In this document: in pieces, positions 1-60,721 of the stretch
How positions within the stretch are numbered: position 1 is the stretch's first letter
Layout of the letters: every line of letters starts with the position of its first letter
Virus record (IMG/VR): IMGVR_UViG_3300032307_000402
Coordinates: 1-60,721 of that record
DNA: 60,721 nucleotides
DNA from: a virus
Strand: one strand, 5' to 3'
Translations under genes and position numbers: made by a program
Notes under the pieces: generated by a model
Database searches by the model: none
What the model was told of the DNA's origin: nothing
The model's input: only the letters and a program-made list of their open reading frames with translations

Positions 1-828
1 TAGGGTCTTGATACGGGTCTTCTCGTCAGCGTTCTCACGCTTGGTGTCTAGGAATCTCAAGATGTCTGGGTGGTGAGCGTTTAGGTAAACCGCACCTGCA
101 CCCTGACGAGCACCAAGCTGGTTAGCGTAGGAGAATGCATCCTCTAGCATCTTCATTACTGGAATAATTCCAGAAGACTGGTTCTCAATCTTCTTGATTG
201 GTGCACCCTGCTCACGTACATTTGTTAAGTTTAGTCCTACACCACCACCACGCTTTGATAGCTGAAGAGATGAAGTAACTGCACGAGCAATAGACTCCAT
301 GTTATCCTCAACACGTAGCAGGAAGCAAGAGACAAACTCCCCACGCTGCTTCTTACCAGCGTTCAGGAAGGTTGGTGTGGCTGGCTGGAAGCGACCAGAA
401 ATTATTTCGTCTACTAAATCTTTAGCCAAATCAGCATTTCCCTTTGCTAGCATAAGACTATTCATTACGACACGATCCTCAAATCGCTCCAAGTATCGTT
501 CACCATCAAATGTCTTTAGGGCATAGCTTGTGTAAAACTTGTATGCACCAACAAATGTTGGGAACCTGAACTTATATGAATAGGTGTGCTTAAATAATTC
601 TTTAACAAATTCAAAGTCATACATATTAAGCACGTCTCTGTCATAGTAATCATTATCTACTAGATACTCTAGCTTTTCTTCTAGACTGTGAAAGAATACT
701 GTATTTTGGTTTACATGGTCAAGAAAATAAGCTTTGGCTGCTGCCTTGTCCTTGTCAAATTGAATCTTGCCATTTGCATCATATAGATTGAGCATGGCAT
801 TTAGCTCATGATAGCTGTAGTTATCCAT
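1..828 (-). CDS. nrdE: Ribonucleotide reductase class Ib large subunit NrdE, N-terminal part (cut by window edge)
   Basis: Reduces ribonucleoside diphosphates to deoxyribonucleotides, supplying dNTPs for phage replication. The 276 visible codons start at an ATG at 828 and stay open to base 1, so the C-terminal part, with the glycyl/cysteine radical-transfer residues, lies outside. Visible family signatures are [18 protein letters not shown] near residue 35, PTFLNAG and then SCFLL (the first active-site cysteine), [10 protein letters not shown], and the start of the catalytic barrel. The NQNTVFFHS motif and the adjacent nrdI point to class Ib (NrdEF). The start overlaps the end of nrdI by 8 nt, which implies translational coupling. 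The radical-carrying NrdF and thioredoxin-like NrdH are not in the window; nrdF would be expected just beyond the left edge. Confidence 0.96.
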
Positions 829-1222
829 ACAGTATTTCTAACCTCTCTTTTATTTTGTTAACATCCTCATCAGTGCCGAATATTTCTACCCTGGCAATGA
901 TGGGTACACCTGTTTTTGCTGAGATCATGTCTGCTGCTTTGCAGTAATGTTCTCCAAAATTTGTATTTCCAAATCCAACAACTCCTCTAAGAAGATCCCT
1001 GTTGTTAGGAATATTTAAAAACTTTCTTACCTGTTTTGGTATTGCAGGTGCTTCTGATCCACCACCATAGGTTGGAACAAATAACACATACTCTTTATCC
1101 ATATAAACTGGGTGTGCTGGATCCCACTGAATGGGGATACGAACAGCTCCAAGACCAAGCTTATCGACAAATCTATGAGTATTTCCAGAATAATTAGAAA
1201 AGTACACGATTTGTATGGACAT
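821..1222 (-). CDS. nrdI: NrdI flavodoxin-like activator of class Ib RNR
   Basis: A small FMN protein (133 aa, the usual length) that supplies the oxidant used to build the dimanganese-tyrosyl radical in NrdF. The N-terminal strand followed by the phosphate-binding loop [10 protein letters not shown] is the flavodoxin/NrdI signature; VPTYGGG and [12 protein letters not shown] are the other two conserved NrdI segments. It is followed directly by nrdE with an 8 nt overlap, the standard nrdIE order. A Shine-Dalgarno GGGGAG lies about 9 nt before the ATG. A terminator-like hairpin sits upstream, between this gene and the secreted-protein gene, so nrdIE may depend on read-through or on an unseen promoter. 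Confidence 0.96.
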
Positions 1223-1259
1223 CTATTTTAACTCCCCTTTTTTAATTTAGAGACAGCAA

Positions 1260-1286
1260 AGGGGAGAGCAACCTTCTCTCTCCCCT
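1260..1286 (-). terminator. Hairpin terminator after the secreted-protein gene
   Basis: A perfect 9-bp inverted repeat, AGGGGAGAG at 1260-1268 and its complement at 1278-1286, encloses a 9-nt loop. It lies 17 nt past the TAA of the 308-codon gene in the minus direction. The downstream T run is short (TTTGCTGTC), so it may be leaky and act as a partial stop before nrdI. Confidence 0.6.
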
Positions 1287-1302
1287 CTACCATCTTTACT
1301 AA

Positions 1303-2229
1303 TTACTTAGAGCTGATTAGCTTTACCTTTGCACGTGGGAACTTCTTGTTCCACTCTCTGGCAAGCTTGTTGTGTGCCTTACGATTATCAACTGCCTTAG
1401 TCTCAGCAGCTGCTAGCTTAGCCTCTAGCTCAGCAACCTTTGCATTTAGTGCTACTACCTGTCCTGCTAGATCTGCAACCACCACAGTTGAAATAACCTC
1501 AGTGTTTGGCTTTGCAAGACCTGCAACAGCAGATGCTGAAATAGTATTAGCAATTACAGTTGTTCCTGCAGTAGCAGGTGCAGTTAGAGTTGCCTCATAA
1601 CGCTTGTCAGTTGCATCATATGAGAATGAGCCAACTGTACCACGAATAACTGTTGAAGAAATTGTGGCATTGGTTACAGCATTACCAAATACGTCAGTAA
1701 CTGTTGCAGTTAGTTCTGCAGTTCCGCCAATGTTAGCAGTTGTAGGTGCAACTACAGCTAGGTTGTACGCTGAACCAGCAGTACCCTTAACAAAGTATGT
1801 AGTAGTTACGTTATCTGCTGTTACGGTAACGGTTCCAGTTGCTGTAGTAGTTGTGTAAACAAATACATCAGCAGTGGTTCCAGTTCCAGTTGCCACAGTT
1901 ACAGAAGAGGTTCCTGCATCTGCCTTGACAGTTGCTGATCCAGTGGTTAGTGCAGTGACCAGCCTTGCGTTGGTTGCAGACACTACCACGTTGCTTCCAG
2001 TAGCAGCATTGGTTACAGCAATCCTAAGAGCATCAGCGGAATCTACGCTGTTGTCTGCAGGGACTGGCAATGAAATTGCGGTTGCGACAGAAGTTCCAGC
2101 AGTTGCTGGTGCACTTCCTGCTACAGTTAGTGTTGTTGTTGCAGCATTAGCTGGGACTGCAAGAATTGCAGAACCAACTAGAGCCAATGCAGAGGCAATG
2201 GCAATTAGTGGCTTCTTTAACGAAGTCAT
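1303..2229 (-). CDS. Secreted Ig-like surface protein with C-terminal coiled coil
   Basis: A 308-aa protein with a textbook Sec signal peptide: MTSLKKP, then a hydrophobic core, then an AXA site (VPANA) near residue 29. The mature part is very rich in Ala, Thr and Val and looks like stacked beta (Ig-like) domains. One segment near residue 170, LTATVTDVFGNAVTNA, matches the bacterial Ig-like (Big/invasin) style. The last ~55 residues form a heptad coiled coil (VVALNAKVAELEAKLAAAE) and a basic tail. There is no LPXTG, lipobox or C-terminal membrane anchor. The composition, with GCN/ACN runs, differs from neighbouring phage genes and resembles surface proteins of planktonic actinobacteria, so host origin is inferred. 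RBS AAGGAG sits before the ATG. Possible roles are coating the infected cell, superinfection exclusion or mimicry; none is shown by sequence. Confidence 0.85.
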   Translation of the reverse strand: MTSLKKPLIAIASALALVGSAILAVPANAATTTLTVAGSAPATAGTSVATAISLPVPADNSVDSADALRIAVTNAATGSNVVVSATNARLVTALTTGSATVKADAGTSSVTVATGTGTTADVFVYTTTTATGTVTVTADNVTTTYFVKGTAGSAYNLAVVAPTTANIGGTAELTATVTDVFGNAVTNATISSTVIRGTVGSFSYDATDKRYEATLTAPATAGTTVIANTISASAVAGLAKPNTEVISTVVVADLAGQVVALNAKVAELEAKLAAAETKAVDNRKAHNKLAREWNKKFPRAKVKLISSK

Positions 2230-2250
2230 GTGTTTTTCTCCTTCTTTGAT

Positions 2251-4026
2251 TTAAATCAGATTAAATCTATCCAAATATTCACGTACATCATCTGGCATAG
2301 GTTTATATTGTATCACATCGTCTTTGTGCTTGTCAATAGCAGTTTTTGGCCTATCCTTAAAAGTATGAATCTCAACTTCAAGGTTTTGATCTCTTGGAGT
2401 ATGCGAGATAGCTCCAAAGATTGCTCCACAAACAGCATCTGCAAGGTCCTTAGACTTTTTACGTGGGTGATCCACCCTATTATTGCTCATAATCTTAAGC
2501 TCTGAAAGCTCATCAAATAGCAAGTCAATCATTGGCATTGCCAATCTTTCTTCATAAATTAGCATGGCCATATCTTCATAATGTTTCTTTGCAACTGATA
2601 CTGTTTCTGTTCTCAGACCTACTGCCTTTAGTTCATTCTGAATATCAAATGACTGCCAGCGGTCGAATGAGACCATGCCAATATCAAACCCTAGTCTTCT
2701 TAAGTTTTGAATCCACTGCTTAACTTCTGATAAGTTAACTGGACCCTCTACCTTTGGCTCCCACCAGGCGACAGCATCTACTACCACGACTGGTGCAATC
2801 TGCTGGTAGTCCTTAATAACTTGAATATTTACCCACTTATCTACGTGAGCAATTGCAACAGCACACTTGTCATGCTTCTGTGCAAGGTCAGCGTGGACAA
2901 AGTATTTCTTATTTGGATCTGGAACAAATGTTTCATCAAATCTTCTAATCTGATCTAATGGATTTCTTAGTGTCATTGCTGCACGAACCTTTTCAGTTTG
3001 CTTAAAGAATCTATCAGATGAGAATGTTGGAATACATGCAAACCTTTGCATAGCATCGCCCATGTCAGTAAAGAATGCGAGCTTAAAGTCATCAATTTTT
3101 CTTGTTGGGTTTACCACCCAGGTAGGACGCTTAAGAGCAAACATACCAGGATACTTATAGCTTACTACGGTATCTTCGTCCCACTCAATATCTAAGTAAT
3201 TTCCCTCTTGATCTTCTGGAAGATCTGGATTCATAACAAATCTATGACGCTTTGTAACAACTTCTTTTTCAGCAATTACTGATTCATACCTTGTGGAAAT
3301 AAAGTCTCCTGGAAAACGTGGGAATGACAGAAGGGCTACCTTGCCCAAGTCTGGGAAACGAGAGTCTACGGAAGCACGGAAGGCCTTATAGATGTTGTCT
3401 GCTGTCTTACCTTGGTCATTTCCTGTTCCAATTTCAGTAGCAAATCCAGAGATTTCATCAAGTACTGCCAGGATAAGGTTAAGCCCCTCGTGTGACTCTC
3501 TTTCCGAGTGTCCAGAATATACTGTGATAGATTTGTCAAACTCAATTGATTCAGCTTTGGCATAAAACTTTCCAGCGAACCATGGGGACTTCTCAATCTT
3601 AGTCTTAAAGCCTTTAAAGAATACGTTTTTCGCCTGCTGTGCGTTAATCGCAACGTTGATGATATCAATGGCATCACCACTAGGCTTACCAAAATATCGT
3701 GCAGGATCCTTAAGACATAGTAACTTGTATACAATGTAGCTACATGCAACCGTTGATGTAAAGTCTTTTCCACTGCCCTTTCCTAACTGAAGAATAACCT
3801 CATTCTTTGTATATTTTGCATAGTGCTTACGACCCTCTGACTCACCCATCAACTCTATAAGGTCTTCTATCTTGTAGATTTGGCTCATTGCCTCTACGAT
3901 GTCATATTGAACCTGTGATAATGGTGGCTGAGCAAGATAATCTTGTCCTTCAACAAAAGCCTTAACATCTACTGGGCGTTCTGCAAAGTTATCAGATTTT
4001 AATGCTTCTAAAAAATCATCAAACAT
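2251..4026 (-). CDS. terL: Terminase large subunit (TerL), ATPase-nuclease
   Basis: The DNA-packaging motor that threads the genome through the portal and cuts concatemers. At 591 aa it has both domains. The Walker A variant GKGSGKD is at residues 82-88, and Walker B LILAVLDE with the catalytic Glu is at 184-191. The RNase H-like nuclease begins at YFVHADLA (first Asp, near residue 377), has a second acidic site in MVSFDRWQS, and the third in KDLADAVCGA near residue 540. The start overlaps the putative small terminase by 8 nt. It lies far from the portal gene (39.9-41.5 kb), with the whole replication block between them, an unusual split of the packaging module. Confidence 0.95.
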   Translation of the reverse strand: MFDDFLEALKSDNFAERPVDVKAFVEGQDYLAQPPLSQVQYDIVEAMSQIYKIEDLIELMGESEGRKHYAKYTKNEVILQLGKGSGKDFTSTVACSYIVYKLLCLKDPARYFGKPSGDAIDIINVAINAQQAKNVFFKGFKTKIEKSPWFAGKFYAKAESIEFDKSITVYSGHSERESHEGLNLILAVLDEISGFATEIGTGNDQGKTADNIYKAFRASVDSRFPDLGKVALLSFPRFPGDFISTRYESVIAEKEVVTKRHRFVMNPDLPEDQEGNYLDIEWDEDTVVSYKYPGMFALKRPTWVVNPTRKIDDFKLAFFTDMGDAMQRFACIPTFSSDRFFKQTEKVRAAMTLRNPLDQIRRFDETFVPDPNKKYFVHADLAQKHDKCAVAIAHVDKWVNIQVIKDYQQIAPVVVVDAVAWWEPKVEGPVNLSEVKQWIQNLRRLGFDIGMVSFDRWQSFDIQNELKAVGLRTETVSVAKKHYEDMAMLIYEERLAMPMIDLLFDELSELKIMSNNRVDHPRKKSKDLADAVCGAIFGAISHTPRDQNLEVEIHTFKDRPKTAIDKHKDDVIQYKPMPDDVREYLDRFNLI

Positions 4027-4558
4027 CTTCGCTTACCACCACAGTTATTACTTCTTTGTCTTTAGATGCGTCTGACAATCTACGCATAATCTTGTCACGT
4101 ATCTCAGGATGCTCTGCAGCGATGTCTTTAAGGATACCAACAAGAATTTCTTGACGATTTTCAATTGCTATCATCTCCTCAGCAAGTTCTTTATTTTCCA
4201 ATAGCCCAGCCTTTTGTAGCATATCAATACGCTTAGACTCAAGGTCCATCACCAGTTTGATACCTGCAGTTTTGGCAGTCAGGTTTGCGGTAGTGGTGGC
4301 ATCATCAATAACTTCATACGCCTTTTGAATAAGCTTGGTATAGTGAGTATCAGCACCCACCAAGGCTTCTTTGGCACGAGCACGTATAGCTGCATTGTCT
4401 GCAGCCATTGCTCTCCATTCATCAATGTATGCAACAACCTTTTGGCGAGGCATGGCTAGCTCTTTAGAAATTTGAGTAGGCTCATTTCCCTGAAGATACT
4501 TTTCAACAACCTTATTTACTGCATCAAGATGCTGTACTAGATCTTCTTCTACGCTCAA
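4019..4558 (-). CDS. Putative small terminase subunit (HTH plus helical protein)
   Basis: A 179-aa, almost all-helical protein. Residues ~15-50 (VVEKYLQGNEPTQISKEL followed by PRQKVVAYIDEW) form a helix-turn-helix of the kind found in small terminase subunits, which recognise the packaging site. The rest is helical and could drive ring assembly. It is placed directly before terL with an 8 nt overlap, the usual terS-terL arrangement. The start codon is TTG at 4558, supported by a perfect AGGAGG 7 nt upstream; the next ATG would remove the HTH. The assignment rests on context and fold, not on a recognised family signature. Confidence 0.65.
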   Translation of the reverse strand: MSVEEDLVQHLDAVNKVVEKYLQGNEPTQISKELAMPRQKVVAYIDEWRAMAADNAAIRARAKEALVGADTHYTKLIQKAYEVIDDATTTANLTAKTAGIKLVMDLESKRIDMLQKAGLLENKELAEEMIAIENRQEILVGILKDIAAEHPEIRDKIMRRLSDASKDKEVITVVVSEDV

Positions 4559-4832
4559 CCTTAGACCTCCTCTTTGGAATTCTCTTTATCCTATCTACCC
4601 TAAAAGATCTATAGGTTCCAACCTGTCCCCTATGAACTTCAAAGCAGTCTATCCATTGTACACCAGTCTCAGTATTAGTTACTAAAGAATGAAACTTAAA
4701 CTGGACTCCATACTCTCCACGAATTTTAATAATGTCGCCACTATTTATTTCAAAATTGTCAACAGTGACAGAACCCTCTCTTGCAAACTTCGTTGGCTGT
4801 AGACTAACTTCCTCTACTTTACGCCTTGCCAT
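4524..4832 (-). CDS. Small basic beta-barrel protein, unknown function
   Basis: A 102-aa protein from the ATG at 4832, chosen over an in-frame TTG at 4847 because AAGGAG lies just upstream of the ATG. The sequence suggests an SH3-like small barrel (SGDIIKIRGEYGVQFKF, then WIDCFEV, then GTYRSFRVDRI). The C-terminus is strongly basic (RRSKVERRRRSS), so nucleic-acid binding is plausible. It overlaps the genes on both sides by 14 and 35 nt and stands before the terminase genes. Such small barrels recur in actinophages beside the packaging genes, but no function is established here. Confidence 0.75.
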   Translation of the reverse strand: MARRKVEEVSLQPTKFAREGSVTVDNFEINSGDIIKIRGEYGVQFKFHSLVTNTETGVQWIDCFEVHRGQVGTYRSFRVDRIKRIPKRRSKVERRRRSSTAS

Positions 4833-5085
4833 TTCTCTCCTTAGCAATTTTTAAAAGAATTAGATAACCAATAAGATCATCAATATCGTTGTCTCCAGGA
4901 TAGTCAGTTCCTCTAGCAAATCTAGATAGCTTGTCATCAATCCTAACTAATATTTGCTCAATAGAGTTAGACTTAGAAAAGATACGAACTGGATCAAGTG
5001 CTGAATCTCCATAAGCATTATTTTTAGCTATTAGCATTTCTTTAATGCCATCACATACCTTAGAGATGTCTTTGACGGTCTGCAT
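4819..5085 (-). CDS. DUF1599-like (nucleotide-modification-associated domain 1) protein
   Basis: An 88-aa helical protein. The core AKNNAYGDSALDP near residue 21, followed by acidic residues (DDKLSRFARG and DDIDDLIGYL), is the pattern I associate with the DUF1599/NMAD1 family, small helical proteins found near nucleotide or base-modification genes in phages. The conserved Asn/Asp/Glu residues could bind a nucleotide and metal, somewhat like MazG-type folds. Its start codon is coupled (TAATG) to the end of the IMP dehydrogenase/GMP reductase-like gene, suggesting a joint role in purine metabolism. The family call is from memory of the motif; the biochemical role is not known. Confidence 0.65.
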   Translation of the reverse strand: MQTVKDISKVCDGIKEMLIAKNNAYGDSALDPVRIFSKSNSIEQILVRIDDKLSRFARGTDYPGDNDIDDLIGYLILLKIAKERNGKA

Positions 5086-6107
5086 TAGTTTGCCTTTCCG
5101 TGTGGCTTGCTTTCTGCCAATCCAGAATTGGTAATTTGGATGTATTGACTATTATAGGCAAAATCTCTTAGGTTGTCAACTCCAGTGTAGGACATAGCAC
5201 TTGCGATACCAGACTTAAAGTCATTGATAACGTGCTCTACTGGTCCCTTGCAAGCAACTGTCGTAGAAATACCCTCTACCCCAGAAACAGAGCCACGTCC
5301 GTCTTTTTGTGCTTCATAGGAAGCCATTCCACGGAATAGCTTACGATTACCATCAATAATCTCTCCAGGAGACTCATCAGTACCAGCAAGAGCACCACCT
5401 AGCATTACAGCATTAGCACCTGCAGCAAGAGCTTTAGCAGCATCACCAGAGTTTCTGATTCCACCGTCAGCAATGATTGCTGGACCATACTCATATCCAA
5501 ACTTATTTCTAATGTCAATAATTGATGTTAGAGTTGGAACTCCATGCCCACTAACAACCCTAGTGGTACAAGCAGACCCACCACCAATGCCAACACGTAC
5601 AGAATCCGTACCAGCATCTACTAGCCTAGCAAACCCATCTGCAGTTGCAACATTGCCAGACATGATGTGGATGTCGTTTCCAAATTCTTGTCGCAAAGCC
5701 TTTACTGCATTAATGGCATAGTCACTATGACCATTTGCAGTGTCTACTAGAATTGCATTGGCACCAGCATTTACTAATACCAGGGCATCATCTAGAAAAT
5801 TCCCAGTTGCTCCAATAGAAACAAAGGCAGTTGATCCAAGAGAAACAACCTCCTTTAGCATTCGTGCCTGTGCCTCCACTGGCATGTATCTGTGCAATAC
5901 GCCAAGGCCTCCAAGCTGTGCAATTTTTATAGCCATAGCTGTTTCACAAACAGTGTCCATTGGTGCAGCAATAATTGGTGTCTCTAAAACAATCTTGCCG
6001 ATATTACTTCTAAGACTAACGGTTTTACGACTTGTGATGCTTGAGTGTTGTGGAACTAGCAGAATATCATCAAATGCTAGACTTTCCTTAATGGAATATG
6101 GCTTCAT
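5085..6107 (-). CDS. IMP dehydrogenase/GMP reductase-family enzyme without CBS domains
   Basis: A 340-aa TIM-barrel purine enzyme. Visible landmarks are LAFDDILLVPQ near the N-terminus, TPIIAAPMDTV, the GNVAT strand near 151, the active-site loop GIGGGSACTTR with the catalytic Cys at 180, the phosphate-binding ADGGIRNSGD, and GMASYEAQ. The segment that holds two CBS domains in cellular IMPDH is absent: the barrel runs straight from VVSLGS into FVSIGA. Length and lack of CBS fit GMP reductase, but CBS-less IMPDH also exists. The Arg-Tyr flap dyad of IMPDH is not obvious, so direction (IMP to XMP, or GMP to IMP) is left open. Soluble, cytosolic. It would alter guanine nucleotide supply during infection. 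It sits between an HTH gene and the DUF1599-like gene. Confidence 0.9.
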   Translation of the reverse strand: MKPYSIKESLAFDDILLVPQHSSITSRKTVSLRSNIGKIVLETPIIAAPMDTVCETAMAIKIAQLGGLGVLHRYMPVEAQARMLKEVVSLGSTAFVSIGATGNFLDDALVLVNAGANAILVDTANGHSDYAINAVKALRQEFGNDIHIMSGNVATADGFARLVDAGTDSVRVGIGGGSACTTRVVSGHGVPTLTSIIDIRNKFGYEYGPAIIADGGIRNSGDAAKALAAGANAVMLGGALAGTDESPGEIIDGNRKLFRGMASYEAQKDGRGSVSGVEGISTTVACKGPVEHVINDFKSGIASAMSYTGVDNLRDFAYNSQYIQITNSGLAESKPHGKAN

Positions 6108-6108
6108 G

Positions 6109-6264
6109 TTACCTTCTTGACTTTCTTAATCCAAATTTTGCAAGATAAACATAGATTGTTTCTACACTTACCCCACACTCTGCAGCAATTTGCTCAGGAG
6201 TTCTTTTATCAAAGTGGTATCTTTTCTTCAACCACATTTCGTTCGTATACAGTTTACTAGCCAT
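6109..6264 (-). CDS. 51-residue helix-turn-helix protein
   Basis: A small gene between the RuvC-like gene and the purine enzyme gene, running from ATG at 6264 to TAA at 6109-6111. The product starts MASKLYTNEMWLKKRYHFD and then has a clean HTH: RTPEQIAAECGVSVETIYVY followed by LAKFGLRKSRR. This matches the DNA-binding helix pair of homeodomain-like/sigma-region-4 type HTHs. It is nearly the whole protein, so it could be a minimal DNA-binding regulator or an accessory factor. Spacing is 3 nt from the upstream stop and 1 nt to the next ATG, fully consistent with a real gene in the operon. Confidence 0.8.
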   Translation of the reverse strand: MASKLYTNEMWLKKRYHFDKRTPEQIAAECGVSVETIYVYLAKFGLRKSRR

Positions 6265-6267
6265 AGG

Positions 6268-6834
6268 TTACTTTGTCAACCTTTCCCAATTATTGATTGC
6301 ATAATGACCAATTGCAATAGCATCAGCTACGTCATTATCAGTAACCTTCTTGTCATATTGAACACTTATATAGTGAATGGTTTTCTCTTTTCTGAGCTGT
6401 CTTTCATAATTTTTATACCATGCGTCAGACTTTCCAGGATTGTCTGATCTAACTTTAATCTTTTCTTCTGTAGAAAATTTCTTATTGCCTATATAGTTTT
6501 GCCATGTAATTGGTGCCACTGACTTTATTGTTTTTATTTTTGATGCCCCAAGCAAAGCACCCTGAACTAATGCTAGATCTGCTGCTGTTTTTGGACTGTT
6601 AATAAAAACAGTATGCTCAATAACCACAGCCTCTATATTGTATAAAGATACAAGAGATGCTGTTTTCTTGGCAGCATCTACAACCTTTTCATAGGTCGTG
6701 GTGCCAGTAAAATTAATCTTTCCAAATCTTACAAGATTTTTATCAGAATAAATTGCGAATGCCAAACTGTTAGTACTTGCATCAATCGCCATAATGTCTT
6801 TTGGCTGGTTAGAAAAGTTAGCTAGATTTACCAT
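6268..6834 (-). CDS. RuvC-like Holliday-junction resolvase
   Basis: A 188-aa endonuclease of the RNase H-like RuvC superfamily, expected to resolve four-way or branched DNA before packaging. Catalytic acids are visible in MAIDAST (near residue 18), AVVIEHTVF (near 72) and DNDVADAIAIGHY (near 165). The length fits phage RuvC-like proteins. The ATG at 6834 is preferred over an in-frame TTG two codons earlier. The start lies inside the end of the zinc-finger gene (17 nt overlap), so translation is coupled. It sits in the recombination part of the operon. Confidence 0.9.
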   Translation of the reverse strand: MVNLANFSNQPKDIMAIDASTNSLAFAIYSDKNLVRFGKINFTGTTTYEKVVDAAKKTASLVSLYNIEAVVIEHTVFINSPKTAADLALVQGALLGASKIKTIKSVAPITWQNYIGNKKFSTEEKIKVRSDNPGKSDAWYKNYERQLRKEKTIHYISVQYDKKVTDNDVADAIAIGHYAINNWERLTK

Positions 6835-7111
6835 TACCAAAGCCCTTAATCTCTTTTAAAGCCTTAACAACATCTTTTGGATTGATCAGGCATTGCTGAC
6901 ACAATTCGTCATCGTTATAAATAGAAAGCGATGAATCACAAGATTTACACTTTCTAGTTTTTCCGAGACGACGTTCACGTCTAATAATGGCATATCGCTG
7001 TGATATTTTTTCTTTAGTTGCTAAATCTCTACAACCAGAAGAACAGTATATCTGGTAAGATATGGCTGATTCAAATTGTGAATCACACCACTCACAATGC
7101 TTTGTTTTCAT
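6818..7111 (-). CDS. Double zinc-ribbon small protein
   Basis: A 97-aa protein with two cysteine clusters: CEWC at residues 6-9 paired with the two cysteines of YCSSGC, and CKSC paired with CQQC around residues 54-75. Each looks like a four-Cys zinc site. A basic stretch between them (RYAIIRRERRLGKTRK) suggests nucleic-acid binding. Overlaps of 20 nt with the Cas4-like nuclease gene upstream and 17 nt with the RuvC-like gene downstream tie it to the recombination/processing module. HNH-like residues are not apparent. Function otherwise unknown. Confidence 0.8.
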   Translation of the reverse strand: MKTKHCEWCDSQFESAISYQIYCSSGCRDLATKEKISQRYAIIRRERRLGKTRKCKSCDSSLSIYNDDELCQQCLINPKDVVKALKEIKGFGNGKSS

Positions 7112-7910
7112 CTAGTGACTCCAAGGACTTGAGTTTTATCTCTCCCTTGCCAGCCACATCACAAGTTGCCTTTAGTGGACAAGTCTTGCAAATCTTTGAG
7201 TTAGATCTGTAGTTTTTCTCAGGAAGCTGTTTAGCCTCCCAAGCCTTTCTTACAGACCTCATCCACTCAAATGCCTGGTTGACCCACTCAACTGCATAAC
7301 TGCCAGCATTTACTTCTACTGGCAAAACTAATAGATCGTGATTATTTTTGTTTTCATAAATAAGCACAGCCTTAGTCTTATTAAGAATTTTCATATAGAT
7401 AAGCAGCTGAATCAAGTGGCCAGTCTTTGGCTTACCTGCTGCCTTTCTATACTCAAATCCCTCGCTTGGCATGGTTTTAATTTCGCCAAGCAAATCTTCT
7501 CCAGCCCAATCAAGGATAACGTCTCCGAATCCAAAAATTGGTGGATCACTATAAGTAATCTTAAACTCAGAATCCTTTAGGATGCCAGCGTCAGCCATCG
7601 CCTGCTGAATACGCTCGTGTGACTTGGTTCCACTAGTCATATTAGCACCACCATAAGCATCGGCATTGTCCTCAAACACTGCACCCTCAAAAGCTAGGTA
7701 CCAATAACGAGGGCATTCTCCATGGGAATATGCAATTGTGCTTGGTGCAAAAGTTTTCTTGGTAGTAAACTTTGGCTCACGCTTAGCGATATATCCATAT
7801 TGAATTTTTTCAATCAGCTCCTGGGTATTCAGTAATGATGCCTTTTTAGATATGCCCTCTTCGGTCTTAAGCATAATCTGTTGCAATAAATTTTTTGCCA
7901 TAATAGCCAC
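7092..7910 (-). CDS. Cas4/RecB-like PD-(D/E)XK exonuclease with probable Fe-S cluster
   Basis: A 272-aa nuclease. The PD-(D/E)XK core is visible as GTKSHERIQ (the helix with the conserved His), FGFGDVILD (Asp), LLGEIKT (E-x-K), then HLIQLLIYM (the QxxxY-like helix). A cysteine at GECPRYW and three in the C-terminal ICKTCPLKATC form the four-Cys set that holds a 4Fe-4S cluster in Cas4 and AddB-type nucleases. The role is probably DNA end resection or replication-fork repair. The start is either GTG at 7910, overlapping the previous stop as TAGTG, or ATG at 7901. No CRISPR genes are nearby, so this is a stand-alone phage nuclease. Confidence 0.88.
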   Translation of the reverse strand: MAIMAKNLLQQIMLKTEEGISKKASLLNTQELIEKIQYGYIAKREPKFTTKKTFAPSTIAYSHGECPRYWYLAFEGAVFEDNADAYGGANMTSGTKSHERIQQAMADAGILKDSEFKITYSDPPIFGFGDVILDWAGEDLLGEIKTMPSEGFEYRKAAGKPKTGHLIQLLIYMKILNKTKAVLIYENKNNHDLLVLPVEVNAGSYAVEWVNQAFEWMRSVRKAWEAKQLPEKNYRSNSKICKTCPLKATCDVAGKGEIKLKSLESLDENKAL

Positions 7911-8221
7911 TAGCGAATAATATATTTAAGTGCAGCCACCAAGTCATTGATTGACTCAGCAGCAGTATAATAAATATTCTTTTTCGCCCTATCTCCCTTA
8001 TCTACATTTGTCATCCATGTTGCCTTGAAAGCCATCTTTGCAGCAATAGCTTGCAGCCTTACTACCTCAAGAGTAGCAACGTGCATTGGAATATCTGGCT
8101 TGAGAATAACCTTGGCAATAAATTCTAATGCACTAGTGAGTTCTTCATCCTGCATAAAATCGGCAATTTCTGCAAGTCCATTTATTCTATCTATATTATT
8201 TTTGTTTTCTGTTGCTTCCAT
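7910..8221 (-). CDS. Hypothetical helical protein in the recombination operon
   Basis: A 103-aa protein, predicted helical throughout, acidic at the N-terminus (MEATENKNN) and basic near residue 78 (DKGDRAKKNIYY). I do not recognise the family. It is preceded by its own TGG-TATAAT box 6 nt before the ATG and coupled to the Cas4-like nuclease by TAGTG, so it may be a partner of that enzyme. This is inference from position. Confidence 0.75.
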   Translation of the reverse strand: MEATENKNNIDRINGLAEIADFMQDEELTSALEFIAKVILKPDIPMHVATLEVVRLQAIAAKMAFKATWMTNVDKGDRAKKNIYYTAAESINDLVAALKYIIR

Positions 8222-8227
8222 AATAAT

Positions 8228-8236
8228 ATTATACCA
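8228..8236 (-). promoter_or_regulatory. Extended -10 promoter, leaderless start of the 8221 gene
   Basis: On the minus strand a TGG followed by TATAAT ends 6 nt before the ATG at 8221, which places the transcription start at or next to the A of the ATG. No Shine-Dalgarno is possible in between. The box overlaps the last codons and TAA stop of the exonuclease gene. Confidence 0.55.
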
Positions 8237-8855
8237 CGGCCTCGTCAGTTACGATAGTATCTGTAGCGGTTATAGCCTGCTTATCTTTAACAGTTGCATT
8301 TGCCTTACCTACAAACCAAGGAGACAGAATGTCATATAGTTCTACAAGAAGATTAACATCCTGGATCTGATATTTCTTCATCTCTGCCCAGGCCTTCTCG
8401 TCACCGTCCATACACTTAATCCATAGACTAAATCCAGAGTGCTTAACCTTGGCACCAACACCAAGCTTTTGTGCTACATAGTCTAGCTTATTAGATGGGA
8501 ATAGGAAGTTAGCCTTAGTAATGCTCATAAGGTCTAGGTCCTTTACTGGCGAAGGAGGAGTCATTCCATTCTCCAAGAATTCACGGTTGATGTGCTTGTG
8601 GTCAAATGCTGCAGAGTTCCAGCCTACAAGCAAGTCTGCCTCATTCATTAGCTTGTGTAGCTCTTCCAGCATTGCCTTCTTACCATCGTGATGAACAGAC
8701 TTGAAGATAACTTTCTTCTCACCCAACCACCTTGCTCCAAAGCAAAGCATCTCAGTGCTCTTAATAATTTGATCAATGCTGATGTTCTGATCCCATAGAC
8801 CCCAAGCATATACCTGCATTGGAGTTGTTTCAATATCTAGTAATAGTATTTTCAT
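8229..8855 (-). CDS. DEDDy 3'-5' exonuclease (DnaQ/YprB-like), probable proofreader
   Basis: A 208-aa ribonuclease-H-fold exonuclease. Exo I is LLLDIETT with Asp7 and Glu9; Exo II is the Asp in LLVGWNSAAFDHKH; Exo III is YQIQDVNLL near residue 165, with the Tyr that marks the DEDDy branch. The phage DNA polymerase III alpha subunit is 1.4 kb upstream in the same operon, and bacterial alpha subunits rely on a separate exonuclease, so this is a good candidate for proofreading, though DEDDy domains of this type also occur as general DNA nucleases. RBS GAGGAT precedes the ATG. Confidence 0.9.
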   Translation of the reverse strand: MKILLLDIETTPMQVYAWGLWDQNISIDQIIKSTEMLCFGARWLGEKKVIFKSVHHDGKKAMLEELHKLMNEADLLVGWNSAAFDHKHINREFLENGMTPPSPVKDLDLMSITKANFLFPSNKLDYVAQKLGVGAKVKHSGFSLWIKCMDGDEKAWAEMKKYQIQDVNLLVELYDILSPWFVGKANATVKDKQAITATDTIVTDEAVV

Positions 8856-8857
8856 AA

Positions 8858-9139
8858 TTAATCCTCAAGTAGCTGTTCAAGTAGAGATAGCTCTATAATT
8901 GCCAGCCTTGTTTTTCTGCTTCCTTCTCCCAGTACCACGATGATAGCTGGATCATTTTTATTTTTCATTGCATCAGTAGTTGCTTTTGCCCAGTTGTCCT
9001 GGTTTACAGTAAATCCTTTAGGATATTCCTTAAAGTCAACTGTAAAGTTTTCCCAAGTAGCATCGCCCTTCTTGGTATTCCTACCAGAATTTTTGTGCTG
9101 CTTAGCACCAATACGGTTACTCTCGCTCTTCTCGCTCAT
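8858..9139 (-). CDS. Putative PD-(D/E)XK-type junction endonuclease
   Basis: About 93 aa from the ATG at 9139; an in-frame ATG at 9163 adds eight residues and overlaps the upstream gene more. The pattern of a Glu near the N-terminus (SESNRIGAKQHKNSGRNTKKGD), then FTVDFKEYPKG with a D-x-K-like strand, then AIIVVLGEG, resembles small phage PD-(D/E)XK enzymes annotated as Holliday-junction resolvases. The fold call is by motif recollection and not certain. It would be a second resolvase besides the RuvC-like one in the same operon. Confidence 0.6.
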   Translation of the reverse strand: MSEKSESNRIGAKQHKNSGRNTKKGDATWENFTVDFKEYPKGFTVNQDNWAKATTDAMKNKNDPAIIVVLGEGSRKTRLAIIELSLLEQLLED

Positions 9140-9302
9140 AATCTTTCTTTGTTTTTTTAACATATAGAGAAACAGTGCTCATGTGTTTTTGGGAACACAT
9201 CCATGTAACCTCTTTTGTATCAGAGTACAGCCTTAAGCTATTTACGACTTCTTTACATGTATGGCAAGGAAACTTGCCAGTGTAAACGGTATACTTAGAC
9301 AC
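9117..9302 (-). CDS. Small zinc-binding protein
   Basis: A 61-aa protein with a CHTC knuckle at residues 13-16 and a second half CSQKH at about 36-40, giving a probable Cys3His or Cys2-Cys-His zinc site. It ends in a charged tail (KKTKKDYEREERE). The start is GTG at 9302, overlapping the RecA stop region by 8 nt, with AAAGGTG as RBS inside the end of recA. Function unknown; the location implies a replication or recombination accessory. Confidence 0.75.
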   Translation of the reverse strand: MSKYTVYTGKFPCHTCKEVVNSLRLYSDTKEVTWMCSQKHMSTVSLYVKKTKKDYEREERE

Positions 9303-10305
9303 TGTGCACCTTTTCGTATAGTGAGTCGTGTAGCTCCTTGTCTTCCTTTACCTTATTGACGAATGCATCTCTACCCTGGACCTTAGAACCATCAGGTAGC
9401 AAGTACCATGCACCAGTTCTATTTACAAACCCAAGCATCTCAGCTGTATCAACAAGATCTCCAACAGAGTCAATGCCAATGGAATCACCCCTGTAATAGA
9501 AGTCATACTCAGCACTATCTCCTGGTGCAGATGTTTTAGAGTTCAGTACTTCCCAGCGAACTTTACGACCAACCTTCTGCTCAATTAGCTTATCTCCAAC
9601 TGGTATCTTAGCCTTGATAGCTTGAGAGTCAGAGCTTGATGAAAACAACTTAACAATTGTAGACGACATGAACTGCGTTGTCAATCCTCCTGTTGGTGCT
9701 GCCTGAGTATAAGTAGCCTGAATATTATTACGTGCCTGAGAAATGGCAACAATAAGGGCAGGCTTTTCTCTATTATTTGCCCAGTTAAGCATTAACCATG
9801 CATGCTTTAGATCCTTAGACTCTGCACCAATCTGCTTGGTCTGATCCAGTGGCTTTAGCTCATCTGAGTCTTTCTCAAAGTATACTGCTGGCAAAAGAGA
9901 GCTAATGCTATCAATTACGATGAGGTCTACGCCTGCCTGAAGCAATGCTACCCCTACATCAACCATGTCATTAATGCTTCGTGCCTCAGAGTAGATTAGC
10001 TGTGACGTATCTACGCCCAGCCTCTTTGCCCATTCCTCATCATAAGACATTTCAGCATCAACCCACGCACAGAGCTTGCCTTCTTTCTGTGCCATGCCAA
10101 TCATCTGCAAGCATAGCGATGACTTTGCACTAGACTTGCTGCCCCACAGCAACACCTGTCTGCCATAAGGAAATCCACCACCAAGTGCACGGTTTAATCC
10201 TGGACTAGGAGTAGGCTGCATCTCTGTCTTAATGCCTACGCCTGTACCAAGACGCTTTCTAATCTTTGGGTCTAGCTGAGCTAGAGCTTCTTCAACTGTT
10301 GTCAA
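9295..10305 (-). CDS. RecA/UvsX-type strand-exchange recombinase
   Basis: A 336-aa ATPase that forms filaments on ssDNA and drives homologous pairing in recombination-dependent replication and repair. The P-loop near residue 55 is GSKSSAKSS, deviating from the bacterial RecA consensus GPESSGKTT and closer to phage UvsX-like versions. Walker B is VDLIVIDSISSL, with the catalytic-Glu region near AWVDAEMSYD. The L2-like segment is near QAAPTGGLTTQF. The start is TTG at 10305 with GGAGG 6 nt upstream, overlapping the end of dnaE by 14 nt. It is co-transcribed with polymerase, helicase, primase and resolvases. Confidence 0.93.
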   Translation of the reverse strand: MTTVEEALAQLDPKIRKRLGTGVGIKTEMQPTPSPGLNRALGGGFPYGRQVLLWGSKSSAKSSLCLQMIGMAQKEGKLCAWVDAEMSYDEEWAKRLGVDTSQLIYSEARSINDMVDVGVALLQAGVDLIVIDSISSLLPAVYFEKDSDELKPLDQTKQIGAESKDLKHAWLMLNWANNREKPALIVAISQARNNIQATYTQAAPTGGLTTQFMSSTIVKLFSSSSDSQAIKAKIPVGDKLIEQKVGRKVRWEVLNSKTSAPGDSAEYDFYYRGDSIGIDSVGDLVDTAEMLGFVNRTGAWYLLPDGSKVQGRDAFVNKVKEDKELHDSLYEKVHSV

Positions 10306-13300
10306 TTACATCCTCCATTATTACAGTTCCATCTTTTGTTTTACCAAAATCAAATTTATATGCCATTCCCTCTTTCACCTTCATGTATGCCTTTGGGAAT
10401 GCCGTTGGGAATACTGTGACTGGGTGTAGCTCACGTGAAGCATCTGCAAGCGTTAAAGATGCCATCTTCTTCCCAGTTTTTGTAATCCTTGGCTTAAATG
10501 AAACAACATACATTTCTTCATCTTTAAATGGCAATTGCTTATAATTCAAAAACTTAACTAAAGCAGAATCACTTCCACGAATTTCGTCTACTGGAATTGC
10601 GGTCACAATTCTGTTATCACTAGCCAAAAGCAAATAAGTCTTGCCTGGCTCAATAGTCGTCTGCTCCTCATCGAAGATGCCAACACTACCAGTCTTATCT
10701 AGAATCTCAACACGTGACCATCCCTGGCCACGTTTAATAAGCTTAATCATTCCCATAAGAATGAATGAGCCCTTTTCCTCAAAGTCAGCGACATCATTAA
10801 TAAATGCGTAGTAGTGGTTTGGCACTGTAATGTTAAATTCTGGCAAGTTAAGATATTCATATAGATTTTCACGAATCTCGTCATCATTTCGTGGATGATC
10901 TGCAAATGTTGCTGCACCAATTACACGCAAAGCTTGCAGAGCACGAGAATTGACACCGTTACCTTTACCAAAAGTAAACTCTTCTAGTTCTTTATAGGAA
11001 GAGAATGGTCTCGCTGCTATGTATTTCTGAGCAATATTATCACTAATAAACTTAATAGCACTAAGGCCAAACCTAATGCCCTTGCCTTCAATCTTGAAGT
11101 CAATATCTGACTCGTTGATGTGTGGTAGGCGAATAGGAATATTCATACGCTTAGCTTCAATCAAGTACTCAGTACGAGCATCCTTATCTTTTTCATTCTT
11201 TAGAAGAGAATACATAAACTCTAGTGGATAGTAGTACTTTAGCCATGCTGTCCAAAAAGATAGAGTAGAATATGCTACAGCGTGAGACTTGTTGAATGAG
11301 TACCCTGCGTGAGCCTCAAAGTCATGCCACAGCTCTAATGCTACATTTGGAGAAAGGAATCTTGAAGCTCCATCTACGAACTTGTCTTGGAATTGCTTGA
11401 ACTCCTTAGCATCCTTCTTCTTACCAATGATCTTACGAACCTTGTCAGCCTCAGCCATTGTCATACCGCCAAGTTCCGTACAAGCCTGCATAACCTGTTC
11501 CTGGTACAAGATGCAACCATAGGTCTCAGCAGTAAATGCCTTCATTACTTGGTGGTGGTATGCAATGTTCTGCTTACCATGCTTACGTGCAATGTAGTCT
11601 TTACCAATAGTGTTTGCAGCACCTGGACGTACAAGAGCGTTAGAAGCTGCAAGCTCTGCAAAGCTCTTGACACCCATCTTGACTAGCAAGTTGGTGTATG
11701 GTGTGGCTTCACACTGGAACACGCCCTTGGTATACCCAGAAGATAGCATCTCGTATACCTTTGGATCCTCAGTATTTAAAGATAGCAGATCAATCTTCTT
11801 ACCACTTCTATCTTTAATAATTGCAAGAGTATCCTGAATAACAGATAGAGTCTTTAGGCCTAGAGCATCAATCTTAATTAGACCAATGCGTTCTGCTTCT
11901 TCCATATCTACTGCTACTACTGGGATTCTTTCTCCACTGCCTGGCGATGTTCTCGTTTCCATTGGAGCGACTTTAAATATTGGAGACTTAGAAGTAACAA
12001 CACCAGCAGCGTGAATGCCAGTTCCCCTAATGCGTCCACGAAGTTGGTCACCATACTTTTCAATTTCTGGATACTTCTCCCTAAACCACGCTGCTTGCTT
12101 TGACGTACAGTAATCATCCCAAGTATCCACCACCTTCATAACTTTGTTGACATCTGTCAATGGGATATGTAGGACACGTGCAATATCACGCACAACGCCC
12201 TTGTCCTTAAACTCCAAGAATGTTGCAATAGATGCAACGTGCCTATATTGTCTAACTAGATAATCCTTGACTTCCTCACGACGTGAATCCTGAATATCAG
12301 TATCAATATCTGGAAAGTCATTACGCTCTGGATTAATAAAGCGGAAGAACAGCAATCCATGTACAATTGGGTCTACATCTGTAATGCCAAGTGCATAACA
12401 TAGCAAAGATCCAGCAGCAGAACCACGTCCTGGCCCCACCATAATTCCCTGTTCTTTAGCCCAGTTAATCATATTACGAACAACTAGGAAATATGGCCCA
12501 AAGTTTTTTGATTTAATAACATCTAGCTCTTCGTCAAGCCTGTCCAAATACTCTTGCTTTTCCGCTAGGCCTCGTTGCTTCAAACCCTCCATAGCAAACT
12601 TTAGAAGTTCTTCATTAGGGTTCTGATACTGAACTGGCAATAGGTCTAGGTGATCCTGAATGTCATAGTCCTGAATCTTGTTGGCAATCTCTACTGAATG
12701 CTCATACATATCTTCACGATCAATGCCCTGGGCTTGCATAGCTTTGTGCATCTCTTCGTCAGAAAGCAGATGAATGTCATATTCGCTAAAGCTAATATCA
12801 CGGTCTCCATAAAGATATTGAAGCCTGTCTACAAGGTTGTCGTGCTTACAAGACTTTTCATACGTAGCATCTTTTTGAACCTTGTTAGAGTATGTGTTTA
12901 ATACTAGTTTAAGCTCCTGGATTTCTTTTTGACCAGTGTGAGCGTGATGGCAGTCTGGAGTAATTACGGTCTTTACGCCGTATTCATCAGCCAGGGCAAG
13001 CAACTGCTTGTTAACTTCTGCAGGATTATGTGGCATTACCTCAATGTAGTAATCATCTTTGAATACTCTCTTGTGCCACTCAATAATTCTCTTGGCTTCG
13101 GCAAACTCTTCTGCCTCAATAGCCTTGGCTAGGGCACCAGAGAGGCACCCAGAAAGGACAACAAGTCCTTCTGAGTACTTCTCTAGCACCTCATAGTCGA
13201 TACGTGGCTTCTTGTAGAAACCCTCAGTCCACGCAATCTCGTTGAGCTTGTTTAAGTTTTCTAGCCCAATCTTATCCTTTGCCAGAATGATAACGTGATT

Positions 13301-13570
13301 GTATACAAGATCTAGTAGACCTTGACGCTCTTCCTTATCCCTCTGGTCAAAGCGATTTTCAGTTATATATCCTTCGACTCCAAGAATTGGCTTGATGCCC
13401 TTTTGCTTAGCAATTCGATAAAATTCACGATGCCCAGAAAGAGAACCGTGATCTGTCAATGCCAATGCTGGCATTTGAAGATCTATGGCCCTATCAATGT
13501 ACTCTTCTGGTGTGGCGATACCATCAAATAGGCTAAAGTGCGAATGGACATGCAAACCAATGTAAGTCAA
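10292..13570 (-). CDS. dnaE: DNA polymerase III alpha subunit (DnaE-type replicase)
   Basis: A 1092-aa C-family polymerase, shorter than the ~1160-aa E. coli enzyme. The N-terminal PHP domain has its metal ligands visible: HVHSHFSLFDG at the start, LTDHGSL near 40 and TPDCHHAHT near 205, so it may be catalytically active. The polymerase palm has VGPGRGSAAG, then PDIDTDIQDSRR (two catalytic Asp near residue 420) and KIDALGL (third Asp near 566). The C-terminal part has helix-hairpin-helix and OB-fold segments (FILMGMIKLIKRG). The start is TTG at 13570 with AGAGGT as RBS. Expected to be the phage replicase, working with a separate exonuclease and a host or unseen sliding clamp. Confidence 0.95.
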   Translation of the reverse strand: MTYIGLHVHSHFSLFDGIATPEEYIDRAIDLQMPALALTDHGSLSGHREFYRIAKQKGIKPILGVEGYITENRFDQRDKEERQGLLDLVYNHVIILAKDKIGLENLNKLNEIAWTEGFYKKPRIDYEVLEKYSEGLVVLSGCLSGALAKAIEAEEFAEAKRIIEWHKRVFKDDYYIEVMPHNPAEVNKQLLALADEYGVKTVITPDCHHAHTGQKEIQELKLVLNTYSNKVQKDATYEKSCKHDNLVDRLQYLYGDRDISFSEYDIHLLSDEEMHKAMQAQGIDREDMYEHSVEIANKIQDYDIQDHLDLLPVQYQNPNEELLKFAMEGLKQRGLAEKQEYLDRLDEELDVIKSKNFGPYFLVVRNMINWAKEQGIMVGPGRGSAAGSLLCYALGITDVDPIVHGLLFFRFINPERNDFPDIDTDIQDSRREEVKDYLVRQYRHVASIATFLEFKDKGVVRDIARVLHIPLTDVNKVMKVVDTWDDYCTSKQAAWFREKYPEIEKYGDQLRGRIRGTGIHAAGVVTSKSPIFKVAPMETRTSPGSGERIPVVAVDMEEAERIGLIKIDALGLKTLSVIQDTLAIIKDRSGKKIDLLSLNTEDPKVYEMLSSGYTKGVFQCEATPYTNLLVKMGVKSFAELAASNALVRPGAANTIGKDYIARKHGKQNIAYHHQVMKAFTAETYGCILYQEQVMQACTELGGMTMAEADKVRKIIGKKKDAKEFKQFQDKFVDGASRFLSPNVALELWHDFEAHAGYSFNKSHAVAYSTLSFWTAWLKYYYPLEFMYSLLKNEKDKDARTEYLIEAKRMNIPIRLPHINESDIDFKIEGKGIRFGLSAIKFISDNIAQKYIAARPFSSYKELEEFTFGKGNGVNSRALQALRVIGAATFADHPRNDDEIRENLYEYLNLPEFNITVPNHYYAFINDVADFEEKGSFILMGMIKLIKRGQGWSRVEILDKTGSVGIFDEEQTTIEPGKTYLLLASDNRIVTAIPVDEIRGSDSALVKFLNYKQLPFKDEEMYVVSFKPRITKTGKKMASLTLADASRELHPVTVFPTAFPKAYMKVKEGMAYKFDFGKTKDGTVIMEDVIDNS

Positions 13571-13579
13571 TTCTACCTC

Positions 13580-14236
13580 TTACCAGTCCATGTTGGAAGA
13601 AGAAGATGCTCCTGGTGTGTCAAAGCCCAGATAGAAAGCCTCCTGCTCTGCATATGGAACCTTGTTCAATGCAGACTCTAGTGGGAATGGCTTTACATCA
13701 GACCAATTAAATGGCTGAGTATCTGGTGCAGATGGAATTAGAGTGTAGCTGGTCTCAGTACCCTGGCCATTACGCTTTAGCTTCCACTGTAGGTTTGAGA
13801 TACTTCCAGTCTCAATTGCATACTCACGAATAGTGTTAAATGCAGACTGCTTGCTGACACCCATAGACCAAATAGCTACGTATGGTGCCTCAATGCCATC
13901 ATCTACTACAACGTTACAGTAGAAACGCAGACGACCACGCCATCCTGCCTTTGGGTCCTTGCGGTGCATCTCTTCTGCCCAGTCACGGCCCTCAGTGTCC
14001 ATGGTGTCTACTGCCTTACGCTTGTAGTCCTTTGGATTAGTGTGCTCCTTAACAACAAGAGCAAGACCACGATCTGCAGAATAGCTAGCAGAATCTTCAT
14101 CTAGCTCTTCAACAAAACGGATCTTAACAGACTGACCGTCTGCAAGCTTTAGCCAACGAACCTTGGCTGTGTTCTCATCGTACTTTGGCTTATCAAGTAG
14201 TGCATTGATATTCTTTAGCCCTTTTACAACACTCAT
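13580..14236 (-). CDS. Single-stranded DNA-binding protein (gp32-like)
   Basis: A 218-aa protein that fits the T4 gp32-like group by order and sequence style: a short basic N-terminal arm (MSVVKGLKNINALL), an OB-like core with aromatic strands (RLRFYCNVVV and VAIWSMGVSK), and a polar C-terminal tail ending in NMDW. It would coat ssDNA at the fork and recruit primase and recombinase. It lies between primase and polymerase. A strong RBS (AAGGAGATATACACT before ATG) suggests high expression, as expected for a stoichiometric protein. The zinc site of T4 gp32 is not evident. Confidence 0.82.
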   Translation of the reverse strand: MSVVKGLKNINALLDKPKYDENTAKVRWLKLADGQSVKIRFVEELDEDSASYSADRGLALVVKEHTNPKDYKRKAVDTMDTEGRDWAEEMHRKDPKAGWRGRLRFYCNVVVDDGIEAPYVAIWSMGVSKQSAFNTIREYAIETGSISNLQWKLKRNGQGTETSYTLIPSAPDTQPFNWSDVKPFPLESALNKVPYAEQEAFYLGFDTPGASSSSNMDW

Positions 14237-14279
14237 AGTGTATATCTCCTTATAGTAATTGCTATATAAATTAGCTTTA

Positions 14280-15224
14280 TTAGTTTAGCATTAGCGATAT
14301 GGTTTTGTCAAACGAATAATCAATATTTTTTATTGCCTCATCGTCCATATCTCCAATATCTTTATATTTTTTGTCTAATGTGACAACGGTAACACGAGAT
14401 CCAAGTCGTTCAACTATCCTGTCTTTCATATTACCGCCTGCTTCATCGTTATCTGCAATAACATAAATGTCATTGAAATACTTTTGAAGAAGTTCTATTT
14501 GTATGTTGGATACATTTGCACCCAATGTAGCTACCGCTGGAAAACCACACTGATCTAAGCGAATGGCATCAAATGAGGATTCAACTACGTATACTTTATT
14601 AGCTGTTTTAATTCTATGCAAATTAAACAATACCTTAGACTTTGGCAGGCCTGGAGTATTTTTAAAATCTTTTCCTTCAACAGACCTTCCAACAAAGCCT
14701 ACCTCCATGCCATCTGGGGAATGTACTGGAATAGTTACCATATCTTGCTTATCAGAATAGCCAAGTGCAAACTTGCGAACAGACTCTTCTGTAATAGACC
14801 TACCAAGATAATACCTCATGGCCCTTGGAGACTCTAATGCTTGCTGGTTTAATCTCTTAATCAAAACTTGATCATATTGAACATAGTCAGCTTTAGCGAC
14901 AAGCTTTCTGTTTATCTCTTGTTCAATGCTGGCATCAGTTTCCTTACTCTTAATGTATCTTGCTGCCTCAAAATATGTTCTACCAGAGGTATGCATAATT
15001 AATTGAATAAGATCAGTGACATGGTGACATGAAAAACAGAAGAAAACGCCAGAAGTTTTGTCTACTTCGCCTGCTGGAGTTCTGTGATTACCATGGAATG
15101 GGCAGAAAATAATGTAATCAGAGTCTACCTCAGATTCAACATCTATACCTGCTCCTGCGAGAACTCGCTTAATTTGCTCTGCTGTATAGATATTACTTTG
15201 GTTTCGTCTATTCCTATAATCCAT
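14280..15224 (-). CDS. dnaG: DnaG-type primase (zinc finger plus TOPRIM)
   Basis: A 314-aa primase making RNA primers for lagging-strand synthesis. The N-terminal zinc finger is CPFHGN near residue 41 with FFCFSCHH near 66. The TOPRIM core has VVESSFDAI (catalytic Glu near 216) and IADNDEAGG (the DxD near 261). At 314 aa it lacks the long C-terminal helicase-interaction domain of bacterial DnaG. Its start overlaps the upstream 108-aa gene by 82 nt, the largest overlap in the operon; no later in-frame start would keep the zinc finger. Confidence 0.93.
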   Translation of the reverse strand: MDYRNRRNQSNIYTAEQIKRVLAGAGIDVESEVDSDYIIFCPFHGNHRTPAGEVDKTSGVFFCFSCHHVTDLIQLIMHTSGRTYFEAARYIKSKETDASIEQEINRKLVAKADYVQYDQVLIKRLNQQALESPRAMRYYLGRSITEESVRKFALGYSDKQDMVTIPVHSPDGMEVGFVGRSVEGKDFKNTPGLPKSKVLFNLHRIKTANKVYVVESSFDAIRLDQCGFPAVATLGANVSNIQIELLQKYFNDIYVIADNDEAGGNMKDRIVERLGSRVTVVTLDKKYKDIGDMDDEAIKNIDYSFDKTISLMLN

Positions 15225-15469
15225 TCTGCTTTTTTCTTCCCTACGTATACTCCATATAATGTTAATTCAAATTCAAAGTACTGTTTTTCTTCTATATATT
15301 TTATTGTAAAATCCTGATTAATGTCAAGTCTTGGGACATAGCCAAGAAGTTTCATTTCTGTCTTTAATAGTCTACCATACTCGTCACGCAGTCTAACAAT
15401 TGCAGAGTCGTCATAAATAATACCATTCAGGTGAAACCTTTTTATGGGCTTATGATGCAAGGTATCCAT
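15143..15469 (-). CDS. Hypothetical protein between helicase and primase
   Basis: A 108-aa protein, probably mostly beta (FEFELTLYGVYVGKKKAEWIIGI) with a C-terminal helix. Not recognised. It overlaps the primase by 82 nt in another frame, so its C-terminal 27 residues share DNA with the primase N-terminus. A TATAAT box 6 nt before its ATG suggests leaderless transcription of this gene and the downstream replication genes. A helicase-primase linking role is only positional inference. Confidence 0.75.
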   Translation of the reverse strand: MDTLHHKPIKRFHLNGIIYDDSAIVRLRDEYGRLLKTEMKLLGYVPRLDINQDFTIKYIEEKQYFEFELTLYGVYVGKKKAEWIIGIDETKVISIQQSKLSEFSQEQV

Positions 15470-15475
15470 GCATAT

Positions 15476-15481
15476 ATTATA
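15476..15481 (-). promoter_or_regulatory. TATAAT box, leaderless promoter for the primase-polymerase operon
   Basis: TATAAT on the minus strand ends 6 nt before the ATG at 15469. No TG extension is present (AGT precedes it) and no good -35 is seen. It overlaps the 3' end of the helicase gene. It could give an internal start for the primase, SSB, polymerase and recA genes. Confidence 0.45.
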
Positions 15482-15482
15482 A

Positions 15483-16703
15483 CTACATATCTTCCATATC
15501 TTTGTACTTATACCATCCCTTGTCGAAGTCTACCTGCACTAGGAATTCCCCCATAAAGCCATTACGGTTTTTGCGGAAAACACACTCAATAATGTCTGAG
15601 TTAGCCCCTCTACCAAGAGCCATTACCCAGTCAGCATCGTAGGCAATCTGACGAGACCATGCAGTCTGACCTAGGGTAGGCACAGTATCTAGCTTTGTAA
15701 CGTCATCTGGAGTCGCTGAGGAGATAGCTATGATTGGGACCTCTTCTGCAATAGCCAGAAGCTTTAGCTCACGAGAAAGGTTCTTCATGCGAACAGTCTC
15801 ATTATCTGATTTTTGATTTGGAGACATAAGCTGTAGATAATCTACAATTACAAAGTCTGGCTTATACTGATCAATCTTTCCACGCAAAACAGATGGGTTT
15901 ACATCTCCACCAGAATCATTAGAAATAATGTGAAACTCTGGCTTACCCTCAAGCTTTGACTTGTGCCAACGCTTTAAGTCGTCAATATCAACCATACCGT
16001 TGCTTAGTTTACGATGTGACCAAAGTCCTTCTCCCATAATTGTAAATACACGATTACGAACTTCTGTCTCACTCATTTCTAGGGAGATTACTAGAGGTGA
16101 CTTTCCTTGCTTCCATGCCTGTACTGCAAAGTATAGTGAAAGCCAAGACTTTCCAATACCTGGATACGCTAGGAATACTCCAAGCTGTCCTGGCATAATG
16201 CCTGCAGGGAGATAGTTGTCAAATCCTGGTAGGCCAGTTTTAATTCCAACTGAGCCAAGCTCTTGCTGCTTCTTTAAATTTTCATAATAGGCTATAGCAC
16301 TTTCAAGATCAGTTACATCAATATCTCTAATTGCTGCAGTGTTCTTTTTTAGTTCAGAGGTTTTAGTAATTAGCTCTTCAAGGGCCTTAGTTCCTTGTCC
16401 ACTCTGGACCTCTCCTGCAGCATTTCTAAGAATATCCTTAAGACTGTCATTAAGATATTCGCCCTGCAATTCTTCTAAGTGATGCTTGGTAGACCCTACA
16501 CTTTCTACTGGAGTAAAGTCTCTAAATTTTTCAACGACTAGGCTCTTTGGCGGAACAGCATTATTTTGTTCAGAATATAGCCTGATAAAGTTCCAGATAT
16601 CGTTATGCGTTCTAAGCAAAGTTTCAACATTTGCTTGTAGCAAAACGTGAATTTGCCTATCTTCTAGTACTGCTGATAGTACCTTAGCTTCTGTATTACT
16701 CAC
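15483..16703 (-). CDS. dnaB: DnaB-like replicative helicase
   Basis: A 406-aa RecA-fold helicase. The N-terminal helical domain (~1-130) is followed by the ATPase domain, with Walker A AYPGIGKSW near residue 183, SLEMSETEVRNR (motif 1a), Walker B VIVDYLQLM near 286, and the later sensor and arginine-finger region (AYDADWVMALGR). Expected to unwind the fork as a hexamer. The start is GTG at 16703, overlapping the stop of the preceding small gene by 8 nt, so the two are coupled. Confidence 0.94.
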   Translation of the reverse strand: MSNTEAKVLSAVLEDRQIHVLLQANVETLLRTHNDIWNFIRLYSEQNNAVPPKSLVVEKFRDFTPVESVGSTKHHLEELQGEYLNDSLKDILRNAAGEVQSGQGTKALEELITKTSELKKNTAAIRDIDVTDLESAIAYYENLKKQQELGSVGIKTGLPGFDNYLPAGIMPGQLGVFLAYPGIGKSWLSLYFAVQAWKQGKSPLVISLEMSETEVRNRVFTIMGEGLWSHRKLSNGMVDIDDLKRWHKSKLEGKPEFHIISNDSGGDVNPSVLRGKIDQYKPDFVIVDYLQLMSPNQKSDNETVRMKNLSRELKLLAIAEEVPIIAISSATPDDVTKLDTVPTLGQTAWSRQIAYDADWVMALGRGANSDIIECVFRKNRNGFMGEFLVQVDFDKGWYKYKDMEDM

Positions 16704-17004
16704 TTAACCACTTCTTTGCTGCCAGCCTACGCTGTGCTCGTTCTTGTTTGTCTTGTTCATACTGCTCACGCTTATCAATGATATCTTGAGCATAATTGGC
16801 AAAGTATTTCCATGCTGGAGACTGTGCCACGTCGAAATAATATTGTAGCAAATCATAGCAGCCTTGTAAAGAGTAGGACTCAATTAGGCCGTCTGCTGAC
16901 CATTGCTCTACATTTATATTAAAGGTTGGCTTTTGCCCATACTTAGCAGTATGCAACTTGCTATAGCGACTTAGCAAAGCCATACGGTCTTTGCGTTCAG
17001 CCAT
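16696..17004 (-). CDS. Helical protein coupled to the helicase, possible loader
   Basis: A 102-aa charged helical protein with many aromatic residues (SLQGCYDLLQYYFDVAQSPAWKYFANY) and a basic C-terminal tail (ERAQRRLAAKKWLSE). It overlaps the helicase start by 8 nt. Position directly before dnaB is where phages often put a helicase loader or DnaB-binding protein, but there is no ATPase motif and no recognised family; this is a contextual suggestion only. Confidence 0.75.
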   Translation of the reverse strand: MAERKDRMALLSRYSKLHTAKYGQKPTFNINVEQWSADGLIESYSLQGCYDLLQYYFDVAQSPAWKYFANYAQDIIDKREQYEQDKQERAQRRLAAKKWLSE

Positions 17005-17214
17005 TTACTTTGCCTCTATCTCCGCAGAAGCTTCCTTAACCTTTTCAGCAAGCTTGCCTTCTACAAAGCTATACACACGCTCAAAGGCTTCGTTAGTATT
17101 TTCGCCTTCACGCTTGCTGTCTGTTACTGCAAGATCAATCCTTAGTGATTGAAAATTTCCTAAATTAAGAGTGTAGCCCAAAGTTACGCCAATCTTAGTG
17201 CTCTCGTTTTCCAT
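17005..17214 (-). CDS. Small conserved-type protein, unknown function
   Basis: 69 aa from the ATG at 17214 (GAAGAAAG lies 9 nt upstream; ATGs at 17223 and 17220 are alternatives). The protein looks like a beta-sheet followed by a helix: KIGVTLGYTLNLGNFQSLRIDLAVTD, then ERVYSFVEGKLAEKVKEA. The arrangement of a short beta-sheet and a C-terminal amphipathic helix suggests a small dimeric protein. It ends exactly at the start of the next gene. No function is recognised. Confidence 0.7.
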   Translation of the reverse strand: MENESTKIGVTLGYTLNLGNFQSLRIDLAVTDSKREGENTNEAFERVYSFVEGKLAEKVKEASAEIEAK

Positions 17215-17230
17215 ACCCATCATCTTTCTT

Positions 17231-17773
17231 CTATATTGATTCAGACCAAACAGGAACAAACCTGCCGTCTTCTGTTCTCATATAAGTCAGTATACCATCA
17301 CCCATACGTCTTGTCAACTCTTGCCTAGATGGGGTTATATCGTTAGTTATGAGTCCGTCTTTACGTGGCCTTCCCATATGATAGGAAGCAAGTATATCAC
17401 GAATTTCAAGAACTTGCGACTCTGAGTAATAGCTTCTTACTTGCCACCCAGTTTCCCCACCCTTTTGAGATCCAGTTGGATGTGGGATTATTCCACGTCT
17501 CATTAGGTTAGGCATATACTTTTTATGTCTATTTACTAGCTTAGCGGTTTCGCCAACTGTATAGGCACGTTGTCTATTTTTCTTAAAATCTGAGACTAAA
17601 CAGCTTTCAATCCTATCATGAATAATATTATAAACAGACATAATTCCGTTAGACCTATTTATGTGATGAGATCTTACTAAATCTCCGTTTAAGAACCAAA
17701 CCTTTTTACTGCCAGGAATAACTGGCAACTTGTTGTATTCTTCAAGACTTACAAAACCATCTTTACTCTGCAT
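17231..17773 (-). CDS. MerR-like helix-turn-helix DNA-binding protein
   Basis: A 180-aa protein with a winged-HTH of the MerR/excisionase type in the middle: AYTVGETAKLVNRHKKYMPN, then LMRRGIIPHPTG and a wing (GWQVRSYY). Flanking regions have predicted helices; residues ~130-150 contain another basic patch (HMGRPRKDG). It is the first gene of the replication block after the tail-fibre genes, so it may regulate the switch between modules or bind an origin. No DNA target can be inferred. Confidence 0.75.
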   Translation of the reverse strand: MQSKDGFVSLEEYNKLPVIPGSKKVWFLNGDLVRSHHINRSNGIMSVYNIIHDRIESCLVSDFKKNRQRAYTVGETAKLVNRHKKYMPNLMRRGIIPHPTGSQKGGETGWQVRSYYSESQVLEIRDILASYHMGRPRKDGLITNDITPSRQELTRRMGDGILTYMRTEDGRFVPVWSESI

Positions 17774-17787
17774 AGAACAGACCTTCT

Positions 17788-18225
17788 TTAGTTAGGTACA
17801 CCTATTGCAATAATGTTAAGCTTATAAGAGGCTGCTCCAGAAGCATTGTATGTAACTGAAATATCTGCTCTAGAGTTTGTAACACTTTCAACAACTACTG
17901 CGATGTTTTTACCAGCAGTTGTAGCATTTTGAAGCTGTGGTGTTACAACAACAATTGGTGGATACTTATATTCACCCTTAAAAGAATAGTTGTAGGATGC
18001 TGTTTTGCCAACAGTAATGTTTTCATCACTTACCAAAATCTGTCCAGCAACTACCTTCATTTCTGATATCAGGCTATTTTGTGTGCCATTTGAAGTGTCA
18101 ATAGATGCATACTTGTATGTTGAAGATGATACCTGAGATGAGATATCATTAACAGCTTCAACAATCTGATAAATGTATGATACGTCTAGAGGCTGACCTC
18201 TATCTGGTGTAGGAATTTTTGCCAT
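17788..18225 (-). CDS. Tail-fibre/appendage protein with C-terminal beta-sandwich
   Basis: A 145-aa protein. The N-terminal ~45 residues form a helix (VSYIYQIVEAVNDISSQVSS) suited to trimerisation; the rest is a beta-sandwich (YPPIVVVTPQLQN, then ADISVTYNASGAASYKLNIIAIGV) of the kind found at fibre tips, where it may bind host glycans (H-type-lectin-like appearance). It is the last gene of the tail module and has its own TGC-TATAAT box. Receptor-binding function is inferred from position and fold style. Confidence 0.65.
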   Translation of the reverse strand: MAKIPTPDRGQPLDVSYIYQIVEAVNDISSQVSSSTYKYASIDTSNGTQNSLISEMKVVAGQILVSDENITVGKTASYNYSFKGEYKYPPIVVVTPQLQNATTAGKNIAVVVESVTNSRADISVTYNASGAASYKLNIIAIGVPN

Positions 18226-18234
18226 AGTTACTCC

Positions 18235-18243
18235 ATTATAGCA
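18235..18243 (-). promoter_or_regulatory. Extended -10 promoter (TGC-TATAAT) before the 18225 gene
   Basis: TGC followed by TATAAT on the minus strand ends 9 nt before the ATG at 18225, and the spacer contains GGAG. Transcripts would start within 3 nt of the ATG, so the GGAG is mostly untranscribed unless reading starts upstream. The TGC version of the box is shared with four other junctions in this window. Confidence 0.5.
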
Positions 18244-18762
18244 CTAAAACTGTCTATTTGTAAGCTCAAATACTTTTGCCCCAGGAACTACAATTTTGGG
18301 GAAGGTTGATCTTTGAAGCAAAAAGTTTGCTCCAGTAAAAGATGCCTTAGTTGTTGGCTTAATTATATCTAATCTATTTGATGTAAAAGATCCATAATAC
18401 TCATACTCTGCCCCAGTTGGAAAGGTTACAGTACCTCCAGAAAACGACCCCCACTTTACATACAAATCATATTCCTGAATTGTTGATAAGATAGGTGGGA
18501 TTTCCCAGTTAATTGTGGCTAGATTTGCACTAACTCTGGTGTAAATAGAATTGATAGTTACAAGTGGTGAAATGAGGGTAGCTACAGTTGGGGCAATAAT
18601 TTTATATATAGGAGACCATTCAGAAAATGTATTCTTATCTTCAGAAATAACTCTATATCTTAATTGATATTCACCCCTTGCAGTACCGTTTACTACTCTA
18701 GCAGCAAGCTTTAGGGACTGTAATGGAACAATTACTCTTTTATTTGCTGCATCATTTTCCAT
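18244..18762 (-). CDS. Fibronectin-III/Ig-like tail appendage protein
   Basis: A 172-aa all-beta protein. The N-terminal half has the fibronectin-III pattern (GEYQLRYRVISEDKNTFSEW with the WSP strand end), the second half another sandwich (ATINWEIPPILSTIQEYDLYV). Likely a structural spacer or adhesion element on the tail. TAATG-coupled to the upstream fibre gene. No specific family beyond the fold style. Confidence 0.65.
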   Translation of the reverse strand: MENDAANKRVIVPLQSLKLAARVVNGTARGEYQLRYRVISEDKNTFSEWSPIYKIIAPTVATLISPLVTINSIYTRVSANLATINWEIPPILSTIQEYDLYVKWGSFSGGTVTFPTGAEYEYYGSFTSNRLDIIKPTTKASFTGANFLLQRSTFPKIVVPGAKVFELTNRQF

Positions 18763-19865
18763 TAAATATCAATTCCAAGTCTAAATTCTACATAACTACT
18801 GCTATTTGGGAATTTGATTACTGGAGTTGGATAGGTGTTCGTGCCATCAGTACCCTGATTGACAATAACAGAATATCCAGTTAAACCATAAATGGGATTT
18901 TCTGATGATATGTTGTCAATTCTAACTGCATCCAAAGCAACAAAATAATCATCAGTTGCAACTGCTCCATCAACTACTGAAACAAATATTTTTAGTGTGG
19001 ATACCTGTGACCATAAGAATCCAGTACTCTTAGTTATTTGACCTAAAGATTTTGATACTATAAAATATCTTGTATCATTGAAGTCATAGTCTCCACCAAC
19101 AGAAGAATCTTTTACTTGTCCTAAAAATGTAGCAGTTTCTCCAGTAGTAGTAAGGAACTGAAGTGTTACATTTACTTCGTCTGGCTTTGCTGCTGGAGTT
19201 GTTCCTGAAACATTGACTAATGAAAATGCCACCTTCATAATATCGCTTGATGCATTTCTTTCAAGATTTAAAGATCCTGTTGGTAATGATATGAAGTTTG
19301 TGCTTGTCGTGCCAGTTGGGGAAAAGTCACCCCTAATCATGACCATATTATTTAAATATCTGCATTGTTCATTTCTTTTTTGTCTATTTATATTAGCAAA
19401 AAATCTATTTGTTGCATTAGTTTGAAAAGCTAAACTAGTTGTAGCCAAATCATTAGTTGCATTGGTAGCATCTAGAGGAGTATCTATAATAGGAAGTGTA
19501 TTACCATTATATGTCCAGGCTTCTTGTCTTGCAAAAGAATATAAAATTCTACTGTCATATCCAGAAATTAATGGGTTTGAGCCTGCTGAATACAGTCCAA
19601 TTTCAGTAATTTCATATCTTTCAAGGCTTGGAATTTCTGCAGTAAAAACAATCTTTGTTTCGTTGTCTTCAGTAATGTAGCCTCTGGAACTAATTGGCAC
19701 CCTAAACATTTCAAAATCAAGTACTTGCTTATCAGAATAGTCGTCAAGCTCTGCTGAAGTTTCTAGTGGAATAGCTCCACAGCCAAGGGCTATATGCGAG
19801 GCATAGGCTGGGGCATTACCAATAAGGTATTTAGCCAATATGTTTTTGCCAGTATTTGTTATCAT
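18762..19865 (-). CDS. Tail-fibre protein, tail-collar-like N-terminus
   Basis: A 367-aa protein. The first ~110 residues (MITNTGKNILAKYLIGNAPA, IALGCGA, then FTAEIPSLERYEITEIGLYSAG) have the layout of phage fibre proteins that attach to a baseplate or tail tip. The middle and end are beta-rich with many Asn and Thr. Coupled at both ends by TAATG, so it is made with its neighbours as one fibre set. Role: adhesion or fibre base; host target unknown. Confidence 0.75.
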   Translation of the reverse strand: MITNTGKNILAKYLIGNAPAYASHIALGCGAIPLETSAELDDYSDKQVLDFEMFRVPISSRGYITEDNETKIVFTAEIPSLERYEITEIGLYSAGSNPLISGYDSRILYSFARQEAWTYNGNTLPIIDTPLDATNATNDLATTSLAFQTNATNRFFANINRQKRNEQCRYLNNMVMIRGDFSPTGTTSTNFISLPTGSLNLERNASSDIMKVAFSLVNVSGTTPAAKPDEVNVTLQFLTTTGETATFLGQVKDSSVGGDYDFNDTRYFIVSKSLGQITKSTGFLWSQVSTLKIFVSVVDGAVATDDYFVALDAVRIDNISSENPIYGLTGYSVIVNQGTDGTNTYPTPVIKFPNSSSYVEFRLGIDI

Positions 19866-20602
19866 TATGAATCTACTCCTGTACCCACATATATTGTATC
19901 ATCAAAGGGTATTCCGTTTTTTAAAATTTGGACCTCTACTTGTTGGTTTAAGTTAAGATTTTTAAACTCTAAAACAACAGACCCAAAAGTCTGGCTTTGA
20001 GTGTCTAAATCATTATAAATATTAGGAGATGAGTCATTTCCATCAATCTCCACAACGGTAGTGGACAACACCACGTTAAAGTTTTTAAAATAGTTTTTAA
20101 TCGTATCTGGCATTGATAAAATATTATCTGAGTTATACTGAAGCGATATATCACCAATATTTCTAATTGGATGATAGGCCACAGGTCTTCCGTTTAACAT
20201 GTCGTGTCTAGAAACTATTAATAATTCCTGACCACCAATATCTTCAAATAAAAGATCCTGCATTAATTCTATTGGAATTGTGCCTGAGTCAAACTCAATA
20301 ATGTCTGGGGTTGCCACTTTAACTGCTACTGATGGCACAGATGAAGCCACTACAGAGCTTGATTGACCAGACGATGCTGGCTGAGACCCTACCTGCGGAA
20401 CAGCTGGCTCAGAAGCTGGGGCAACTCCAGAAGTTGGGTATATCCATCCGCCCACAGACGCATACTTTCCGCTATCTTCTACACTTGGCTTAAAGCCACC
20501 ACGATCATCGTCCCAGGTCCAGCCAGTGGTAACTGGCTTAGACATTGGCTTAAATCCACCACGATCATCATCCCAAACATATGAAGTTTTATCGTATTCC
20601 AT
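19865..20602 (-). CDS. Tail protein with repeated WDDDRGGFKP motif
   Basis: 245 aa from the ATG at 20602 (GAGG 8 nt upstream; an in-frame GTG at 20614 would overlap the previous gene). Residues 10-19 and 30-39 are identical WDDDRGGFKP decapeptides 20 residues apart, encoded by a near-exact DNA repeat at 20485-20515 and 20545-20575. A Pro/Ser/Ala-rich linker (~55-95) leads into a beta domain (IELMQDLLFEDIGGQELLIV onward). The acidic-aromatic-basic repeat looks like a short linear binding motif. Placed between two tail genes; exact role unknown. Confidence 0.7.
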   Translation of the reverse strand: MEYDKTSYVWDDDRGGFKPMSKPVTTGWTWDDDRGGFKPSVEDSGKYASVGGWIYPTSGVAPASEPAVPQVGSQPASSGQSSSVVASSVPSVAVKVATPDIIEFDSGTIPIELMQDLLFEDIGGQELLIVSRHDMLNGRPVAYHPIRNIGDISLQYNSDNILSMPDTIKNYFKNFNVVLSTTVVEIDGNDSSPNIYNDLDTQSQTFGSVVLEFKNLNLNQQVEVQILKNGIPFDDTIYVGTGVDS

Positions 20603-20603
20603 A

Positions 20604-23600
20604 CTATACCTCACTCATATAAACATTCATTTCTGGACCTGCTGAAGACCTAGAATACTCAATATTATATACCACGAATCTGCTAGACCTTGGTGCAATT
20701 TGATCAATATCGTCAACTTGGTAATCAATTTCCACAATGTCCCCAAGCTGAATAGTTGGAGTAGCAAAAAGCCTTACGCCAACAGATAAAGATGGCTTCA
20801 TAATTTTTGTAGTAAGCCAGCCCATCAGCTCATATGCTGCATCCTTGCTTTGGATATAATCAGTTGCCAAAGAAAATTCATTTGTGCCATAAGACATCCT
20901 GCTTGCCTTTATATCTTGATAATTTTCTTTTATCTTAATTAATGATCCTACTGACCCAGACTCTCCAATTTCAGGATTTGAAAAGTCACTCTTCTTATCA
21001 TAGTATTCGTCTACGGTAAGGTCATGTTGAGAATTTTGTGTAAAAGTAATGCCCTGAATTCTTAAGTAGTTACCTGTTTTTTCGTCAAATCTTAAGGTAG
21101 TATTAGATGCATTAAAAACTAAGAATTCTGCACCATAAGATCCACCATAGTATCCAGACACTGTATATCCTCTTAGCCTAGTAAAAGTTGGCGAAATCTT
21201 AGAGTAAAGAGCTGGGTAAGCCTTATCATATTTAATATTAAAATATGCTGCTTCACGCATAATAGTTCCAAACTCATCAAAGTAGATGTTGTACTGTGGC
21301 ACGGTTAACGAGCTAATCCCAGATAAAAATGTAGACTGGACAATGCCACTAAGGGCGTACTTAGTAAACGAATCATTGATAGTAACATCCTTTTTAGAAA
21401 ATATTGGACTAACTGTGCCAATCACTGTTCCAGAATTACTACTGTAATTGTCTCCTATGGCATACACATTCTCAAACATACATTTTGAAGAGCCACGCAC
21501 AAACATTGCCATGCTGTCATATTCTGGCAATGGAGCAGTGTCTGTAACTGTGGCTATTTGTGTATCGTTAAGATATAAATAAAACTTTCTTGATGATCCA
21601 GTGTTTTCATAGTCAACACCCAAGTCGTATACTGTTTGATACTCTTGTGCGAACACTCTTTCTTGTCCAGCAAAATTTCCACTATCCACTGCTATGTTAG
21701 TTAAGCCACTCCATAATTTAACTGGAATAGCCTTTCCAGATGCATCGCTTTGTACTTTATAAAAAACAACATTTGCAAGATTAGACTGAGTGCCATCTGT
21801 GTCCCCATCAGTGTCATATTGACTAATGTTTGCTGCATCTAATGCAATAATTTCATAGTAATATCCAACGTTAGTATTTTTATTAAGTAGGACTGCAATA
21901 CCGCCAGAACCTCCAGAAACCAATCCACCAAATTGAGGATCTGAAGCTTCTGCTTTATAATATGTCATTGCACCAGATGCTGCCTGGGTCATAACAACAT
22001 CATTTAAAACTTTTCCAATAATTCTCATCCTAGTTCCAAAATGCTTATACTTTTTGGTAGATGAGTTGACTGTCTTATAAACATATGATATAAAATCAAT
22101 TGGAGAGTCATTTGTTTCAAAACTTGGACCCTCAAAAACTAATGCTGAAGACTGAACGGTTTGAGATTCAATAGATGACTTCGTGTTTTGAGGTAATTCT
22201 GTGGCATATGAGGAACTTAAATAGTTTTTAATTAGATCTGTTCTGATAGACTTTTTTGCCTTATCGTTGCTTACTCCAGCTGCATTTATTGATAAGGTTG
22301 GGAGCGTGTCGTTACTGCCAAACAAATAAGATGATTGCATGAGGCAGCCACGAACATTATCATTATTTTTCCAATAAGAATCTAGGCCAGCAGTATGATT
22401 TGTAATCTGAGTTCCAAACTGCCCTCTTCCATGCTTTGCAACTGCTCCATTTACAATACGGCTTATACCCTGAACAGTTTCATAGTTGGGTTCTGAATAG
22501 ATCCTTACTCTACCAGTTGGATACATTTTGCCATTGAATGGAATTTTTGAAAAATAATACTGATAGTCCTGAACACTTGTAATCCATACTGGTCGTCCTT
22601 GGCCTGTAATGCTATATTCAATTGCATCAAATTTTATAATTTCAGCATTCGCATAAAAGTATCCGTTGTATCTTCCCATCCAGTAAACAGCTTCGCCAAA
22701 ATCAATTATGTTGTTTACAATATTATGATTTACAACTGTTGGTATCGCATTAGAAAGGTCTGAATTTAATGGAATAGCTGTTAGTGCAAAAGCCTCTGAT
22801 GTTGATGTTTGTTCGTTTACTGACTTTGTTGAATCAGAGGCTGATACCTCCCAAAGTAGCACTGGCTTATATATCCAAGTCTTACCACGATCATTTAAGT
22901 AAGCCTGCTTAATTGTGGCCTGGCTTTTTTGAATATACCTAGTGCTATAAGAAATTTGTCCATCATTAAAAATATTTTTTTCTTTTGAATTAATACTAAT
23001 AATATTAGACAAATATGGCTTGTCTGTTAAATTCTTAACAATACCTGAAGATGACGAGTCAACGGATCCAGAAAAAACAATGTCAGTTTCTCTTTCATCA
23101 GAAGACGGCATGAGGTAATTTTTGGTCATGCACACAAAATTATTATACTCATCAAAGAACATGGCTGTCTGTGTTGATACTGCTAACTTTTGTAATACCT
23201 GTGCAATTGATTCGTCTGGTCCAACATAAAAGTAAGGAATAATCGTGTCTTGTTCGTCTGGCAAACGCTTAAAAATATAATTTGAAAATCCAATATTGTC
23301 TAGCAAGACAGAAACGGCATATGACAGCGAAACGTCTGGAATAAGGATTTGTGGTGCTGTGACAGATTCAAAATGAAAGAACATGTCTCTTAGCTCAATA
23401 TTTACAGTTCTATCTAATGAGGATAGCTCTGGAAATTTTTCGGCATACATTGTTTTAATTGGAATATAAAAATTAATGCCATCAACATCAACTACAATTT
23501 CATAAAACTTGATTTGTAGATTTTTCCCAAGATAGTCAGCTATGACACTATTAAAATTGTTTGGATTAAAGGCATCATTATAGTCAAAAATTCCTATAGA

Positions 23601-24905
23601 ACCTACTGATGCAAGAAGTTGGCCTACTGGCAAGCCAGCAATTCCTAGGTCAGACATTGGCTTAGTGATATTAAAAGAAACTACAATATCAGATATGTCT
23701 GCTACCAATCTTGGAGAAATTTCAATTAGATCAAATGTAGAGCCTATCTTATTCATTGACTCTACTACAACCCTAATTCCAGAAATATACTGAAACTCTC
23801 TAAATACAGGTACATTATTTGCTGTATCTAAAAATTGTGACGGATTCCCCAAATCATTTAAGAATGGCGTTGTATTTTTAACTGATGGATCTAGCAAAAA
23901 CCAATCATATTTTGGTTGAAATGTTGTATAACCATTTCTTTTCCAAATATAATAAGTGCCAAGACTATTAGCTCCATTTTTTACCAAGAAGGCATTTCCA
24001 TCTTGCGATTCTACTGGAAGTAAATTTATGGAAGATATCTCTCCATTATCAATAAATATTTCCTGAAATTCTTCTGGAACAATTAATCCATAGGCTAATT
24101 CTACATATCCATCATTACCAATGATAGCTGATCCATCTGGTCTAACAGATGATGGGTCAAAGACCTTAGCATCTACCCAGGTATTATTTAAAAGATACTG
24201 AATCTTCCAACCAGTTGGAGTTGTCTTGTTGTTGTCTCCATAAAGTGGATCATCTATATTTCCAGACAATGTGCCAGATTCGCCAGTAGTGATATCTCCA
24301 ACATTTGTTTGCATCTTAACAACAATCCTATTGGCTGGGACTGGCTCTTTATAAACTACAAATGGTACGGCATCATTGATGTAATTTTGGGACTGATATG
24401 GGATGTTTGCTATTCCATACTCTATACCGTTTTCAGTTCTATACGATGACCAATACTTAAACTTATCATCTTTACTGGCAACGTAATATCTTGGCCTACT
24501 AGCCATGTCTGGATTAGAGTGATGCACAAATGGGGTTACGCCATAGCGAACCTTGTTAATGCCAGAACGAGGCCTAAACCTTCCAAAACAATCCTCTAAA
24601 GAATAGAATAGCTTTTCTTTTTCTTTATTGGTTTTAAATGGAATTAGCTGATTGTCTGAGTCAAAGCCACCGTCTACAATAACATCTGCATCCGTAGCAT
24701 CAGTATAGAATCTACCAGCATCTTGAATATCAAAGCTATCAACTAATGATGAATAAATACCAGTATCAAATCTTCTATACCTATAGTTTCCAATTTTTGC
24801 AATGTTTTCTGGAAAGTTCATGTTCCATTCCGCAATAATTGCAGACTGTGTTTTAATTGTTGGAGAAGTGGCTAGATGATTATTTAATGATTCTTCAATA
24901 AACAT
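20604..24905 (-). CDS. Very large minor tail protein (tail tip/baseplate-like)
   Basis: At 1433 aa, the second-largest gene of the window. Residues ~400-600 (VSFNITKPMSDLGIAGLPVG, then GSIGIFDYNDAFNPNNF and NIELRDMFFHFESV) resemble the central hub-type domain of actinophage and cyanophage minor tail proteins; a C-terminal part (LATPTIQLGDIVEIDYQVDD) has the OB-like hub end seen in tail-tip proteins. A region near 950-1100 (YYKAEASDPQFGG to MFENVYAIGD) looks like a LamG-like sandwich. It probably forms the distal tail with the gene upstream. No catalytic motif was seen. Confidence 0.75.
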   Translation of the reverse strand: MFIEESLNNHLATSPTIKTQSAIIAEWNMNFPENIAKIGNYRYRRFDTGIYSSLVDSFDIQDAGRFYTDATDADVIVDGGFDSDNQLIPFKTNKEKEKLFYSLEDCFGRFRPRSGINKVRYGVTPFVHHSNPDMASRPRYYVASKDDKFKYWSSYRTENGIEYGIANIPYQSQNYINDAVPFVVYKEPVPANRIVVKMQTNVGDITTGESGTLSGNIDDPLYGDNNKTTPTGWKIQYLLNNTWVDAKVFDPSSVRPDGSAIIGNDGYVELAYGLIVPEEFQEIFIDNGEISSINLLPVESQDGNAFLVKNGANSLGTYYIWKRNGYTTFQPKYDWFLLDPSVKNTTPFLNDLGNPSQFLDTANNVPVFREFQYISGIRVVVESMNKIGSTFDLIEISPRLVADISDIVVSFNITKPMSDLGIAGLPVGQLLASVGSIGIFDYNDAFNPNNFNSVIADYLGKNLQIKFYEIVVDVDGINFYIPIKTMYAEKFPELSSLDRTVNIELRDMFFHFESVTAPQILIPDVSLSYAVSVLLDNIGFSNYIFKRLPDEQDTIIPYFYVGPDESIAQVLQKLAVSTQTAMFFDEYNNFVCMTKNYLMPSSDERETDIVFSGSVDSSSSGIVKNLTDKPYLSNIISINSKEKNIFNDGQISYSTRYIQKSQATIKQAYLNDRGKTWIYKPVLLWEVSASDSTKSVNEQTSTSEAFALTAIPLNSDLSNAIPTVVNHNIVNNIIDFGEAVYWMGRYNGYFYANAEIIKFDAIEYSITGQGRPVWITSVQDYQYYFSKIPFNGKMYPTGRVRIYSEPNYETVQGISRIVNGAVAKHGRGQFGTQITNHTAGLDSYWKNNDNVRGCLMQSSYLFGSNDTLPTLSINAAGVSNDKAKKSIRTDLIKNYLSSSYATELPQNTKSSIESQTVQSSALVFEGPSFETNDSPIDFISYVYKTVNSSTKKYKHFGTRMRIIGKVLNDVVMTQAASGAMTYYKAEASDPQFGGLVSGGSGGIAVLLNKNTNVGYYYEIIALDAANISQYDTDGDTDGTQSNLANVVFYKVQSDASGKAIPVKLWSGLTNIAVDSGNFAGQERVFAQEYQTVYDLGVDYENTGSSRKFYLYLNDTQIATVTDTAPLPEYDSMAMFVRGSSKCMFENVYAIGDNYSSNSGTVIGTVSPIFSKKDVTINDSFTKYALSGIVQSTFLSGISSLTVPQYNIYFDEFGTIMREAAYFNIKYDKAYPALYSKISPTFTRLRGYTVSGYYGGSYGAEFLVFNASNTTLRFDEKTGNYLRIQGITFTQNSQHDLTVDEYYDKKSDFSNPEIGESGSVGSLIKIKENYQDIKASRMSYGTNEFSLATDYIQSKDAAYELMGWLTTKIMKPSLSVGVRLFATPTIQLGDIVEIDYQVDDIDQIAPRSSRFVVYNIEYSRSSAGPEMNVYMSEV

Positions 24906-25616
24906 TTATACCTCTTCTAGCGATACTGATATATTCCAGAAATCGTGGTTTAGTCCTCCACGCTTTACAATGGAATAGCTAAAATCTGAAATATACATTT
25001 GTACAATTTCGTTATACTGATTTATTTTAGAGTATTTTTCAGGGTCATTAGATGCATAGTTTATATATTTATCATATGCAAGGTATACCCAAAATGGTCC
25101 TTGGTGATTTTGATACCATTGCAATAAATCATTTCCACCTGCACCACCATCAACGGTAAACTGCTGATCATCTATATATGGAGAACCAGACAAGTTTGCA
25201 TTTCTGTTTGGAGTATCCTCATCTGAGTCATGGTCTACTGAGGTAGTAAAGTCAGTTGGAAGTCCAGAAACGTCAAATCCAGGGAACTTGCTGTATGATC
25301 TTGATGGAAGCAAATCCCAAGATATATTCATTGTAAGCTTATCTGCAATGTGGTGGGAACGCATTCTGCCATTAATCATACGCTCACGCTTTTCTAGCCT
25401 TACTGGCCTTATGTCAATTGGCGACCTGTTATGATCAGATAAAATAATAAATTGATCAATAAGCAGTGGGTCAGTATTTGTTGGTACGATAGCTCCAACC
25501 TCATATCCATCTGGAATGTATAGACCTCCAGTAGAAGTTCCAGGGTTATCAGCCCATAGCATACCCTGAGGCCTGGCGAACTTCTTTCTTCCAGTCATAT
25601 AGTTATTGGTAGCCAT
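24906..25616 (-). CDS. Minor tail protein (distal-tail-like)
   Basis: A 236-aa protein between the tape measure gene and the large tip protein, the place of Dit-like distal tail proteins in siphoviruses. The sequence is beta-rich with many Tyr and Asn (QWYQNHQGPFWVYLAYDKY). TAATG-coupled to the tape measure gene and directly abutting the next gene. Assignment is by synteny and size. Confidence 0.65.
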   Translation of the reverse strand: MATNNYMTGRKKFARPQGMLWADNPGTSTGGLYIPDGYEVGAIVPTNTDPLLIDQFIILSDHNRSPIDIRPVRLEKRERMINGRMRSHHIADKLTMNISWDLLPSRSYSKFPGFDVSGLPTDFTTSVDHDSDEDTPNRNANLSGSPYIDDQQFTVDGGAGGNDLLQWYQNHQGPFWVYLAYDKYINYASNDPEKYSKINQYNEIVQMYISDFSYSIVKRGGLNHDFWNISVSLEEV

Positions 25617-28600
25617 TAGAACCTATTACCCCTAATTCTTTGTGAATCTACCTGCTTAATCTGAGTCATAACTGCTCTAGCAATTTGATCTGGATTAGCA
25701 TTAGATTGAACATTTACATTTATCTTATAATTATACATGGAATCGCCAACTGATGCACCAGAATTGATTGCTTTTAGTCTGTCTGCACCAAAATTCTTAA
25801 CTGCTGGACGACTAACCACAAACTCTCCAGGCGTTAGCATTGCTGGAACAATGTCAGTTCCTAATGAACTAAATAGTCCGCCATTAGCCATGTACTTGAC
25901 CATACCGCCACCAGCAAGCTTATTGACTCCACTAGCCTTTAAAATACCAGCTAATGTAGTGGTGTTTACTGTTCCTGGCTTTGTGGCCTTTATGGATCCT
26001 GCAAGATTTGCAAATCTATTTGTTTCTCCAGCTGATGAAGATGAGGTTCCAGTTAATGATCCTGCCTTTAAATTGTTGGCAATTGTAGTAGCAGCCTTTG
26101 CAACTGTGGAATTAATCTTTTTCTCTGCAGTGTCTGCTGTTGTGGTTAGTCTTCCATTTGAGTCAAGAACTCCAGCTGCTTTCGCTAGAATAGTGCTTGC
26201 TGCTACAGCTGTGTTCTTGTTGTTTAGAGCAGCTTTTGCATCCATGATTTGCTGATCAGAGGTCCTTGGCCTTGTCACGGAATCTCCAGATGTCGTATCT
26301 GGTATGCCACCATTTCCACCGTTGCCACCGCCAGAGCCACCTGAACCACCAGAACCCTCTTCTACTGTTTTCTTTATAACAGTAAGAATAGCAGTCTTAT
26401 CTTTAATGTCTTCCCAGTTTTGAAGCATGTCTGCAATAACCTTGGCCTGGTCTTTCATTGCCTGCATTTCTTCTGGAGTTAGCTTAAGCTTTGCTAGGTT
26501 TACTTTGTTCTGAAGAATATCCCATTCACGAATTTGTGCTTCAATAGCTTGGACTGCTTCACGCTTAGTGATTTCTTGTAGACGGACTCTTTCACGAGCT
26601 GGCTCCAAGCTCTTTTCTTCAATTTCAAAAATTTGCTGCTTAAGTTTTTTAACTTCAGCCTCAATTTGCTCTCTTGACTTTCCGCTAGCAGATCGTACTC
26701 CACGAAGATCAGTCTGACGTGCTCTGTCTAGGGCCTCTCTTTGTGAATCAATGGCATCCTGTCTATTCTGAGCTTCTAGTTCTTGAGCTGCTCTTGCTGC
26801 AGCAGCAATATCACCTTGAGCCAAAGCATCTGCAACATTAAGCTGACCCTTTTGCTGTCTAGCAATTTTATCGTTTACCTTAGCAACTGACTCTAATGCC
26901 TTCTGTCTAGCATCATATTGCTTGTTAATTTTTTCTTCTTGGTTTTCAATACCAACAAGCTCTGCCTCATAGTCATCAATTACATATTGGATTCCTGCTA
27001 TTTGATCTTCTGCTTTTTCTATAATATCCTGATCAGCAGCGGTAGCCACTTCAAAGTCTAGCTCTACCTTAACCCTTTGTTCGTTTAGATATTCTACAGC
27101 TTTGTCAAATAGCTTCTGGAACTCTTGTGCTGCACCTTCTTTAGTCTTAAGGTTAAGCTCAACTGTGAGACCATCTTGCTTTTTAATTTCTTGCAAATAC
27201 TCTAGAGTTTCTTTTGCATTAATCTTTCCATCTTTCATTAAATCTTTATAAATTAGATTCAATGCTGTTGGGTCTGCAATAATTTCCTGAATTTGCTCAT
27301 ATGTATAACCAAGGTTGTCTAGTCCCTTTGTTACAACATTCTGCTTACGTAGGATTGCAGTTTCATCCTTGGTGCCACGCAATAGCTCCTTAATGGCCTT
27401 CTTTTCTGCAAGAATGTTAGTCTGCTTAAGCAACGATACAAGCTTCTCCCAGCCCTTAGTTCCCACCTTGGTAGCTGCCAAGGCTGCAGCGGTAGCTGGG
27501 TCTTGAACTGCCTCAAAAGCTTGTGTAGCACTCATGCCATCTTTTGTCAACTTCCTGTATGCTACAGACATGTCAATAAGCTGCTTACGCTGATTTTGTA
27601 AGCCTTCTACCCCTTCTTGGAACGGTGACTTTTTACCACCGCCACCACCAGACGTAACAGGCGATGTCTTAGTCAAGTTTATAAGTTCTTTGTACTTGTC
27701 AATTACTTCTTGCTGGGCTGTAGCATTAACTGCTGTAGAGTATGCTACCATAAAGTTAGCATCCCTAACTGCCATCAATGCGTCTACTGTGCTCCAACCC
27801 TTGTCAATTAAATCATTATAGGCATCTGTTTGCTGATTTAATGCGTCAATGTCTGCTTGAATTGCACCAGTTGCACCTGTAAATTCAGCAGCAAGTTCGT
27901 CCTGCTTATTCTTTTCTTTTTGTCTAGCTACAAGATCTGCAGTAGCCTTAGCCCCAGTCTTAATGACAGTATTAAGCTTTTCTTGAGCCTTCTTATATGC
28001 ATTGACCTTTGTTGGATCAGAGCTGTCCTGTCCTTCCTTAATAGCCTTAGCAAGATTTGCAACCTCTGTTGGGTCTAATCCAGTAGCTGCTGCCTGAAGC
28101 AACATGAAGGCATCCTCTGTATCCTTAATTCCTTCTATAGCTTCTGTAGCACCTATCTTTTCAGCTAGGTTTGGCAATACCAACTTTTGTCCAGCTTCTC
28201 CCAATGATGACCAAAGAGTTCCCAACTCAGACATTTGAGTATTAAAGTCATCAACTGTTATTGTTCCCTCAAGCAACTTAGCATTAATTGCAGTTAGATC
28301 AGAAGCAAATGCAGATCCGACAATTGCTGCATTTTCTTTGTTTGTCTGAGTATTGCCCATTTGCATACCCCTGCCAACATTTTGTGTGCTTGCAGCAAAC
28401 TCAGCATTGAAAAGTTCTGCAGCTTGAGATGCAGCTGTCTTTACTGTTGTTCCAGCAAAGTTAATCTTTGAGAATGATAGGTCAAGTTCTTTCTGTCCAG
28501 CAGCATCTGTAATTGCCTTAATTATTGCCTGCACTGCTTCAGTTGGTGCACCAGATGCAGCAAGCTGCTGTGCTAATGAGTAAAGAATTGCCTGAGCCTG

Positions 28601-31600
28601 AGCTGGAGTTGCTGCCTTTACTGCATCTATTTCTGTCTGCCACTGATTTGCAAATTCTTCACTAGCACCAAGCTCTGCTGCCTGAGCTGCTATCTCTGGA
28701 GATGCAGAGGCTTTGCCCTGGAATGCTTGTGGCAAAGAGCTAGCCTTTGCAGTAAATCCAAACATTTCTCCAGCTGCCTTAAGCTTTTCTCCACTAATAA
28801 AGGCAGCATTTCCAAGACCCTCAATCTTTTTCCTTTGCTGTTCAGCTATGTTTGCAACGAATGCAAAAGCACTAAGTGCAGTTACGGCAATTCCAATAAC
28901 TGGAATAAATCTAGCAAGATTAGGAAGAACTGCTGTTAGGATTGTTCCAAGATTTCCAAATAGATTAGCAATCTTTCCTCCAGGACCCTTCAATAGTCCA
29001 CCAAAACCACCCATTCCTGCAATTGCAGATGTGGCAGCTTCTTTCATTTTTGCAGTAATGAGAAGTTGTGTTGCAGTAATCAAACCAAATAAAGTTCCGC
29101 TAACTTGGAACAGAACATTTCCAACTTCTCCAACTGTACCACCAAACATAGTCAGAATGCCAGCTACTGCTGAAATACCAAATGTAACTCCCTGCACTTT
29201 TGAAGAAAATTTAGACATTGAGTCTACAACCATTTGCGTTGAACGGCCCACTGCTTTTGCTCTAGACTCTTCTTGCTTAGCAAACTTTTCAGCAGAGAAA
29301 ACGTTGCCAGACTTTGGATCCTTTACGAACTTTCCACTTTCTGATCCAACAGTAACTGTACCGCCAGAAGCTGCCCTTCTTGAGGTCTTTTTAAATGAAC
29401 TATCATATGCCTTTGCATCATCAGCACCGTCTTTAGCTGCTAGTGGATGTGGGCTATTCCTATCACGTGTGGCTACATAGGCATCCTCTGTCTTTTTCTT
29501 AAACTCTTCAGTATAAATTTTTGCTGCCTTGTCTGCACTAGCCTTAGTGGCAGCAGGGCTTACAAGATCTACATTAGCTGCATTACGACTTGTTAAAACA
29601 CCTTGAGGATACTTTGCTGCCTGTTTTGCTGATGCCTCTGTTAACTTAGCAGTTGCAGCAGCAAGAAGGGCTGGGTCTGCTGTTAGCATACCTCCACGCA
29701 TTGGAAGAGATGGGCCTCCAAGCCTCTTTTCATTAAGGTGTGCAAATGAACTTGCTCCTTGTGCTGAAAGTCTTGCTACATCTTGTGGGAACATTAACTG
29801 AGCAGCTTTTGTTGCAGCATCTCTACCTTTAGTTCCTGTCATTCTAAAGACAGTCTCTGTCATAGCTCCTGTAACTGGATTTGCCTTAATAGCTCTAGCT
29901 CTAGTTTCTGAAAGCTTGCTTGCTAGCATACTCTCTCTTGTTGGATCAAGCATTTCTCTCTGTACAGTTTGTGCTACCTTTGCTGCCCTGTCACTCTTAG
30001 CAGTCATAGCATCAAACTTTTGTTCTAGCTCTTTTTTAGCATTAGCTGTAATATCGTCAAACGAATCAATGTTTTTTCCAGCTTTTCTTAAACTTTCTTC
30101 AGACTTTCTTAGGATATCTACAATATCTTTAAGATCCTGCTCAGTTTCTTCAAAATAAGCATTTAATCCAGCAAGATTCATCTGTTCGCCAGATTTTGCA
30201 TTTGCCCTAAATGCAGCACCAATTGCACCTGCTGAGAACATCTTGGTGAAATCTTCACTTTCAAAAAACGCCTGTGTCATGCCAAGCTTAGAGCCAGCAG
30301 TATTGCCAGGAGCAAAAGGAACTCCGCCACCAGATAAGATTGTTGTTGAGCCACCATAGAGTGACTTTTTGTCAGACTGCTTTCCTCTTTGGTACCCAGG
30401 GATGTTGTCTGCAATCATTCCATTGATTAGACCGCCATACTTTTTGACCATATCTCCAGGAATTACTGCTTCTCCTGGCTCAAGCATTGCAGGAACTTTG
30501 TCACCCTTGCCAGATCCTGGTACCATTACGATACCGCCATCCTTCATCTTTCTTGGACTTCCTCCAAGAGTGGATGGAATAGCAGATACCCTTAGACCAG
30601 CTAGTGATGCAATATTTCTCTTATATGCTGCTGTCAAAGCGTCTACTGCTGCTGCCTCAGTAGTGAATCGTTGTGTAAGTGCACTGTGAACTTGATCTAG
30701 AGATGCTGCAACTGCGGATGCCTCAAGTTGCTCTTGTGTCATGTACTGGATCTGTTCGCCAAGCACTGTAGTCTGGCCACCTAGACCCAAGAATCTTTCT
30801 CTTAGGAATGCAAAGCCTTTTAGTGCATTGGCAACACCGTTTGCCAATAGACCAAAGGTCATAATAAGGATTGGACCTAGTCCAGCTAGTACTGCTATTG
30901 ATCCTACAACAAACTGACGAACGCCAGCATCCATACTATTGAATGCCTCTAAAACATTATTAGCAAATTCAACTAGTGGAATAATAACCTTTAGAAAGTC
31001 TTCTCCAATTGGTGCTAGAGCTGCTTGTAATTCAGCAACTACCTTTTGGAACTTGTAGCTTGTAGATTCTTCTAGTCTTCCAAGTTCCCTACTTGATAAC
31101 TGAGCTAATTCTTGAGTTGTTGCGTTAGCAAGCTCTAAAACTCTTTGTGCCTGAGTGCCCTCAGAAACTACGTTTTGGAACAAGGTAGATAGACGTGCAA
31201 ACTGGAACTTTCCAAACAACTGCTCAATAGCACGAGCACGAGTTGTTGGATCTAGCGTATCTAATGCTCTAGCAAAATCTATTACTAATCCAGAAACATT
31301 GCCCTTGTTAGCTTCAACAATACCCTTGATGTTGATGCCAAACCCCATAAGCATGTCTGATGCTTTTTCTGTTGGGTTAATCAAAGATGCAAGACCAGAC
31401 TTTAGAGCGTTAGCACCTTCAGATGCGTTAATTCCACCTTCCTTCATGGCTGTCAGGAAGAAGGCGAGATCTTCTACGTCTCCACCTAGCTGCTTTACAA
31501 CTGGACCAGCTTTTGGAATAGCAATGGTTAGGTCTTCAATAGACGTTACTGTCTGGTTTTCTACTGCGTTAAGGAAGTCAATTTTATTGGCTAAGTCTTC

Positions 31601-32539
31601 AGTTGCAATAGCAAAAGCATTTGTCAAAGATGTTGTTGTCTCTAATGCTTGAGCCTGCTCTACCCCACCAAGAACTGCTAGCCTTGTAGCTTCTGCTACC
31701 TGGGCAGTTAGGTCTGCTCCCATTTTACCCATAGCTGCTGCATCAGCTGCCAATGACATAGTGTCTTCAACAGCAACACCATACTTGGTAAATTCTAGTG
31801 CTAATGACTGAATCTGTTCTGCCATTGCATTGGTTTCTGCTTCTGTCGTGAAAAGCTCACCATATACACGCTTAAACCTTAAAGCCTGCTCCTCCATTTG
31901 CATAAATGTTTTTGAAGCAGTAGTTGCTAAAATAGAAAGAGGAACTGTAAAACCAACCATGAGCTGACGACCAGCCCACTGAGTGTTCTTACCAAAATTT
32001 AGAAGGTTTGTAGAACCTTGCCTTAACAGCTGATTAAAAATCTGTTGTTTTTGAGCAGCAAAAGCTGTTCTTGTAGCTAGATCATTCATGTCTAGCGACA
32101 GAGGTCTAACAGCAATAGACTTTAAGGCACCATTAGCGTCACGACCAAGTGATATATACTGAGTCTGCAGAGTCTTGACTCTAGATTCAGCTACTTTTTC
32201 AATTGTATTAAATTCTGTAGCAAAAGCCTGACCAAAAGATTTTGTAGAGGCTGTAGCAAACCTAAAGTATTCGCCCATAGACAGCTTGTTTCTTTCAAGA
32301 GCATTTGTGAATGACTCTGTGGCTGATCTAATGGTTTGAAGGCGAGCTGAAAATTTACCAGTAGCATTAATATCAGAAATTAATGATCTTTGAAAATTTT
32401 GAGCAGATGCAGCGTTTGCTGCAGAACTAGCCTGAAGCTCTCTTTGAAAGGCTGATATCTGACGCTGAAGTTGCTTAATTGCAGCTAGGGCATTAGAAGT
32501 GTCTATCCCTATACCAATATTAGCTTCAATATCAGCCAT
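25616..32539 (-). CDS. Tape measure protein
   Basis: A 2307-aa protein that sets tail length and fills the tail tube. At about 0.15 nm per residue it predicts a tail near 345 nm. The N-terminus is helical (ALAAIKQLQRQISAFQREL); ~200-480 is the TP901-type tape-measure core (VAVEDTMSLAADAAAMGKMG, then AFFLTAMKEGGINASEGANAL). Hydrophobic segments lie near 545-575 and 1110-1250, as expected for a protein that contacts the membrane on injection. A GGxV...VPAMLEPGEAVI motif near residue 683 recurs as VPAMLTPGEFVV near 2230. Long coiled coils fill 1600-2150. It follows the two chaperone genes, the standard order. Confidence 0.95.
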   Translation of the reverse strand: MADIEANIGIGIDTSNALAAIKQLQRQISAFQRELQASSAANAASAQNFQRSLISDINATGKFSARLQTIRSATESFTNALERNKLSMGEYFRFATASTKSFGQAFATEFNTIEKVAESRVKTLQTQYISLGRDANGALKSIAVRPLSLDMNDLATRTAFAAQKQQIFNQLLRQGSTNLLNFGKNTQWAGRQLMVGFTVPLSILATTASKTFMQMEEQALRFKRVYGELFTTEAETNAMAEQIQSLALEFTKYGVAVEDTMSLAADAAAMGKMGADLTAQVAEATRLAVLGGVEQAQALETTTSLTNAFAIATEDLANKIDFLNAVENQTVTSIEDLTIAIPKAGPVVKQLGGDVEDLAFFLTAMKEGGINASEGANALKSGLASLINPTEKASDMLMGFGINIKGIVEANKGNVSGLVIDFARALDTLDPTTRARAIEQLFGKFQFARLSTLFQNVVSEGTQAQRVLELANATTQELAQLSSRELGRLEESTSYKFQKVVAELQAALAPIGEDFLKVIIPLVEFANNVLEAFNSMDAGVRQFVVGSIAVLAGLGPILIMTFGLLANGVANALKGFAFLRERFLGLGGQTTVLGEQIQYMTQEQLEASAVAASLDQVHSALTQRFTTEAAAVDALTAAYKRNIASLAGLRVSAIPSTLGGSPRKMKDGGIVMVPGSGKGDKVPAMLEPGEAVIPGDMVKKYGGLINGMIADNIPGYQRGKQSDKKSLYGGSTTILSGGGVPFAPGNTAGSKLGMTQAFFESEDFTKMFSAGAIGAAFRANAKSGEQMNLAGLNAYFEETEQDLKDIVDILRKSEESLRKAGKNIDSFDDITANAKKELEQKFDAMTAKSDRAAKVAQTVQREMLDPTRESMLASKLSETRARAIKANPVTGAMTETVFRMTGTKGRDAATKAAQLMFPQDVARLSAQGASSFAHLNEKRLGGPSLPMRGGMLTADPALLAAATAKLTEASAKQAAKYPQGVLTSRNAANVDLVSPAATKASADKAAKIYTEEFKKKTEDAYVATRDRNSPHPLAAKDGADDAKAYDSSFKKTSRRAASGGTVTVGSESGKFVKDPKSGNVFSAEKFAKQEESRAKAVGRSTQMVVDSMSKFSSKVQGVTFGISAVAGILTMFGGTVGEVGNVLFQVSGTLFGLITATQLLITAKMKEAATSAIAGMGGFGGLLKGPGGKIANLFGNLGTILTAVLPNLARFIPVIGIAVTALSAFAFVANIAEQQRKKIEGLGNAAFISGEKLKAAGEMFGFTAKASSLPQAFQGKASASPEIAAQAAELGASEEFANQWQTEIDAVKAATPAQAQAILYSLAQQLAASGAPTEAVQAIIKAITDAAGQKELDLSFSKINFAGTTVKTAASQAAELFNAEFAASTQNVGRGMQMGNTQTNKENAAIVGSAFASDLTAINAKLLEGTITVDDFNTQMSELGTLWSSLGEAGQKLVLPNLAEKIGATEAIEGIKDTEDAFMLLQAAATGLDPTEVANLAKAIKEGQDSSDPTKVNAYKKAQEKLNTVIKTGAKATADLVARQKEKNKQDELAAEFTGATGAIQADIDALNQQTDAYNDLIDKGWSTVDALMAVRDANFMVAYSTAVNATAQQEVIDKYKELINLTKTSPVTSGGGGGKKSPFQEGVEGLQNQRKQLIDMSVAYRKLTKDGMSATQAFEAVQDPATAAALAATKVGTKGWEKLVSLLKQTNILAEKKAIKELLRGTKDETAILRKQNVVTKGLDNLGYTYEQIQEIIADPTALNLIYKDLMKDGKINAKETLEYLQEIKKQDGLTVELNLKTKEGAAQEFQKLFDKAVEYLNEQRVKVELDFEVATAADQDIIEKAEDQIAGIQYVIDDYEAELVGIENQEEKINKQYDARQKALESVAKVNDKIARQQKGQLNVADALAQGDIAAAARAAQELEAQNRQDAIDSQREALDRARQTDLRGVRSASGKSREQIEAEVKKLKQQIFEIEEKSLEPARERVRLQEITKREAVQAIEAQIREWDILQNKVNLAKLKLTPEEMQAMKDQAKVIADMLQNWEDIKDKTAILTVIKKTVEEGSGGSGGSGGGNGGNGGIPDTTSGDSVTRPRTSDQQIMDAKAALNNKNTAVAASTILAKAAGVLDSNGRLTTTADTAEKKINSTVAKAATTIANNLKAGSLTGTSSSSAGETNRFANLAGSIKATKPGTVNTTTLAGILKASGVNKLAGGGMVKYMANGGLFSSLGTDIVPAMLTPGEFVVSRPAVKNFGADRLKAINSGASVGDSMYNYKINVNVQSNANPDQIARAVMTQIKQVDSQRIRGNRF

Positions 32540-32563
32540 TCATGTTACCTCATAGTTTAGTTG

Positions 32564-32884
32564 TTACACATTTACGTTTGCCAAGGTTGTACCATTAAGG
32601 TTAATACCAGAGGCTGCTTCAATAATTGCGTATACGGTTGGTAGATCTAGAATGTCTTCAAGTGCCTTCGCATCTGCAGCCAACTCTGGCTTGTACTGCC
32701 TCATAGCAACCTGAACACAGTCTATAAGTAGATCCATAGACTTCTGGTTATCCTCTGCAATGTCAGTAATGCCTGCAAACTTGCTGGTAAACTCTCTTAG
32801 CAAAGAGATCTTTAGTGGACGTACGTGAATCTCAGTGCCATCCATCAACTTGATAGTCTTAGTTTCGTTGACTGTTGTTGTCAT
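32564..32884 (-). CDS. Tail-assembly chaperone, short paralogue
   Basis: 106 aa from the ATG at 32884 (GGAGAGG 6 nt upstream; an in-frame ATG at 32899 lies before that RBS). It shares a clear pattern with the N-terminal half of the longer gene just upstream: DGTEI, PLKI, LREF, a conserved Cys-x-x-VAM-x-QY, and a terminal YxIxxxAxGI. This is the kind of all-helical protein that coats the tape measure during tail assembly. In lambda and many phages the two forms come from one gene by frameshifting; here they are separate genes. Confidence 0.8.
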   Translation of the reverse strand: MTTTVNETKTIKLMDGTEIHVRPLKISLLREFTSKFAGITDIAEDNQKSMDLLIDCVQVAMRQYKPELAADAKALEDILDLPTVYAIIEAASGINLNGTTLANVNV

Positions 32885-32917
32885 TTTTTTCCTCTCCATA
32901 TATTTTGGGGTAAGTTT

Positions 32918-32926
32918 ATTATAGCA
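32918..32926 (-). promoter_or_regulatory. Extended -10 promoter (TGC-TATAAT) before the short chaperone and tape measure
   Basis: TGC followed by TATAAT on the minus strand lies 33 nt before the ATG at 32884, in the gap after the long chaperone gene. The predicted leader of ~26 nt carries the GGAGAGG ribosome site. No convincing -35 is visible, in line with an extended -10 promoter. Confidence 0.55.
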
Positions 32927-32932
32927 TACAGC

Positions 32933-33628
32933 TTATGATTTTTTAGTTAAATCCTCATAGCCAAGGCCCATACCAATACCAAATCCTGCCCTTTGAGCAG
33001 CATATCCCTGCAAAGATGTAATATCATTTGGATTGCTAGTTTTACCGTTGCTAAATACCTTAGCTTTCATTCTTTCCCATGCATTTTCTTCTGATTTACC
33101 AGTCTGCTTGTCAAGATCTACGCCCTGAATCGCTGCCAAAAACTTCTTTTCTCTATAATCAGCATCTCTTTTTGCATTTAAAGTTGTCACTAGTTCTGGC
33201 ATAGACAAGGACGACTCTAGGTCTTCATAGTCCTTCCAGATACCCAAAAGAAATAGCTCTGACTCTAAAGATACGATATCCATATCAGACCACTGAGTTT
33301 CTGCGTCTTTGGCTTGGGCAGTTGTTGATTGTTCAGAGTTTTCATTTATCTTAATGCCAGCTGCAATGTCTAATATTTTATATAAAGTCTTAATGTCAAT
33401 AGCATCCTCTACCAGTTCTTTAGTCTTTAAGGATGGGAAATATTGCTTCATTGCCACTGTGGCACACTCAAGTAATAGACTTAGCGTCTCATCTTCGTCT
33501 GACTCTGTTTTTATTTTCTCAAAAATATCCATAAATTCACGTAAATATTTAATCTTTAATGGAGTAATAAATATCTCAGTGCCATCTATTAAAAATATAG
33601 TTTCTGATTCGTATACGACATTTGGCAT
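32933..33628 (-). CDS. Tail-assembly chaperone, long paralogue
   Basis: 231 aa from the ATG at 33628. Residues 1-105 match the short paralogue (LIDGTEIFITPLKIKYLREF, then CATVAMKQYFPSL and IAAGIKIN); residues ~110-231 are an extra region (MDIVSLESELFLLGIWKDYE, then a Lys/Asp-rich helical stretch and a Gly-rich tail, AGFGIGMGLGYEDLTKKS). This corresponds to the G plus T layout of the classical frameshifted chaperone, but is fixed in one reading frame. A TATAAT box 6 nt before the ATG suggests a leaderless mRNA. An in-frame ATG at 33664 would sit inside the upstream terminator. Confidence 0.8.
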   Translation of the reverse strand: MPNVVYESETIFLIDGTEIFITPLKIKYLREFMDIFEKIKTESDEDETLSLLLECATVAMKQYFPSLKTKELVEDAIDIKTLYKILDIAAGIKINENSEQSTTAQAKDAETQWSDMDIVSLESELFLLGIWKDYEDLESSLSMPELVTTLNAKRDADYREKKFLAAIQGVDLDKQTGKSEENAWERMKAKVFSNGKTSNPNDITSLQGYAAQRAGFGIGMGLGYEDLTKKS

Positions 33629-33634
33629 TATACT

Positions 33635-33640
33635 ATTATA
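33635..33640 (-). promoter_or_regulatory. TATAAT box, leaderless promoter for the long chaperone
   Basis: TATAAT on the minus strand ends 6 nt before the ATG at 33628. There is no Shine-Dalgarno between them. It sits directly below a terminator hairpin, so this looks like a stop-and-restart junction between the major tail gene and the chaperone operon. Confidence 0.55.
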
Positions 33641-33650
33641 CCCTAAAGCA

Positions 33651-33682
33651 AACTGCCCCAGCAAATAAATGCCAGGGCAGTT
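33651..33682 (-). terminator. Hairpin terminator after the major tail protein gene
   Basis: A perfect 8-bp inverted repeat, AACTGCCC at 33651-33658 and GGGCAGTT at 33675-33682, with a 16-nt loop. It begins 15 nt past the stop of the major tail protein gene. The following T tract (TGCTTT) is short, so some read-through is likely. Confidence 0.6.
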
Positions 33683-33697
33683 CTATTAAGTTATAGA

Positions 33698-34327
33698 TTA
33701 GCTTGAAGCTGGGATGGTGCGATCAACAATCTTACCATATGAAGCCTGATCGTTTGGTAGCAAACGGAACGAAACTTCAAACATAGTAGCCTCGTCACGC
33801 TTTGCACCTACAGTAACACTCTCAATAGAAAGTGCACGGTAAGCTACGTAAACACGCTCAATCTGGTCAGAAAGAGCACATTCACCAGTACCAGGACCAA
33901 CTGCAACAAGACCACGCTCAACTGGACACTCACCAATGTCACCTGCGGACAGGTTAAGGGTTGGGTTTCCAGCAACAGTGGCTAGGTCATCCTCCTTACC
34001 AGCAAGGGCAAAGAGAAGGTTCTCTAGAGTAGCTTCTGCGAAGGTGGTGTTCAGGTTAACCTGCATACCCTGCTTGTAAAGCTTTGCAACGTCAAGGACC
34101 TGGTCAACCTGTACTTCACCGAAGTCAGGCTGGAACTGGATCTCAAGACCGTTCATGGTGTAACCAACGTTACGGAATACTCCAACCTCGTCCTCAAGGG
34201 TGTCCTTGTAAGAAACGTTTTCCACATAGGAAGGCAGCAAGTTCTCAGTTAGAACTCCGTCTTCATATGTGAATAGGGCTGCAGCACCAACAATAATTTG
34301 GTTACTATTTCCACGATTATATGCCAT
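33698..34327 (-). CDS. Major tail (tube) protein
   Basis: A 209-aa protein in the classic position between the connector genes and the tail chaperones. It has its own promoter, a strong ribosome site (AGAGGTG) and a terminator just after it, a transcription unit fitting a very abundant structural protein. Sequence is beta-rich with Val/Glu/Gly-containing strands (YVENVSYKDTLEDEVGVFRN, then VGAKRDEATMFEVSFRLLPN). Hexameric rings of such proteins form the tail tube. Assigned mainly by synteny and expression signals. Confidence 0.82.
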   Translation of the reverse strand: MAYNRGNSNQIIVGAAALFTYEDGVLTENLLPSYVENVSYKDTLEDEVGVFRNVGYTMNGLEIQFQPDFGEVQVDQVLDVAKLYKQGMQVNLNTTFAEATLENLLFALAGKEDDLATVAGNPTLNLSAGDIGECPVERGLVAVGPGTGECALSDQIERVYVAYRALSIESVTVGAKRDEATMFEVSFRLLPNDQASYGKIVDRTIPASS

Positions 34328-34378
34328 ATTTTTTCACCTCTTTTTCGTTAGATAAGTGGGCGATGTTTCCTCATGCCA

Positions 34379-34387
34379 ATTATAGCA
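34379..34387 (-). promoter_or_regulatory. Extended -10 promoter (TGC-TATAAT) for the major tail protein gene
   Basis: TGC followed by TATAAT on the minus strand lies 51 nt before the ATG at 34327; the predicted leader of about 45 nt holds AGAGGTG as ribosome site. It occupies most of the gap at 34328-34401. No -35 match is seen. Confidence 0.58.
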
Positions 34388-34401
34388 TTCTTTTATTAAG
34401 A

Positions 34402-34926
34402 TTATGATTTATGCCAAGCATAATCAATAATGATCTTATTCCCAGCGTAAGTTCTGGCAGTTCCAAAATCAATAATGTCTCTGCTTTCTTCTAGTTGATA
34501 AATTTTAATTTCATGGAAAAATGGCAAAAGCAATGGCTGTCCAGCATTATCCACTAGGGGATTATTAGATTCTTGCTTTTCTGCACACCAAGCATTAAGC
34601 TCTTGAGCTGATTCATCTCCACCGTCTAAAAGATCTTGCATTACTTGAGATACCTCTATAAGTGTGCCAATTGCGTTTGTTGCGGTACCATAAAAATAAT
34701 ACAACAATTGCTCAGTTTTAATGTGTGGGAATGGACCCCTACGAAGCTTAAACATCCTATCATAAACAGCGAATAACCCAGAAGTATTTTGTGACACCAA
34801 AGATCCTGTTAACTGATCAATGCTGCTTGGAGTAGTTGGAAAAAATGGCACAGAGCCAAACCCATAATTAGACAGCCTATCTATTAAATATCCATTAATA
34901 AACTGAGCTGGATTATGAAAAGCCAT
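34402..34926 (-). CDS. Probable tail-terminator/head-tail completion protein
   Basis: 174 aa from the ATG at 34926 (TAATG coupling; AAGGTGA upstream), giving MAFHNPAQFINGYLIDRL. Located directly before the major tail protein gene, where tail terminator proteins usually lie. The sequence has mixed alpha-beta character (EQLLYYFYGTATNAIGTLIEVSQ, then FFHEIKIYQLEESRDIIDFG). The call is by position; no specific family motif was recognised. Confidence 0.55.
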   Translation of the reverse strand: MAFHNPAQFINGYLIDRLSNYGFGSVPFFPTTPSSIDQLTGSLVSQNTSGLFAVYDRMFKLRRGPFPHIKTEQLLYYFYGTATNAIGTLIEVSQVMQDLLDGGDESAQELNAWCAEKQESNNPLVDNAGQPLLLPFFHEIKIYQLEESRDIIDFGTARTYAGNKIIIDYAWHKS

Positions 34927-35597
34927 TAGTTCACCTTCCCTGCATCTGAAATCCACTTGGCACCAACTGCCATTCCCTTTGGCTTTCCACCAAGAATGCC
35001 AGATTTAAGATTGTCTCTATAGGCTGTTGGAGTCTTTAGATAATTAAGTATACCACTTGAACTTAAAAATGATTGAGCAAAATAGCCTCTGAAGAATGAG
35101 TCAAATACCCTCTCGTATTCTCCGCTAACGTTTCCACCTGGATTTTCTACAGAAACTTCTTTTTGGGTAAACACAGTTTCACCATTTACATTAAATGCTA
35201 ATACACGATTCTTTGGCTGAATTGTAACTGGAATTCCATTTTCCATAATCTTTGCCTTATTATAAAATGGAACATTTGATCCATTTTTAATTGATGTTGA
35301 CTGCCTAAATGTAGAGTTTATTGATAGTCCAGATACTCCAATATTATAGTCAATATCAAAAAGTCTAGCGTCTGGAGAACCAACCCTATTCCATTCATAT
35401 ACATGCTTAAGCAGTCCTGGGGAAACTCTGGCATTAACATCTATATAGTTTTTCAATGTTTCTATGACTCCAGATCCCAAGTTATTCAAAAAATCAGGAT
35501 ACCCTTTTTTAACGCCACCCAGGAAGCCAACAGTATATTGAATAAAATTATCAATATCACGATCAAATGCTTTGGAGTCAATTTTTAGCGTAAGCAT
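34926..35597 (-). CDS. Head-tail connector-region protein
   Basis: A 223-aa protein of the connector set, similar in size and position to HK97 gp10-like or minor capsid proteins. It begins MLTLKIDSKAFDRDIDNFIQ with a helical start and then beta segments (KNRVLAFNVNGETVFTQKEV), the layout of HK97 gp10/neck-type proteins. TAATG-coupled on both sides. Exact neck role is not determinable from sequence alone. Confidence 0.55.
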   Translation of the reverse strand: MLTLKIDSKAFDRDIDNFIQYTVGFLGGVKKGYPDFLNNLGSGVIETLKNYIDVNARVSPGLLKHVYEWNRVGSPDARLFDIDYNIGVSGLSINSTFRQSTSIKNGSNVPFYNKAKIMENGIPVTIQPKNRVLAFNVNGETVFTQKEVSVENPGGNVSGEYERVFDSFFRGYFAQSFLSSSGILNYLKTPTAYRDNLKSGILGGKPKGMAVGAKWISDAGKVN

Positions 35598-36052
35598 TAA
35601 ATATCCTCTGCTTGGTTTTCCGATCTTCTAAGAATTACCTTGTAGTATTCTATATCTCCAAATGGTCCAGAAAATGGTTGCTGTGTAGCTATTTCAAATA
35701 TAGTAGACTTATTCTTTCGGACACCAGAAGTTTCTACATATGTTGGGTTGCCATTTTTGTTACGTATATTTGTAACTATTACGTTAGTTATAGCATTTCC
35801 ATCATCTCTGGAAGAAACCCTAATGTCAGACTTTACCCTACCAACCAATAAAGAACTTTGACTTAGATCAATATTTACGACTACCTCTTCTTTAAACCCT
35901 GTCCCTGCTGCAGTAAAGCTACATGCTATAGTTTTATCCAATACCCAATTTTTTTTAACTGCACCATAGGAAGACTGTTCTACAATTGGGTAGTAGACAT
36001 CTGCAAGCATTGGAAACGTAAAATCTACTGGACCACAGCCATCACATGACAT
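35597..36052 (-). CDS. Head-tail connector-region protein (possible head-closure)
   Basis: A 151-aa beta-rich protein beginning MSCDGCGPVDF (a CxxC pair near the start). It follows the 301-aa connector gene and precedes the gp10-like one; in many siphoviruses this slot is the head-closure/stopper protein, a small beta-barrel. The extended strands (YYKVILRRSENQ) fit. Called by order and size. Confidence 0.55.
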   Translation of the reverse strand: MSCDGCGPVDFTFPMLADVYYPIVEQSSYGAVKKNWVLDKTIACSFTAAGTGFKEEVVVNIDLSQSSLLVGRVKSDIRVSSRDDGNAITNVIVTNIRNKNGNPTYVETSGVRKNKSTIFEIATQQPFSGPFGDIEYYKVILRRSENQAEDI

Positions 36053-36957
36053 TATAATACTCCAACAAATGATATGGATTTGACATATTTAGATAAAATC
36101 TTATCTACTATCAAGTTGCCTGTTCCTTCAAAAACTCTGGAATCAAACTTAATCTTGAACTGGTCAGTATTATAATCAGCCAGATATCTCTTGTAATAGT
36201 CTAATTTGCCACATTCAATATCATCAATTAATAGCTTTGTTGCTTTAGCTATATCTGATGGCACCTTTGTGTACCCAGTTTCAAGAATTAGCCTGTAGTC
36301 AAAAGTTTTAGGAAATCCACTTGGTGCTTGATAATTAAAGTCAACTGCATCTGAAGATGCAAGTGGTATGAGGTTTGGTGCAGATTCGTTTCTATTAAGC
36401 TTGTCTGAATAAGACTCAATCACTGCTGTCTTATCCTTTGTAAGTTCAAAAAATCTGTCTGTTAGCAAAATGTTATTTTCATAGACTTCCAAAACCTTTT
36501 TAGCATTTTTCCAAATAGGAAGATAGTCTGAGCCAACCCCTGTTGTTTCTACTGTTTCCTTTTTGTAGTAAAATCCTTCAGAGATTACGGAGTCAATAAT
36601 TGCACGAGCCAACTCTTCACTTTGTGCATACTCTGCCACTCTGGATGGGCTTGTGGAAATAGTGTTTGGATCAACATACGGCCTTCTTAGCTCAAAGGTG
36701 TCTTCTGCAATAAGATCTCCAGATTCTTTAAACGTAATCTGAACAAGGTAATCTGCGTCATATTTGTTTGTAAGATACTCAGAGTAAGATAGTCCTCCTG
36801 GTGGGGCAAATGAAAACTCTGTAGATGATACAACTGACATATCAGCCAAATCAATTACTGTAGATATTAGTGGGGTATTCTGATAGTTACCCTCAGACTC
36901 AGGCAACTCAATAACTACTTGAGAAGACCCAGTTGACTTCAGTCTTAAAATTTCCAT
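36052..36957 (-). CDS. Connector-region structural protein
   Basis: A 301-aa protein with an N-terminal beta domain (VVIELPESEGNYQN onward, ending near residue 105 in FELRRPYVDP) and a C-terminal helical segment (DIAKATKLLIDDIECGKLDY) of the kind used by head-tail adaptors to dock under the portal. It may therefore combine an adaptor domain with an Ig-like domain. TAATG-coupled to its neighbours. Family not recognised. Confidence 0.55.
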   Translation of the reverse strand: MEILRLKSTGSSQVVIELPESEGNYQNTPLISTVIDLADMSVVSSTEFSFAPPGGLSYSEYLTNKYDADYLVQITFKESGDLIAEDTFELRRPYVDPNTISTSPSRVAEYAQSEELARAIIDSVISEGFYYKKETVETTGVGSDYLPIWKNAKKVLEVYENNILLTDRFFELTKDKTAVIESYSDKLNRNESAPNLIPLASSDAVDFNYQAPSGFPKTFDYRLILETGYTKVPSDIAKATKLLIDDIECGKLDYYKRYLADYNTDQFKIKFDSRVFEGTGNLIVDKILSKYVKSISFVGVL

Positions 36958-37277
36958 TACTTATTAAACTCCTTGGCAACCTCTTCTGGTGTTGCAACTC
37001 TAACTGATGGATGAGAAAGCCATTTAGATGCTAATTCAACATCTACAATTGTATACCCTCTATATAATTTTCCCATTCCAGTCCATGTTAAATTTCTGGC
37101 TGCAAAAAGTGCCACCTTGTTATTTTCTGTAACAAACTCTGACAAGTCTAATTTATCACTTTTATTTGCTGCCTTTTGCTTCTTTATTTTATTGGACAAT
37201 ATCGAAAGTGCTGGCTGTTCTTCCTCCAACAAAACTCTAGTCTTATATGTTAAAGGTTTTTCTGATTTTGATGTCAT
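36957..37277 (-). CDS. Small protein after the major capsid gene
   Basis: A 106-aa basic protein, helical at the N-terminus (LSILSNKIKKQKAANKSDKL) with a C-terminal module (TWTGMGKLYRGYTIVDVELASKW, then HPSVRVATPEEVAKEF) of the type found in actinophages and cyanosiphophages after the major capsid gene. Plausibly a head decoration or connector factor. It has its own extended -10 box and AAGGAG, separate from the capsid unit, which ends in a terminator. Confidence 0.65.
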   Translation of the reverse strand: MTSKSEKPLTYKTRVLLEEEQPALSILSNKIKKQKAANKSDKLDLSEFVTENNKVALFAARNLTWTGMGKLYRGYTIVDVELASKWLSHPSVRVATPEEVAKEFNK

Positions 37278-37299
37278 CGCACACTCCTTATCTATATTA

Positions 37300-37308
37300 A
37301 TTATAACA
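37300..37308 (-). promoter_or_regulatory. Extended -10 promoter (TGT-TATAAT) for the connector operon
   Basis: TGT followed by TATAAT on the minus strand lies 22 nt before the ATG at 37277, immediately after the capsid terminator. AAGGAG lies in the short predicted leader. Together with the hairpin it makes a stop-and-restart junction. Confidence 0.58.
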
Positions 37309-37316
37309 GATAATGC

Positions 37317-37348
37317 AAAAGGGGTAGAAGCTATATGCCTCTACCCCT
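37317..37348 (-). terminator. Rho-independent terminator after the major capsid gene
   Basis: A 9-bp perfect stem, AGGGGTAGA at 37320-37328 and its complement at 37340-37348, with an 11-nt loop, followed in the minus direction by TTTTGC. It begins 13 nt past the capsid gene stop codon. The best terminator in the window. Confidence 0.75.
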
Positions 37349-37361
37349 ATGCTAGTGTGAT

Positions 37362-38486
37362 TTAGGAATCTAGAGAGTCTGCATCTGCGAAAGCAACTGC
37401 ATCTTCTTCTTCCCACTGTACACCAAAGCGGACGAATACGGTGTATTCAATGGTGTCCTTCTTTGGCTTGTATTCACGGTTGACAGTGATGTCACGCTGG
37501 AATCCCCATACACGGTTCTGTGGGAATGTCAAGTCGACATAGCCCTCAGGGTAGTAAGGAACTTCCTGAACATCAATACCTAGAACACGAGTGGTACGAG
37601 CTGCACCAAAGGTCTGAGCTGCACCGTCTAGATAAGACTGACGGTTAGCCTCAGTGTGTCCAACAGTGGTTCCGAATGCCTCTGCAATTGCGTCAGCAAG
37701 GGTTCCGTTGTTCTTCACAATACCCTGGAATGCATCAGTACCAGCGTAGAACTTGAGGTTGCTCTTAATAGCACGGTACTTACGTGGCATTGCAAGAATG
37801 ATGTCCTGCATTACCTCTGGTGTCCATGCATTGTTGGATACTGTAACAACAGCTTCGTGAGCATCTCCGTTGGTCTTTACACGGTCGACAAAACCCTGTA
37901 GAATTCCAAGGAATGCACCGTCACCAGTGTCTCCAGTACCATTAATAGCTAGATCCTCAATGTCGTTTGCGAAAGCGTTGGTCATTAGACGAACCAGGTG
38001 GTCCTCTAGTGCAGCACCTTCAATACCATCTTCTAGAGCTTCAGAGGATACTTCCCAGTCAAGACGAATCTTCTTGGTTGTAAGCTCTACCTTAGAGAAT
38101 GTTGCACCAGTGTTTGTGTATGCACCATCAGCCTGGGCTGCAGCACGAATTACACGCTCACCTACGTTAACCTTCTCAAGCTCCATTGTGTTGGCTCGCA
38201 TAGTTACACGACGACCATCCTTGGCGAGAACAGTAGCATCCCATACATAGTCGATAAAACGACGTGCCTGCTCAGGGCGTAGGATACCGCTTCCTGCATC
38301 ACCAGAAGGGTTAATAGCGTTTGGGCCAGTGGTTACACCAAAGTTTGCAGTAGGAATGTTACCAAGGGTACCATATCCGTCACTTCCAAGACCTGGGGTA
38401 GTTACTCCACCAACACCTCCAGAAGCAAAAACACCCTCATCAGCTGCTTTTGCGATATCTGTATTATTCATAATCTCTTCCGACAT
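37362..38486 (-). CDS. Major capsid protein, HK97-fold
   Basis: A 374-aa protein assigned from position after portal and protease, size, expression signals and pattern: an extended N-arm (Gly/Thr-rich to residue ~60), the spine helix and P-domain (LRPEQARRFIDYVWDATVLA, then NDIEDLAINGTGDTGDGAFLG) and the A-domain with beta strands to the C-terminus (VWGFQRDITVNREYKPKK). It assembles the icosahedral shell. A perfect AGGAGGTGACAAT precedes the ATG, and a strong terminator follows, supporting very high expression. Confidence 0.92.
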   Translation of the reverse strand: MSEEIMNNTDIAKAADEGVFASGGVGGVTTPGLGSDGYGTLGNIPTANFGVTTGPNAINPSGDAGSGILRPEQARRFIDYVWDATVLAKDGRRVTMRANTMELEKVNVGERVIRAAAQADGAYTNTGATFSKVELTTKKIRLDWEVSSEALEDGIEGAALEDHLVRLMTNAFANDIEDLAINGTGDTGDGAFLGILQGFVDRVKTNGDAHEAVVTVSNNAWTPEVMQDIILAMPRKYRAIKSNLKFYAGTDAFQGIVKNNGTLADAIAEAFGTTVGHTEANRQSYLDGAAQTFGAARTTRVLGIDVQEVPYYPEGYVDLTFPQNRVWGFQRDITVNREYKPKKDTIEYTVFVRFGVQWEEEDAVAFADADSLDS

Positions 38487-38513
38487 ATTGTCACCTCCTA
38501 AGTGATTTTAACT

Positions 38514-39821
38514 TTATCGAAATAAGTCGGCAGTTTTGAGGAAACGTCCGCCCCATAGGGATTGTTCAGACTTATTCATCTGAACTTCCTGTACGATCTC
38601 GCCTAGATCGCCAGATTTACGGAAAGCTGTATCTGCTTCTACAGCGTCAATACGCTTTCCAATATTGTTAAAGTCTGTCTCGGCATCTGTTAGTTTGGCG
38701 TTAACCAAGCCAAGGGACTTCTTGAGATCAGCAATTTCGTCATTTAGTGACTTCACTACTGATGTTAGATCGCTAAAGGCTGTTGTGATGCCGTCACGAA
38801 TCTCAGCGACTGCTGTGACGATCTCTTCTGACTTTGACACCTCTTCAGAAGAATCGGACTTAACCTCATCCTCATCCATGTCGTTGGACTTTAGCTTTGG
38901 ATCAGAATCGCCTTCTGCGTCATCTTCATCCATGTCTTCTGTCTTTACAACTTCAGCTTCTTCTGCTTTTTCTACTACAGAGTCTACTGTGGCATCTGCC
39001 TCTGGAGCGACCTCGTCTGATTTTTCAACAGTAGTCTCTTCAACTACATCATTTGTTGCATCAGTCATAGGGCTTACCTCCTTTGTCATCTTAGAAAGAT
39101 TAATGCCTTTAGCACTATCAACTAAGAACTTTATCATGTCTGTTTTTTCGCTGTCGTTTTTTTCAACGAAACCTATATTTTCCATCGGCAATCCACTAAT
39201 TGGGCTTGCAGATGATTGATCCTGGGATAGCGTTATAATTTCGTTATCTCTATCCCAAAATACATTTTCTAACTCTGTAGCTTCCGACTTTTCAATTTCT
39301 ACTGAGTCCATTTTTTCAATGGAAACAATGTTAGCAAATTGATTTGCAGGGTTGTCTACAAGAGAAAGCTCTGTAAGGTCATATTCCTTAATTATTCTGA
39401 TTGACTTGTCCATGGTCTCGTCATAAGCATCATCCCACTTATTCATGCGACCACCAATTGAAAAACCAGAAAGTGTTCCATCTAAAACCTTTTCCCAAGT
39501 ATCTTGTGCACCCTTTGAAATATATGCAGAAACAAAAACCCCAGTATAGAATTTTTTGGTTTCTGGGTCAAAGTACTTGTCTTCCTTAAAAGAGACCATC
39601 TTGCCTACAGAAATTGGCTGGTGCATCTCACGAATATTCCCACGGAATCTCTTAAAGGCACCTAGACTAGCCTCAGTAGTAACGATATCTGACTGCTTGT
39701 CAACGTTGTCAAGTGTGGCAAATCCCGAAACGATGCGTCGTTCCTGATCTACCTTAGAAAAGGGCATTGAGAGGCGGACATTCTCCCCCTCTGTATCCCA
39801 ATGTGCCTTTGATATAGTCAT
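38514..39821 (-). CDS. Prohead protease fused to an acidic scaffold-like domain
   Basis: A 435-aa protein. Residues 1-~170 are an HK97 (S78)-type protease: FSKVDQERRIVSGFATLDNV, catalytic His in IREMHQPISVG (near residue 67), Ser in TLSGFSIGG (near 121) and LVDNPANQ after it. Residues ~200-435 are very acidic and helical, with a repeated element (EDMDEDDAEGDSD and NDMDEDEVKSDSS) and a C-terminal coiled coil (SLNDEIADLKKSLGLVNAKL). Such tails act as the scaffold inside the prohead and are cut up by the protease. No separate scaffold gene lies between portal and capsid, which supports this reading. Confidence 0.9.
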   Translation of the reverse strand: MTISKAHWDTEGENVRLSMPFSKVDQERRIVSGFATLDNVDKQSDIVTTEASLGAFKRFRGNIREMHQPISVGKMVSFKEDKYFDPETKKFYTGVFVSAYISKGAQDTWEKVLDGTLSGFSIGGRMNKWDDAYDETMDKSIRIIKEYDLTELSLVDNPANQFANIVSIEKMDSVEIEKSEATELENVFWDRDNEIITLSQDQSSASPISGLPMENIGFVEKNDSEKTDMIKFLVDSAKGINLSKMTKEVSPMTDATNDVVEETTVEKSDEVAPEADATVDSVVEKAEEAEVVKTEDMDEDDAEGDSDPKLKSNDMDEDEVKSDSSEEVSKSEEIVTAVAEIRDGITTAFSDLTSVVKSLNDEIADLKKSLGLVNAKLTDAETDFNNIGKRIDAVEADTAFRKSGDLGEIVQEVQMNKSEQSLWGGRFLKTADLFR

Positions 39822-39829
39822 ACTACCCT

Positions 39830-39835
39830 ATTATA
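39830..39835 (-). promoter_or_regulatory. TATAAT box before the protease gene
   Basis: TATAAT on the minus strand, preceded by ACTG, ends 8 nt before the ATG at 39821. The spacer has AGGGTAG, a weak ribosome site. The transcript would start within 1-2 nt of the ATG, or the upstream box at 39875-39880 may be used instead. Confidence 0.45.
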
Positions 39836-39874
39836 CAGTCCGTTTTTTTAATTATTAAGTTTTTATAACGATTT

Positions 39875-39883
39875 ATTATATCA
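39875..39883 (-). promoter_or_regulatory. Extended -10 box (TGA-TATAAT) inside an AT-rich hairpin
   Basis: TGA followed by TATAAT on the minus strand, in the 81-nt gap between portal and protease. The same bases form an 8-bp AT-only inverted repeat (TTTATTAT and ATAATAAA, 6-nt loop). It could be a promoter with DNA-melting potential or a weak transcription pause. Confidence 0.4.
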
Positions 39884-39902
39884 CAATAATAAACTTAAAA
39901 TA

Positions 39903-41504
39903 TTAATTGGATCTGCTTCCCTCTCCCTGTGCATTTCTACCAGCAATGGTTGATGGACTATCTGAGTTATTAGCAGTCCGTTCTGCGTCTCTTTCTCTAG
40001 AGCCTCTGGTGTTTGCAGCAGCATCTGATGCCTGGCGAGAAGTCAGCTCAAGAGGTGTGTCTCCGCCATCTAGCTGAGCATAACCCAAAACCTCTCTAGC
40101 TTCATTTGGAACAAGAATCTTATTACGAACGTATCTCTCCAAAATCTGAGACTGTGCAATCTCATCAGTAAGCGTTAGTTCATTGAACTTTAATTCTAGA
40201 ATGTCCGTCTGCTCTTTAATAATTTTTGATATTACCTTTTCAAGATTGCGTTGTGCTGGTCTTGCAACCTGCTCCTTAAATGTACGATCTTGAGATAACG
40301 CAGCAGCGATTGAAGCAGCGTCTCCACCACCAATCTTAGAAATAGGAACCTGGTGAGCAATTAGAATATCGTCTCTATTCTGTTTACGATACTCCTTAAA
40401 TGATGCCTCTTGAACACCATTTTCAATTGGCTCCATCTTAAACTCAACCTTGTTGGTATCTGAATCTCCTGGCAGTGGAATGTAGAGTGTCCTGTGCGAC
40501 TGGCCCTTTAGGTTTGTCTGAAGGAATCTAAATAGCTTATCCTCTGCATCACCAGATAGCTTTGCACCCTTTAGGGTAACAATGTATCTTGGAGTTGCCT
40601 TGTTGGCAAAGTAGTCAATGTTGTACTGGGATGCCAACTGGTCTCCATGAAGAGAGCTTATGGCAGACATAATGTCTGGCACACCATAGAAAGTATTGAG
40701 TGGAGAGTATTCCTTAAAGTGGATAATCTCATTTGGACGTGGATCATCTGTGATTGGGTTTTGGTTATTTGCCCCAAAATTGCGGAAATATACAACCTTT
40801 TGGCCAATTGTTTGTACAAATCCATCACGAAGCCTACGAACACGCATTGTAGTAGCTGGAATGTGACCAACATACCCAATTTTACCAGACGTAGTTCTAC
40901 CAATTTCCATGTATCCGTTACCAATAGCCTGAAGATCTGTGACAATTTTTGTCATTGTCTCTGTAAACGAGGCATCCTGATTTAGGTTTTCAAGCCAATC
41001 CTTAAGCTCAATCTTGGCCCTGTCAATTCTTCGACGTGCCCTTTCTTTAGCAGTATCATCTTCCATCATTTCAAGCTTTAGAAGAGTTCTGTCTGTAATC
41101 TTAAAGTCATATCCCAGACCAACGATGTTCTCTACCTTTGCATCAATAGCAGCGTGGTTAGCAAATGATGTGTCATAGTAGTTGGCAAGTTCATAAACAT
41201 TCCATGGTGGAGTGATAACATCGAACATGCCATAGCCATTATAAAAAACTGTTCCTGGGTTTATTTCTTTTGAAGATGCCCCAATTCCCTGCCTAATTGC
41301 AAGTGCGTTGTTTAGATATGCATCAGTAGGCTCTACTGCCTTTGATATCCTATTGGCTCGTCTTTTAAAGTTGTTGTTAAGTCCATTAAAGCCTTTAAGC
41401 TCATCCCAAGACTTGGCAAAAGGATCTTGAGCCTTGAAAACATTTTCCTCTTGCTCAATCTCTGGCATAGAGGCATTAATGTAGCGAGTTTCAGATTCTG
41501 ACAT
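39903..41504 (-). CDS. Portal protein
   Basis: A 533-aa protein forming the dodecameric DNA gate of the capsid. Portal-type segments seen are NPGTVFYNGYGMFDVITPPW near residue 80, MTKIVTDLQAIGNGYMEIGR near 190, EIIHFKEYSPLNTFYGVPD near 250, and a long helix-rich stretch with KIGGGDAASIAAALSQDRTF near 395. The last 60 residues are disordered and polar (SRERDAERTANNSDSPSTIA). TAATG-coupled to the small gene upstream. Confidence 0.92.
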   Translation of the reverse strand: MSESETRYINASMPEIEQEENVFKAQDPFAKSWDELKGFNGLNNNFKRRANRISKAVEPTDAYLNNALAIRQGIGASSKEINPGTVFYNGYGMFDVITPPWNVYELANYYDTSFANHAAIDAKVENIVGLGYDFKITDRTLLKLEMMEDDTAKERARRRIDRAKIELKDWLENLNQDASFTETMTKIVTDLQAIGNGYMEIGRTTSGKIGYVGHIPATTMRVRRLRDGFVQTIGQKVVYFRNFGANNQNPITDDPRPNEIIHFKEYSPLNTFYGVPDIMSAISSLHGDQLASQYNIDYFANKATPRYIVTLKGAKLSGDAEDKLFRFLQTNLKGQSHRTLYIPLPGDSDTNKVEFKMEPIENGVQEASFKEYRKQNRDDILIAHQVPISKIGGGDAASIAAALSQDRTFKEQVARPAQRNLEKVISKIIKEQTDILELKFNELTLTDEIAQSQILERYVRNKILVPNEAREVLGYAQLDGGDTPLELTSRQASDAAANTRGSRERDAERTANNSDSPSTIAGRNAQGEGSRSN

Positions 41505-41881
41505 TATTCATCACCATATAGTTGTAGTGTTTTCTTGGCTGCAATAACTGCACCAAGATCATTCATGCTAGGTATAAGGCCCTGCTTCATTCTATCGACC
41601 TGCTCAGAGTGCTCTTCGTCAGAGATCTTACGCATATTTGGATAGAAAACTGCACGTCCTTCTGGCTGACCCCAATACTTTGCAGCATCAGCAAGCTCTT
41701 TAATTCTAGACTTGTCGTCTCTCATACCTTCAATTGACAAAGCATTGCCCTGACCATCTGTAAAAGGCTTACCATTTGGCTTCATCCAAACGTATGTGCC
41801 AAATGCAGAGAAATTTTCTTCAATTACTTGGACCTTTGTGTCACCAATTTGACCAGGAAAGCGTGGTTTTTGATTCTTCAT
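41504..41881 (-). CDS. Small conserved-type protein upstream of the portal gene
   Basis: 125 aa from the ATG at 41881 (an in-frame GTG at 41887 would be upstream of the likely transcription start). Starts MKNQKPRFPGQIGDTKVQVI and ends in a helical region (PSMNDLGAVIAAKKTLQLYG). It is coupled to the portal by TAATG, so probably a packaging or head-assembly factor, but no family was recognised. A TGG-TATACT box 7 nt before the ATG suggests a leaderless mRNA. Confidence 0.7.
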   Translation of the reverse strand: MKNQKPRFPGQIGDTKVQVIEENFSAFGTYVWMKPNGKPFTDGQGNALSIEGMRDDKSRIKELADAAKYWGQPEGRAVFYPNMRKISDEEHSEQVDRMKQGLIPSMNDLGAVIAAKKTLQLYGDE

Positions 41882-41888
41882 GACCACT

Positions 41889-41897
41889 AGTATACCA
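41889..41897 (-). promoter_or_regulatory. Extended -10 box (TGG-TATACT), leaderless start before the portal unit
   Basis: TGG followed by TATACT on the minus strand ends 7 nt before the ATG at 41881. There is no ribosome site between. The capsid genes from this small gene to the major capsid may begin here. Confidence 0.5.
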
Positions 41898-41908
41898 CAA
41901 TATACTGA

Positions 41909-44900
41909 TTATGACACCTGGGATTGCCACTCAACGTCAGTTATGATCTCATAATTAGCATTTGCAATCGTAACTTTAGAGTAGTCATCTATAATTATCT
42001 TATTAGTACCAACATAGGTATTATAGATATCCTCTGGGTTAATTCCAAAATAACTGCTTTCTGAAACCACTAAGATATCGTCCCAGTTATAGTTACCACC
42101 AAACGGTGTTCTAAGAACGTTATACCATACATCATAGGTGCTTTCTACTCCAAACCAAGATCGTTTTGACTGCCTTTGAATTTCTTGCAATGCACTAGAC
42201 TCATAGTGAGCAATATTGTTTACCAGCATTGGACCAACGAATCTAATGGCACCAACTGCCTCATTAAAGTTAAATGGCTTAGCAAATGCAATTCCAAATG
42301 CTATCCACTCATCAATACTAACCACTGGCTCTCTAACTGGCTTGCCATTTATATAGTATGCAATAGCATTTTCAGTTGCACCTGTTTTTGCATTGATACC
42401 GTAAATTCTTGCCCTCTTTCCAGAAGGCTCTGTGGACTCAATAAAGAATCTTAGATACTCCTCTGTTCCCTGAATCTCAAATAATAGTTCTGGTGTTGAT
42501 GGGAACCTGTCCTGATTAGATCTCAGAAACATCTGTGCACCAATAACCTTATACTGGGGAGCTGCTGCTGGATTTACTTGAACTAAAATTCCACGAGGAA
42601 CCAATCTGTCATTTTGCCCTAAAATTTCTATACCAGAATTCCTATTAAGATATAGATGTGGAGTGCTTCCCTTATAAATTCTAAAAGGATTTCTAGCCTT
42701 GTAGTCAAAATATGCACGATACTGTGTATATGGGAAAATAGACAATCCAAACTTAGTTCCTACTGGATTTGCTGTTTTATCGTTAAAGGCTTCTGAAGCA
42801 TATTCTAGCTTTTTCATAACAAGCTTATCTGTTAAAACATTCAAAACCTTAAACTCCAAATGAGTAACAATTGCTAGAGAGTTTATGTCTATTCCAGATG
42901 GTGGATAAATAACCGTACCGTCAACAATCTCATATTTTGTTGTCATCCAGTCATCTCCTGGAATTACTATATTATTTTTAGGAGCACGTTCTACAGTTAC
43001 AAACGTAGACTCTGGAGCATTAGCACCAGTAGATAAGTACTGAAATGTAATATAGGTTTTTATCAAATAATCATTTGTATTATAAAATGCTCCATCAAAC
43101 TGCGGTAATGCAGGATAGGAACTATTAAACTGAATAAAGTCTAAGTCATAATAATACTCATTAAACTGATCCTGAACATACTGTGCAAAATAAGTTAATG
43201 GTACATAATCTTCCCAATATGAATCAGTTGCAATTTTGATAATTTCTGATTCCGTTGGAGCACCAAAATATAGGGTATAGCTAGCAATATGACTAGATAT
43301 GTTTTCAGAATAGCTAGGATTGTCCAAACCAAAAGATCCTGGACTTCCTCCATCTAGAACTGCTGCCCAAAATGATGGATTATTTCCAAAATACTCATCG
43401 CCAGCATCTATCTGAGATTCATATAGCCAGAAATCCAGCTCTTCTGTATCAATAAAATACTGAGAAATTTTATTAAAGTTTCTACTAGTACACAGACCAA
43501 CCCTAACCAAGTCTCCCATAAATGTTTTTTCAAAAGATGCAGTTCCACCAAAATAAAACTTAAGCTTGTTTACATCGCTAAAAAATGCAGCTACATTTCC
43601 ACCAAAATAATCTGAAAATGATTTAATATTTATTCCAGTAAAAATATTAGAATTAGCAGTTAGTCCTGTTGAACTGTGTAGCTGCTGTTCGCTGGCCCCA
43701 TACTTTAGCTTATATACAATATTTTCATTAATTATAGAAATTTGGAAATAATTATTGTTAGACTCATTCTGAATTCTTAAAAGTACTTGTTCTTGTGGCA
43801 ATAAAGATGATACCTTAAATATTAAATAAAATGCTGCTAAATTATTTTTTAATATATTAAAATTGTTAAACAATAAATACCCTTTATTTCCAGGATCTCC
43901 AAATGTAATCTGGCCATTATCTTGATCAGCTAGCCAATTTGCAAAAGTTTCTGACTCTAAAACTATTTCTGGCTTAGTATATTCTGGTGGTATCAGTGCA
44001 TTATTTTTAATTTGTACGTTTTCCAAAATACCCTGATTCCATTTACCAATATCTGGATATGAATAATTATTTGTGTAATCTGCAAACGCATAGTCAATAG
44101 CAGCTAGCTGACCACCAAAAGACCTATTTGAACCTTCTGGAGATTCAACTGCCTGTCCATAGCCAAACCTTCTTTTAGCAACAATTGCAGGAACCTTATA
44201 TGCATATATTGCAGGAACATCAAGTTCTACTGATGATGCGTATGATGGGCAATAAAATCTGACCCACCTGTTTGTTGCAGTATCATTTGTTAAATAATTA
44301 AATGGAGATTCGTCTAAATCAATTTCTAATACCGTTTCGCCATTAATCATCAATCCTGCTACAAATTCAGAAACATAGAGGTCCATTAATCTTGGTGAAG
44401 ACCAATCTCCAATGAAATATTTTTCTGATTTATTGGCAATATTTAAAATTAAAAATGGGCCATCCATTTCTATTGATACATTTGATGGCGTAATTTCAAC
44501 TAAAACTGATGGGTCATTGCCATTGCTATAGGAAACCTGATTAACACGTAACCAAAATTCAAGTGTGTAGAATTTAGAAGATCCAGATCTTGTTAGCATT
44601 CCACTAGACGGAATCATGAAACTTGGCATATTGTCATAATTGTGGAATAACTTTGTAACGTTTGAGGATCCATATACCATTGGAACTGAAGTATTCTTAC
44701 ATGCCATTTGCTTAGATTCTGAATTATATAAATAATATCCAGGATTAGTGATTAAGCCGTAGGCATTGGCCTTAAGACCACCCAAAGTTTCTAATGAAGT
44801 AGTAGATACAGTTTCAATATCATCTACACTGATTCCCAAAGAGGTTACCGCAAACTCTTCAGACCATTGACCAACAGATATTCCATTTACATAATAATCT

Positions 44901-45448
44901 ATTGATGAATATGACATGTTTGCTGCATAAGTAACTCTTAAAAATATAATTATATCTGCAGCAGTATTGACTGCATCAAAAGTATGAGATAGGTGCAACC
45001 ACTGACCACTTATATTAGATGAAAAATATTGTGCTTTTTCAACCAATGTGGAGGTAGCTGGATCAGTATATCTATATCCTATTTCATACCCAACATTGTA
45101 TGGATTATCTGCATAAACAAAAAATCCTAAATTAAATGTTTTTCTTTCATTTGTGGGATCAAAAGCATTTGGATCTAAAGCTGCCTTGCTGAATTCAGCT
45201 GTGTGGAAAAGACTTGGTGCAGGATTATATGCAGTAATTTTTGAGATATAGCTATTTGGAAAAGGGGCATTTAAAAATTGTGGAACATTAGAAGCAGCTA
45301 CAAGAGAACTATCTGCAGTCCAATATACAAGATCTCTTGCAGACTCTGGAATTAAAGATATGTAATCAACATTCTCATCTAATGACCATAAAGATGTGGG
45401 ATGTTCAGCAAACACCTTTTCGGCATAAAGATTTGATGTATTAGACAT
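41909..45448 (-). CDS. Giant LamG-type adhesion protein
   Basis: A 1179-aa protein between the fibre set and the portal. Several concanavalin A/LamG-like sandwiches are visible: the pattern of a 'Leu-x-Phe-Trp' strand, a Gly near the turn and WxHLSHTF-like segments repeats (QWLHLSHTFDAVN near residue 150, FYTLEFWLRVNQVS near 290, and NLAAFYLIFKVSSL near 515). The usual role of such modules in phages is glycan or surface binding. Trp/Tyr/Asn-rich throughout, no catalytic motif seen. A TGA-TAAAAT box 6 nt before the ATG implies leaderless expression. Confidence 0.75.
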   Translation of the reverse strand: MSNTSNLYAEKVFAEHPTSLWSLDENVDYISLIPESARDLVYWTADSSLVAASNVPQFLNAPFPNSYISKITAYNPAPSLFHTAEFSKAALDPNAFDPTNERKTFNLGFFVYADNPYNVGYEIGYRYTDPATSTLVEKAQYFSSNISGQWLHLSHTFDAVNTAADIIIFLRVTYAANMSYSSIDYYVNGISVGQWSEEFAVTSLGISVDDIETVSTTSLETLGGLKANAYGLITNPGYYLYNSESKQMACKNTSVPMVYGSSNVTKLFHNYDNMPSFMIPSSGMLTRSGSSKFYTLEFWLRVNQVSYSNGNDPSVLVEITPSNVSIEMDGPFLILNIANKSEKYFIGDWSSPRLMDLYVSEFVAGLMINGETVLEIDLDESPFNYLTNDTATNRWVRFYCPSYASSVELDVPAIYAYKVPAIVAKRRFGYGQAVESPEGSNRSFGGQLAAIDYAFADYTNNYSYPDIGKWNQGILENVQIKNNALIPPEYTKPEIVLESETFANWLADQDNGQITFGDPGNKGYLLFNNFNILKNNLAAFYLIFKVSSLLPQEQVLLRIQNESNNNYFQISIINENIVYKLKYGASEQQLHSSTGLTANSNIFTGINIKSFSDYFGGNVAAFFSDVNKLKFYFGGTASFEKTFMGDLVRVGLCTSRNFNKISQYFIDTEELDFWLYESQIDAGDEYFGNNPSFWAAVLDGGSPGSFGLDNPSYSENISSHIASYTLYFGAPTESEIIKIATDSYWEDYVPLTYFAQYVQDQFNEYYYDLDFIQFNSSYPALPQFDGAFYNTNDYLIKTYITFQYLSTGANAPESTFVTVERAPKNNIVIPGDDWMTTKYEIVDGTVIYPPSGIDINSLAIVTHLEFKVLNVLTDKLVMKKLEYASEAFNDKTANPVGTKFGLSIFPYTQYRAYFDYKARNPFRIYKGSTPHLYLNRNSGIEILGQNDRLVPRGILVQVNPAAAPQYKVIGAQMFLRSNQDRFPSTPELLFEIQGTEEYLRFFIESTEPSGKRARIYGINAKTGATENAIAYYINGKPVREPVVSIDEWIAFGIAFAKPFNFNEAVGAIRFVGPMLVNNIAHYESSALQEIQRQSKRSWFGVESTYDVWYNVLRTPFGGNYNWDDILVVSESSYFGINPEDIYNTYVGTNKIIIDDYSKVTIANANYEIITDVEWQSQVS

Positions 45449-45454
45449 ACAGTA

Positions 45455-45463
45455 ATTTTATCA
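45455..45463 (-). promoter_or_regulatory. Extended -10 box (TGA-TAAAAT), leaderless start of the LamG gene
   Basis: TGA followed by TAAAAT on the minus strand ends 6 nt before the ATG at 45448. The gap has no ribosome site. Weaker match than the TATAAT boxes. Confidence 0.4.
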
Positions 45464-45481
45464 CACATCGTTGAAAAATAT

Positions 45482-45826
45482 TTATTCTACTAGATTCCAA
45501 GATGTGTCCTGTTCGTTCCATAAGTAGAACCTCTGATCTGTTGGATATGGGATTGGTGGTTCCCAGCTACAAGTCTCTTCGTTTAAAGTCCATGAGAGAA
45601 ATGGCTGTGGTGGAATAAAAGCATCCAAATCTTCGTCATACTTGTATCCTATTCCAGCATAGTTCTTGCGAATGTTGCCGTTGTAGGAGGTACGAACGCA
45701 ACGTTGACCTCTGAACTCACCATACCAGGTCTCAGGATCTTTGTCTTCAATTAACTCATTTTCATCAATACCAGGAATTACCTCTGTTACGATGTTGTTT
45801 TCATCTAAAAATGCATAGTGTGCCAT
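45482..45826 (-). CDS. Small tail-associated protein (fibre-assembly-like, two-W repeat)
   Basis: A 114-aa protein. The core (AFLDENNIVTEVIPG, then RTSYNGNIRKNYAGIGYKYD) and the C-terminal pattern SWTLNEETCSWEPPIPYP belong to a small protein often seen among fibre genes of cyanophages and related marine phages. The C-terminus ends in a second W-rich strand (DTSWNLVE). Likely a virion or fibre-assembly factor; function not established. RBS AAGGAAG. A relative is encoded at 48566-48871. Confidence 0.7.
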   Translation of the reverse strand: MAHYAFLDENNIVTEVIPGIDENELIEDKDPETWYGEFRGQRCVRTSYNGNIRKNYAGIGYKYDEDLDAFIPPQPFLSWTLNEETCSWEPPIPYPTDQRFYLWNEQDTSWNLVE

Positions 45827-45837
45827 ATTTTTCCTTC

Positions 45838-47553
45838 CTAGCTAAAGCTAATATTTCCTGTTCCTGCTGTAAATATAGTTATCTTATCTGTACCAATGGT
45901 AGCTGTAGTAAATGATAATCCAGCACCACCATTTACATTAAAGGTAGATGGATATCTAATAATAACTGTTCCAGATCCGCCTGAGTTTCCTCCATTAACA
46001 TACCCTCCACCAGCACCACTGCCAGTATTTACTGCTCCAGCGGTTCCTGCTAGAGCTGGACCTCCAAGACCACTACCACCAGTACCGCCACCGCCTTGAC
46101 CACCAACACCACCAGCATTTGAATCGCCACCGCCACCGCCACCACCAGCTCGGATCACAGATGTGCCAGTGATATTAGACGCAAGGCCATTGCCTCCACG
46201 ACCACCTCGCAAGTTTACTGCAGTTTGCTGACCAGTTTCACCAGCACCACCACCACCTCCACCACCTCCGATGAAGCTAGGGTGCTGCCTAGAGCCACTA
46301 AACCCTTGATTAGCAGTACCAGCAGCTCCAGCGTTTTGCTCATACGAACCGCCACCAGAACCGCCAGTATTTCCATTTATTGCACCAAAACCACCGCCAA
46401 TAGACGTGATTGTTGCAAAAACTGAGTTGGAGCCATTTACACCAACTGATCCTCCAGAACCACCAGCACCAACAGTTACAGCATAATTAGTAGCTGTAGA
46501 TAAGCTTAAACTAGGTTCAGCAGCAGCACCACCACCAGATTGCCCTACGCTAGTTCTGTAGCCACCAGCACCAGCACCACCACCTGTAGTATTCGTTCCA
46601 CCGCCACCAGCGATGACAAGATAATCAACTGCTACAGTCTGTATAGGTGCAAACTGAATCGAACCAGTGCCAGCAGTAAAGGTTGTTACCTTATTGTTTC
46701 CAACTGTGGCTGTTGTGGAAGTAAGACCTGCACCACCTGTAATTCCGTATTGAGATGGATATCTAAGTATAACTATGCCAGAACCACCAGAACCTGTAAC
46801 AGTTCCCTGTCTTTCACCAGAACCACCACCTCCACCTGTGTTGACTGATCCACTAGTGCCATTAGCCCAGCCACCAGCACCACCACCGCCTGCACCACCC
46901 ACAGTTGTATCTCCAGAAGACTCTGTAGATCCACCGCCACCACCAGCTCTCATTACTGAACTTCCTGTAATAGAAGAGGCTAAGCCGTTTCCGCCATTTC
47001 CACTAGATGATGAAGTAGATCCATCCCCTCCTGCCTGGCCTGCACCACCACCACCACCGCCTACCTTTCCAGGACTTGAGCCACCACCACCCAGAACATA
47101 AGCTCCTCCGTTAAATCCTTGTCCAACTGTGCCAGAGCCACCAGAAGATGGGACTCCAGACTCAGCCCCTCCTCCACCACCAGAACCACCATTTTTACCA
47201 TTTCTGCCAAGCTGATAGACACCGCCACCACCGCCACCAACAGATAAAATTGTTGAAAAAATAGAATTTGACCCATTATTACCAGGACTTGTATGAGGTG
47301 GTGGAGTAGCTGCTCCAGCCCCTACGGTCACAGCGTAGTCTACAGATGGTTGAGCAATAAATATTGACTCTGCAGAAGTCCCTCCACCAGAAGACTCTCC
47401 GATCACGGATGAGCGATAGCCTCCTGCACCACCACCGCCACCATGATATTCATTTGATGCACCAGACCCACCGCCAGCAATTACAAGATATTCAACGCTT
47501 ATGCCTGCTGCCTGTGCTGATGCTCCCAAAACTCCACCCAGAATTCCAGGCAT
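45838..47553 (-). CDS. Glycine-rich fibre protein with internal duplication
   Basis: 571 aa from the ATG at 47553 (stop-start TAATG overlap with the upstream fibre gene). Two homologous halves of ~280 residues each begin V(E/D)YLVIAGGG and end in (G)VILRYPS or VIIRYPS followed by GGAGL and FTAGTG. Both are packed with Gly runs, as in polyglycine-II adhesin tips of phage S16-type fibres. A stable receptor-binding tip is likely. The Pro/Thr-rich ORFs on the plus strand here are mirror artefacts of the Gly codons. Confidence 0.82.
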   Translation of the reverse strand: MPGILGGVLGASAQAAGISVEYLVIAGGGSGASNEYHGGGGGAGGYRSSVIGESSGGGTSAESIFIAQPSVDYAVTVGAGAATPPPHTSPGNNGSNSIFSTILSVGGGGGGVYQLGRNGKNGGSGGGGGAESGVPSSGGSGTVGQGFNGGAYVLGGGGSSPGKVGGGGGGAGQAGGDGSTSSSSGNGGNGLASSITGSSVMRAGGGGGSTESSGDTTVGGAGGGGAGGWANGTSGSVNTGGGGGSGERQGTVTGSGGSGIVILRYPSQYGITGGAGLTSTTATVGNNKVTTFTAGTGSIQFAPIQTVAVDYLVIAGGGGTNTTGGGAGAGGYRTSVGQSGGGAAAEPSLSLSTATNYAVTVGAGGSGGSVGVNGSNSVFATITSIGGGFGAINGNTGGSGGGSYEQNAGAAGTANQGFSGSRQHPSFIGGGGGGGGAGETGQQTAVNLRGGRGGNGLASNITGTSVIRAGGGGGGGDSNAGGVGGQGGGGTGGSGLGGPALAGTAGAVNTGSGAGGGYVNGGNSGGSGTVIIRYPSTFNVNGGAGLSFTTATIGTDKITIFTAGTGNISFS

Positions 47554-48533
47554 TAGCTTATCCCTACTCCTGAAATATACCACTTAGTAGCTTCAGTTTT
47601 TACTAGAGTTGCCATTCCATGCTGAGCAATCGTACGTGTTCCAGTAGACCCTGTTCCAACCTGAACAAGAGTATTGCTTGTAATTGCTATAGAATTATTT
47701 CCAGTACCACCATTAATAATTACAATAGTTGTTCCAATTTCAAACGGCACAGATGAATTAGCTGGGATGGTGATTGTCTGACTAGCTCCAGTGACATAGA
47801 TTTGCTTACCAGCATGAGACGTAGAAAGTGTAAGTCCACCAGATGCAACTGCAACTTGTGGTAATCCAATAAATCCAACTGCTTTTGCTGAATTAGTAGA
47901 TGAAGGCTCTGCTGGGATTCCTTCTATAGAGTCGAACCTTCCCAATGGAGAGGATACTATTTGTGATGCACTTACTCCACCAGCAGATACGGTCCCACCA
48001 GCAGATACGTATGCTACCGTTTCCCCATCTGAATTAAGCCATTCCTGCAAGCTAAAGGCACCAGAACCGCCTGGAGCAAGCCTAATAGCTAATCCAGTCG
48101 ATCCATCTGGAACAGTCAAAGTGTTTGACCAAGATGCTGCAGTTCCATTAGTAGTTAAAAGCTTTCCAACCTGACCAGACTGAGATGGAAGAGATTGAAG
48201 ACCTGAGACTGTAGCCCCTGTAAAGTCTACAGTACCAGTAAAGGTTGGACTATTTTTGGTTGCCAAGGTATCTAGAATATCTGCATTATCATTAAGAGCT
48301 TCTGCAATTTCATTCAATGTATTTAATGTAGAAGGAGCTCCATCTACAATGGTTGCTACAATACCGTTGGCATCTTGAAAATATGGCAAGGATGACCATG
48401 CAGTAGTTCCATTACCAAGCTTAAACTTTCCAGTGTCATATTCAATACCAAACTCTCCACGAGCTAAGGTTGGGTTACCACTGGTCCACTCACTAGCGGT
48501 ACCACGCCTATTCTGAATACGAGTTATTGCCAC
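47553..48533 (-). CDS. Tail fibre with Mtd-N-like start and shared C-terminal module
   Basis: A 326-aa protein. The N-terminal ~55 residues (IQNRRGTASEWTSGNPTLAR, then FGIEYDTGKFKLGNGTTAW) match the N-terminal attachment domain seen in fibre proteins such as major tropism determinants. Then comes the IVATIVDGAPSTLNTLNEIA module, a variable middle, and a C-terminal module with TITIPANSSVPFEIGT and TLVKTEATKWYISG. The start is GTG at 48533 with AGGAGA 8 nt upstream; an extended -10 box lies 20 nt before. Confidence 0.8.
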   Translation of the reverse strand: MAITRIQNRRGTASEWTSGNPTLARGEFGIEYDTGKFKLGNGTTAWSSLPYFQDANGIVATIVDGAPSTLNTLNEIAEALNDNADILDTLATKNSPTFTGTVDFTGATVSGLQSLPSQSGQVGKLLTTNGTAASWSNTLTVPDGSTGLAIRLAPGGSGAFSLQEWLNSDGETVAYVSAGGTVSAGGVSASQIVSSPLGRFDSIEGIPAEPSSTNSAKAVGFIGLPQVAVASGGLTLSTSHAGKQIYVTGASQTITIPANSSVPFEIGTTIVIINGGTGNNSIAITSNTLVQVGTGSTGTRTIAQHGMATLVKTEATKWYISGVGIS

Positions 48534-48552
48534 AAGAATCTCCTACTAGAGT

Positions 48553-48561
48553 ATTATAGCA
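48553..48561 (-). promoter_or_regulatory. Extended -10 promoter (TGC-TATAAT) before the Mtd-N-like fibre gene
   Basis: TGC followed by TATAAT on the minus strand lies 19 nt before the GTG at 48533, in the gap between two fibre genes. The predicted leader of ~12 nt includes the AGGAGA ribosome site. Confidence 0.55.
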
Positions 48562-48565
48562 TTTA

Positions 48566-48871
48566 TTAAGACCAAGATCTGGAATTTTCATCCCATATCG
48601 CAAATTCATTTGGTCTGTCAATTGGTGGCTTCCAAGTTGCATTCTTAGCATCAAGAACCCAAGATCTAAATGTTTTAGATGGCAAGACTAAATTTTTCTT
48701 TTTATCATAAATTCTGCCGTATTGTCTAAAGCTTTCACACTTTGTTGCATCAGTAATATCAACTATATCATAGTCATATCCAGCAATAGCATATAGTCTT
48801 GCATGGTCAGCACTTGGTGCATCAATAAACTTAATAATGTTTGTGCCAACTATCTGTGCAAATATTTTCAT
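48566..48871 (-). CDS. Small tail-associated protein, relative of the 45.5-kb gene
   Basis: A 101-aa protein. The N-terminal half differs (MKIFAQIVGTNIIKFIDAPS), but the C-terminal FRSWVLDAKNATWKPPIDRP, then a final W pair (IWDENSRSWS), repeats the pattern of the 114-aa protein at 45482-45826. Probably another fibre-associated factor. RBS AAGGAATC. Confidence 0.65.
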   Translation of the reverse strand: MKIFAQIVGTNIIKFIDAPSADHARLYAIAGYDYDIVDITDATKCESFRQYGRIYDKKKNLVLPSKTFRSWVLDAKNATWKPPIDRPNEFAIWDENSRSWS

Positions 48872-48880
48872 AATGATTCC

Positions 48881-50092
48881 TTAATAGTTTACCTTTATAG
48901 AATGAATTCTCGTATAGCCTGCTGATGCATCCCATCCAGAATTAGTTACATTAAGCTGCATCTTTCCATTGCCACCATTAGTAATTGGCACAGTTACAGT
49001 TCTTTCAGTAAAGTTATAATCGTTTGGATTGGCAATTTGGAATCCGCTTAGCTCACCAGAATTATTTGGATAGAAGAAGTTCGAATAGTAGTACCATGGA
49101 GCAACACTGTATGAAGAAATAACAAGAGTGATTGATGTAGCTCCAGTGAGATCAATATCATTAACTGTTCGTGCCTGGCCATCTTGCCACCATGGAGCAC
49201 TCATAGTTATATAGTTATTTGCTGTAGAAAATACTGGCTCTCCATAGCCACCAGTAATAAATGTTGTCCAGCCACCAGTAACAGAGCTATTAGGCCCAGT
49301 GGAAGAATCAAAAACTACTAATTGTGATGGCATTAGGATTTCTAATTCAGTATTATAAATATTCAAAATCTCTTCATCTGATAGTGCATAATTATAAAGC
49401 TTTACATTTGCAACATTTCTTCCATAGTCGTCACCATTAATGTAAAACTTATCCTTATCAGTTAAGGACCTTATGGTACCTGTATATGTTCCAACATTAT
49501 TGCCATTTATATAAAATCTAAATTTTGTTTGAGAGGAATACTTTATTGCCACATGAGTATACTCTGGTGGTTCATTTACATATGAGCTTGTAGATGATGT
49601 TAGTGTAAGCCCAGTATTTTCATTGCTTATTATTTTATACCCAAATACCCAGCCTGGATCATTATTTTTTCCATGTATAATTCCAGCAAGTGGATATGGC
49701 GAGTCATCATTCTGAATATAAAGTGCTAAATCGTCAAATTCTGAATATGGCCAAGCGGTTGGATCTTCTGGCACACTAAGCCATGCAGAAAATGTAAAAG
49801 CTTCAAGGTTGCCATATAAATTAGGTATTTTTAATAAGGCATCATTAAACATATCAAGAATACCTTTATTAGAATTTATTAATCCAAAATTTTCAGAATA
49901 TGGAGTAGGAGCACCATTATAAAGAACCTGACCATGCAATCTATGCCCAGAAGTATCAGAAACCAATACCCCACTTTGACTGCCATAATTAAGAAATTGA
50001 GACCCTACGCCATAAGAGGCTATTAAGCTATTTGGGTCAAAGGATACTTTTGCTCCTGCAGCTGCAACTATACCAAACGGTATTCTGCTCAT
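48881..50092 (-). CDS. LamG-type tail-fibre protein
   Basis: A 403-aa protein. After a short N-terminus (MSRIPFGIVAAAGAKVSFDP) a LamG/concanavalin A-like domain spans ~75-250 (LEAFTFSAWLSVPEDP, then YTHVAIKYSSQTKFRFYING and NVKLYNYALSDEEI, the classical tail of the sandwich). The second half (~260-403) is another beta-sandwich (TSITLVISSYSVAPWYY) that may bind glycans. No active-site residues identified. Confidence 0.8.
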   Translation of the reverse strand: MSRIPFGIVAAAGAKVSFDPNSLIASYGVGSQFLNYGSQSGVLVSDTSGHRLHGQVLYNGAPTPYSENFGLINSNKGILDMFNDALLKIPNLYGNLEAFTFSAWLSVPEDPTAWPYSEFDDLALYIQNDDSPYPLAGIIHGKNNDPGWVFGYKIISNENTGLTLTSSTSSYVNEPPEYTHVAIKYSSQTKFRFYINGNNVGTYTGTIRSLTDKDKFYINGDDYGRNVANVKLYNYALSDEEILNIYNTELEILMPSQLVVFDSSTGPNSSVTGGWTTFITGGYGEPVFSTANNYITMSAPWWQDGQARTVNDIDLTGATSITLVISSYSVAPWYYYSNFFYPNNSGELSGFQIANPNDYNFTERTVTVPITNGGNGKMQLNVTNSGWDASAGYTRIHSIKVNY

Positions 50093-50093
50093 T

Positions 50094-50561
50094 TTATGCC
50101 TCTAGGTCTCCAAACAATATAAAGTCTACATTGCCTGTTTGAAGAATTGTTGCGATTCCCTTTCCAGGAATTGTATACTTGTTTTCTCTTTGAGAAATGG
50201 AATATGGTGAATTTGCTGTAACTGTTACGCCCACTCCACCTGGTGGAGATGGATTTACAACGGTAAAGCTTTTTCCTGCACCACCCAAAGAAGCGTTTAT
50301 TGTAACTGTTCCTGCAATAGCTGTAATGATCTTTCCATTTTCAGTGCCATCTACAGTATGTCCCATGCCCATAGATGCATTTCCCTGAATGTATGCTGGA
50401 GAGACCAGGGCATTTATAGAATTTGTCACATTTGTAGCAAAGTTAGCATCATCATTAATGGCTGCAGCAATTTCATTAAGAGTATTAAGAGTGCTTGGAG
50501 CTGAGTCAACAATGGCTGCTACTATAGCATCTGTATTTGCTCCGCCATAAAATGTTGCCAT
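50094..50561 (-). CDS. Short fibre protein with shared N- and C-terminal modules
   Basis: A 155-aa protein. The N-terminal AIVAAIVDSAPSTLNTLNEI module matches the one in the 326-aa fibre, followed by a helical trimerisation-like stretch (NFATNVTNSINALV). The C-terminal beta module ends GKGIATILQTGNVDFILFGD, again like the fibre genes at 47.5 and 56 kb. It looks like a stripped-down fibre with only attachment and tip-base parts. Confidence 0.75.
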   Translation of the reverse strand: MATFYGGANTDAIVAAIVDSAPSTLNTLNEIAAAINDDANFATNVTNSINALVSPAYIQGNASMGMGHTVDGTENGKIITAIAGTVTINASLGGAGKSFTVVNPSPPGGVGVTVTANSPYSISQRENKYTIPGKGIATILQTGNVDFILFGDLEA

Positions 50562-50565
50562 ATGC

Positions 50566-50835
50566 CTATACCAACCCTATTGTGAGAACATTAATATCTA
50601 TTGGACTAGCAGAATTTGTAATTCCATAAATCTCTTCCTTGCCAGGTAGGTGTAAAGAGATTGCAGATCCAGAAGCAATACTAAATCCATAATTAGAGGT
50701 GGTAACGTCAGAAGCACCTATGAATAGTGAGCTACCGCTGTTGTTTTGAATAATTAGGTCTACCCCTGAATGTGTCGATGGAGGCGACAATAGAACTGGG
50801 ATAGAGTAAACTGATTTAACTAAGTGATTTGCCAT
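50566..50835 (-). CDS. Small beta-rich structural protein
   Basis: An 89-aa protein made of short beta strands (LVKSVYSIPVLLSPPSTHSG, then IIQNNSGSSLFIG and SGSAISLHLPGKEEIYGI). It resembles the small beta-sandwich tail components often found in fibre clusters, but no family is certain. It has a leaderless TGC-TATAAT box 7 nt before the ATG. Confidence 0.65.
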   Translation of the reverse strand: MANHLVKSVYSIPVLLSPPSTHSGVDLIIQNNSGSSLFIGASDVTTSNYGFSIASGSAISLHLPGKEEIYGITNSASPIDINVLTIGLV

Positions 50836-50842
50836 AATGTAT

Positions 50843-50851
50843 ATTATAGCA
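50843..50851 (-). promoter_or_regulatory. Extended -10 promoter (TGC-TATAAT), leaderless start
   Basis: TGC followed by TATAAT on the minus strand ends 7 nt before the ATG at 50835; the transcript would start at the ATG. No ribosome site in between. Drives the 89-, 155- and 403-aa fibre genes. Confidence 0.58.
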
Positions 50852-50855
50852 GCTT

Positions 50856-51089
50856 TTATTCAATTACTCTTTCTGGCTGAGGCTTTCCCTCAAGTCCCCT
50901 GCCCTCTGGGGCAAGTGGATTATTTGGATCTTCAATTGAAGCTATAAAAAGCTCAGCCCATCTCTTAGCAGCTGCAGCGTTTTCAAAGCGAGTTCCGTTT
51001 GGATATCTTGGCTGATACCTAAAGGGAATCTTGGAATCATTAAAGTAAACACTTACAGCACGTGACTTATCAACCTTATATGTATACAT
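50856..51089 (-). CDS. Small hypothetical protein of the fibre cluster
   Basis: A 77-aa protein starting MYTYKVDKSRAVSVYFNDSK with a helix (NAAAAKRWAELFIASIED) and a Pro/Gly-rich end. GGTGGAG precedes the ATG, at the end of the propeller gene. Family unknown; it may be a chaperone-like partner of the propeller fibre. Confidence 0.65.
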   Translation of the reverse strand: MYTYKVDKSRAVSVYFNDSKIPFRYQPRYPNGTRFENAAAAKRWAELFIASIEDPNNPLAPEGRGLEGKPQPERVIE

Positions 51090-51091
51090 TT

Positions 51092-52207
51092 TTATAGCTC
51101 CACCTCTGCGTAAACAATTGCACTGTAAGTTTTATCTGGGTTGCCAAAGTTTGGCATCGATAACCCCCAAGTAGTAGAAGCAAGATTTGTAGCATATGCG
51201 TAAAGTGGATACCCAACACCGTCACCATTTGGAAAAGCCTGTCCAACAGCAATAATGGTTTGATTTCCAGATGCCATAGAGAGCCACCTTGAACCAAAAG
51301 TATTAGAAGAGCTACCAGGAAAAACAACCGTTGTTTGCCAATTAGCTCCGTCTGTTGATGTTGAAGCTTGCATCCAATATGATTCAAACGACCCAGACAA
51401 CAATACAAACTTTTGGGTATAGTCATCAAAAGTCAAGGCACCAGCAAAGGTGCTTCCTGTTCCTGGCTCTCTTGGAATAGACATTTGAGTCCAAGTAATT
51501 CCATTTGTAGAGTAAGCTGCATAGTCGTGCAAAGCAACAGCTACAAAAACACCATTACCATATGCAAGCTTGTGGTTATATCCAACACTAAAAGCATACG
51601 AAGAGCCTGCTGTCCAGTTGATACCGTCTGTAGAATAGGCTGTTTGGCTTTGCCAATAATAGGCACCAGAAAGAACAAACTTTCCACCACCAAAAATAAT
51701 GTCTATCCACTCTTGCTGAGGGCTTGTGTTAGGAATAGTTACTGCAGTCCATGTAGACAAATCTTCTGAGTATGCAATGGTTGCTAGCGTTCCAGTTACA
51801 ACCCACATTCCATTACCATAAGCAACAGACCTCCATTGCTGATTAAAAGAAACATCAGCATCAACAGTAACGCTTGTCCAAGTAGCTCCGCCATCCTCAG
51901 ATACAACCACTATGCTGCTAGTAGAGGCAGGTTGATAGCCAACAGCTACAAACTTGTTATCTCCATAAGCAATTTTATTCCAGACTACGCTAGCTGGTAA
52001 GTTGGCTGCTACTGTAAAATCTGTGTCTCCTTCAGAATATCCAGAAACATTAAAGTCTGATGTTAATACAAATCGTTTTTGAAGATCAGTAGGTGGTGGT
52101 GTCGGAGAAGACGGACCCTTTTGACCACCAAGAGACCAGCTGCCATCACTAATACCAAAATCTTCTCTAGATCCAAATGGATTAAGGGTGTCTTGTCTAA
52201 TCTCCAC
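51092..52207 (-). CDS. BNR-like beta-propeller fibre protein
   Basis: A 371-aa protein. After the shared N-terminal tag (NPFGSREDFGISDGSWSLGG) and a Pro-rich linker (SSPTPPPTD) the rest is a repeat of ~45-residue blades with the signature 'xxYSxDGxxW' (VVSEDGGATWTSV, YSTDGINWTAG, YSTNGITWTQ, TSTDGANWQT) and 'YGNGxFVAV'. This is the BNR/sialidase-type propeller seen in carbohydrate-binding tail proteins. The catalytic residues of sialidases are not evident. GTG start at 52207 with AAAGGA. Confidence 0.8.
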   Translation of the reverse strand: MEIRQDTLNPFGSREDFGISDGSWSLGGQKGPSSPTPPPTDLQKRFVLTSDFNVSGYSEGDTDFTVAANLPASVVWNKIAYGDNKFVAVGYQPASTSSIVVVSEDGGATWTSVTVDADVSFNQQWRSVAYGNGMWVVTGTLATIAYSEDLSTWTAVTIPNTSPQQEWIDIIFGGGKFVLSGAYYWQSQTAYSTDGINWTAGSSYAFSVGYNHKLAYGNGVFVAVALHDYAAYSTNGITWTQMSIPREPGTGSTFAGALTFDDYTQKFVLLSGSFESYWMQASTSTDGANWQTTVVFPGSSSNTFGSRWLSMASGNQTIIAVGQAFPNGDGVGYPLYAYATNLASTTWGLSMPNFGNPDKTYSAIVYAEVEL

Positions 52208-52222
52208 ATTATTCCTTTATTG

Positions 52223-52936
52223 TTAACCTTTAACGGAAAACCCTAGATGTGTAATCTCTAGAGAATCGTATTCTGCTCGCTTTCCATCACCGCTTGTAAC
52301 TGTGCCTCCAGAAGTCCACCAATTAGGATTGTAGTGAGAAAAGGTAGAGTTTGGCCCCAATGACATAGCATATAGAAGCGTCCAGCCTACAGCTGGAGAA
52401 AAGCCCCAAATTTTTCCAAAAAATATACTAGATAGGCCACCATAACCTCCAGAATAAGAATTTTCTCCACCAAAAAATGATATTGAGTTACCATAACCAT
52501 CAAAGTCCTGGAATGGACCATTTGCAACATCAAAATTAAAGACTACCCAGTCTCCACCATCAAAAGGAGATCCATCTCCATCAATAATCCTTACACGGTT
52601 CTGACGAGTAAAATAGTCATTGTTTGCAATTGGGCTTGCTACGTATGGAATGTTTCCACTAAATGAGTTAAGCCAAGGACCACTTCCATTATTAGAGCTA
52701 TTTTGATCAACGCCATAGCTCTGTAATAGATTTAATAGAGTTCTTGGTCCACCAGGCACTTCAATATATGAGAATGCTTGAGATGCGTCTTGTTCTATAG
52801 GAGCTATGTTTCCTACAGTAAAGCCTCCTGACTGAGAACCGTGGTTTGGGGTACCGCCAAGAATCCAGGTACCATCACTGATTCCAAAGTCTTCCTTGGA
52901 GCCAAATGGATTAACTATGTTTTGTTCAACTGCCAT
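52223..52936 (-). CDS. Tail protein sharing the propeller's N-terminal tag
   Basis: A 237-aa protein. Residues 9-28 (NPFGSKEDFGISDGTWILGG) are nearly the same as the tag of the propeller protein downstream. The remaining region is Gly/Ser/Asn-rich beta (WVVFNFDVANGPFQDFDGYG) with no known family. A TATAAT box 7 nt before the ATG suggests a leaderless mRNA. Likely an alternative adhesin using the same attachment point. Confidence 0.72.
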   Translation of the reverse strand: MAVEQNIVNPFGSKEDFGISDGTWILGGTPNHGSQSGGFTVGNIAPIEQDASQAFSYIEVPGGPRTLLNLLQSYGVDQNSSNNGSGPWLNSFSGNIPYVASPIANNDYFTRQNRVRIIDGDGSPFDGGDWVVFNFDVANGPFQDFDGYGNSISFFGGENSYSGGYGGLSSIFFGKIWGFSPAVGWTLLYAMSLGPNSTFSHYNPNWWTSGGTVTSGDGKRAEYDSLEITHLGFSVKG

Positions 52937-52943
52937 GCTTAAA

Positions 52944-52952
52944 ATTATACCA
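52944..52952 (-). promoter_or_regulatory. Extended -10 promoter (TGG-TATAAT), minus-strand half of a divergent pair
   Basis: TGG followed by TATAAT ends 7 nt before the ATG at 52936. A -35-like TGGTCA lies 17 nt upstream at 52967-52972, overlapping the -35 of the plus-strand promoter. Leaderless start of the 237-aa tail gene and the propeller gene. Confidence 0.6.
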
Positions 52953-52965
52953 CACTATAAAAAAG

Positions 52966-52994
52966 TTGACCATTTTGACAAAAAGTGATATACT
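52966..52994 (+). promoter_or_regulatory. Plus-strand sigma70-type promoter of the lysis island
   Basis: TTGACC at 52966-52971, 17-bp spacer, TATACT at 52989-52994. Transcription would start near 53001. This is the only clear -35/-10 promoter in the window and drives the two hydrolase genes. Its -35 overlaps, on the other strand, the -35-like TGGTCA of the leftward promoter. Confidence 0.68.
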
Positions 52995-53004
52995 GGATTT
53001 AAAG

Positions 53005-53029
53005 AACACCCTTCAAAAAGGTGTTTTTT
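53005..53029 (+). terminator. Terminator-like hairpin in the leader of the lysis operon
   Basis: AACACC at 53005-53010 pairs with GGTGTT at 53020-53025 and is followed by TTTT up to 53029, giving a hairpin plus U run placed between the predicted transcription start and the ribosome site (TAGGAGGTG). It could attenuate expression or be an mRNA-stability element. Confidence 0.45.
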
Positions 53030-53046
53030 GCTTTAGGAGGTGCAAG

Positions 53047-53640
53047 ATGAATAAAAAACAAATTGCAATACTAGGAATCGCAGCTTTCTTGATGGTTAGC
53101 TGCACAACAAATGTGGCAGAAGGAGATGTTCGACATAACGCCCAAAGCGTTAATCAAACAAAACCCACACCCACTTTGTTAGAACAGGTAGTTAAATCAG
53201 AAGAGCAAACTGATTTAGATATGAGAGAATATGCTAAGAAATTAGCAAAAGAACAAAACATAAATGCTCTAAAGAATAGAGTAAAAGACCTTGATGAATA
53301 TCTTGGTAAGACACCTTATGTATTTAGCGGATCTACCCCCAGCGGTTGGGACTGCTCTGGTCTAGTTAGATGGTTCTATCTAGAGCTAGGTATTGATCTA
53401 TACCATTCCGCTACAAGACAGGCACAATCTGGTGTTCGTGTTAGCACCCCAGCAATCGGAGATATCGTAGCATTCAAGCATTTTGGTGCTACTAGATATT
53501 TTCATGTTGGAATATACATAGGAAATGATACAATAATTCATGCCAGAAAGCCTGGTACCGTGACTGAAATGGCAAAAATTTCAGACAGTTGGTTTGATAG
53601 AAGTCACGTTGAATTTATTAGAGTAATAGAAAATCAATGA
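53047..53640 (+). CDS. Secreted NlpC/P60 peptidoglycan endopeptidase with lipoprotein signal
   Basis: A 197-aa protein from the ATG at 53047, chosen because AGGAGG lies 7 nt upstream; an earlier in-frame ATG at 52966 is inside the promoter. The N-terminus is MNKKQIAILGIAAFLMVSC, a lipobox ending in Cys19. The C-terminal NlpC/P60 domain has WDCSGLV (nucleophile Cys near 103), RYFHVGIYIG (His near 153) and TIIHARKPG (third polar residue). It would cut the peptide cross-links of the wall from outside the membrane. First gene of a plus-strand pair; the second overlaps by 4 nt. Confidence 0.93.
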   Translation: MNKKQIAILGIAAFLMVSCTTNVAEGDVRHNAQSVNQTKPTPTLLEQVVKSEEQTDLDMREYAKKLAKEQNINALKNRVKDLDEYLGKTPYVFSGSTPSGWDCSGLVRWFYLELGIDLYHSATRQAQSGVRVSTPAIGDIVAFKHFGATRYFHVGIYIGNDTIIHARKPGTVTEMAKISDSWFDRSHVEFIRVIENQ

Positions 53641-54149
53641 ACACATATACCGTAATAGGTTCTGTTGGCATGGCTGTTACCCTGATGGCTTCTAGCCTGA
53701 TGGGTCAGCCTGTCCAGCATAACACACAAACACTTACCGTATCTTCTAGCCCAGAAGTCTCTTTTGAGCGTGGTAGCTATGAGATAGTTGAAATGAAGTA
53801 TGATCGCAAGACAATGCTGTCTGATAAAGAACTTATTTCAATTTTAAAACAAGCTGGATTTAAAGGTGATGCTTTGGCATATGCCTGGGCAATTGTAGTA
53901 AAAGAATCTACAAAAAGACCAATGTCTCTCAACAGAGCAAGCAATTGTTATGGACTATTTCAAATCAATATGACTGGATCAATGGGTCCAGATCGTAGAA
54001 AGAAGTATGGCCTTGATTCCAATGAAGATTTATACAATCCATTAATTAATGCTCAAATTGCATACAAAATGTCTAATGGTGGCAAGAATTGGTCTGCTTG
54101 GTCTACAAACAAAACAGCACTATCAATAATTAATGATTTTCCTGGGTAA
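53637..54149 (+). CDS. Secreted lysozyme-like transglycosylase
   Basis: A 170-aa protein overlapping the endopeptidase stop (ATGA). The N-terminus has a signal peptide (TVIGSVGMAVTLMASSLMGQ). The lysozyme-like fold is seen as AYAWAIVVKEST (catalytic Glu near residue 90), NCYGLFQINMTG, then DLYNPLINAQIAYKM and NWSAWST. It would cleave the glycan strands of peptidoglycan. Together with the NlpC/P60 enzyme it forms a two-cut lysis pair acting outside the membrane. The gene end overlaps the converging minus gene by 20 nt. Confidence 0.9.
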   Translation: MNTYTVIGSVGMAVTLMASSLMGQPVQHNTQTLTVSSSPEVSFERGSYEIVEMKYDRKTMLSDKELISILKQAGFKGDALAYAWAIVVKESTKRPMSLNRASNCYGLFQINMTGSMGPDRRKKYGLDSNEDLYNPLINAQIAYKMSNGGKNWSAWSTNKTALSIINDFPG

Positions 54150-54390
54150 ACTTGTCCCAATGACCAACTGGACATTCTGCATGTGCTAGCTTAACCTTTG
54201 CTTTCATAAAACAACCACATTTAGAACATTGAGTTGTTGGCAATAAAAATGGACATCCCTTGCATAGATCATATCTAGCTTGTGCAACTTCTTTTGGAAC
54301 ACGATCAGCATTTGGATTTATCATATCCCAAACACGAGTGTCACCAAGATTCTTTTTCCATTGCTGGTATGGGTTGAGCTGTTCTTCCAT
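54130..54390 (-). CDS. Cysteine-rich small zinc-binding protein
   Basis: An 86-aa protein with five or six conserved Cys: CKGCPF, CSKCGCFM and HAECPVGHW, the pattern of a small zinc-ribbon protein frequently found in tail-fibre clusters of marine phages. Role not known; perhaps a cofactor of fibre maturation. TAATG-coupled to the gene upstream and ending 20 nt inside the lysozyme gene. Confidence 0.75.
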   Translation of the reverse strand: MEEQLNPYQQWKKNLGDTRVWDMINPNADRVPKEVAQARYDLCKGCPFLLPTTQCSKCGCFMKAKVKLAHAECPVGHWDKFTQENH

Positions 54391-54638
54391 TACTCCACCT
54401 CGTAATCATCTGGGTCTGTGATAACCTGTTCCTTTGGTTTTTCAGTAAACTTAACACCATCATATGTCCAAAATCCACCGTTAAACATGTCTGGCCTATC
54501 AGTTACCTCAACCAAAAGTGGCCTGGACTGTAGCCCAGCAATAATTCCAGCAAATTGTGGACTTTTTGGTATAGTCAAAAAATGGAATACCTCTCCATCT
54601 GCTATAAATGCAAATGCGTGATTATTTTCTAAGTCCAT
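54390..54638 (-). CDS. Small fibre-cluster protein
   Basis: An 82-aa protein of simple beta-alpha character (HAFAFIADGEVFHFLTIPKS, then MFNGGFWTYDGVKF) with acidic C-terminus (DPDDYEVE). This type of small protein recurs next to fibre genes in marine phages, function unknown. It has its own TGT-TATAAT box and a GAGAGG ribosome site. Confidence 0.65.
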   Translation of the reverse strand: MDLENNHAFAFIADGEVFHFLTIPKSPQFAGIIAGLQSRPLLVEVTDRPDMFNGGFWTYDGVKFTEKPKEQVITDPDDYEVE

Positions 54639-54659
54639 AGCCTCTCAATTCTTTTATTT

Positions 54660-54668
54660 ATTATAACA
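54660..54668 (-). promoter_or_regulatory. Extended -10 promoter (TGT-TATAAT) before the 82-aa gene
   Basis: TGT followed by TATAAT on the minus strand lies 21 nt before the ATG at 54638, in the gap after the PASTA-protein gene. The GAGAGG ribosome site lies in the predicted leader. Confidence 0.52.
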
Positions 54669-54670
54669 TA

Positions 54671-55936
54671 TTAGCATGCAACAAGAGTTGTGCTTGTTGA
54701 ATCGGTACAGTCAGAAAAATATGTTGTTACATACCTATATCTTCTTCTGTTTCCAAGGCTTCCAAGATTACATGGTCCAAAAGTTGTTACGCTTCCAGTG
54801 CAACATCTAGTTTCTGACTTATCGTAAAGATTACAGTTAAGGCTACTAACACAGTCTGCATAACGATTTTGACGAGTTCCTGGTCCATTTCCAGAACATG
54901 TTGGGCTCCAGCTACTCCAAGAACTGCAAAATGCTATGCAGCACTCAACTGTTTGCTGATACGTATATCTACTGCAATCTGTGTATATCTCTGTCACAGT
55001 CCTAGTCTTTGTTCCTGGAGCTAATCCAGTTGCTGTACAAGAGCTATAGGTTCCATAAAGAGTATCTCTGGGGCAAGCTGGAGCAGGTGGAGTATATGTA
55101 CAACAAACACGATCAACCACCGTACTTCCATCAGAATATGTCCTTGTTCTGGTTCGTATACCATTTCCATTAAAGTAACAATTTATACCAGATGAACTAA
55201 GTTCTGGATTACCAGATTGAGTACAATTTCCGAATGAGGTGTTTTCTAGTGTTGGTTCTGGTGGCGGAACACATCCAGTGGACACTGTTTTGTTTGGTGG
55301 TACGCATCCACTTGGATAAATATCTGTTCTATAGTAGCCCTGTCCAGAAGAACAATTAGTATTTGCACCCTGGTAGTTTTTACTGTCTACCACCGTAGTA
55401 CATGTAACACATGATGGATGAAAGTCATCTCTTCTTGGAGTCAATGGCTCATAATAACATTCAACTGCTGGCTGATCTTGAAGAGTTAGCGTCCATGTGT
55501 AGTTACTTGGATTTTCTACGTAAACCTTTCTTTTATCAATACGCTCATAAACTTTAAATAGTGGAGTTACTAGCGTGGTGCCTTCACAAGAAGCTGCCTC
55601 TGTTGTAGTGCTTGTTGTTGCTACGCAGTTGCCAGGAATAATTTGACCATCATCAGATGGCTTTGGTGGGTATGATGGTGGAACAAATGGTGCTTCATAA
55701 CGATATCTTGTTATAGAGACAGTAGTTTCATAGTCAACAAGGGTGTCTGGTAGGATATTTTGATTAGCAACTTTATCTTCTAATGAAGAGTCTGCAACTA
55801 CTGTATCAGAGAAACCGCCATAGATTAGACCTGCTGCTTCAATAGCTGACTGTGCAGCTCCTCTGGATAGACCAGAAAGGTTTGGTACCCTGACCATTCC
55901 TTTTGCAGATGCAAACCTACCTCCAACACCTAGCAT
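54671..55936 (-). CDS. PASTA-domain virion protein with cysteine-rich thrombospondin-like repeats
   Basis: A 421-aa protein. Residues ~15-80 form a PASTA domain (VRVPNLSGLSRGAAQSAIEA, then a typical N-x-x-P-D turn in ILPDTLVDY), the module that binds peptidoglycan or muropeptides in PknB-type kinases. After a Pro-rich linker (FVPPSYPPKPSDD), residues ~103-421 contain 26 cysteines by my count. The last ~190 residues look like four tandem units, each with 'G-x-C' or 'S-C', a basic Arg/Thr-rich strand (RTRTRTYSDG, KTRTVTEIYTDC, RQNRYADC, RRRYRYVTTYFSDC) and a CC or C end. Unit 3 has WSSWSPTCSGNGPGTR, the thrombospondin type-1 style. Wall-binding adhesin is the likely role. Confidence 0.8.
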   Translation of the reverse strand: MLGVGGRFASAKGMVRVPNLSGLSRGAAQSAIEAAGLIYGGFSDTVVADSSLEDKVANQNILPDTLVDYETTVSITRYRYEAPFVPPSYPPKPSDDGQIIPGNCVATTSTTTEAASCEGTTLVTPLFKVYERIDKRKVYVENPSNYTWTLTLQDQPAVECYYEPLTPRRDDFHPSCVTCTTVVDSKNYQGANTNCSSGQGYYRTDIYPSGCVPPNKTVSTGCVPPPEPTLENTSFGNCTQSGNPELSSSGINCYFNGNGIRTRTRTYSDGSTVVDRVCCTYTPPAPACPRDTLYGTYSSCTATGLAPGTKTRTVTEIYTDCSRYTYQQTVECCIAFCSSWSSWSPTCSGNGPGTRQNRYADCVSSLNCNLYDKSETRCCTGSVTTFGPCNLGSLGNRRRYRYVTTYFSDCTDSTSTTLVAC

Positions 55937-55943
55937 TTTTCTC

Positions 55944-56579
55944 CTATGCCGTTAGGTCACCCATTAAATACCAAGTATTTGCAGCTTTCTTTACTATAAT
56001 TGCTTGAGAATATCTTGATGCTGTTTTTCTATTTGAGTTTTTACTCAAAAGAGATACAGTGTTTGTGCCATCAGTAGCAGGGACAAATGTTACCTGACCA
56101 GTACCAGATTGAATTACAGCAATCTGTGTTCCAATTGTAAAATTAGTTACACTGTCTAATGGAATTGTTATGTTTATTGCAGAAGAAGAGTTAGCCTCTA
56201 TTGTTCTTCCCACATCCGTTAATCCAATAGTAAAACTGGCAAGCTTTTCTGATAGATATGCGTTATCTGTAAATACCCTCCAAGATCCAGCATAATAATA
56301 TTGTAATTCCATAACATTGTTAACAGGAACAAATGCGAAAGCACCATTTATTGGAGATGGAATCTTAGTAGATCTATCTGTAGCACTTGTAAATGCGTTT
56401 AATCCATTAGAGGCTACAACTGGAGCTGCAGAAGTGATTGAACCAGCTGCAGAAAATGTGTGGTCTCCGCTCCATGCAAAATCTGCTGAAGCATCTGTCA
56501 TACCAGCTACTGGATACCAGGTATCAGATGCCTCATCATAAACGTATGTTATCTTGCCTATATTGCTAATCGTTGCCAT
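55944..56579 (-). CDS. Tail-fibre protein with shared C-terminal module
   Basis: 211 aa from the ATG at 56579 (TAATG coupling; the ATG 21 nt upstream lies inside the preceding gene's end). The N-terminal part (ISNIGKITYVYDEASDTWYP) is a short strand-helix, the middle (GDHTFSAAGSITSAAPVVAS) a fibre shaft, and the C-terminal module (AINITIPLDSVTNFTIGTQI, then SQAIIVKKAANTWYLMGDL) belongs to the family seen at 47.5-48.5 and 50.1 kb. Confidence 0.72.
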   Translation of the reverse strand: MATISNIGKITYVYDEASDTWYPVAGMTDASADFAWSGDHTFSAAGSITSAAPVVASNGLNAFTSATDRSTKIPSPINGAFAFVPVNNVMELQYYYAGSWRVFTDNAYLSEKLASFTIGLTDVGRTIEANSSSAINITIPLDSVTNFTIGTQIAVIQSGTGQVTFVPATDGTNTVSLLSKNSNRKTASRYSQAIIVKKAANTWYLMGDLTA

Positions 56580-57043
56580 TATGAACCTATAGCCCTCCAT
56601 GTCGTAGTTGCTGCATCATAGACATACATTGTTAGTGGAGATGAGTTCTTGTCCACCCATAGCTGACCATCTACAAAAGTTCCTGTTGGTGTACTGTTTT
56701 GATAAATTGCAACAGTTCCAAGAAGCTGTGATGCTGAAGAATCTTCTTTGAGCCAAATATAACCATTTTGTGGATTAGATGGTTCTGTTTCTGACACTTC
56801 GGAACCAAGACCAAGGTCTTCTAATGCTGTTACATCATCTCTTAGTGACTTCAGGTGACCAGCAACAGAATTTGCAATAATTGCTGAGTTGTTGGATGGA
56901 AGGCTAGTTGCATTTCCATAATGGTAAAGCCTCAATGCTTCTTGGATATCAGCATCATCACTTAGCACTGGAATCAAAGTATTAAATAATTGATTAGTTG
57001 CCTCTGTTGCTGGATTATAGTTTGGATTAATATTTGTTGACAT
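56579..57043 (-). CDS. Fibre-base protein of the upstream fibre set
   Basis: 154 aa from the ATG at 57043 (AGGT upstream; an in-frame GTG at 57052 also exists). The N-terminal helix (NPATEATNQLFNTLIPVLSD, then IQEALRLYHYGNAT) could make a trimer; the C-terminal part ('NGYIWLKEDSSASQLLG', 'GQLWVDKNSS') is a beta-rich cap typical for fibre proteins. Coupled to the next fibre gene. Confidence 0.68.
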   Translation of the reverse strand: MSTNINPNYNPATEATNQLFNTLIPVLSDDADIQEALRLYHYGNATSLPSNNSAIIANSVAGHLKSLRDDVTALEDLGLGSEVSETEPSNPQNGYIWLKEDSSASQLLGTVAIYQNSTPTGTFVDGQLWVDKNSSPLTMYVYDAATTTWRAIGS

Positions 57044-57044
57044 G

Positions 57045-58265
57045 TTATGCACCTACCGATGGGAATGTTACCAATGAATGCTGTCCAGTTGCCCCTGGAC
57101 CAAAGTCTACTACCTTTGGCAAAGAGTGTGTTCCTGTTGATCCTGCATTAGTAAGGTCAACTGGGCTTACGCCATCTGCTGAAAGCATTATTGTGCTTGA
57201 GTTTACAACCACTACAAAGTATGGGAATCCATCTACTAGACCACCAATTGGGGTGTTGTTGTTATCCTGATAGATAACTACGTCTCCAGTTGTAAAGCCA
57301 TGAGAAGTAATGGAGATAGCGTTTGTTGAATAATTAACTGCTGTACTTGGAGTAAAGCTTTGACCAGATGTCAGCAACCTAATAGTATCTTCATCTTGAA
57401 CAACTACGGCATATTCAGATTCATTGTTTAATCCACTAATGCTGGTATTGCCATTATTCATATAGGCAACAATTTCACCAGTAATCAAACCATGATCTGT
57501 ATAGGTAATAGTATTAAGTGTTGAGTTAACAGCAGATCCATCAAAGTCTAGAATGTCTGTGGACCTTCCGCCAATTGTAGAGATAAAGTGAACAATTCTA
57601 TATCCATATAGTGGGGTATTTGCAGCAGGTGCAATTATTGTTGCCCCCATGAATGCAGATAGTGTCTGAACCCCAAATGGAAACACTTGAGGAGTAGCAT
57701 ATGTGCCAGTTATTGGATTAAAAACTTCAACAGTGTGTGTTGGACTAATCTTACCTAGTTGTAGAGATGTCGAAAGTTCTTCATCTGCTGGTCCCAAAAT
57801 GTTATATTGAATATTGAAGTCCTTGACACCAAGGTTTCCAAGATCTACTGTTTCTAGAAACGCAGATAGTGGAAAATATAGACCCTTAATAATTACTGGA
57901 TTACCAGAAAAGTTAACAACTGTGTGAGCAATACCATTAATAAACTTAACTGCAGGGTTTACGATAACAGCATTTGGAATAAGTCGTAGAATTTTGCTCC
58001 ACTGTAGAACAGCGTTTACATTCTCATACTTATATAGATATAGGTAATCTGGGCTGGATGGACTAAGGTTAATAAACAAATCATTTACAATTGGCTCATC
58101 ATTAGCAAATACGGTTGATTGAATAGCAGGGTCTGTTGGGGCACCTGGACCAGTAAAGATCTGGCTGCCACGAATACCTGGAGAGCCAAGATCTAAGTCA
58201 ACCTTGATTGATGACGGTCCCCCAAGAACTGTTAAACTACTTGATGCAGCTACTACGTCTACCAA
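57045..58265 (-). CDS. Large beta-rich fibre protein with tandem repeats
   Basis: A 406-aa protein. Residues ~265-390 hold two copies of a repeat, LITGEIVAYMNNGNTSISGL and then FTTGDVVIYQDNNNTPIGGL, each followed by a 'YxVVVxxxxTIxL' strand. The N-terminal part has a Pro-Ser-rich pattern (SPGIRGSQIFTGPGAPTDPA) typical of the attachment end of marine phage fibres. The start is TTG at 58265 with AGGAG. Structural role in a tail fibre is likely. Confidence 0.72.
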   Translation of the reverse strand: MVDVVAASSSLTVLGGPSSIKVDLDLGSPGIRGSQIFTGPGAPTDPAIQSTVFANDEPIVNDLFINLSPSSPDYLYLYKYENVNAVLQWSKILRLIPNAVIVNPAVKFINGIAHTVVNFSGNPVIIKGLYFPLSAFLETVDLGNLGVKDFNIQYNILGPADEELSTSLQLGKISPTHTVEVFNPITGTYATPQVFPFGVQTLSAFMGATIIAPAANTPLYGYRIVHFISTIGGRSTDILDFDGSAVNSTLNTITYTDHGLITGEIVAYMNNGNTSISGLNNESEYAVVVQDEDTIRLLTSGQSFTPSTAVNYSTNAISITSHGFTTGDVVIYQDNNNTPIGGLVDGFPYFVVVVNSSTIMLSADGVSPVDLTNAGSTGTHSLPKVVDFGPGATGQHSLVTFPSVGA

Positions 58266-58274
58266 CTATTACTC

Positions 58275-58658
58275 CTAAGCACCGCTAATTTGATCTGTTA
58301 CTGATATTGTTCCAGTAAGCAAAGTATAAGTATAAGTCTTTTGATTTGGCGAGGTACCCTCAACTTTTGAAATTTCTACGTCATAAACATAGTTGCTATT
58401 TTCATCTAAGTCAGTACCCTCTTCTGGAAAAATGCTACATTCTACATAAGTTCTATCTGCAGAAATTTCTGCATCGCAATCTATGTGAGATGCAACACCT
58501 TCAGATCCACGAGTAGTTGCAATGGTAAACTTAGCACCACTCGTTAGGTCATAACCACTTAGATCAAATGGTGCACCAGAAGCATCCTTTGGGTAGATGC
58601 GAAACTGAAACGTATCGCCTACGTAATAATTAAAGTTATAAGTACCTGGAAATGCCAT
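58275..58658 (-). CDS. Baseplate/fibre attachment protein (BppU-like)
   Basis: A 127-aa protein (MAFPGTYNFNYYVGDTFQFR onward) with the beta-sandwich layout of upper-baseplate/fibre attachment proteins: FRIYPKDASGAPFDLSGYDL, then a strand pair ending YVYDVEISKVEG and TYTLLTGTISVTDQ. Probably a clamp between the tail tip and the fibres. RBS AGGAG and its own promoter. Confidence 0.75.
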   Translation of the reverse strand: MAFPGTYNFNYYVGDTFQFRIYPKDASGAPFDLSGYDLTSGAKFTIATTRGSEGVASHIDCDAEISADRTYVECSIFPEEGTDLDENSNYVYDVEISKVEGTSPNQKTYTYTLLTGTISVTDQISGA

Positions 58659-58675
58659 ATCTACTCCTCTAGCAT

Positions 58676-58684
58676 ATTATACCA
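58676..58684 (-). promoter_or_regulatory. Extended -10 promoter (TGG-TATAAT) before the attachment gene
   Basis: TGG followed by TATAAT on the minus strand lies 17 nt before the ATG at 58658. AGAGGAG is in the predicted short leader. Lies in the 38-nt gap after the edge gene. Confidence 0.55.
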
Positions 58685-58696
58685 TGTCAAACAGAA

Positions 58697-60721
58697 TTAT
58701 TCTTGAATTTCATAAATGAAATGCATATGGAACAAGTCTGTTGTGTTTAAAGTAATTGGAGAATTGTGGTCAAATGGCTCGTCCTTAGAGTTAGTAGCAA
58801 TGTACCACAAGCTCATTGACGAAGACCCATCAGCAAGATGTCCCTTTAAACTGTAGTGATCTGTTGTTGGACCAGTATTGTGAATTGATCCAGCAAATAC
58901 GTCCGCATGCTGTTTTGCAGGGAATGGCAGGGTAACAGAATACTGTCCAGAACCAAAATTAGTAACATTGCTAAATGGCACCTGAATATTTACCACAACC
59001 ATTGAACCATACTTTAAGTATGTTCCAGTTGCTGGATTTGATGTTTGTGCAAATCCAGTTCCAGATACTTCTGGTGTCCAGCTTACTGGCTGTGGGAACA
59101 ATGCCTCTGGGCCTGGATAGGCAGTAGTCTGAACGGTATTGTCGGGGAACTTAAGACCGTTACCCTCTCCCTCAGCAAAGGTAAGCTCAACGCCATTATA
59201 CGCACCAAGATGAATGCTTCCTGGTGCTGCTAGGTTGACAATTTGTACATCACCTGGTGGAAGAATTAGTGCTGGGTTATCGTCATAAGAAGCAAATGTC
59301 CACGCATAATTTCCGTTATCTCTGGTGAATGTGTAGCTGGCTCCGTACTCAAAAGTAAAGCTTGGAGTAGTCTCGTAGTACGTATTACCTAGATCCCTGG
59401 TTACGCTACTAATGACATACTTAACGCCATCAACAATCATGAAGTCGCCAAAGTCTGGTTCAGCCAATTCAGTGTCTACTACAAAGACAACTCCGCCAGC
59501 TGGATCAATGTTTTGATATGTCCAACTAACGTCTGCTTGCTTTGACTGAACAACGGTAACCCCCTCTGAATCAGAAACTCTAACTCCTGCACGTTCTCCA
59601 CCAAGGATTAGGTCAGCACGAGAGTAGTCCTGAGCACCACCAGCACGAATGTGAATGTGATTTGGGGTTCCAAGAGTTGGGTCAATAATTAGATACTGGT
59701 CGGTATCTTCTCTATCATCATCTGGAACAATCTTGATTGTATCGTTATTGCTACCGTCACCAGAAGAATTAGCTGGGTTTGAGATATATCCATCACCAGG
59801 AAGGCGGAACCTTCCTTCTGAATCCATTGACCAGGCTAGTTCTGTGTCATCTGTATTTGTATAAAGCCTAATCTCGTCTCTAGCTTTTAGCTCAAGGTCA
59901 TCGCTGGAGTTAATGATGATATCTTTGTTTTCTGTTGTACGAATCTGGACTGCCAGCTCGTTACCCTCAATCAAGATTTCTTCATCGTCTTCGTTAATTT
60001 CAATAACTGACCTAATCTGATATCTAAACTCAAGCGAGGTTACAGTTGTAGGCTCAAGGGGGGCACCACCTATCGTGTAGAGAGTTACATTTTCGGAGTT
60101 ACCCCCAAATCCGTCAAACTCGTAGTAATCTGAACCATTTATGCTTAGAGACCTGACAGGTGCTTGGTTAAATGTTTCATTAAGGAACGTGATTAGTCCA
60201 GTAGCACCATTTAGAACTACCTGGCTGTTACCTTCTCCTGATGATGACCAAGTTGCATCGCCAGTCCAGTCACTCGTTGAGTAGGAGTTAGTGGTGCCAC
60301 CTGTGTATCCGTAAAGAGCAACGTGACCGTCATATGGGTCAAACTCAATTGCAGATCCTTGACGTAAGCTGTCACGCCTAGCCTCAATCCTTGTGCTGGT
60401 ATCTTCAGTAAACATTACGCTATTGTTGAACTCAAAGTCACCAGTTGTTAGAGACTGAATGTCACCAATGGTTGCTACACGGTTAGTTGCGTCTGGGGTA
60501 ATTGTTGCATCTCCCCAGCCAATGTAGACGTTTCCAGGTCCGTCATCTCCAGCAATTAGAGTGATGTCTCTTGCAGAGCGAAGTGATAGGTCATCCTGTG
60601 GAGTGCCAATACGAGCAGTGCCTGTAGAGGTTCTTGTAAAGGTGATGAAGTCATCGCCATCGCCATCCTTGATGGCTGTTGGAACAACAAGGTTTGCTGA
60701 TCCTCCTCCAATTATTGTAGA
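58697..60721 (-). CDS. Long tail-fibre protein, N-terminus beyond the window
   Basis: Open from 58697 to the right edge: the 102 codons between 60416 and 60721 have no stop and read in frame into the ATG at 60415 (STIIGGGSANLVVP at the edge, FEFNNSV just before). So the ATG at 60415 is internal and the visible part is 675 residues of a longer protein. Repeats of the kind 'LRSARDITLIAGDDGPGNVYIG' and 'DLELKARDEIRLYTN' mark a beta-helical or GRAM-like shaft. The C-terminus (SWTPEVSGTGFAQTSNPATG, then YGSMVVVNIQVPFSNV) is a jelly-roll-like tip. Probably a major side fibre. Confidence 0.8.
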   Translation of the reverse strand, partial: STIIGGGSANLVVPTAIKDGDGDDFITFTRTSTGTARIGTPQDDLSLRSARDITLIAGDDGPGNVYIGWGDATITPDATNRVATIGDIQSLTTGDFEFNNSVMFTEDTSTRIEARRDSLRQGSAIEFDPYDGHVALYGYTGGTTNSYSTSDWTGDATWSSSGEGNSQVVLNGATGLITFLNETFNQAPVRSLSINGSDYYEFDGFGGNSENVTLYTIGGAPLEPTTVTSLEFRYQIRSVIEINEDDEEILIEGNELAVQIRTTENKDIIINSSDDLELKARDEIRLYTNTDDTELAWSMDSEGRFRLPGDGYISNPANSSGDGSNNDTIKIVPDDDREDTDQYLIIDPTLGTPNHIHIRAGGAQDYSRADLILGGERAGVRVSDSEGVTVVQSKQADVSWTYQNIDPAGGVVFVVDTELAEPDFGDFMIVDGVKYVISSVTRDLGNTYYETTPSFTFEYGASYTFTRDNGNYAWTFASYDDNPALILPPGDVQIVNLAAPGSIHLGAYNGVELTFAEGEGNGLKFPDNTVQTTAYPGPEALFPQPVSWTPEVSGTGFAQTSNPATGTYLKYGSMVVVNIQVPFSNVTNFGSGQYSVTLPFPAKQHADVFAGSIHNTGPTTDHYSLKGHLADGSSSMSLWYIATNSKDEPFDHNSPITLNTTDLFHMHFIYEIQE

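Follow-up and report, generated by a model that had tools for sequence, protein, structure and literature searches.

The window analysed here, a stretch of virus DNA of 60,721 nucleotides, contains a gene for which an unusual combination had been predicted: a PASTA domain joined to a dense array of Cys-rich units resembling thrombospondin type-1 repeats (TSRs), in what was taken for a phage fibre protein. Such a product raises the question of which of its parts contacts the host and of how so many cysteines are accommodated in a protein made in the cytosol. The best explanation, to which a probability of roughly two in three is assigned, is that a tailed phage, a relative of the Stanwilliamsviridae, uses it as an adhesin in its tail fibre or tail tip, with a constant PASTA head and an exchangeable disulfide tip that recognises the host.

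The virus, the gene and its product

The 60.7-kb DNA encodes a portal protein, a capsid protease, a major head-type protein, a minor tail protein, a 2307-residue product at the tape-measure position, DnaB, a DnaE-type polymerase and RecA. Its head-tail gene order is similar to that of the Stanwilliamsviridae BillNye, Wakanda and Annadreamy. Sequence identity to Streptomyces phages of this family is 57 % for the DNA polymerase and approximately 42 % for the capsid protease, so the host is likely to be an actinobacterium, as far as these two sequences can tell. Two scans of genome contigs for relatives of the protein under study found none, so no host could be read from them. The window further contains nucleotide metabolism genes, one of the IMP dehydrogenase/GMP reductase type (5085-6107, minus strand) and one for NrdI (821-1222, minus strand), as well as an ORF for 97 residues (6818-7111, minus strand), 8 of them Cys, that matches nothing in Pfam.

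The ORF of interest starts with ATG, a few bases 5' of which stands AGGAG. The gene and the segments of its product are as follows.

54671-55936, minus strand: complete PASTA-headed, Cys-rich ORF, 421 residues, 26 Cys
55895-55936, minus strand: N-terminal 14-residue motif MLGVGGRFASAKGM, conserved in the family; pLDDT about 45 at residues 1-10
55709-55894, minus strand: PASTA domain, residues 15-76, by Pfam, PDB profile and fold
55247-55708, minus strand: residues 77-230, modelled with low confidence: a linker rich in Pro (77-103), then 8 Cys in the part that follows
55091-55246, minus strand: TSR-like unit 1, residues 231-282, 4 Cys; fold without a confident model
54929-55090, minus strand: TSR-like unit 2, residues 283-336, 5 Cys
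54797-54928, minus strand: TSR-like unit 3, residues 337-380, 6 Cys, with WSSWSPTC and GPGTR
54674-54796, minus strand: TSR-like unit 4, residues 381-421, 3 Cys

The N-terminal PASTA domain was confirmed, since residues 15-76 matched PF03793 with E = 3e-6 and 27.5 bits, above the Pfam cut-off of 23.2, and each of the 24 aligned family members (see below) matched PASTA as well. A PDB profile search also placed the head among PASTA domains. In the AF2 model it adopts the PASTA fold, one helix packed on three strands, with pLDDT of 82-90, a Foldseek probability of 1.00 to the PASTA domains of PknB and PBPs, and a TMt of 0.75 to 5e0y. The leader MLGVGGRFASAKGM that precedes it, in which M1, G13 and M14 are invariant across the family, is a candidate virion-docking peptide.

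The predicted 26 Cys and about four tandem units were likewise found, the units lying within residues 231-421. Cysteines are absent from residues 1-103, number 8 in residues 104-230 and 18 in residues 231-421; only 1.6 would be expected in a protein of this length given the 0.39 % Cys of the other window proteins (P about 1e-22).

A family with a constant head and exchanged tips

Searches with tblastn using the whole protein, its N-terminus, the Cys region or a family-like N-terminus found no relative among 50,697 phage records; the lone match had E = 7 and was dismissed as chance. No clear relative was found in PHROGs either. Relatives were reached through environmental contigs sharing the capsid protease, 17 of 50 of which carried a related ORF; a degenerate N-terminal motif next retrieved 80 loci from IMG/VR. 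The family is present in more than 80 environmental contigs, and its proteins range from 145 to 748 residues. The segments that follow PASTA comprise TSR-like units, Cys-rich parts between VTP/PTP runs, Fn3/Ig-like modules, Phe-Pro runs, low-complexity linkers and a Hint/intein-like end. The TSR-like unit profile gave a signal in 9 of 49 records, and only in PASTA-headed ORFs as judged by position and frame length. A search of the literature on PASTA together with tail fibres, or on thrombospondin repeats together with phages, returned nothing relevant. The 421-residue protein is a TSR-like, disulfide-type variant of a real and unusual phage protein family, of which no earlier description was found.

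Several sister proteins differ visibly from the one in the window. Eleven carry a Hint/intein-like domain with HNK at or near the C-terminus, among them those at L179:3001-4194, L143:2989-4395, L170:2884-4173, L189:3001-4266, L206:2980-4488 and L157:2980-3927. Their Intein_splicing matches lie below the cut-off (best E = 1.2e-6, in L179) and the Hint-like domains often start with an N-terminal Cys of the type CISGDTFI; judging from these motifs, self-processing of a phage fibre protein is possible. Another C-terminal domain, with the motif NCEPYDNFFT, occurs in L165, L178, L180, L187 and L188 and seems to be a degenerate Hint-like form devoid of the HN motif. Simple-repeat linkers (VTPVTP, PTPTPT, TTTTTT, FFPPFFPPF, FTPFGFTP) were noted in L173:2989-4221, L182:2989-4857 and L185:3001-4017, where slippage or recombination could alter protein length and swap modules. 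In the relative contig L115 a protein of 459 residues (1336-2715, minus strand) has as many as four PASTA stretches and few Cys.

The genes surrounding the PASTA gene in the window, with the number of the 84 loci in which a counterpart was found, are the following.

57045-58265, minus strand: fibre/baseplate-like protein (phrog_2885, phrog_38233), conserved neighbour, 74 of 84 loci
56579-57052, minus strand: conserved fibre-cassette gene, 77 of 84 loci
55944-56600, minus strand: upstream gene whose product resembles minor tail and tail fibre proteins in its C-terminal half (phrog_8780, phrog_16053), 81 of 84 loci
54130-54390, minus strand: downstream neighbour, small CxxC protein (phrog_13558, DUF6171-like), 73 of 84 loci
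53637-54149, plus strand: SLT_3 lysozyme-like lysin, 49 of 84 loci
52966-53640, plus strand: NlpC/P60 lysin, 31 of 84 loci

The two lysin genes overlap; the NlpC/P60 product starts with a lipobox-like leader, IAAFLMVSC, and the SLT_3 product has a signal-like leader.

In about 70-80 of the 84 loci the genes follow one another as phrog_1084 protein, fibre proteins, PASTA gene and DUF6171-like protein, and an opposite-strand lysin lies downstream in up to 49 loci, several loci ending before that point. The assignment as a phage fibre gene is supported by this synteny, from which the place of the product in the particle is inferred. An intracellular, lysis-related or secreted phage protein merely adjoining the fibre genes has also to be considered, as the gene adjoins lysins and PASTA is found in wall-associated enzymes. 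However, no catalytic domain was found in the 421-residue protein with Pfam and no signal peptide was evident by eye, the gene runs in the same direction as the fibre genes and against the lysins, and the modular exchange seen in the family is typical of adhesins. A non-virion role is therefore regarded as improbable.

This exchange is sharply delimited. The N-terminus and PASTA are constant across the family, and close relatives exchange everything downstream; several pairs show 95-99 % identity over residues 1-82 and only 40-50 % over the remainder. At the DNA level L140 and L154 share 92.4 % identity up to position 3278, which is the end of the PASTA codons in a gene starting at 3001; a replaced segment of approximately 330-440 bases follows, and identity of 87.7 % resumes from 3609 onward. 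Since PASTA and the preceding 14 residues are constant and the rest is swapped, host specificity more likely resides in the Cys-rich tip. The distal part would then recognise the host, and PASTA may be an anchor, a stalk or a generic wall-binding unit.

The roles could also be reversed: PASTA would grip the wall, as first proposed, by binding the muropeptides of an actinobacterium, and a passive stalk or spacer would be formed by the Cys-rich part. The head has a true PASTA fold near the PASTA domains of PknB, the core genes are closest to phages of the Gram-positive Streptomyces, and a universal ligand would conserve PASTA as well. Nevertheless, a constant PASTA with a swapped tip is the usual pattern where the variable end sets specificity, some PASTA domains do not bind peptidoglycan, and no PASTA protein was found in the three cultured Stanwilliamsviridae genomes named above. 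Wall gripping by PASTA with an inert tip is accordingly thought unlikely, though less so than a role outside the virion.

Fold and chemistry of the cysteine-rich units

AlphaFold was run with ten family sequences. Residues 290-421 reached pLDDT of 60-92, residues 85-283 gave no confident model, and units 2-4 were modelled as successive strand pairs with fair to good confidence. The tip alone was modelled in the same way with a mean pLDDT of 84. The models thus give strand pairs in each unit, where a TSR has an elongated topology of three strands. In Foldseek comparisons of the tip with the PDB, properdin chains ranked first with a low TM-score and E of 0.025, and the first nine matches (E 0.025-0.95) include pleiotrophin and TSR2-3 of thrombospondin-1. 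With the full-length model properdin came second, behind PknB PASTA. Searching BFVD by structure yielded nothing stronger than weak matches to viral proteins that are long and rich in beta structure.

Profile comparisons point the same way. A profile of ten family units, searched against the PDB at E <= 10, matched eight distinct sequences, all eight of them TSR proteins (E 0.044-9.7), including C8 beta, F-spondin, UNC5D, TRAP and MIC2, the last of which we take to carry TSRs. Individually the TSR matches are weak, the best PDB profile E being 0.044 and Foldseek E 0.01-0.03, with none at E <= 0.001. Aligned with hhalign to eight real TSRs, the same ten-unit profile, made of hand-picked and hence selected units, gave a probability of 93 and a score of 32.2, which was reached by none of 400 column shuffles (maximum 20.5), half of them with the Cys columns fixed in place. 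An unselected unit alignment scored above 300 of 300 shuffles, but with an hhalign probability of only 29 %. Pfam TSP_1 (PF00090) gave no match in the 421-residue protein and stayed below the cut-off in the relatives L178 and L164 (E = 0.034-0.04); phmmer with a single sequence and hmmsearch with a three-unit alignment found no match in the PDB, where only the single-unit profile gave any.

At the motif level, WSSWSPTC and a G-x-x-x-R strand had been predicted for one unit, and both occur in unit 3 (CSSWSSWSPTC...GPGTR). The full WSSWSxTC is confined to this unit, the other units having an R-rich strand. The units contain 3-6 Cys each, compared with the six Cys and three disulfides of a TSR, and since this number varies the disulfide pattern is expected to differ from that of a textbook TSR. 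The predicted likeness to TSRs is thus supported at the level of modelled fold and of motif, by PDB profile and Foldseek, and does not extend to established TSR membership; because Pfam TSP_1 was not reached, the units are called TSR-like, a term meant to imply no common ancestry with TSRs. Convergence on short beta-hairpins rich in W, R and Cys, independent of eukaryotic TSRs, would account for the sub-threshold scores, the short units (approximately 37-45 residues compared with 50-60) and the variable Cys pattern. On the other side stand the exclusively TSR nature of the eight PDB matches and the profile alignment above every shuffle, yet convergence can give such specificity. The balance between convergence and descent appears about even, and convergence would be compatible with an adhesin tip.

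The original prediction had asked whether so many cysteines reflect metal binding or late oxidation, and of the two it is late oxidation that the data favour. Leaving the Hint domain aside, 54 of 56 distinct members have an even number of Cys, compared with 12 of 18 control ORFs with at least 4 Cys from the same loci (Fisher P = 0.002, an exact value weakened by the shared ancestry of sequences that are not fully independent), and even counts hold in all tip types. In TSR-type members CxxC is depleted (7 seen, 15.6 expected) and CxC is absent, and there are only 0-2 His per protein. Even Cys numbers, depletion of CxxC and the near absence of His favour late-formed disulfides over zinc. A zinc-ribbon or zinc-finger array stable in the reducing cytosol would suit a protein made there with many Cys; the neighbouring product of 54130-54390 has the look of a zinc protein with CxxC, and even Cys numbers by themselves also fit metal clusters. 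Paired CxxC or Cys/His knuckles, however, were not found, and the model and profile matches point to TSR proteins; on the spacing of the Cys, zinc ribbons were rejected as very improbable. As no signal peptide is evident, oxidation would most simply take place at or after lysis.

Proposed function and relation to known systems

In the preferred reading as an adhesin, the N-terminus would dock the protein on the virion, PASTA would form an unchanging stalk or make a generic contact with the wall, and recognition of the host surface would fall to the exchangeable Cys-rich tip. The tip would be made reduced in the cytosol, its disulfides forming at or after lysis, and oxidation could turn it into a thin, tough adhesive rod.

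A broader and rather speculative extension is that widespread uncultured phages display interchangeable tips resembling extracellular matrix (TSR-like, Fn3, Cys-knit or Hint-processed) on a constant PASTA head, that the TSR-like ones share ancestry with the TSRs of eukaryotes, and that their disulfides form only after virion exit, so that virions would have to be oxidised to mature into infectious particles. Disulfide-stabilised tips exchanged on a constant PASTA head would make up a host-recognition architecture for which no description was found, one tip type resembling a fold known from adhesion proteins of animals and parasites. Two questions are made testable by the family: the maturation of virion proteins by oxidation after lysis, and the relation of TSR-like modules of prokaryotic viruses to eukaryotic ones. 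The tips could also serve to read host range from metagenomes.

With the PASTA domains of PknB-type kinases and PBPs (PF03793) the phage head shares the fold (5e12, 5e0y, 3py9) and a Pfam score over the cut-off. In contrast to them, it is single, N-terminal and preceded by a conserved 14-residue leader, in a structural-type protein devoid of kinase and transpeptidase domains.

Features of TSRs (PF00090; properdin, TSP-1, C8 beta, MIC2/TRAP) that recur among the units are the WSxWS motif, seen here in unit 3, a strand of the G-x-x-x-R-x-R type, successive strand pairs in the models and a Cys-rich tandem array, and TSRs are their top structural neighbours. They differ in scoring below the Pfam cut-off, in their shorter length and variable Cys number, in the CC often found at their end and in their prokaryotic-virus setting.

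Known phage tail fibres and receptor-binding proteins differ from the PASTA family in that the latter is absent from PHROGs and from the cultured-phage set searched. Both combine modular distal exchange with a constant proximal part and occupy the same gene place; peculiar to the PASTA family are the PASTA domain as the constant head, the disulfide-type tip and the sister tips with Hint/intein-like ends.
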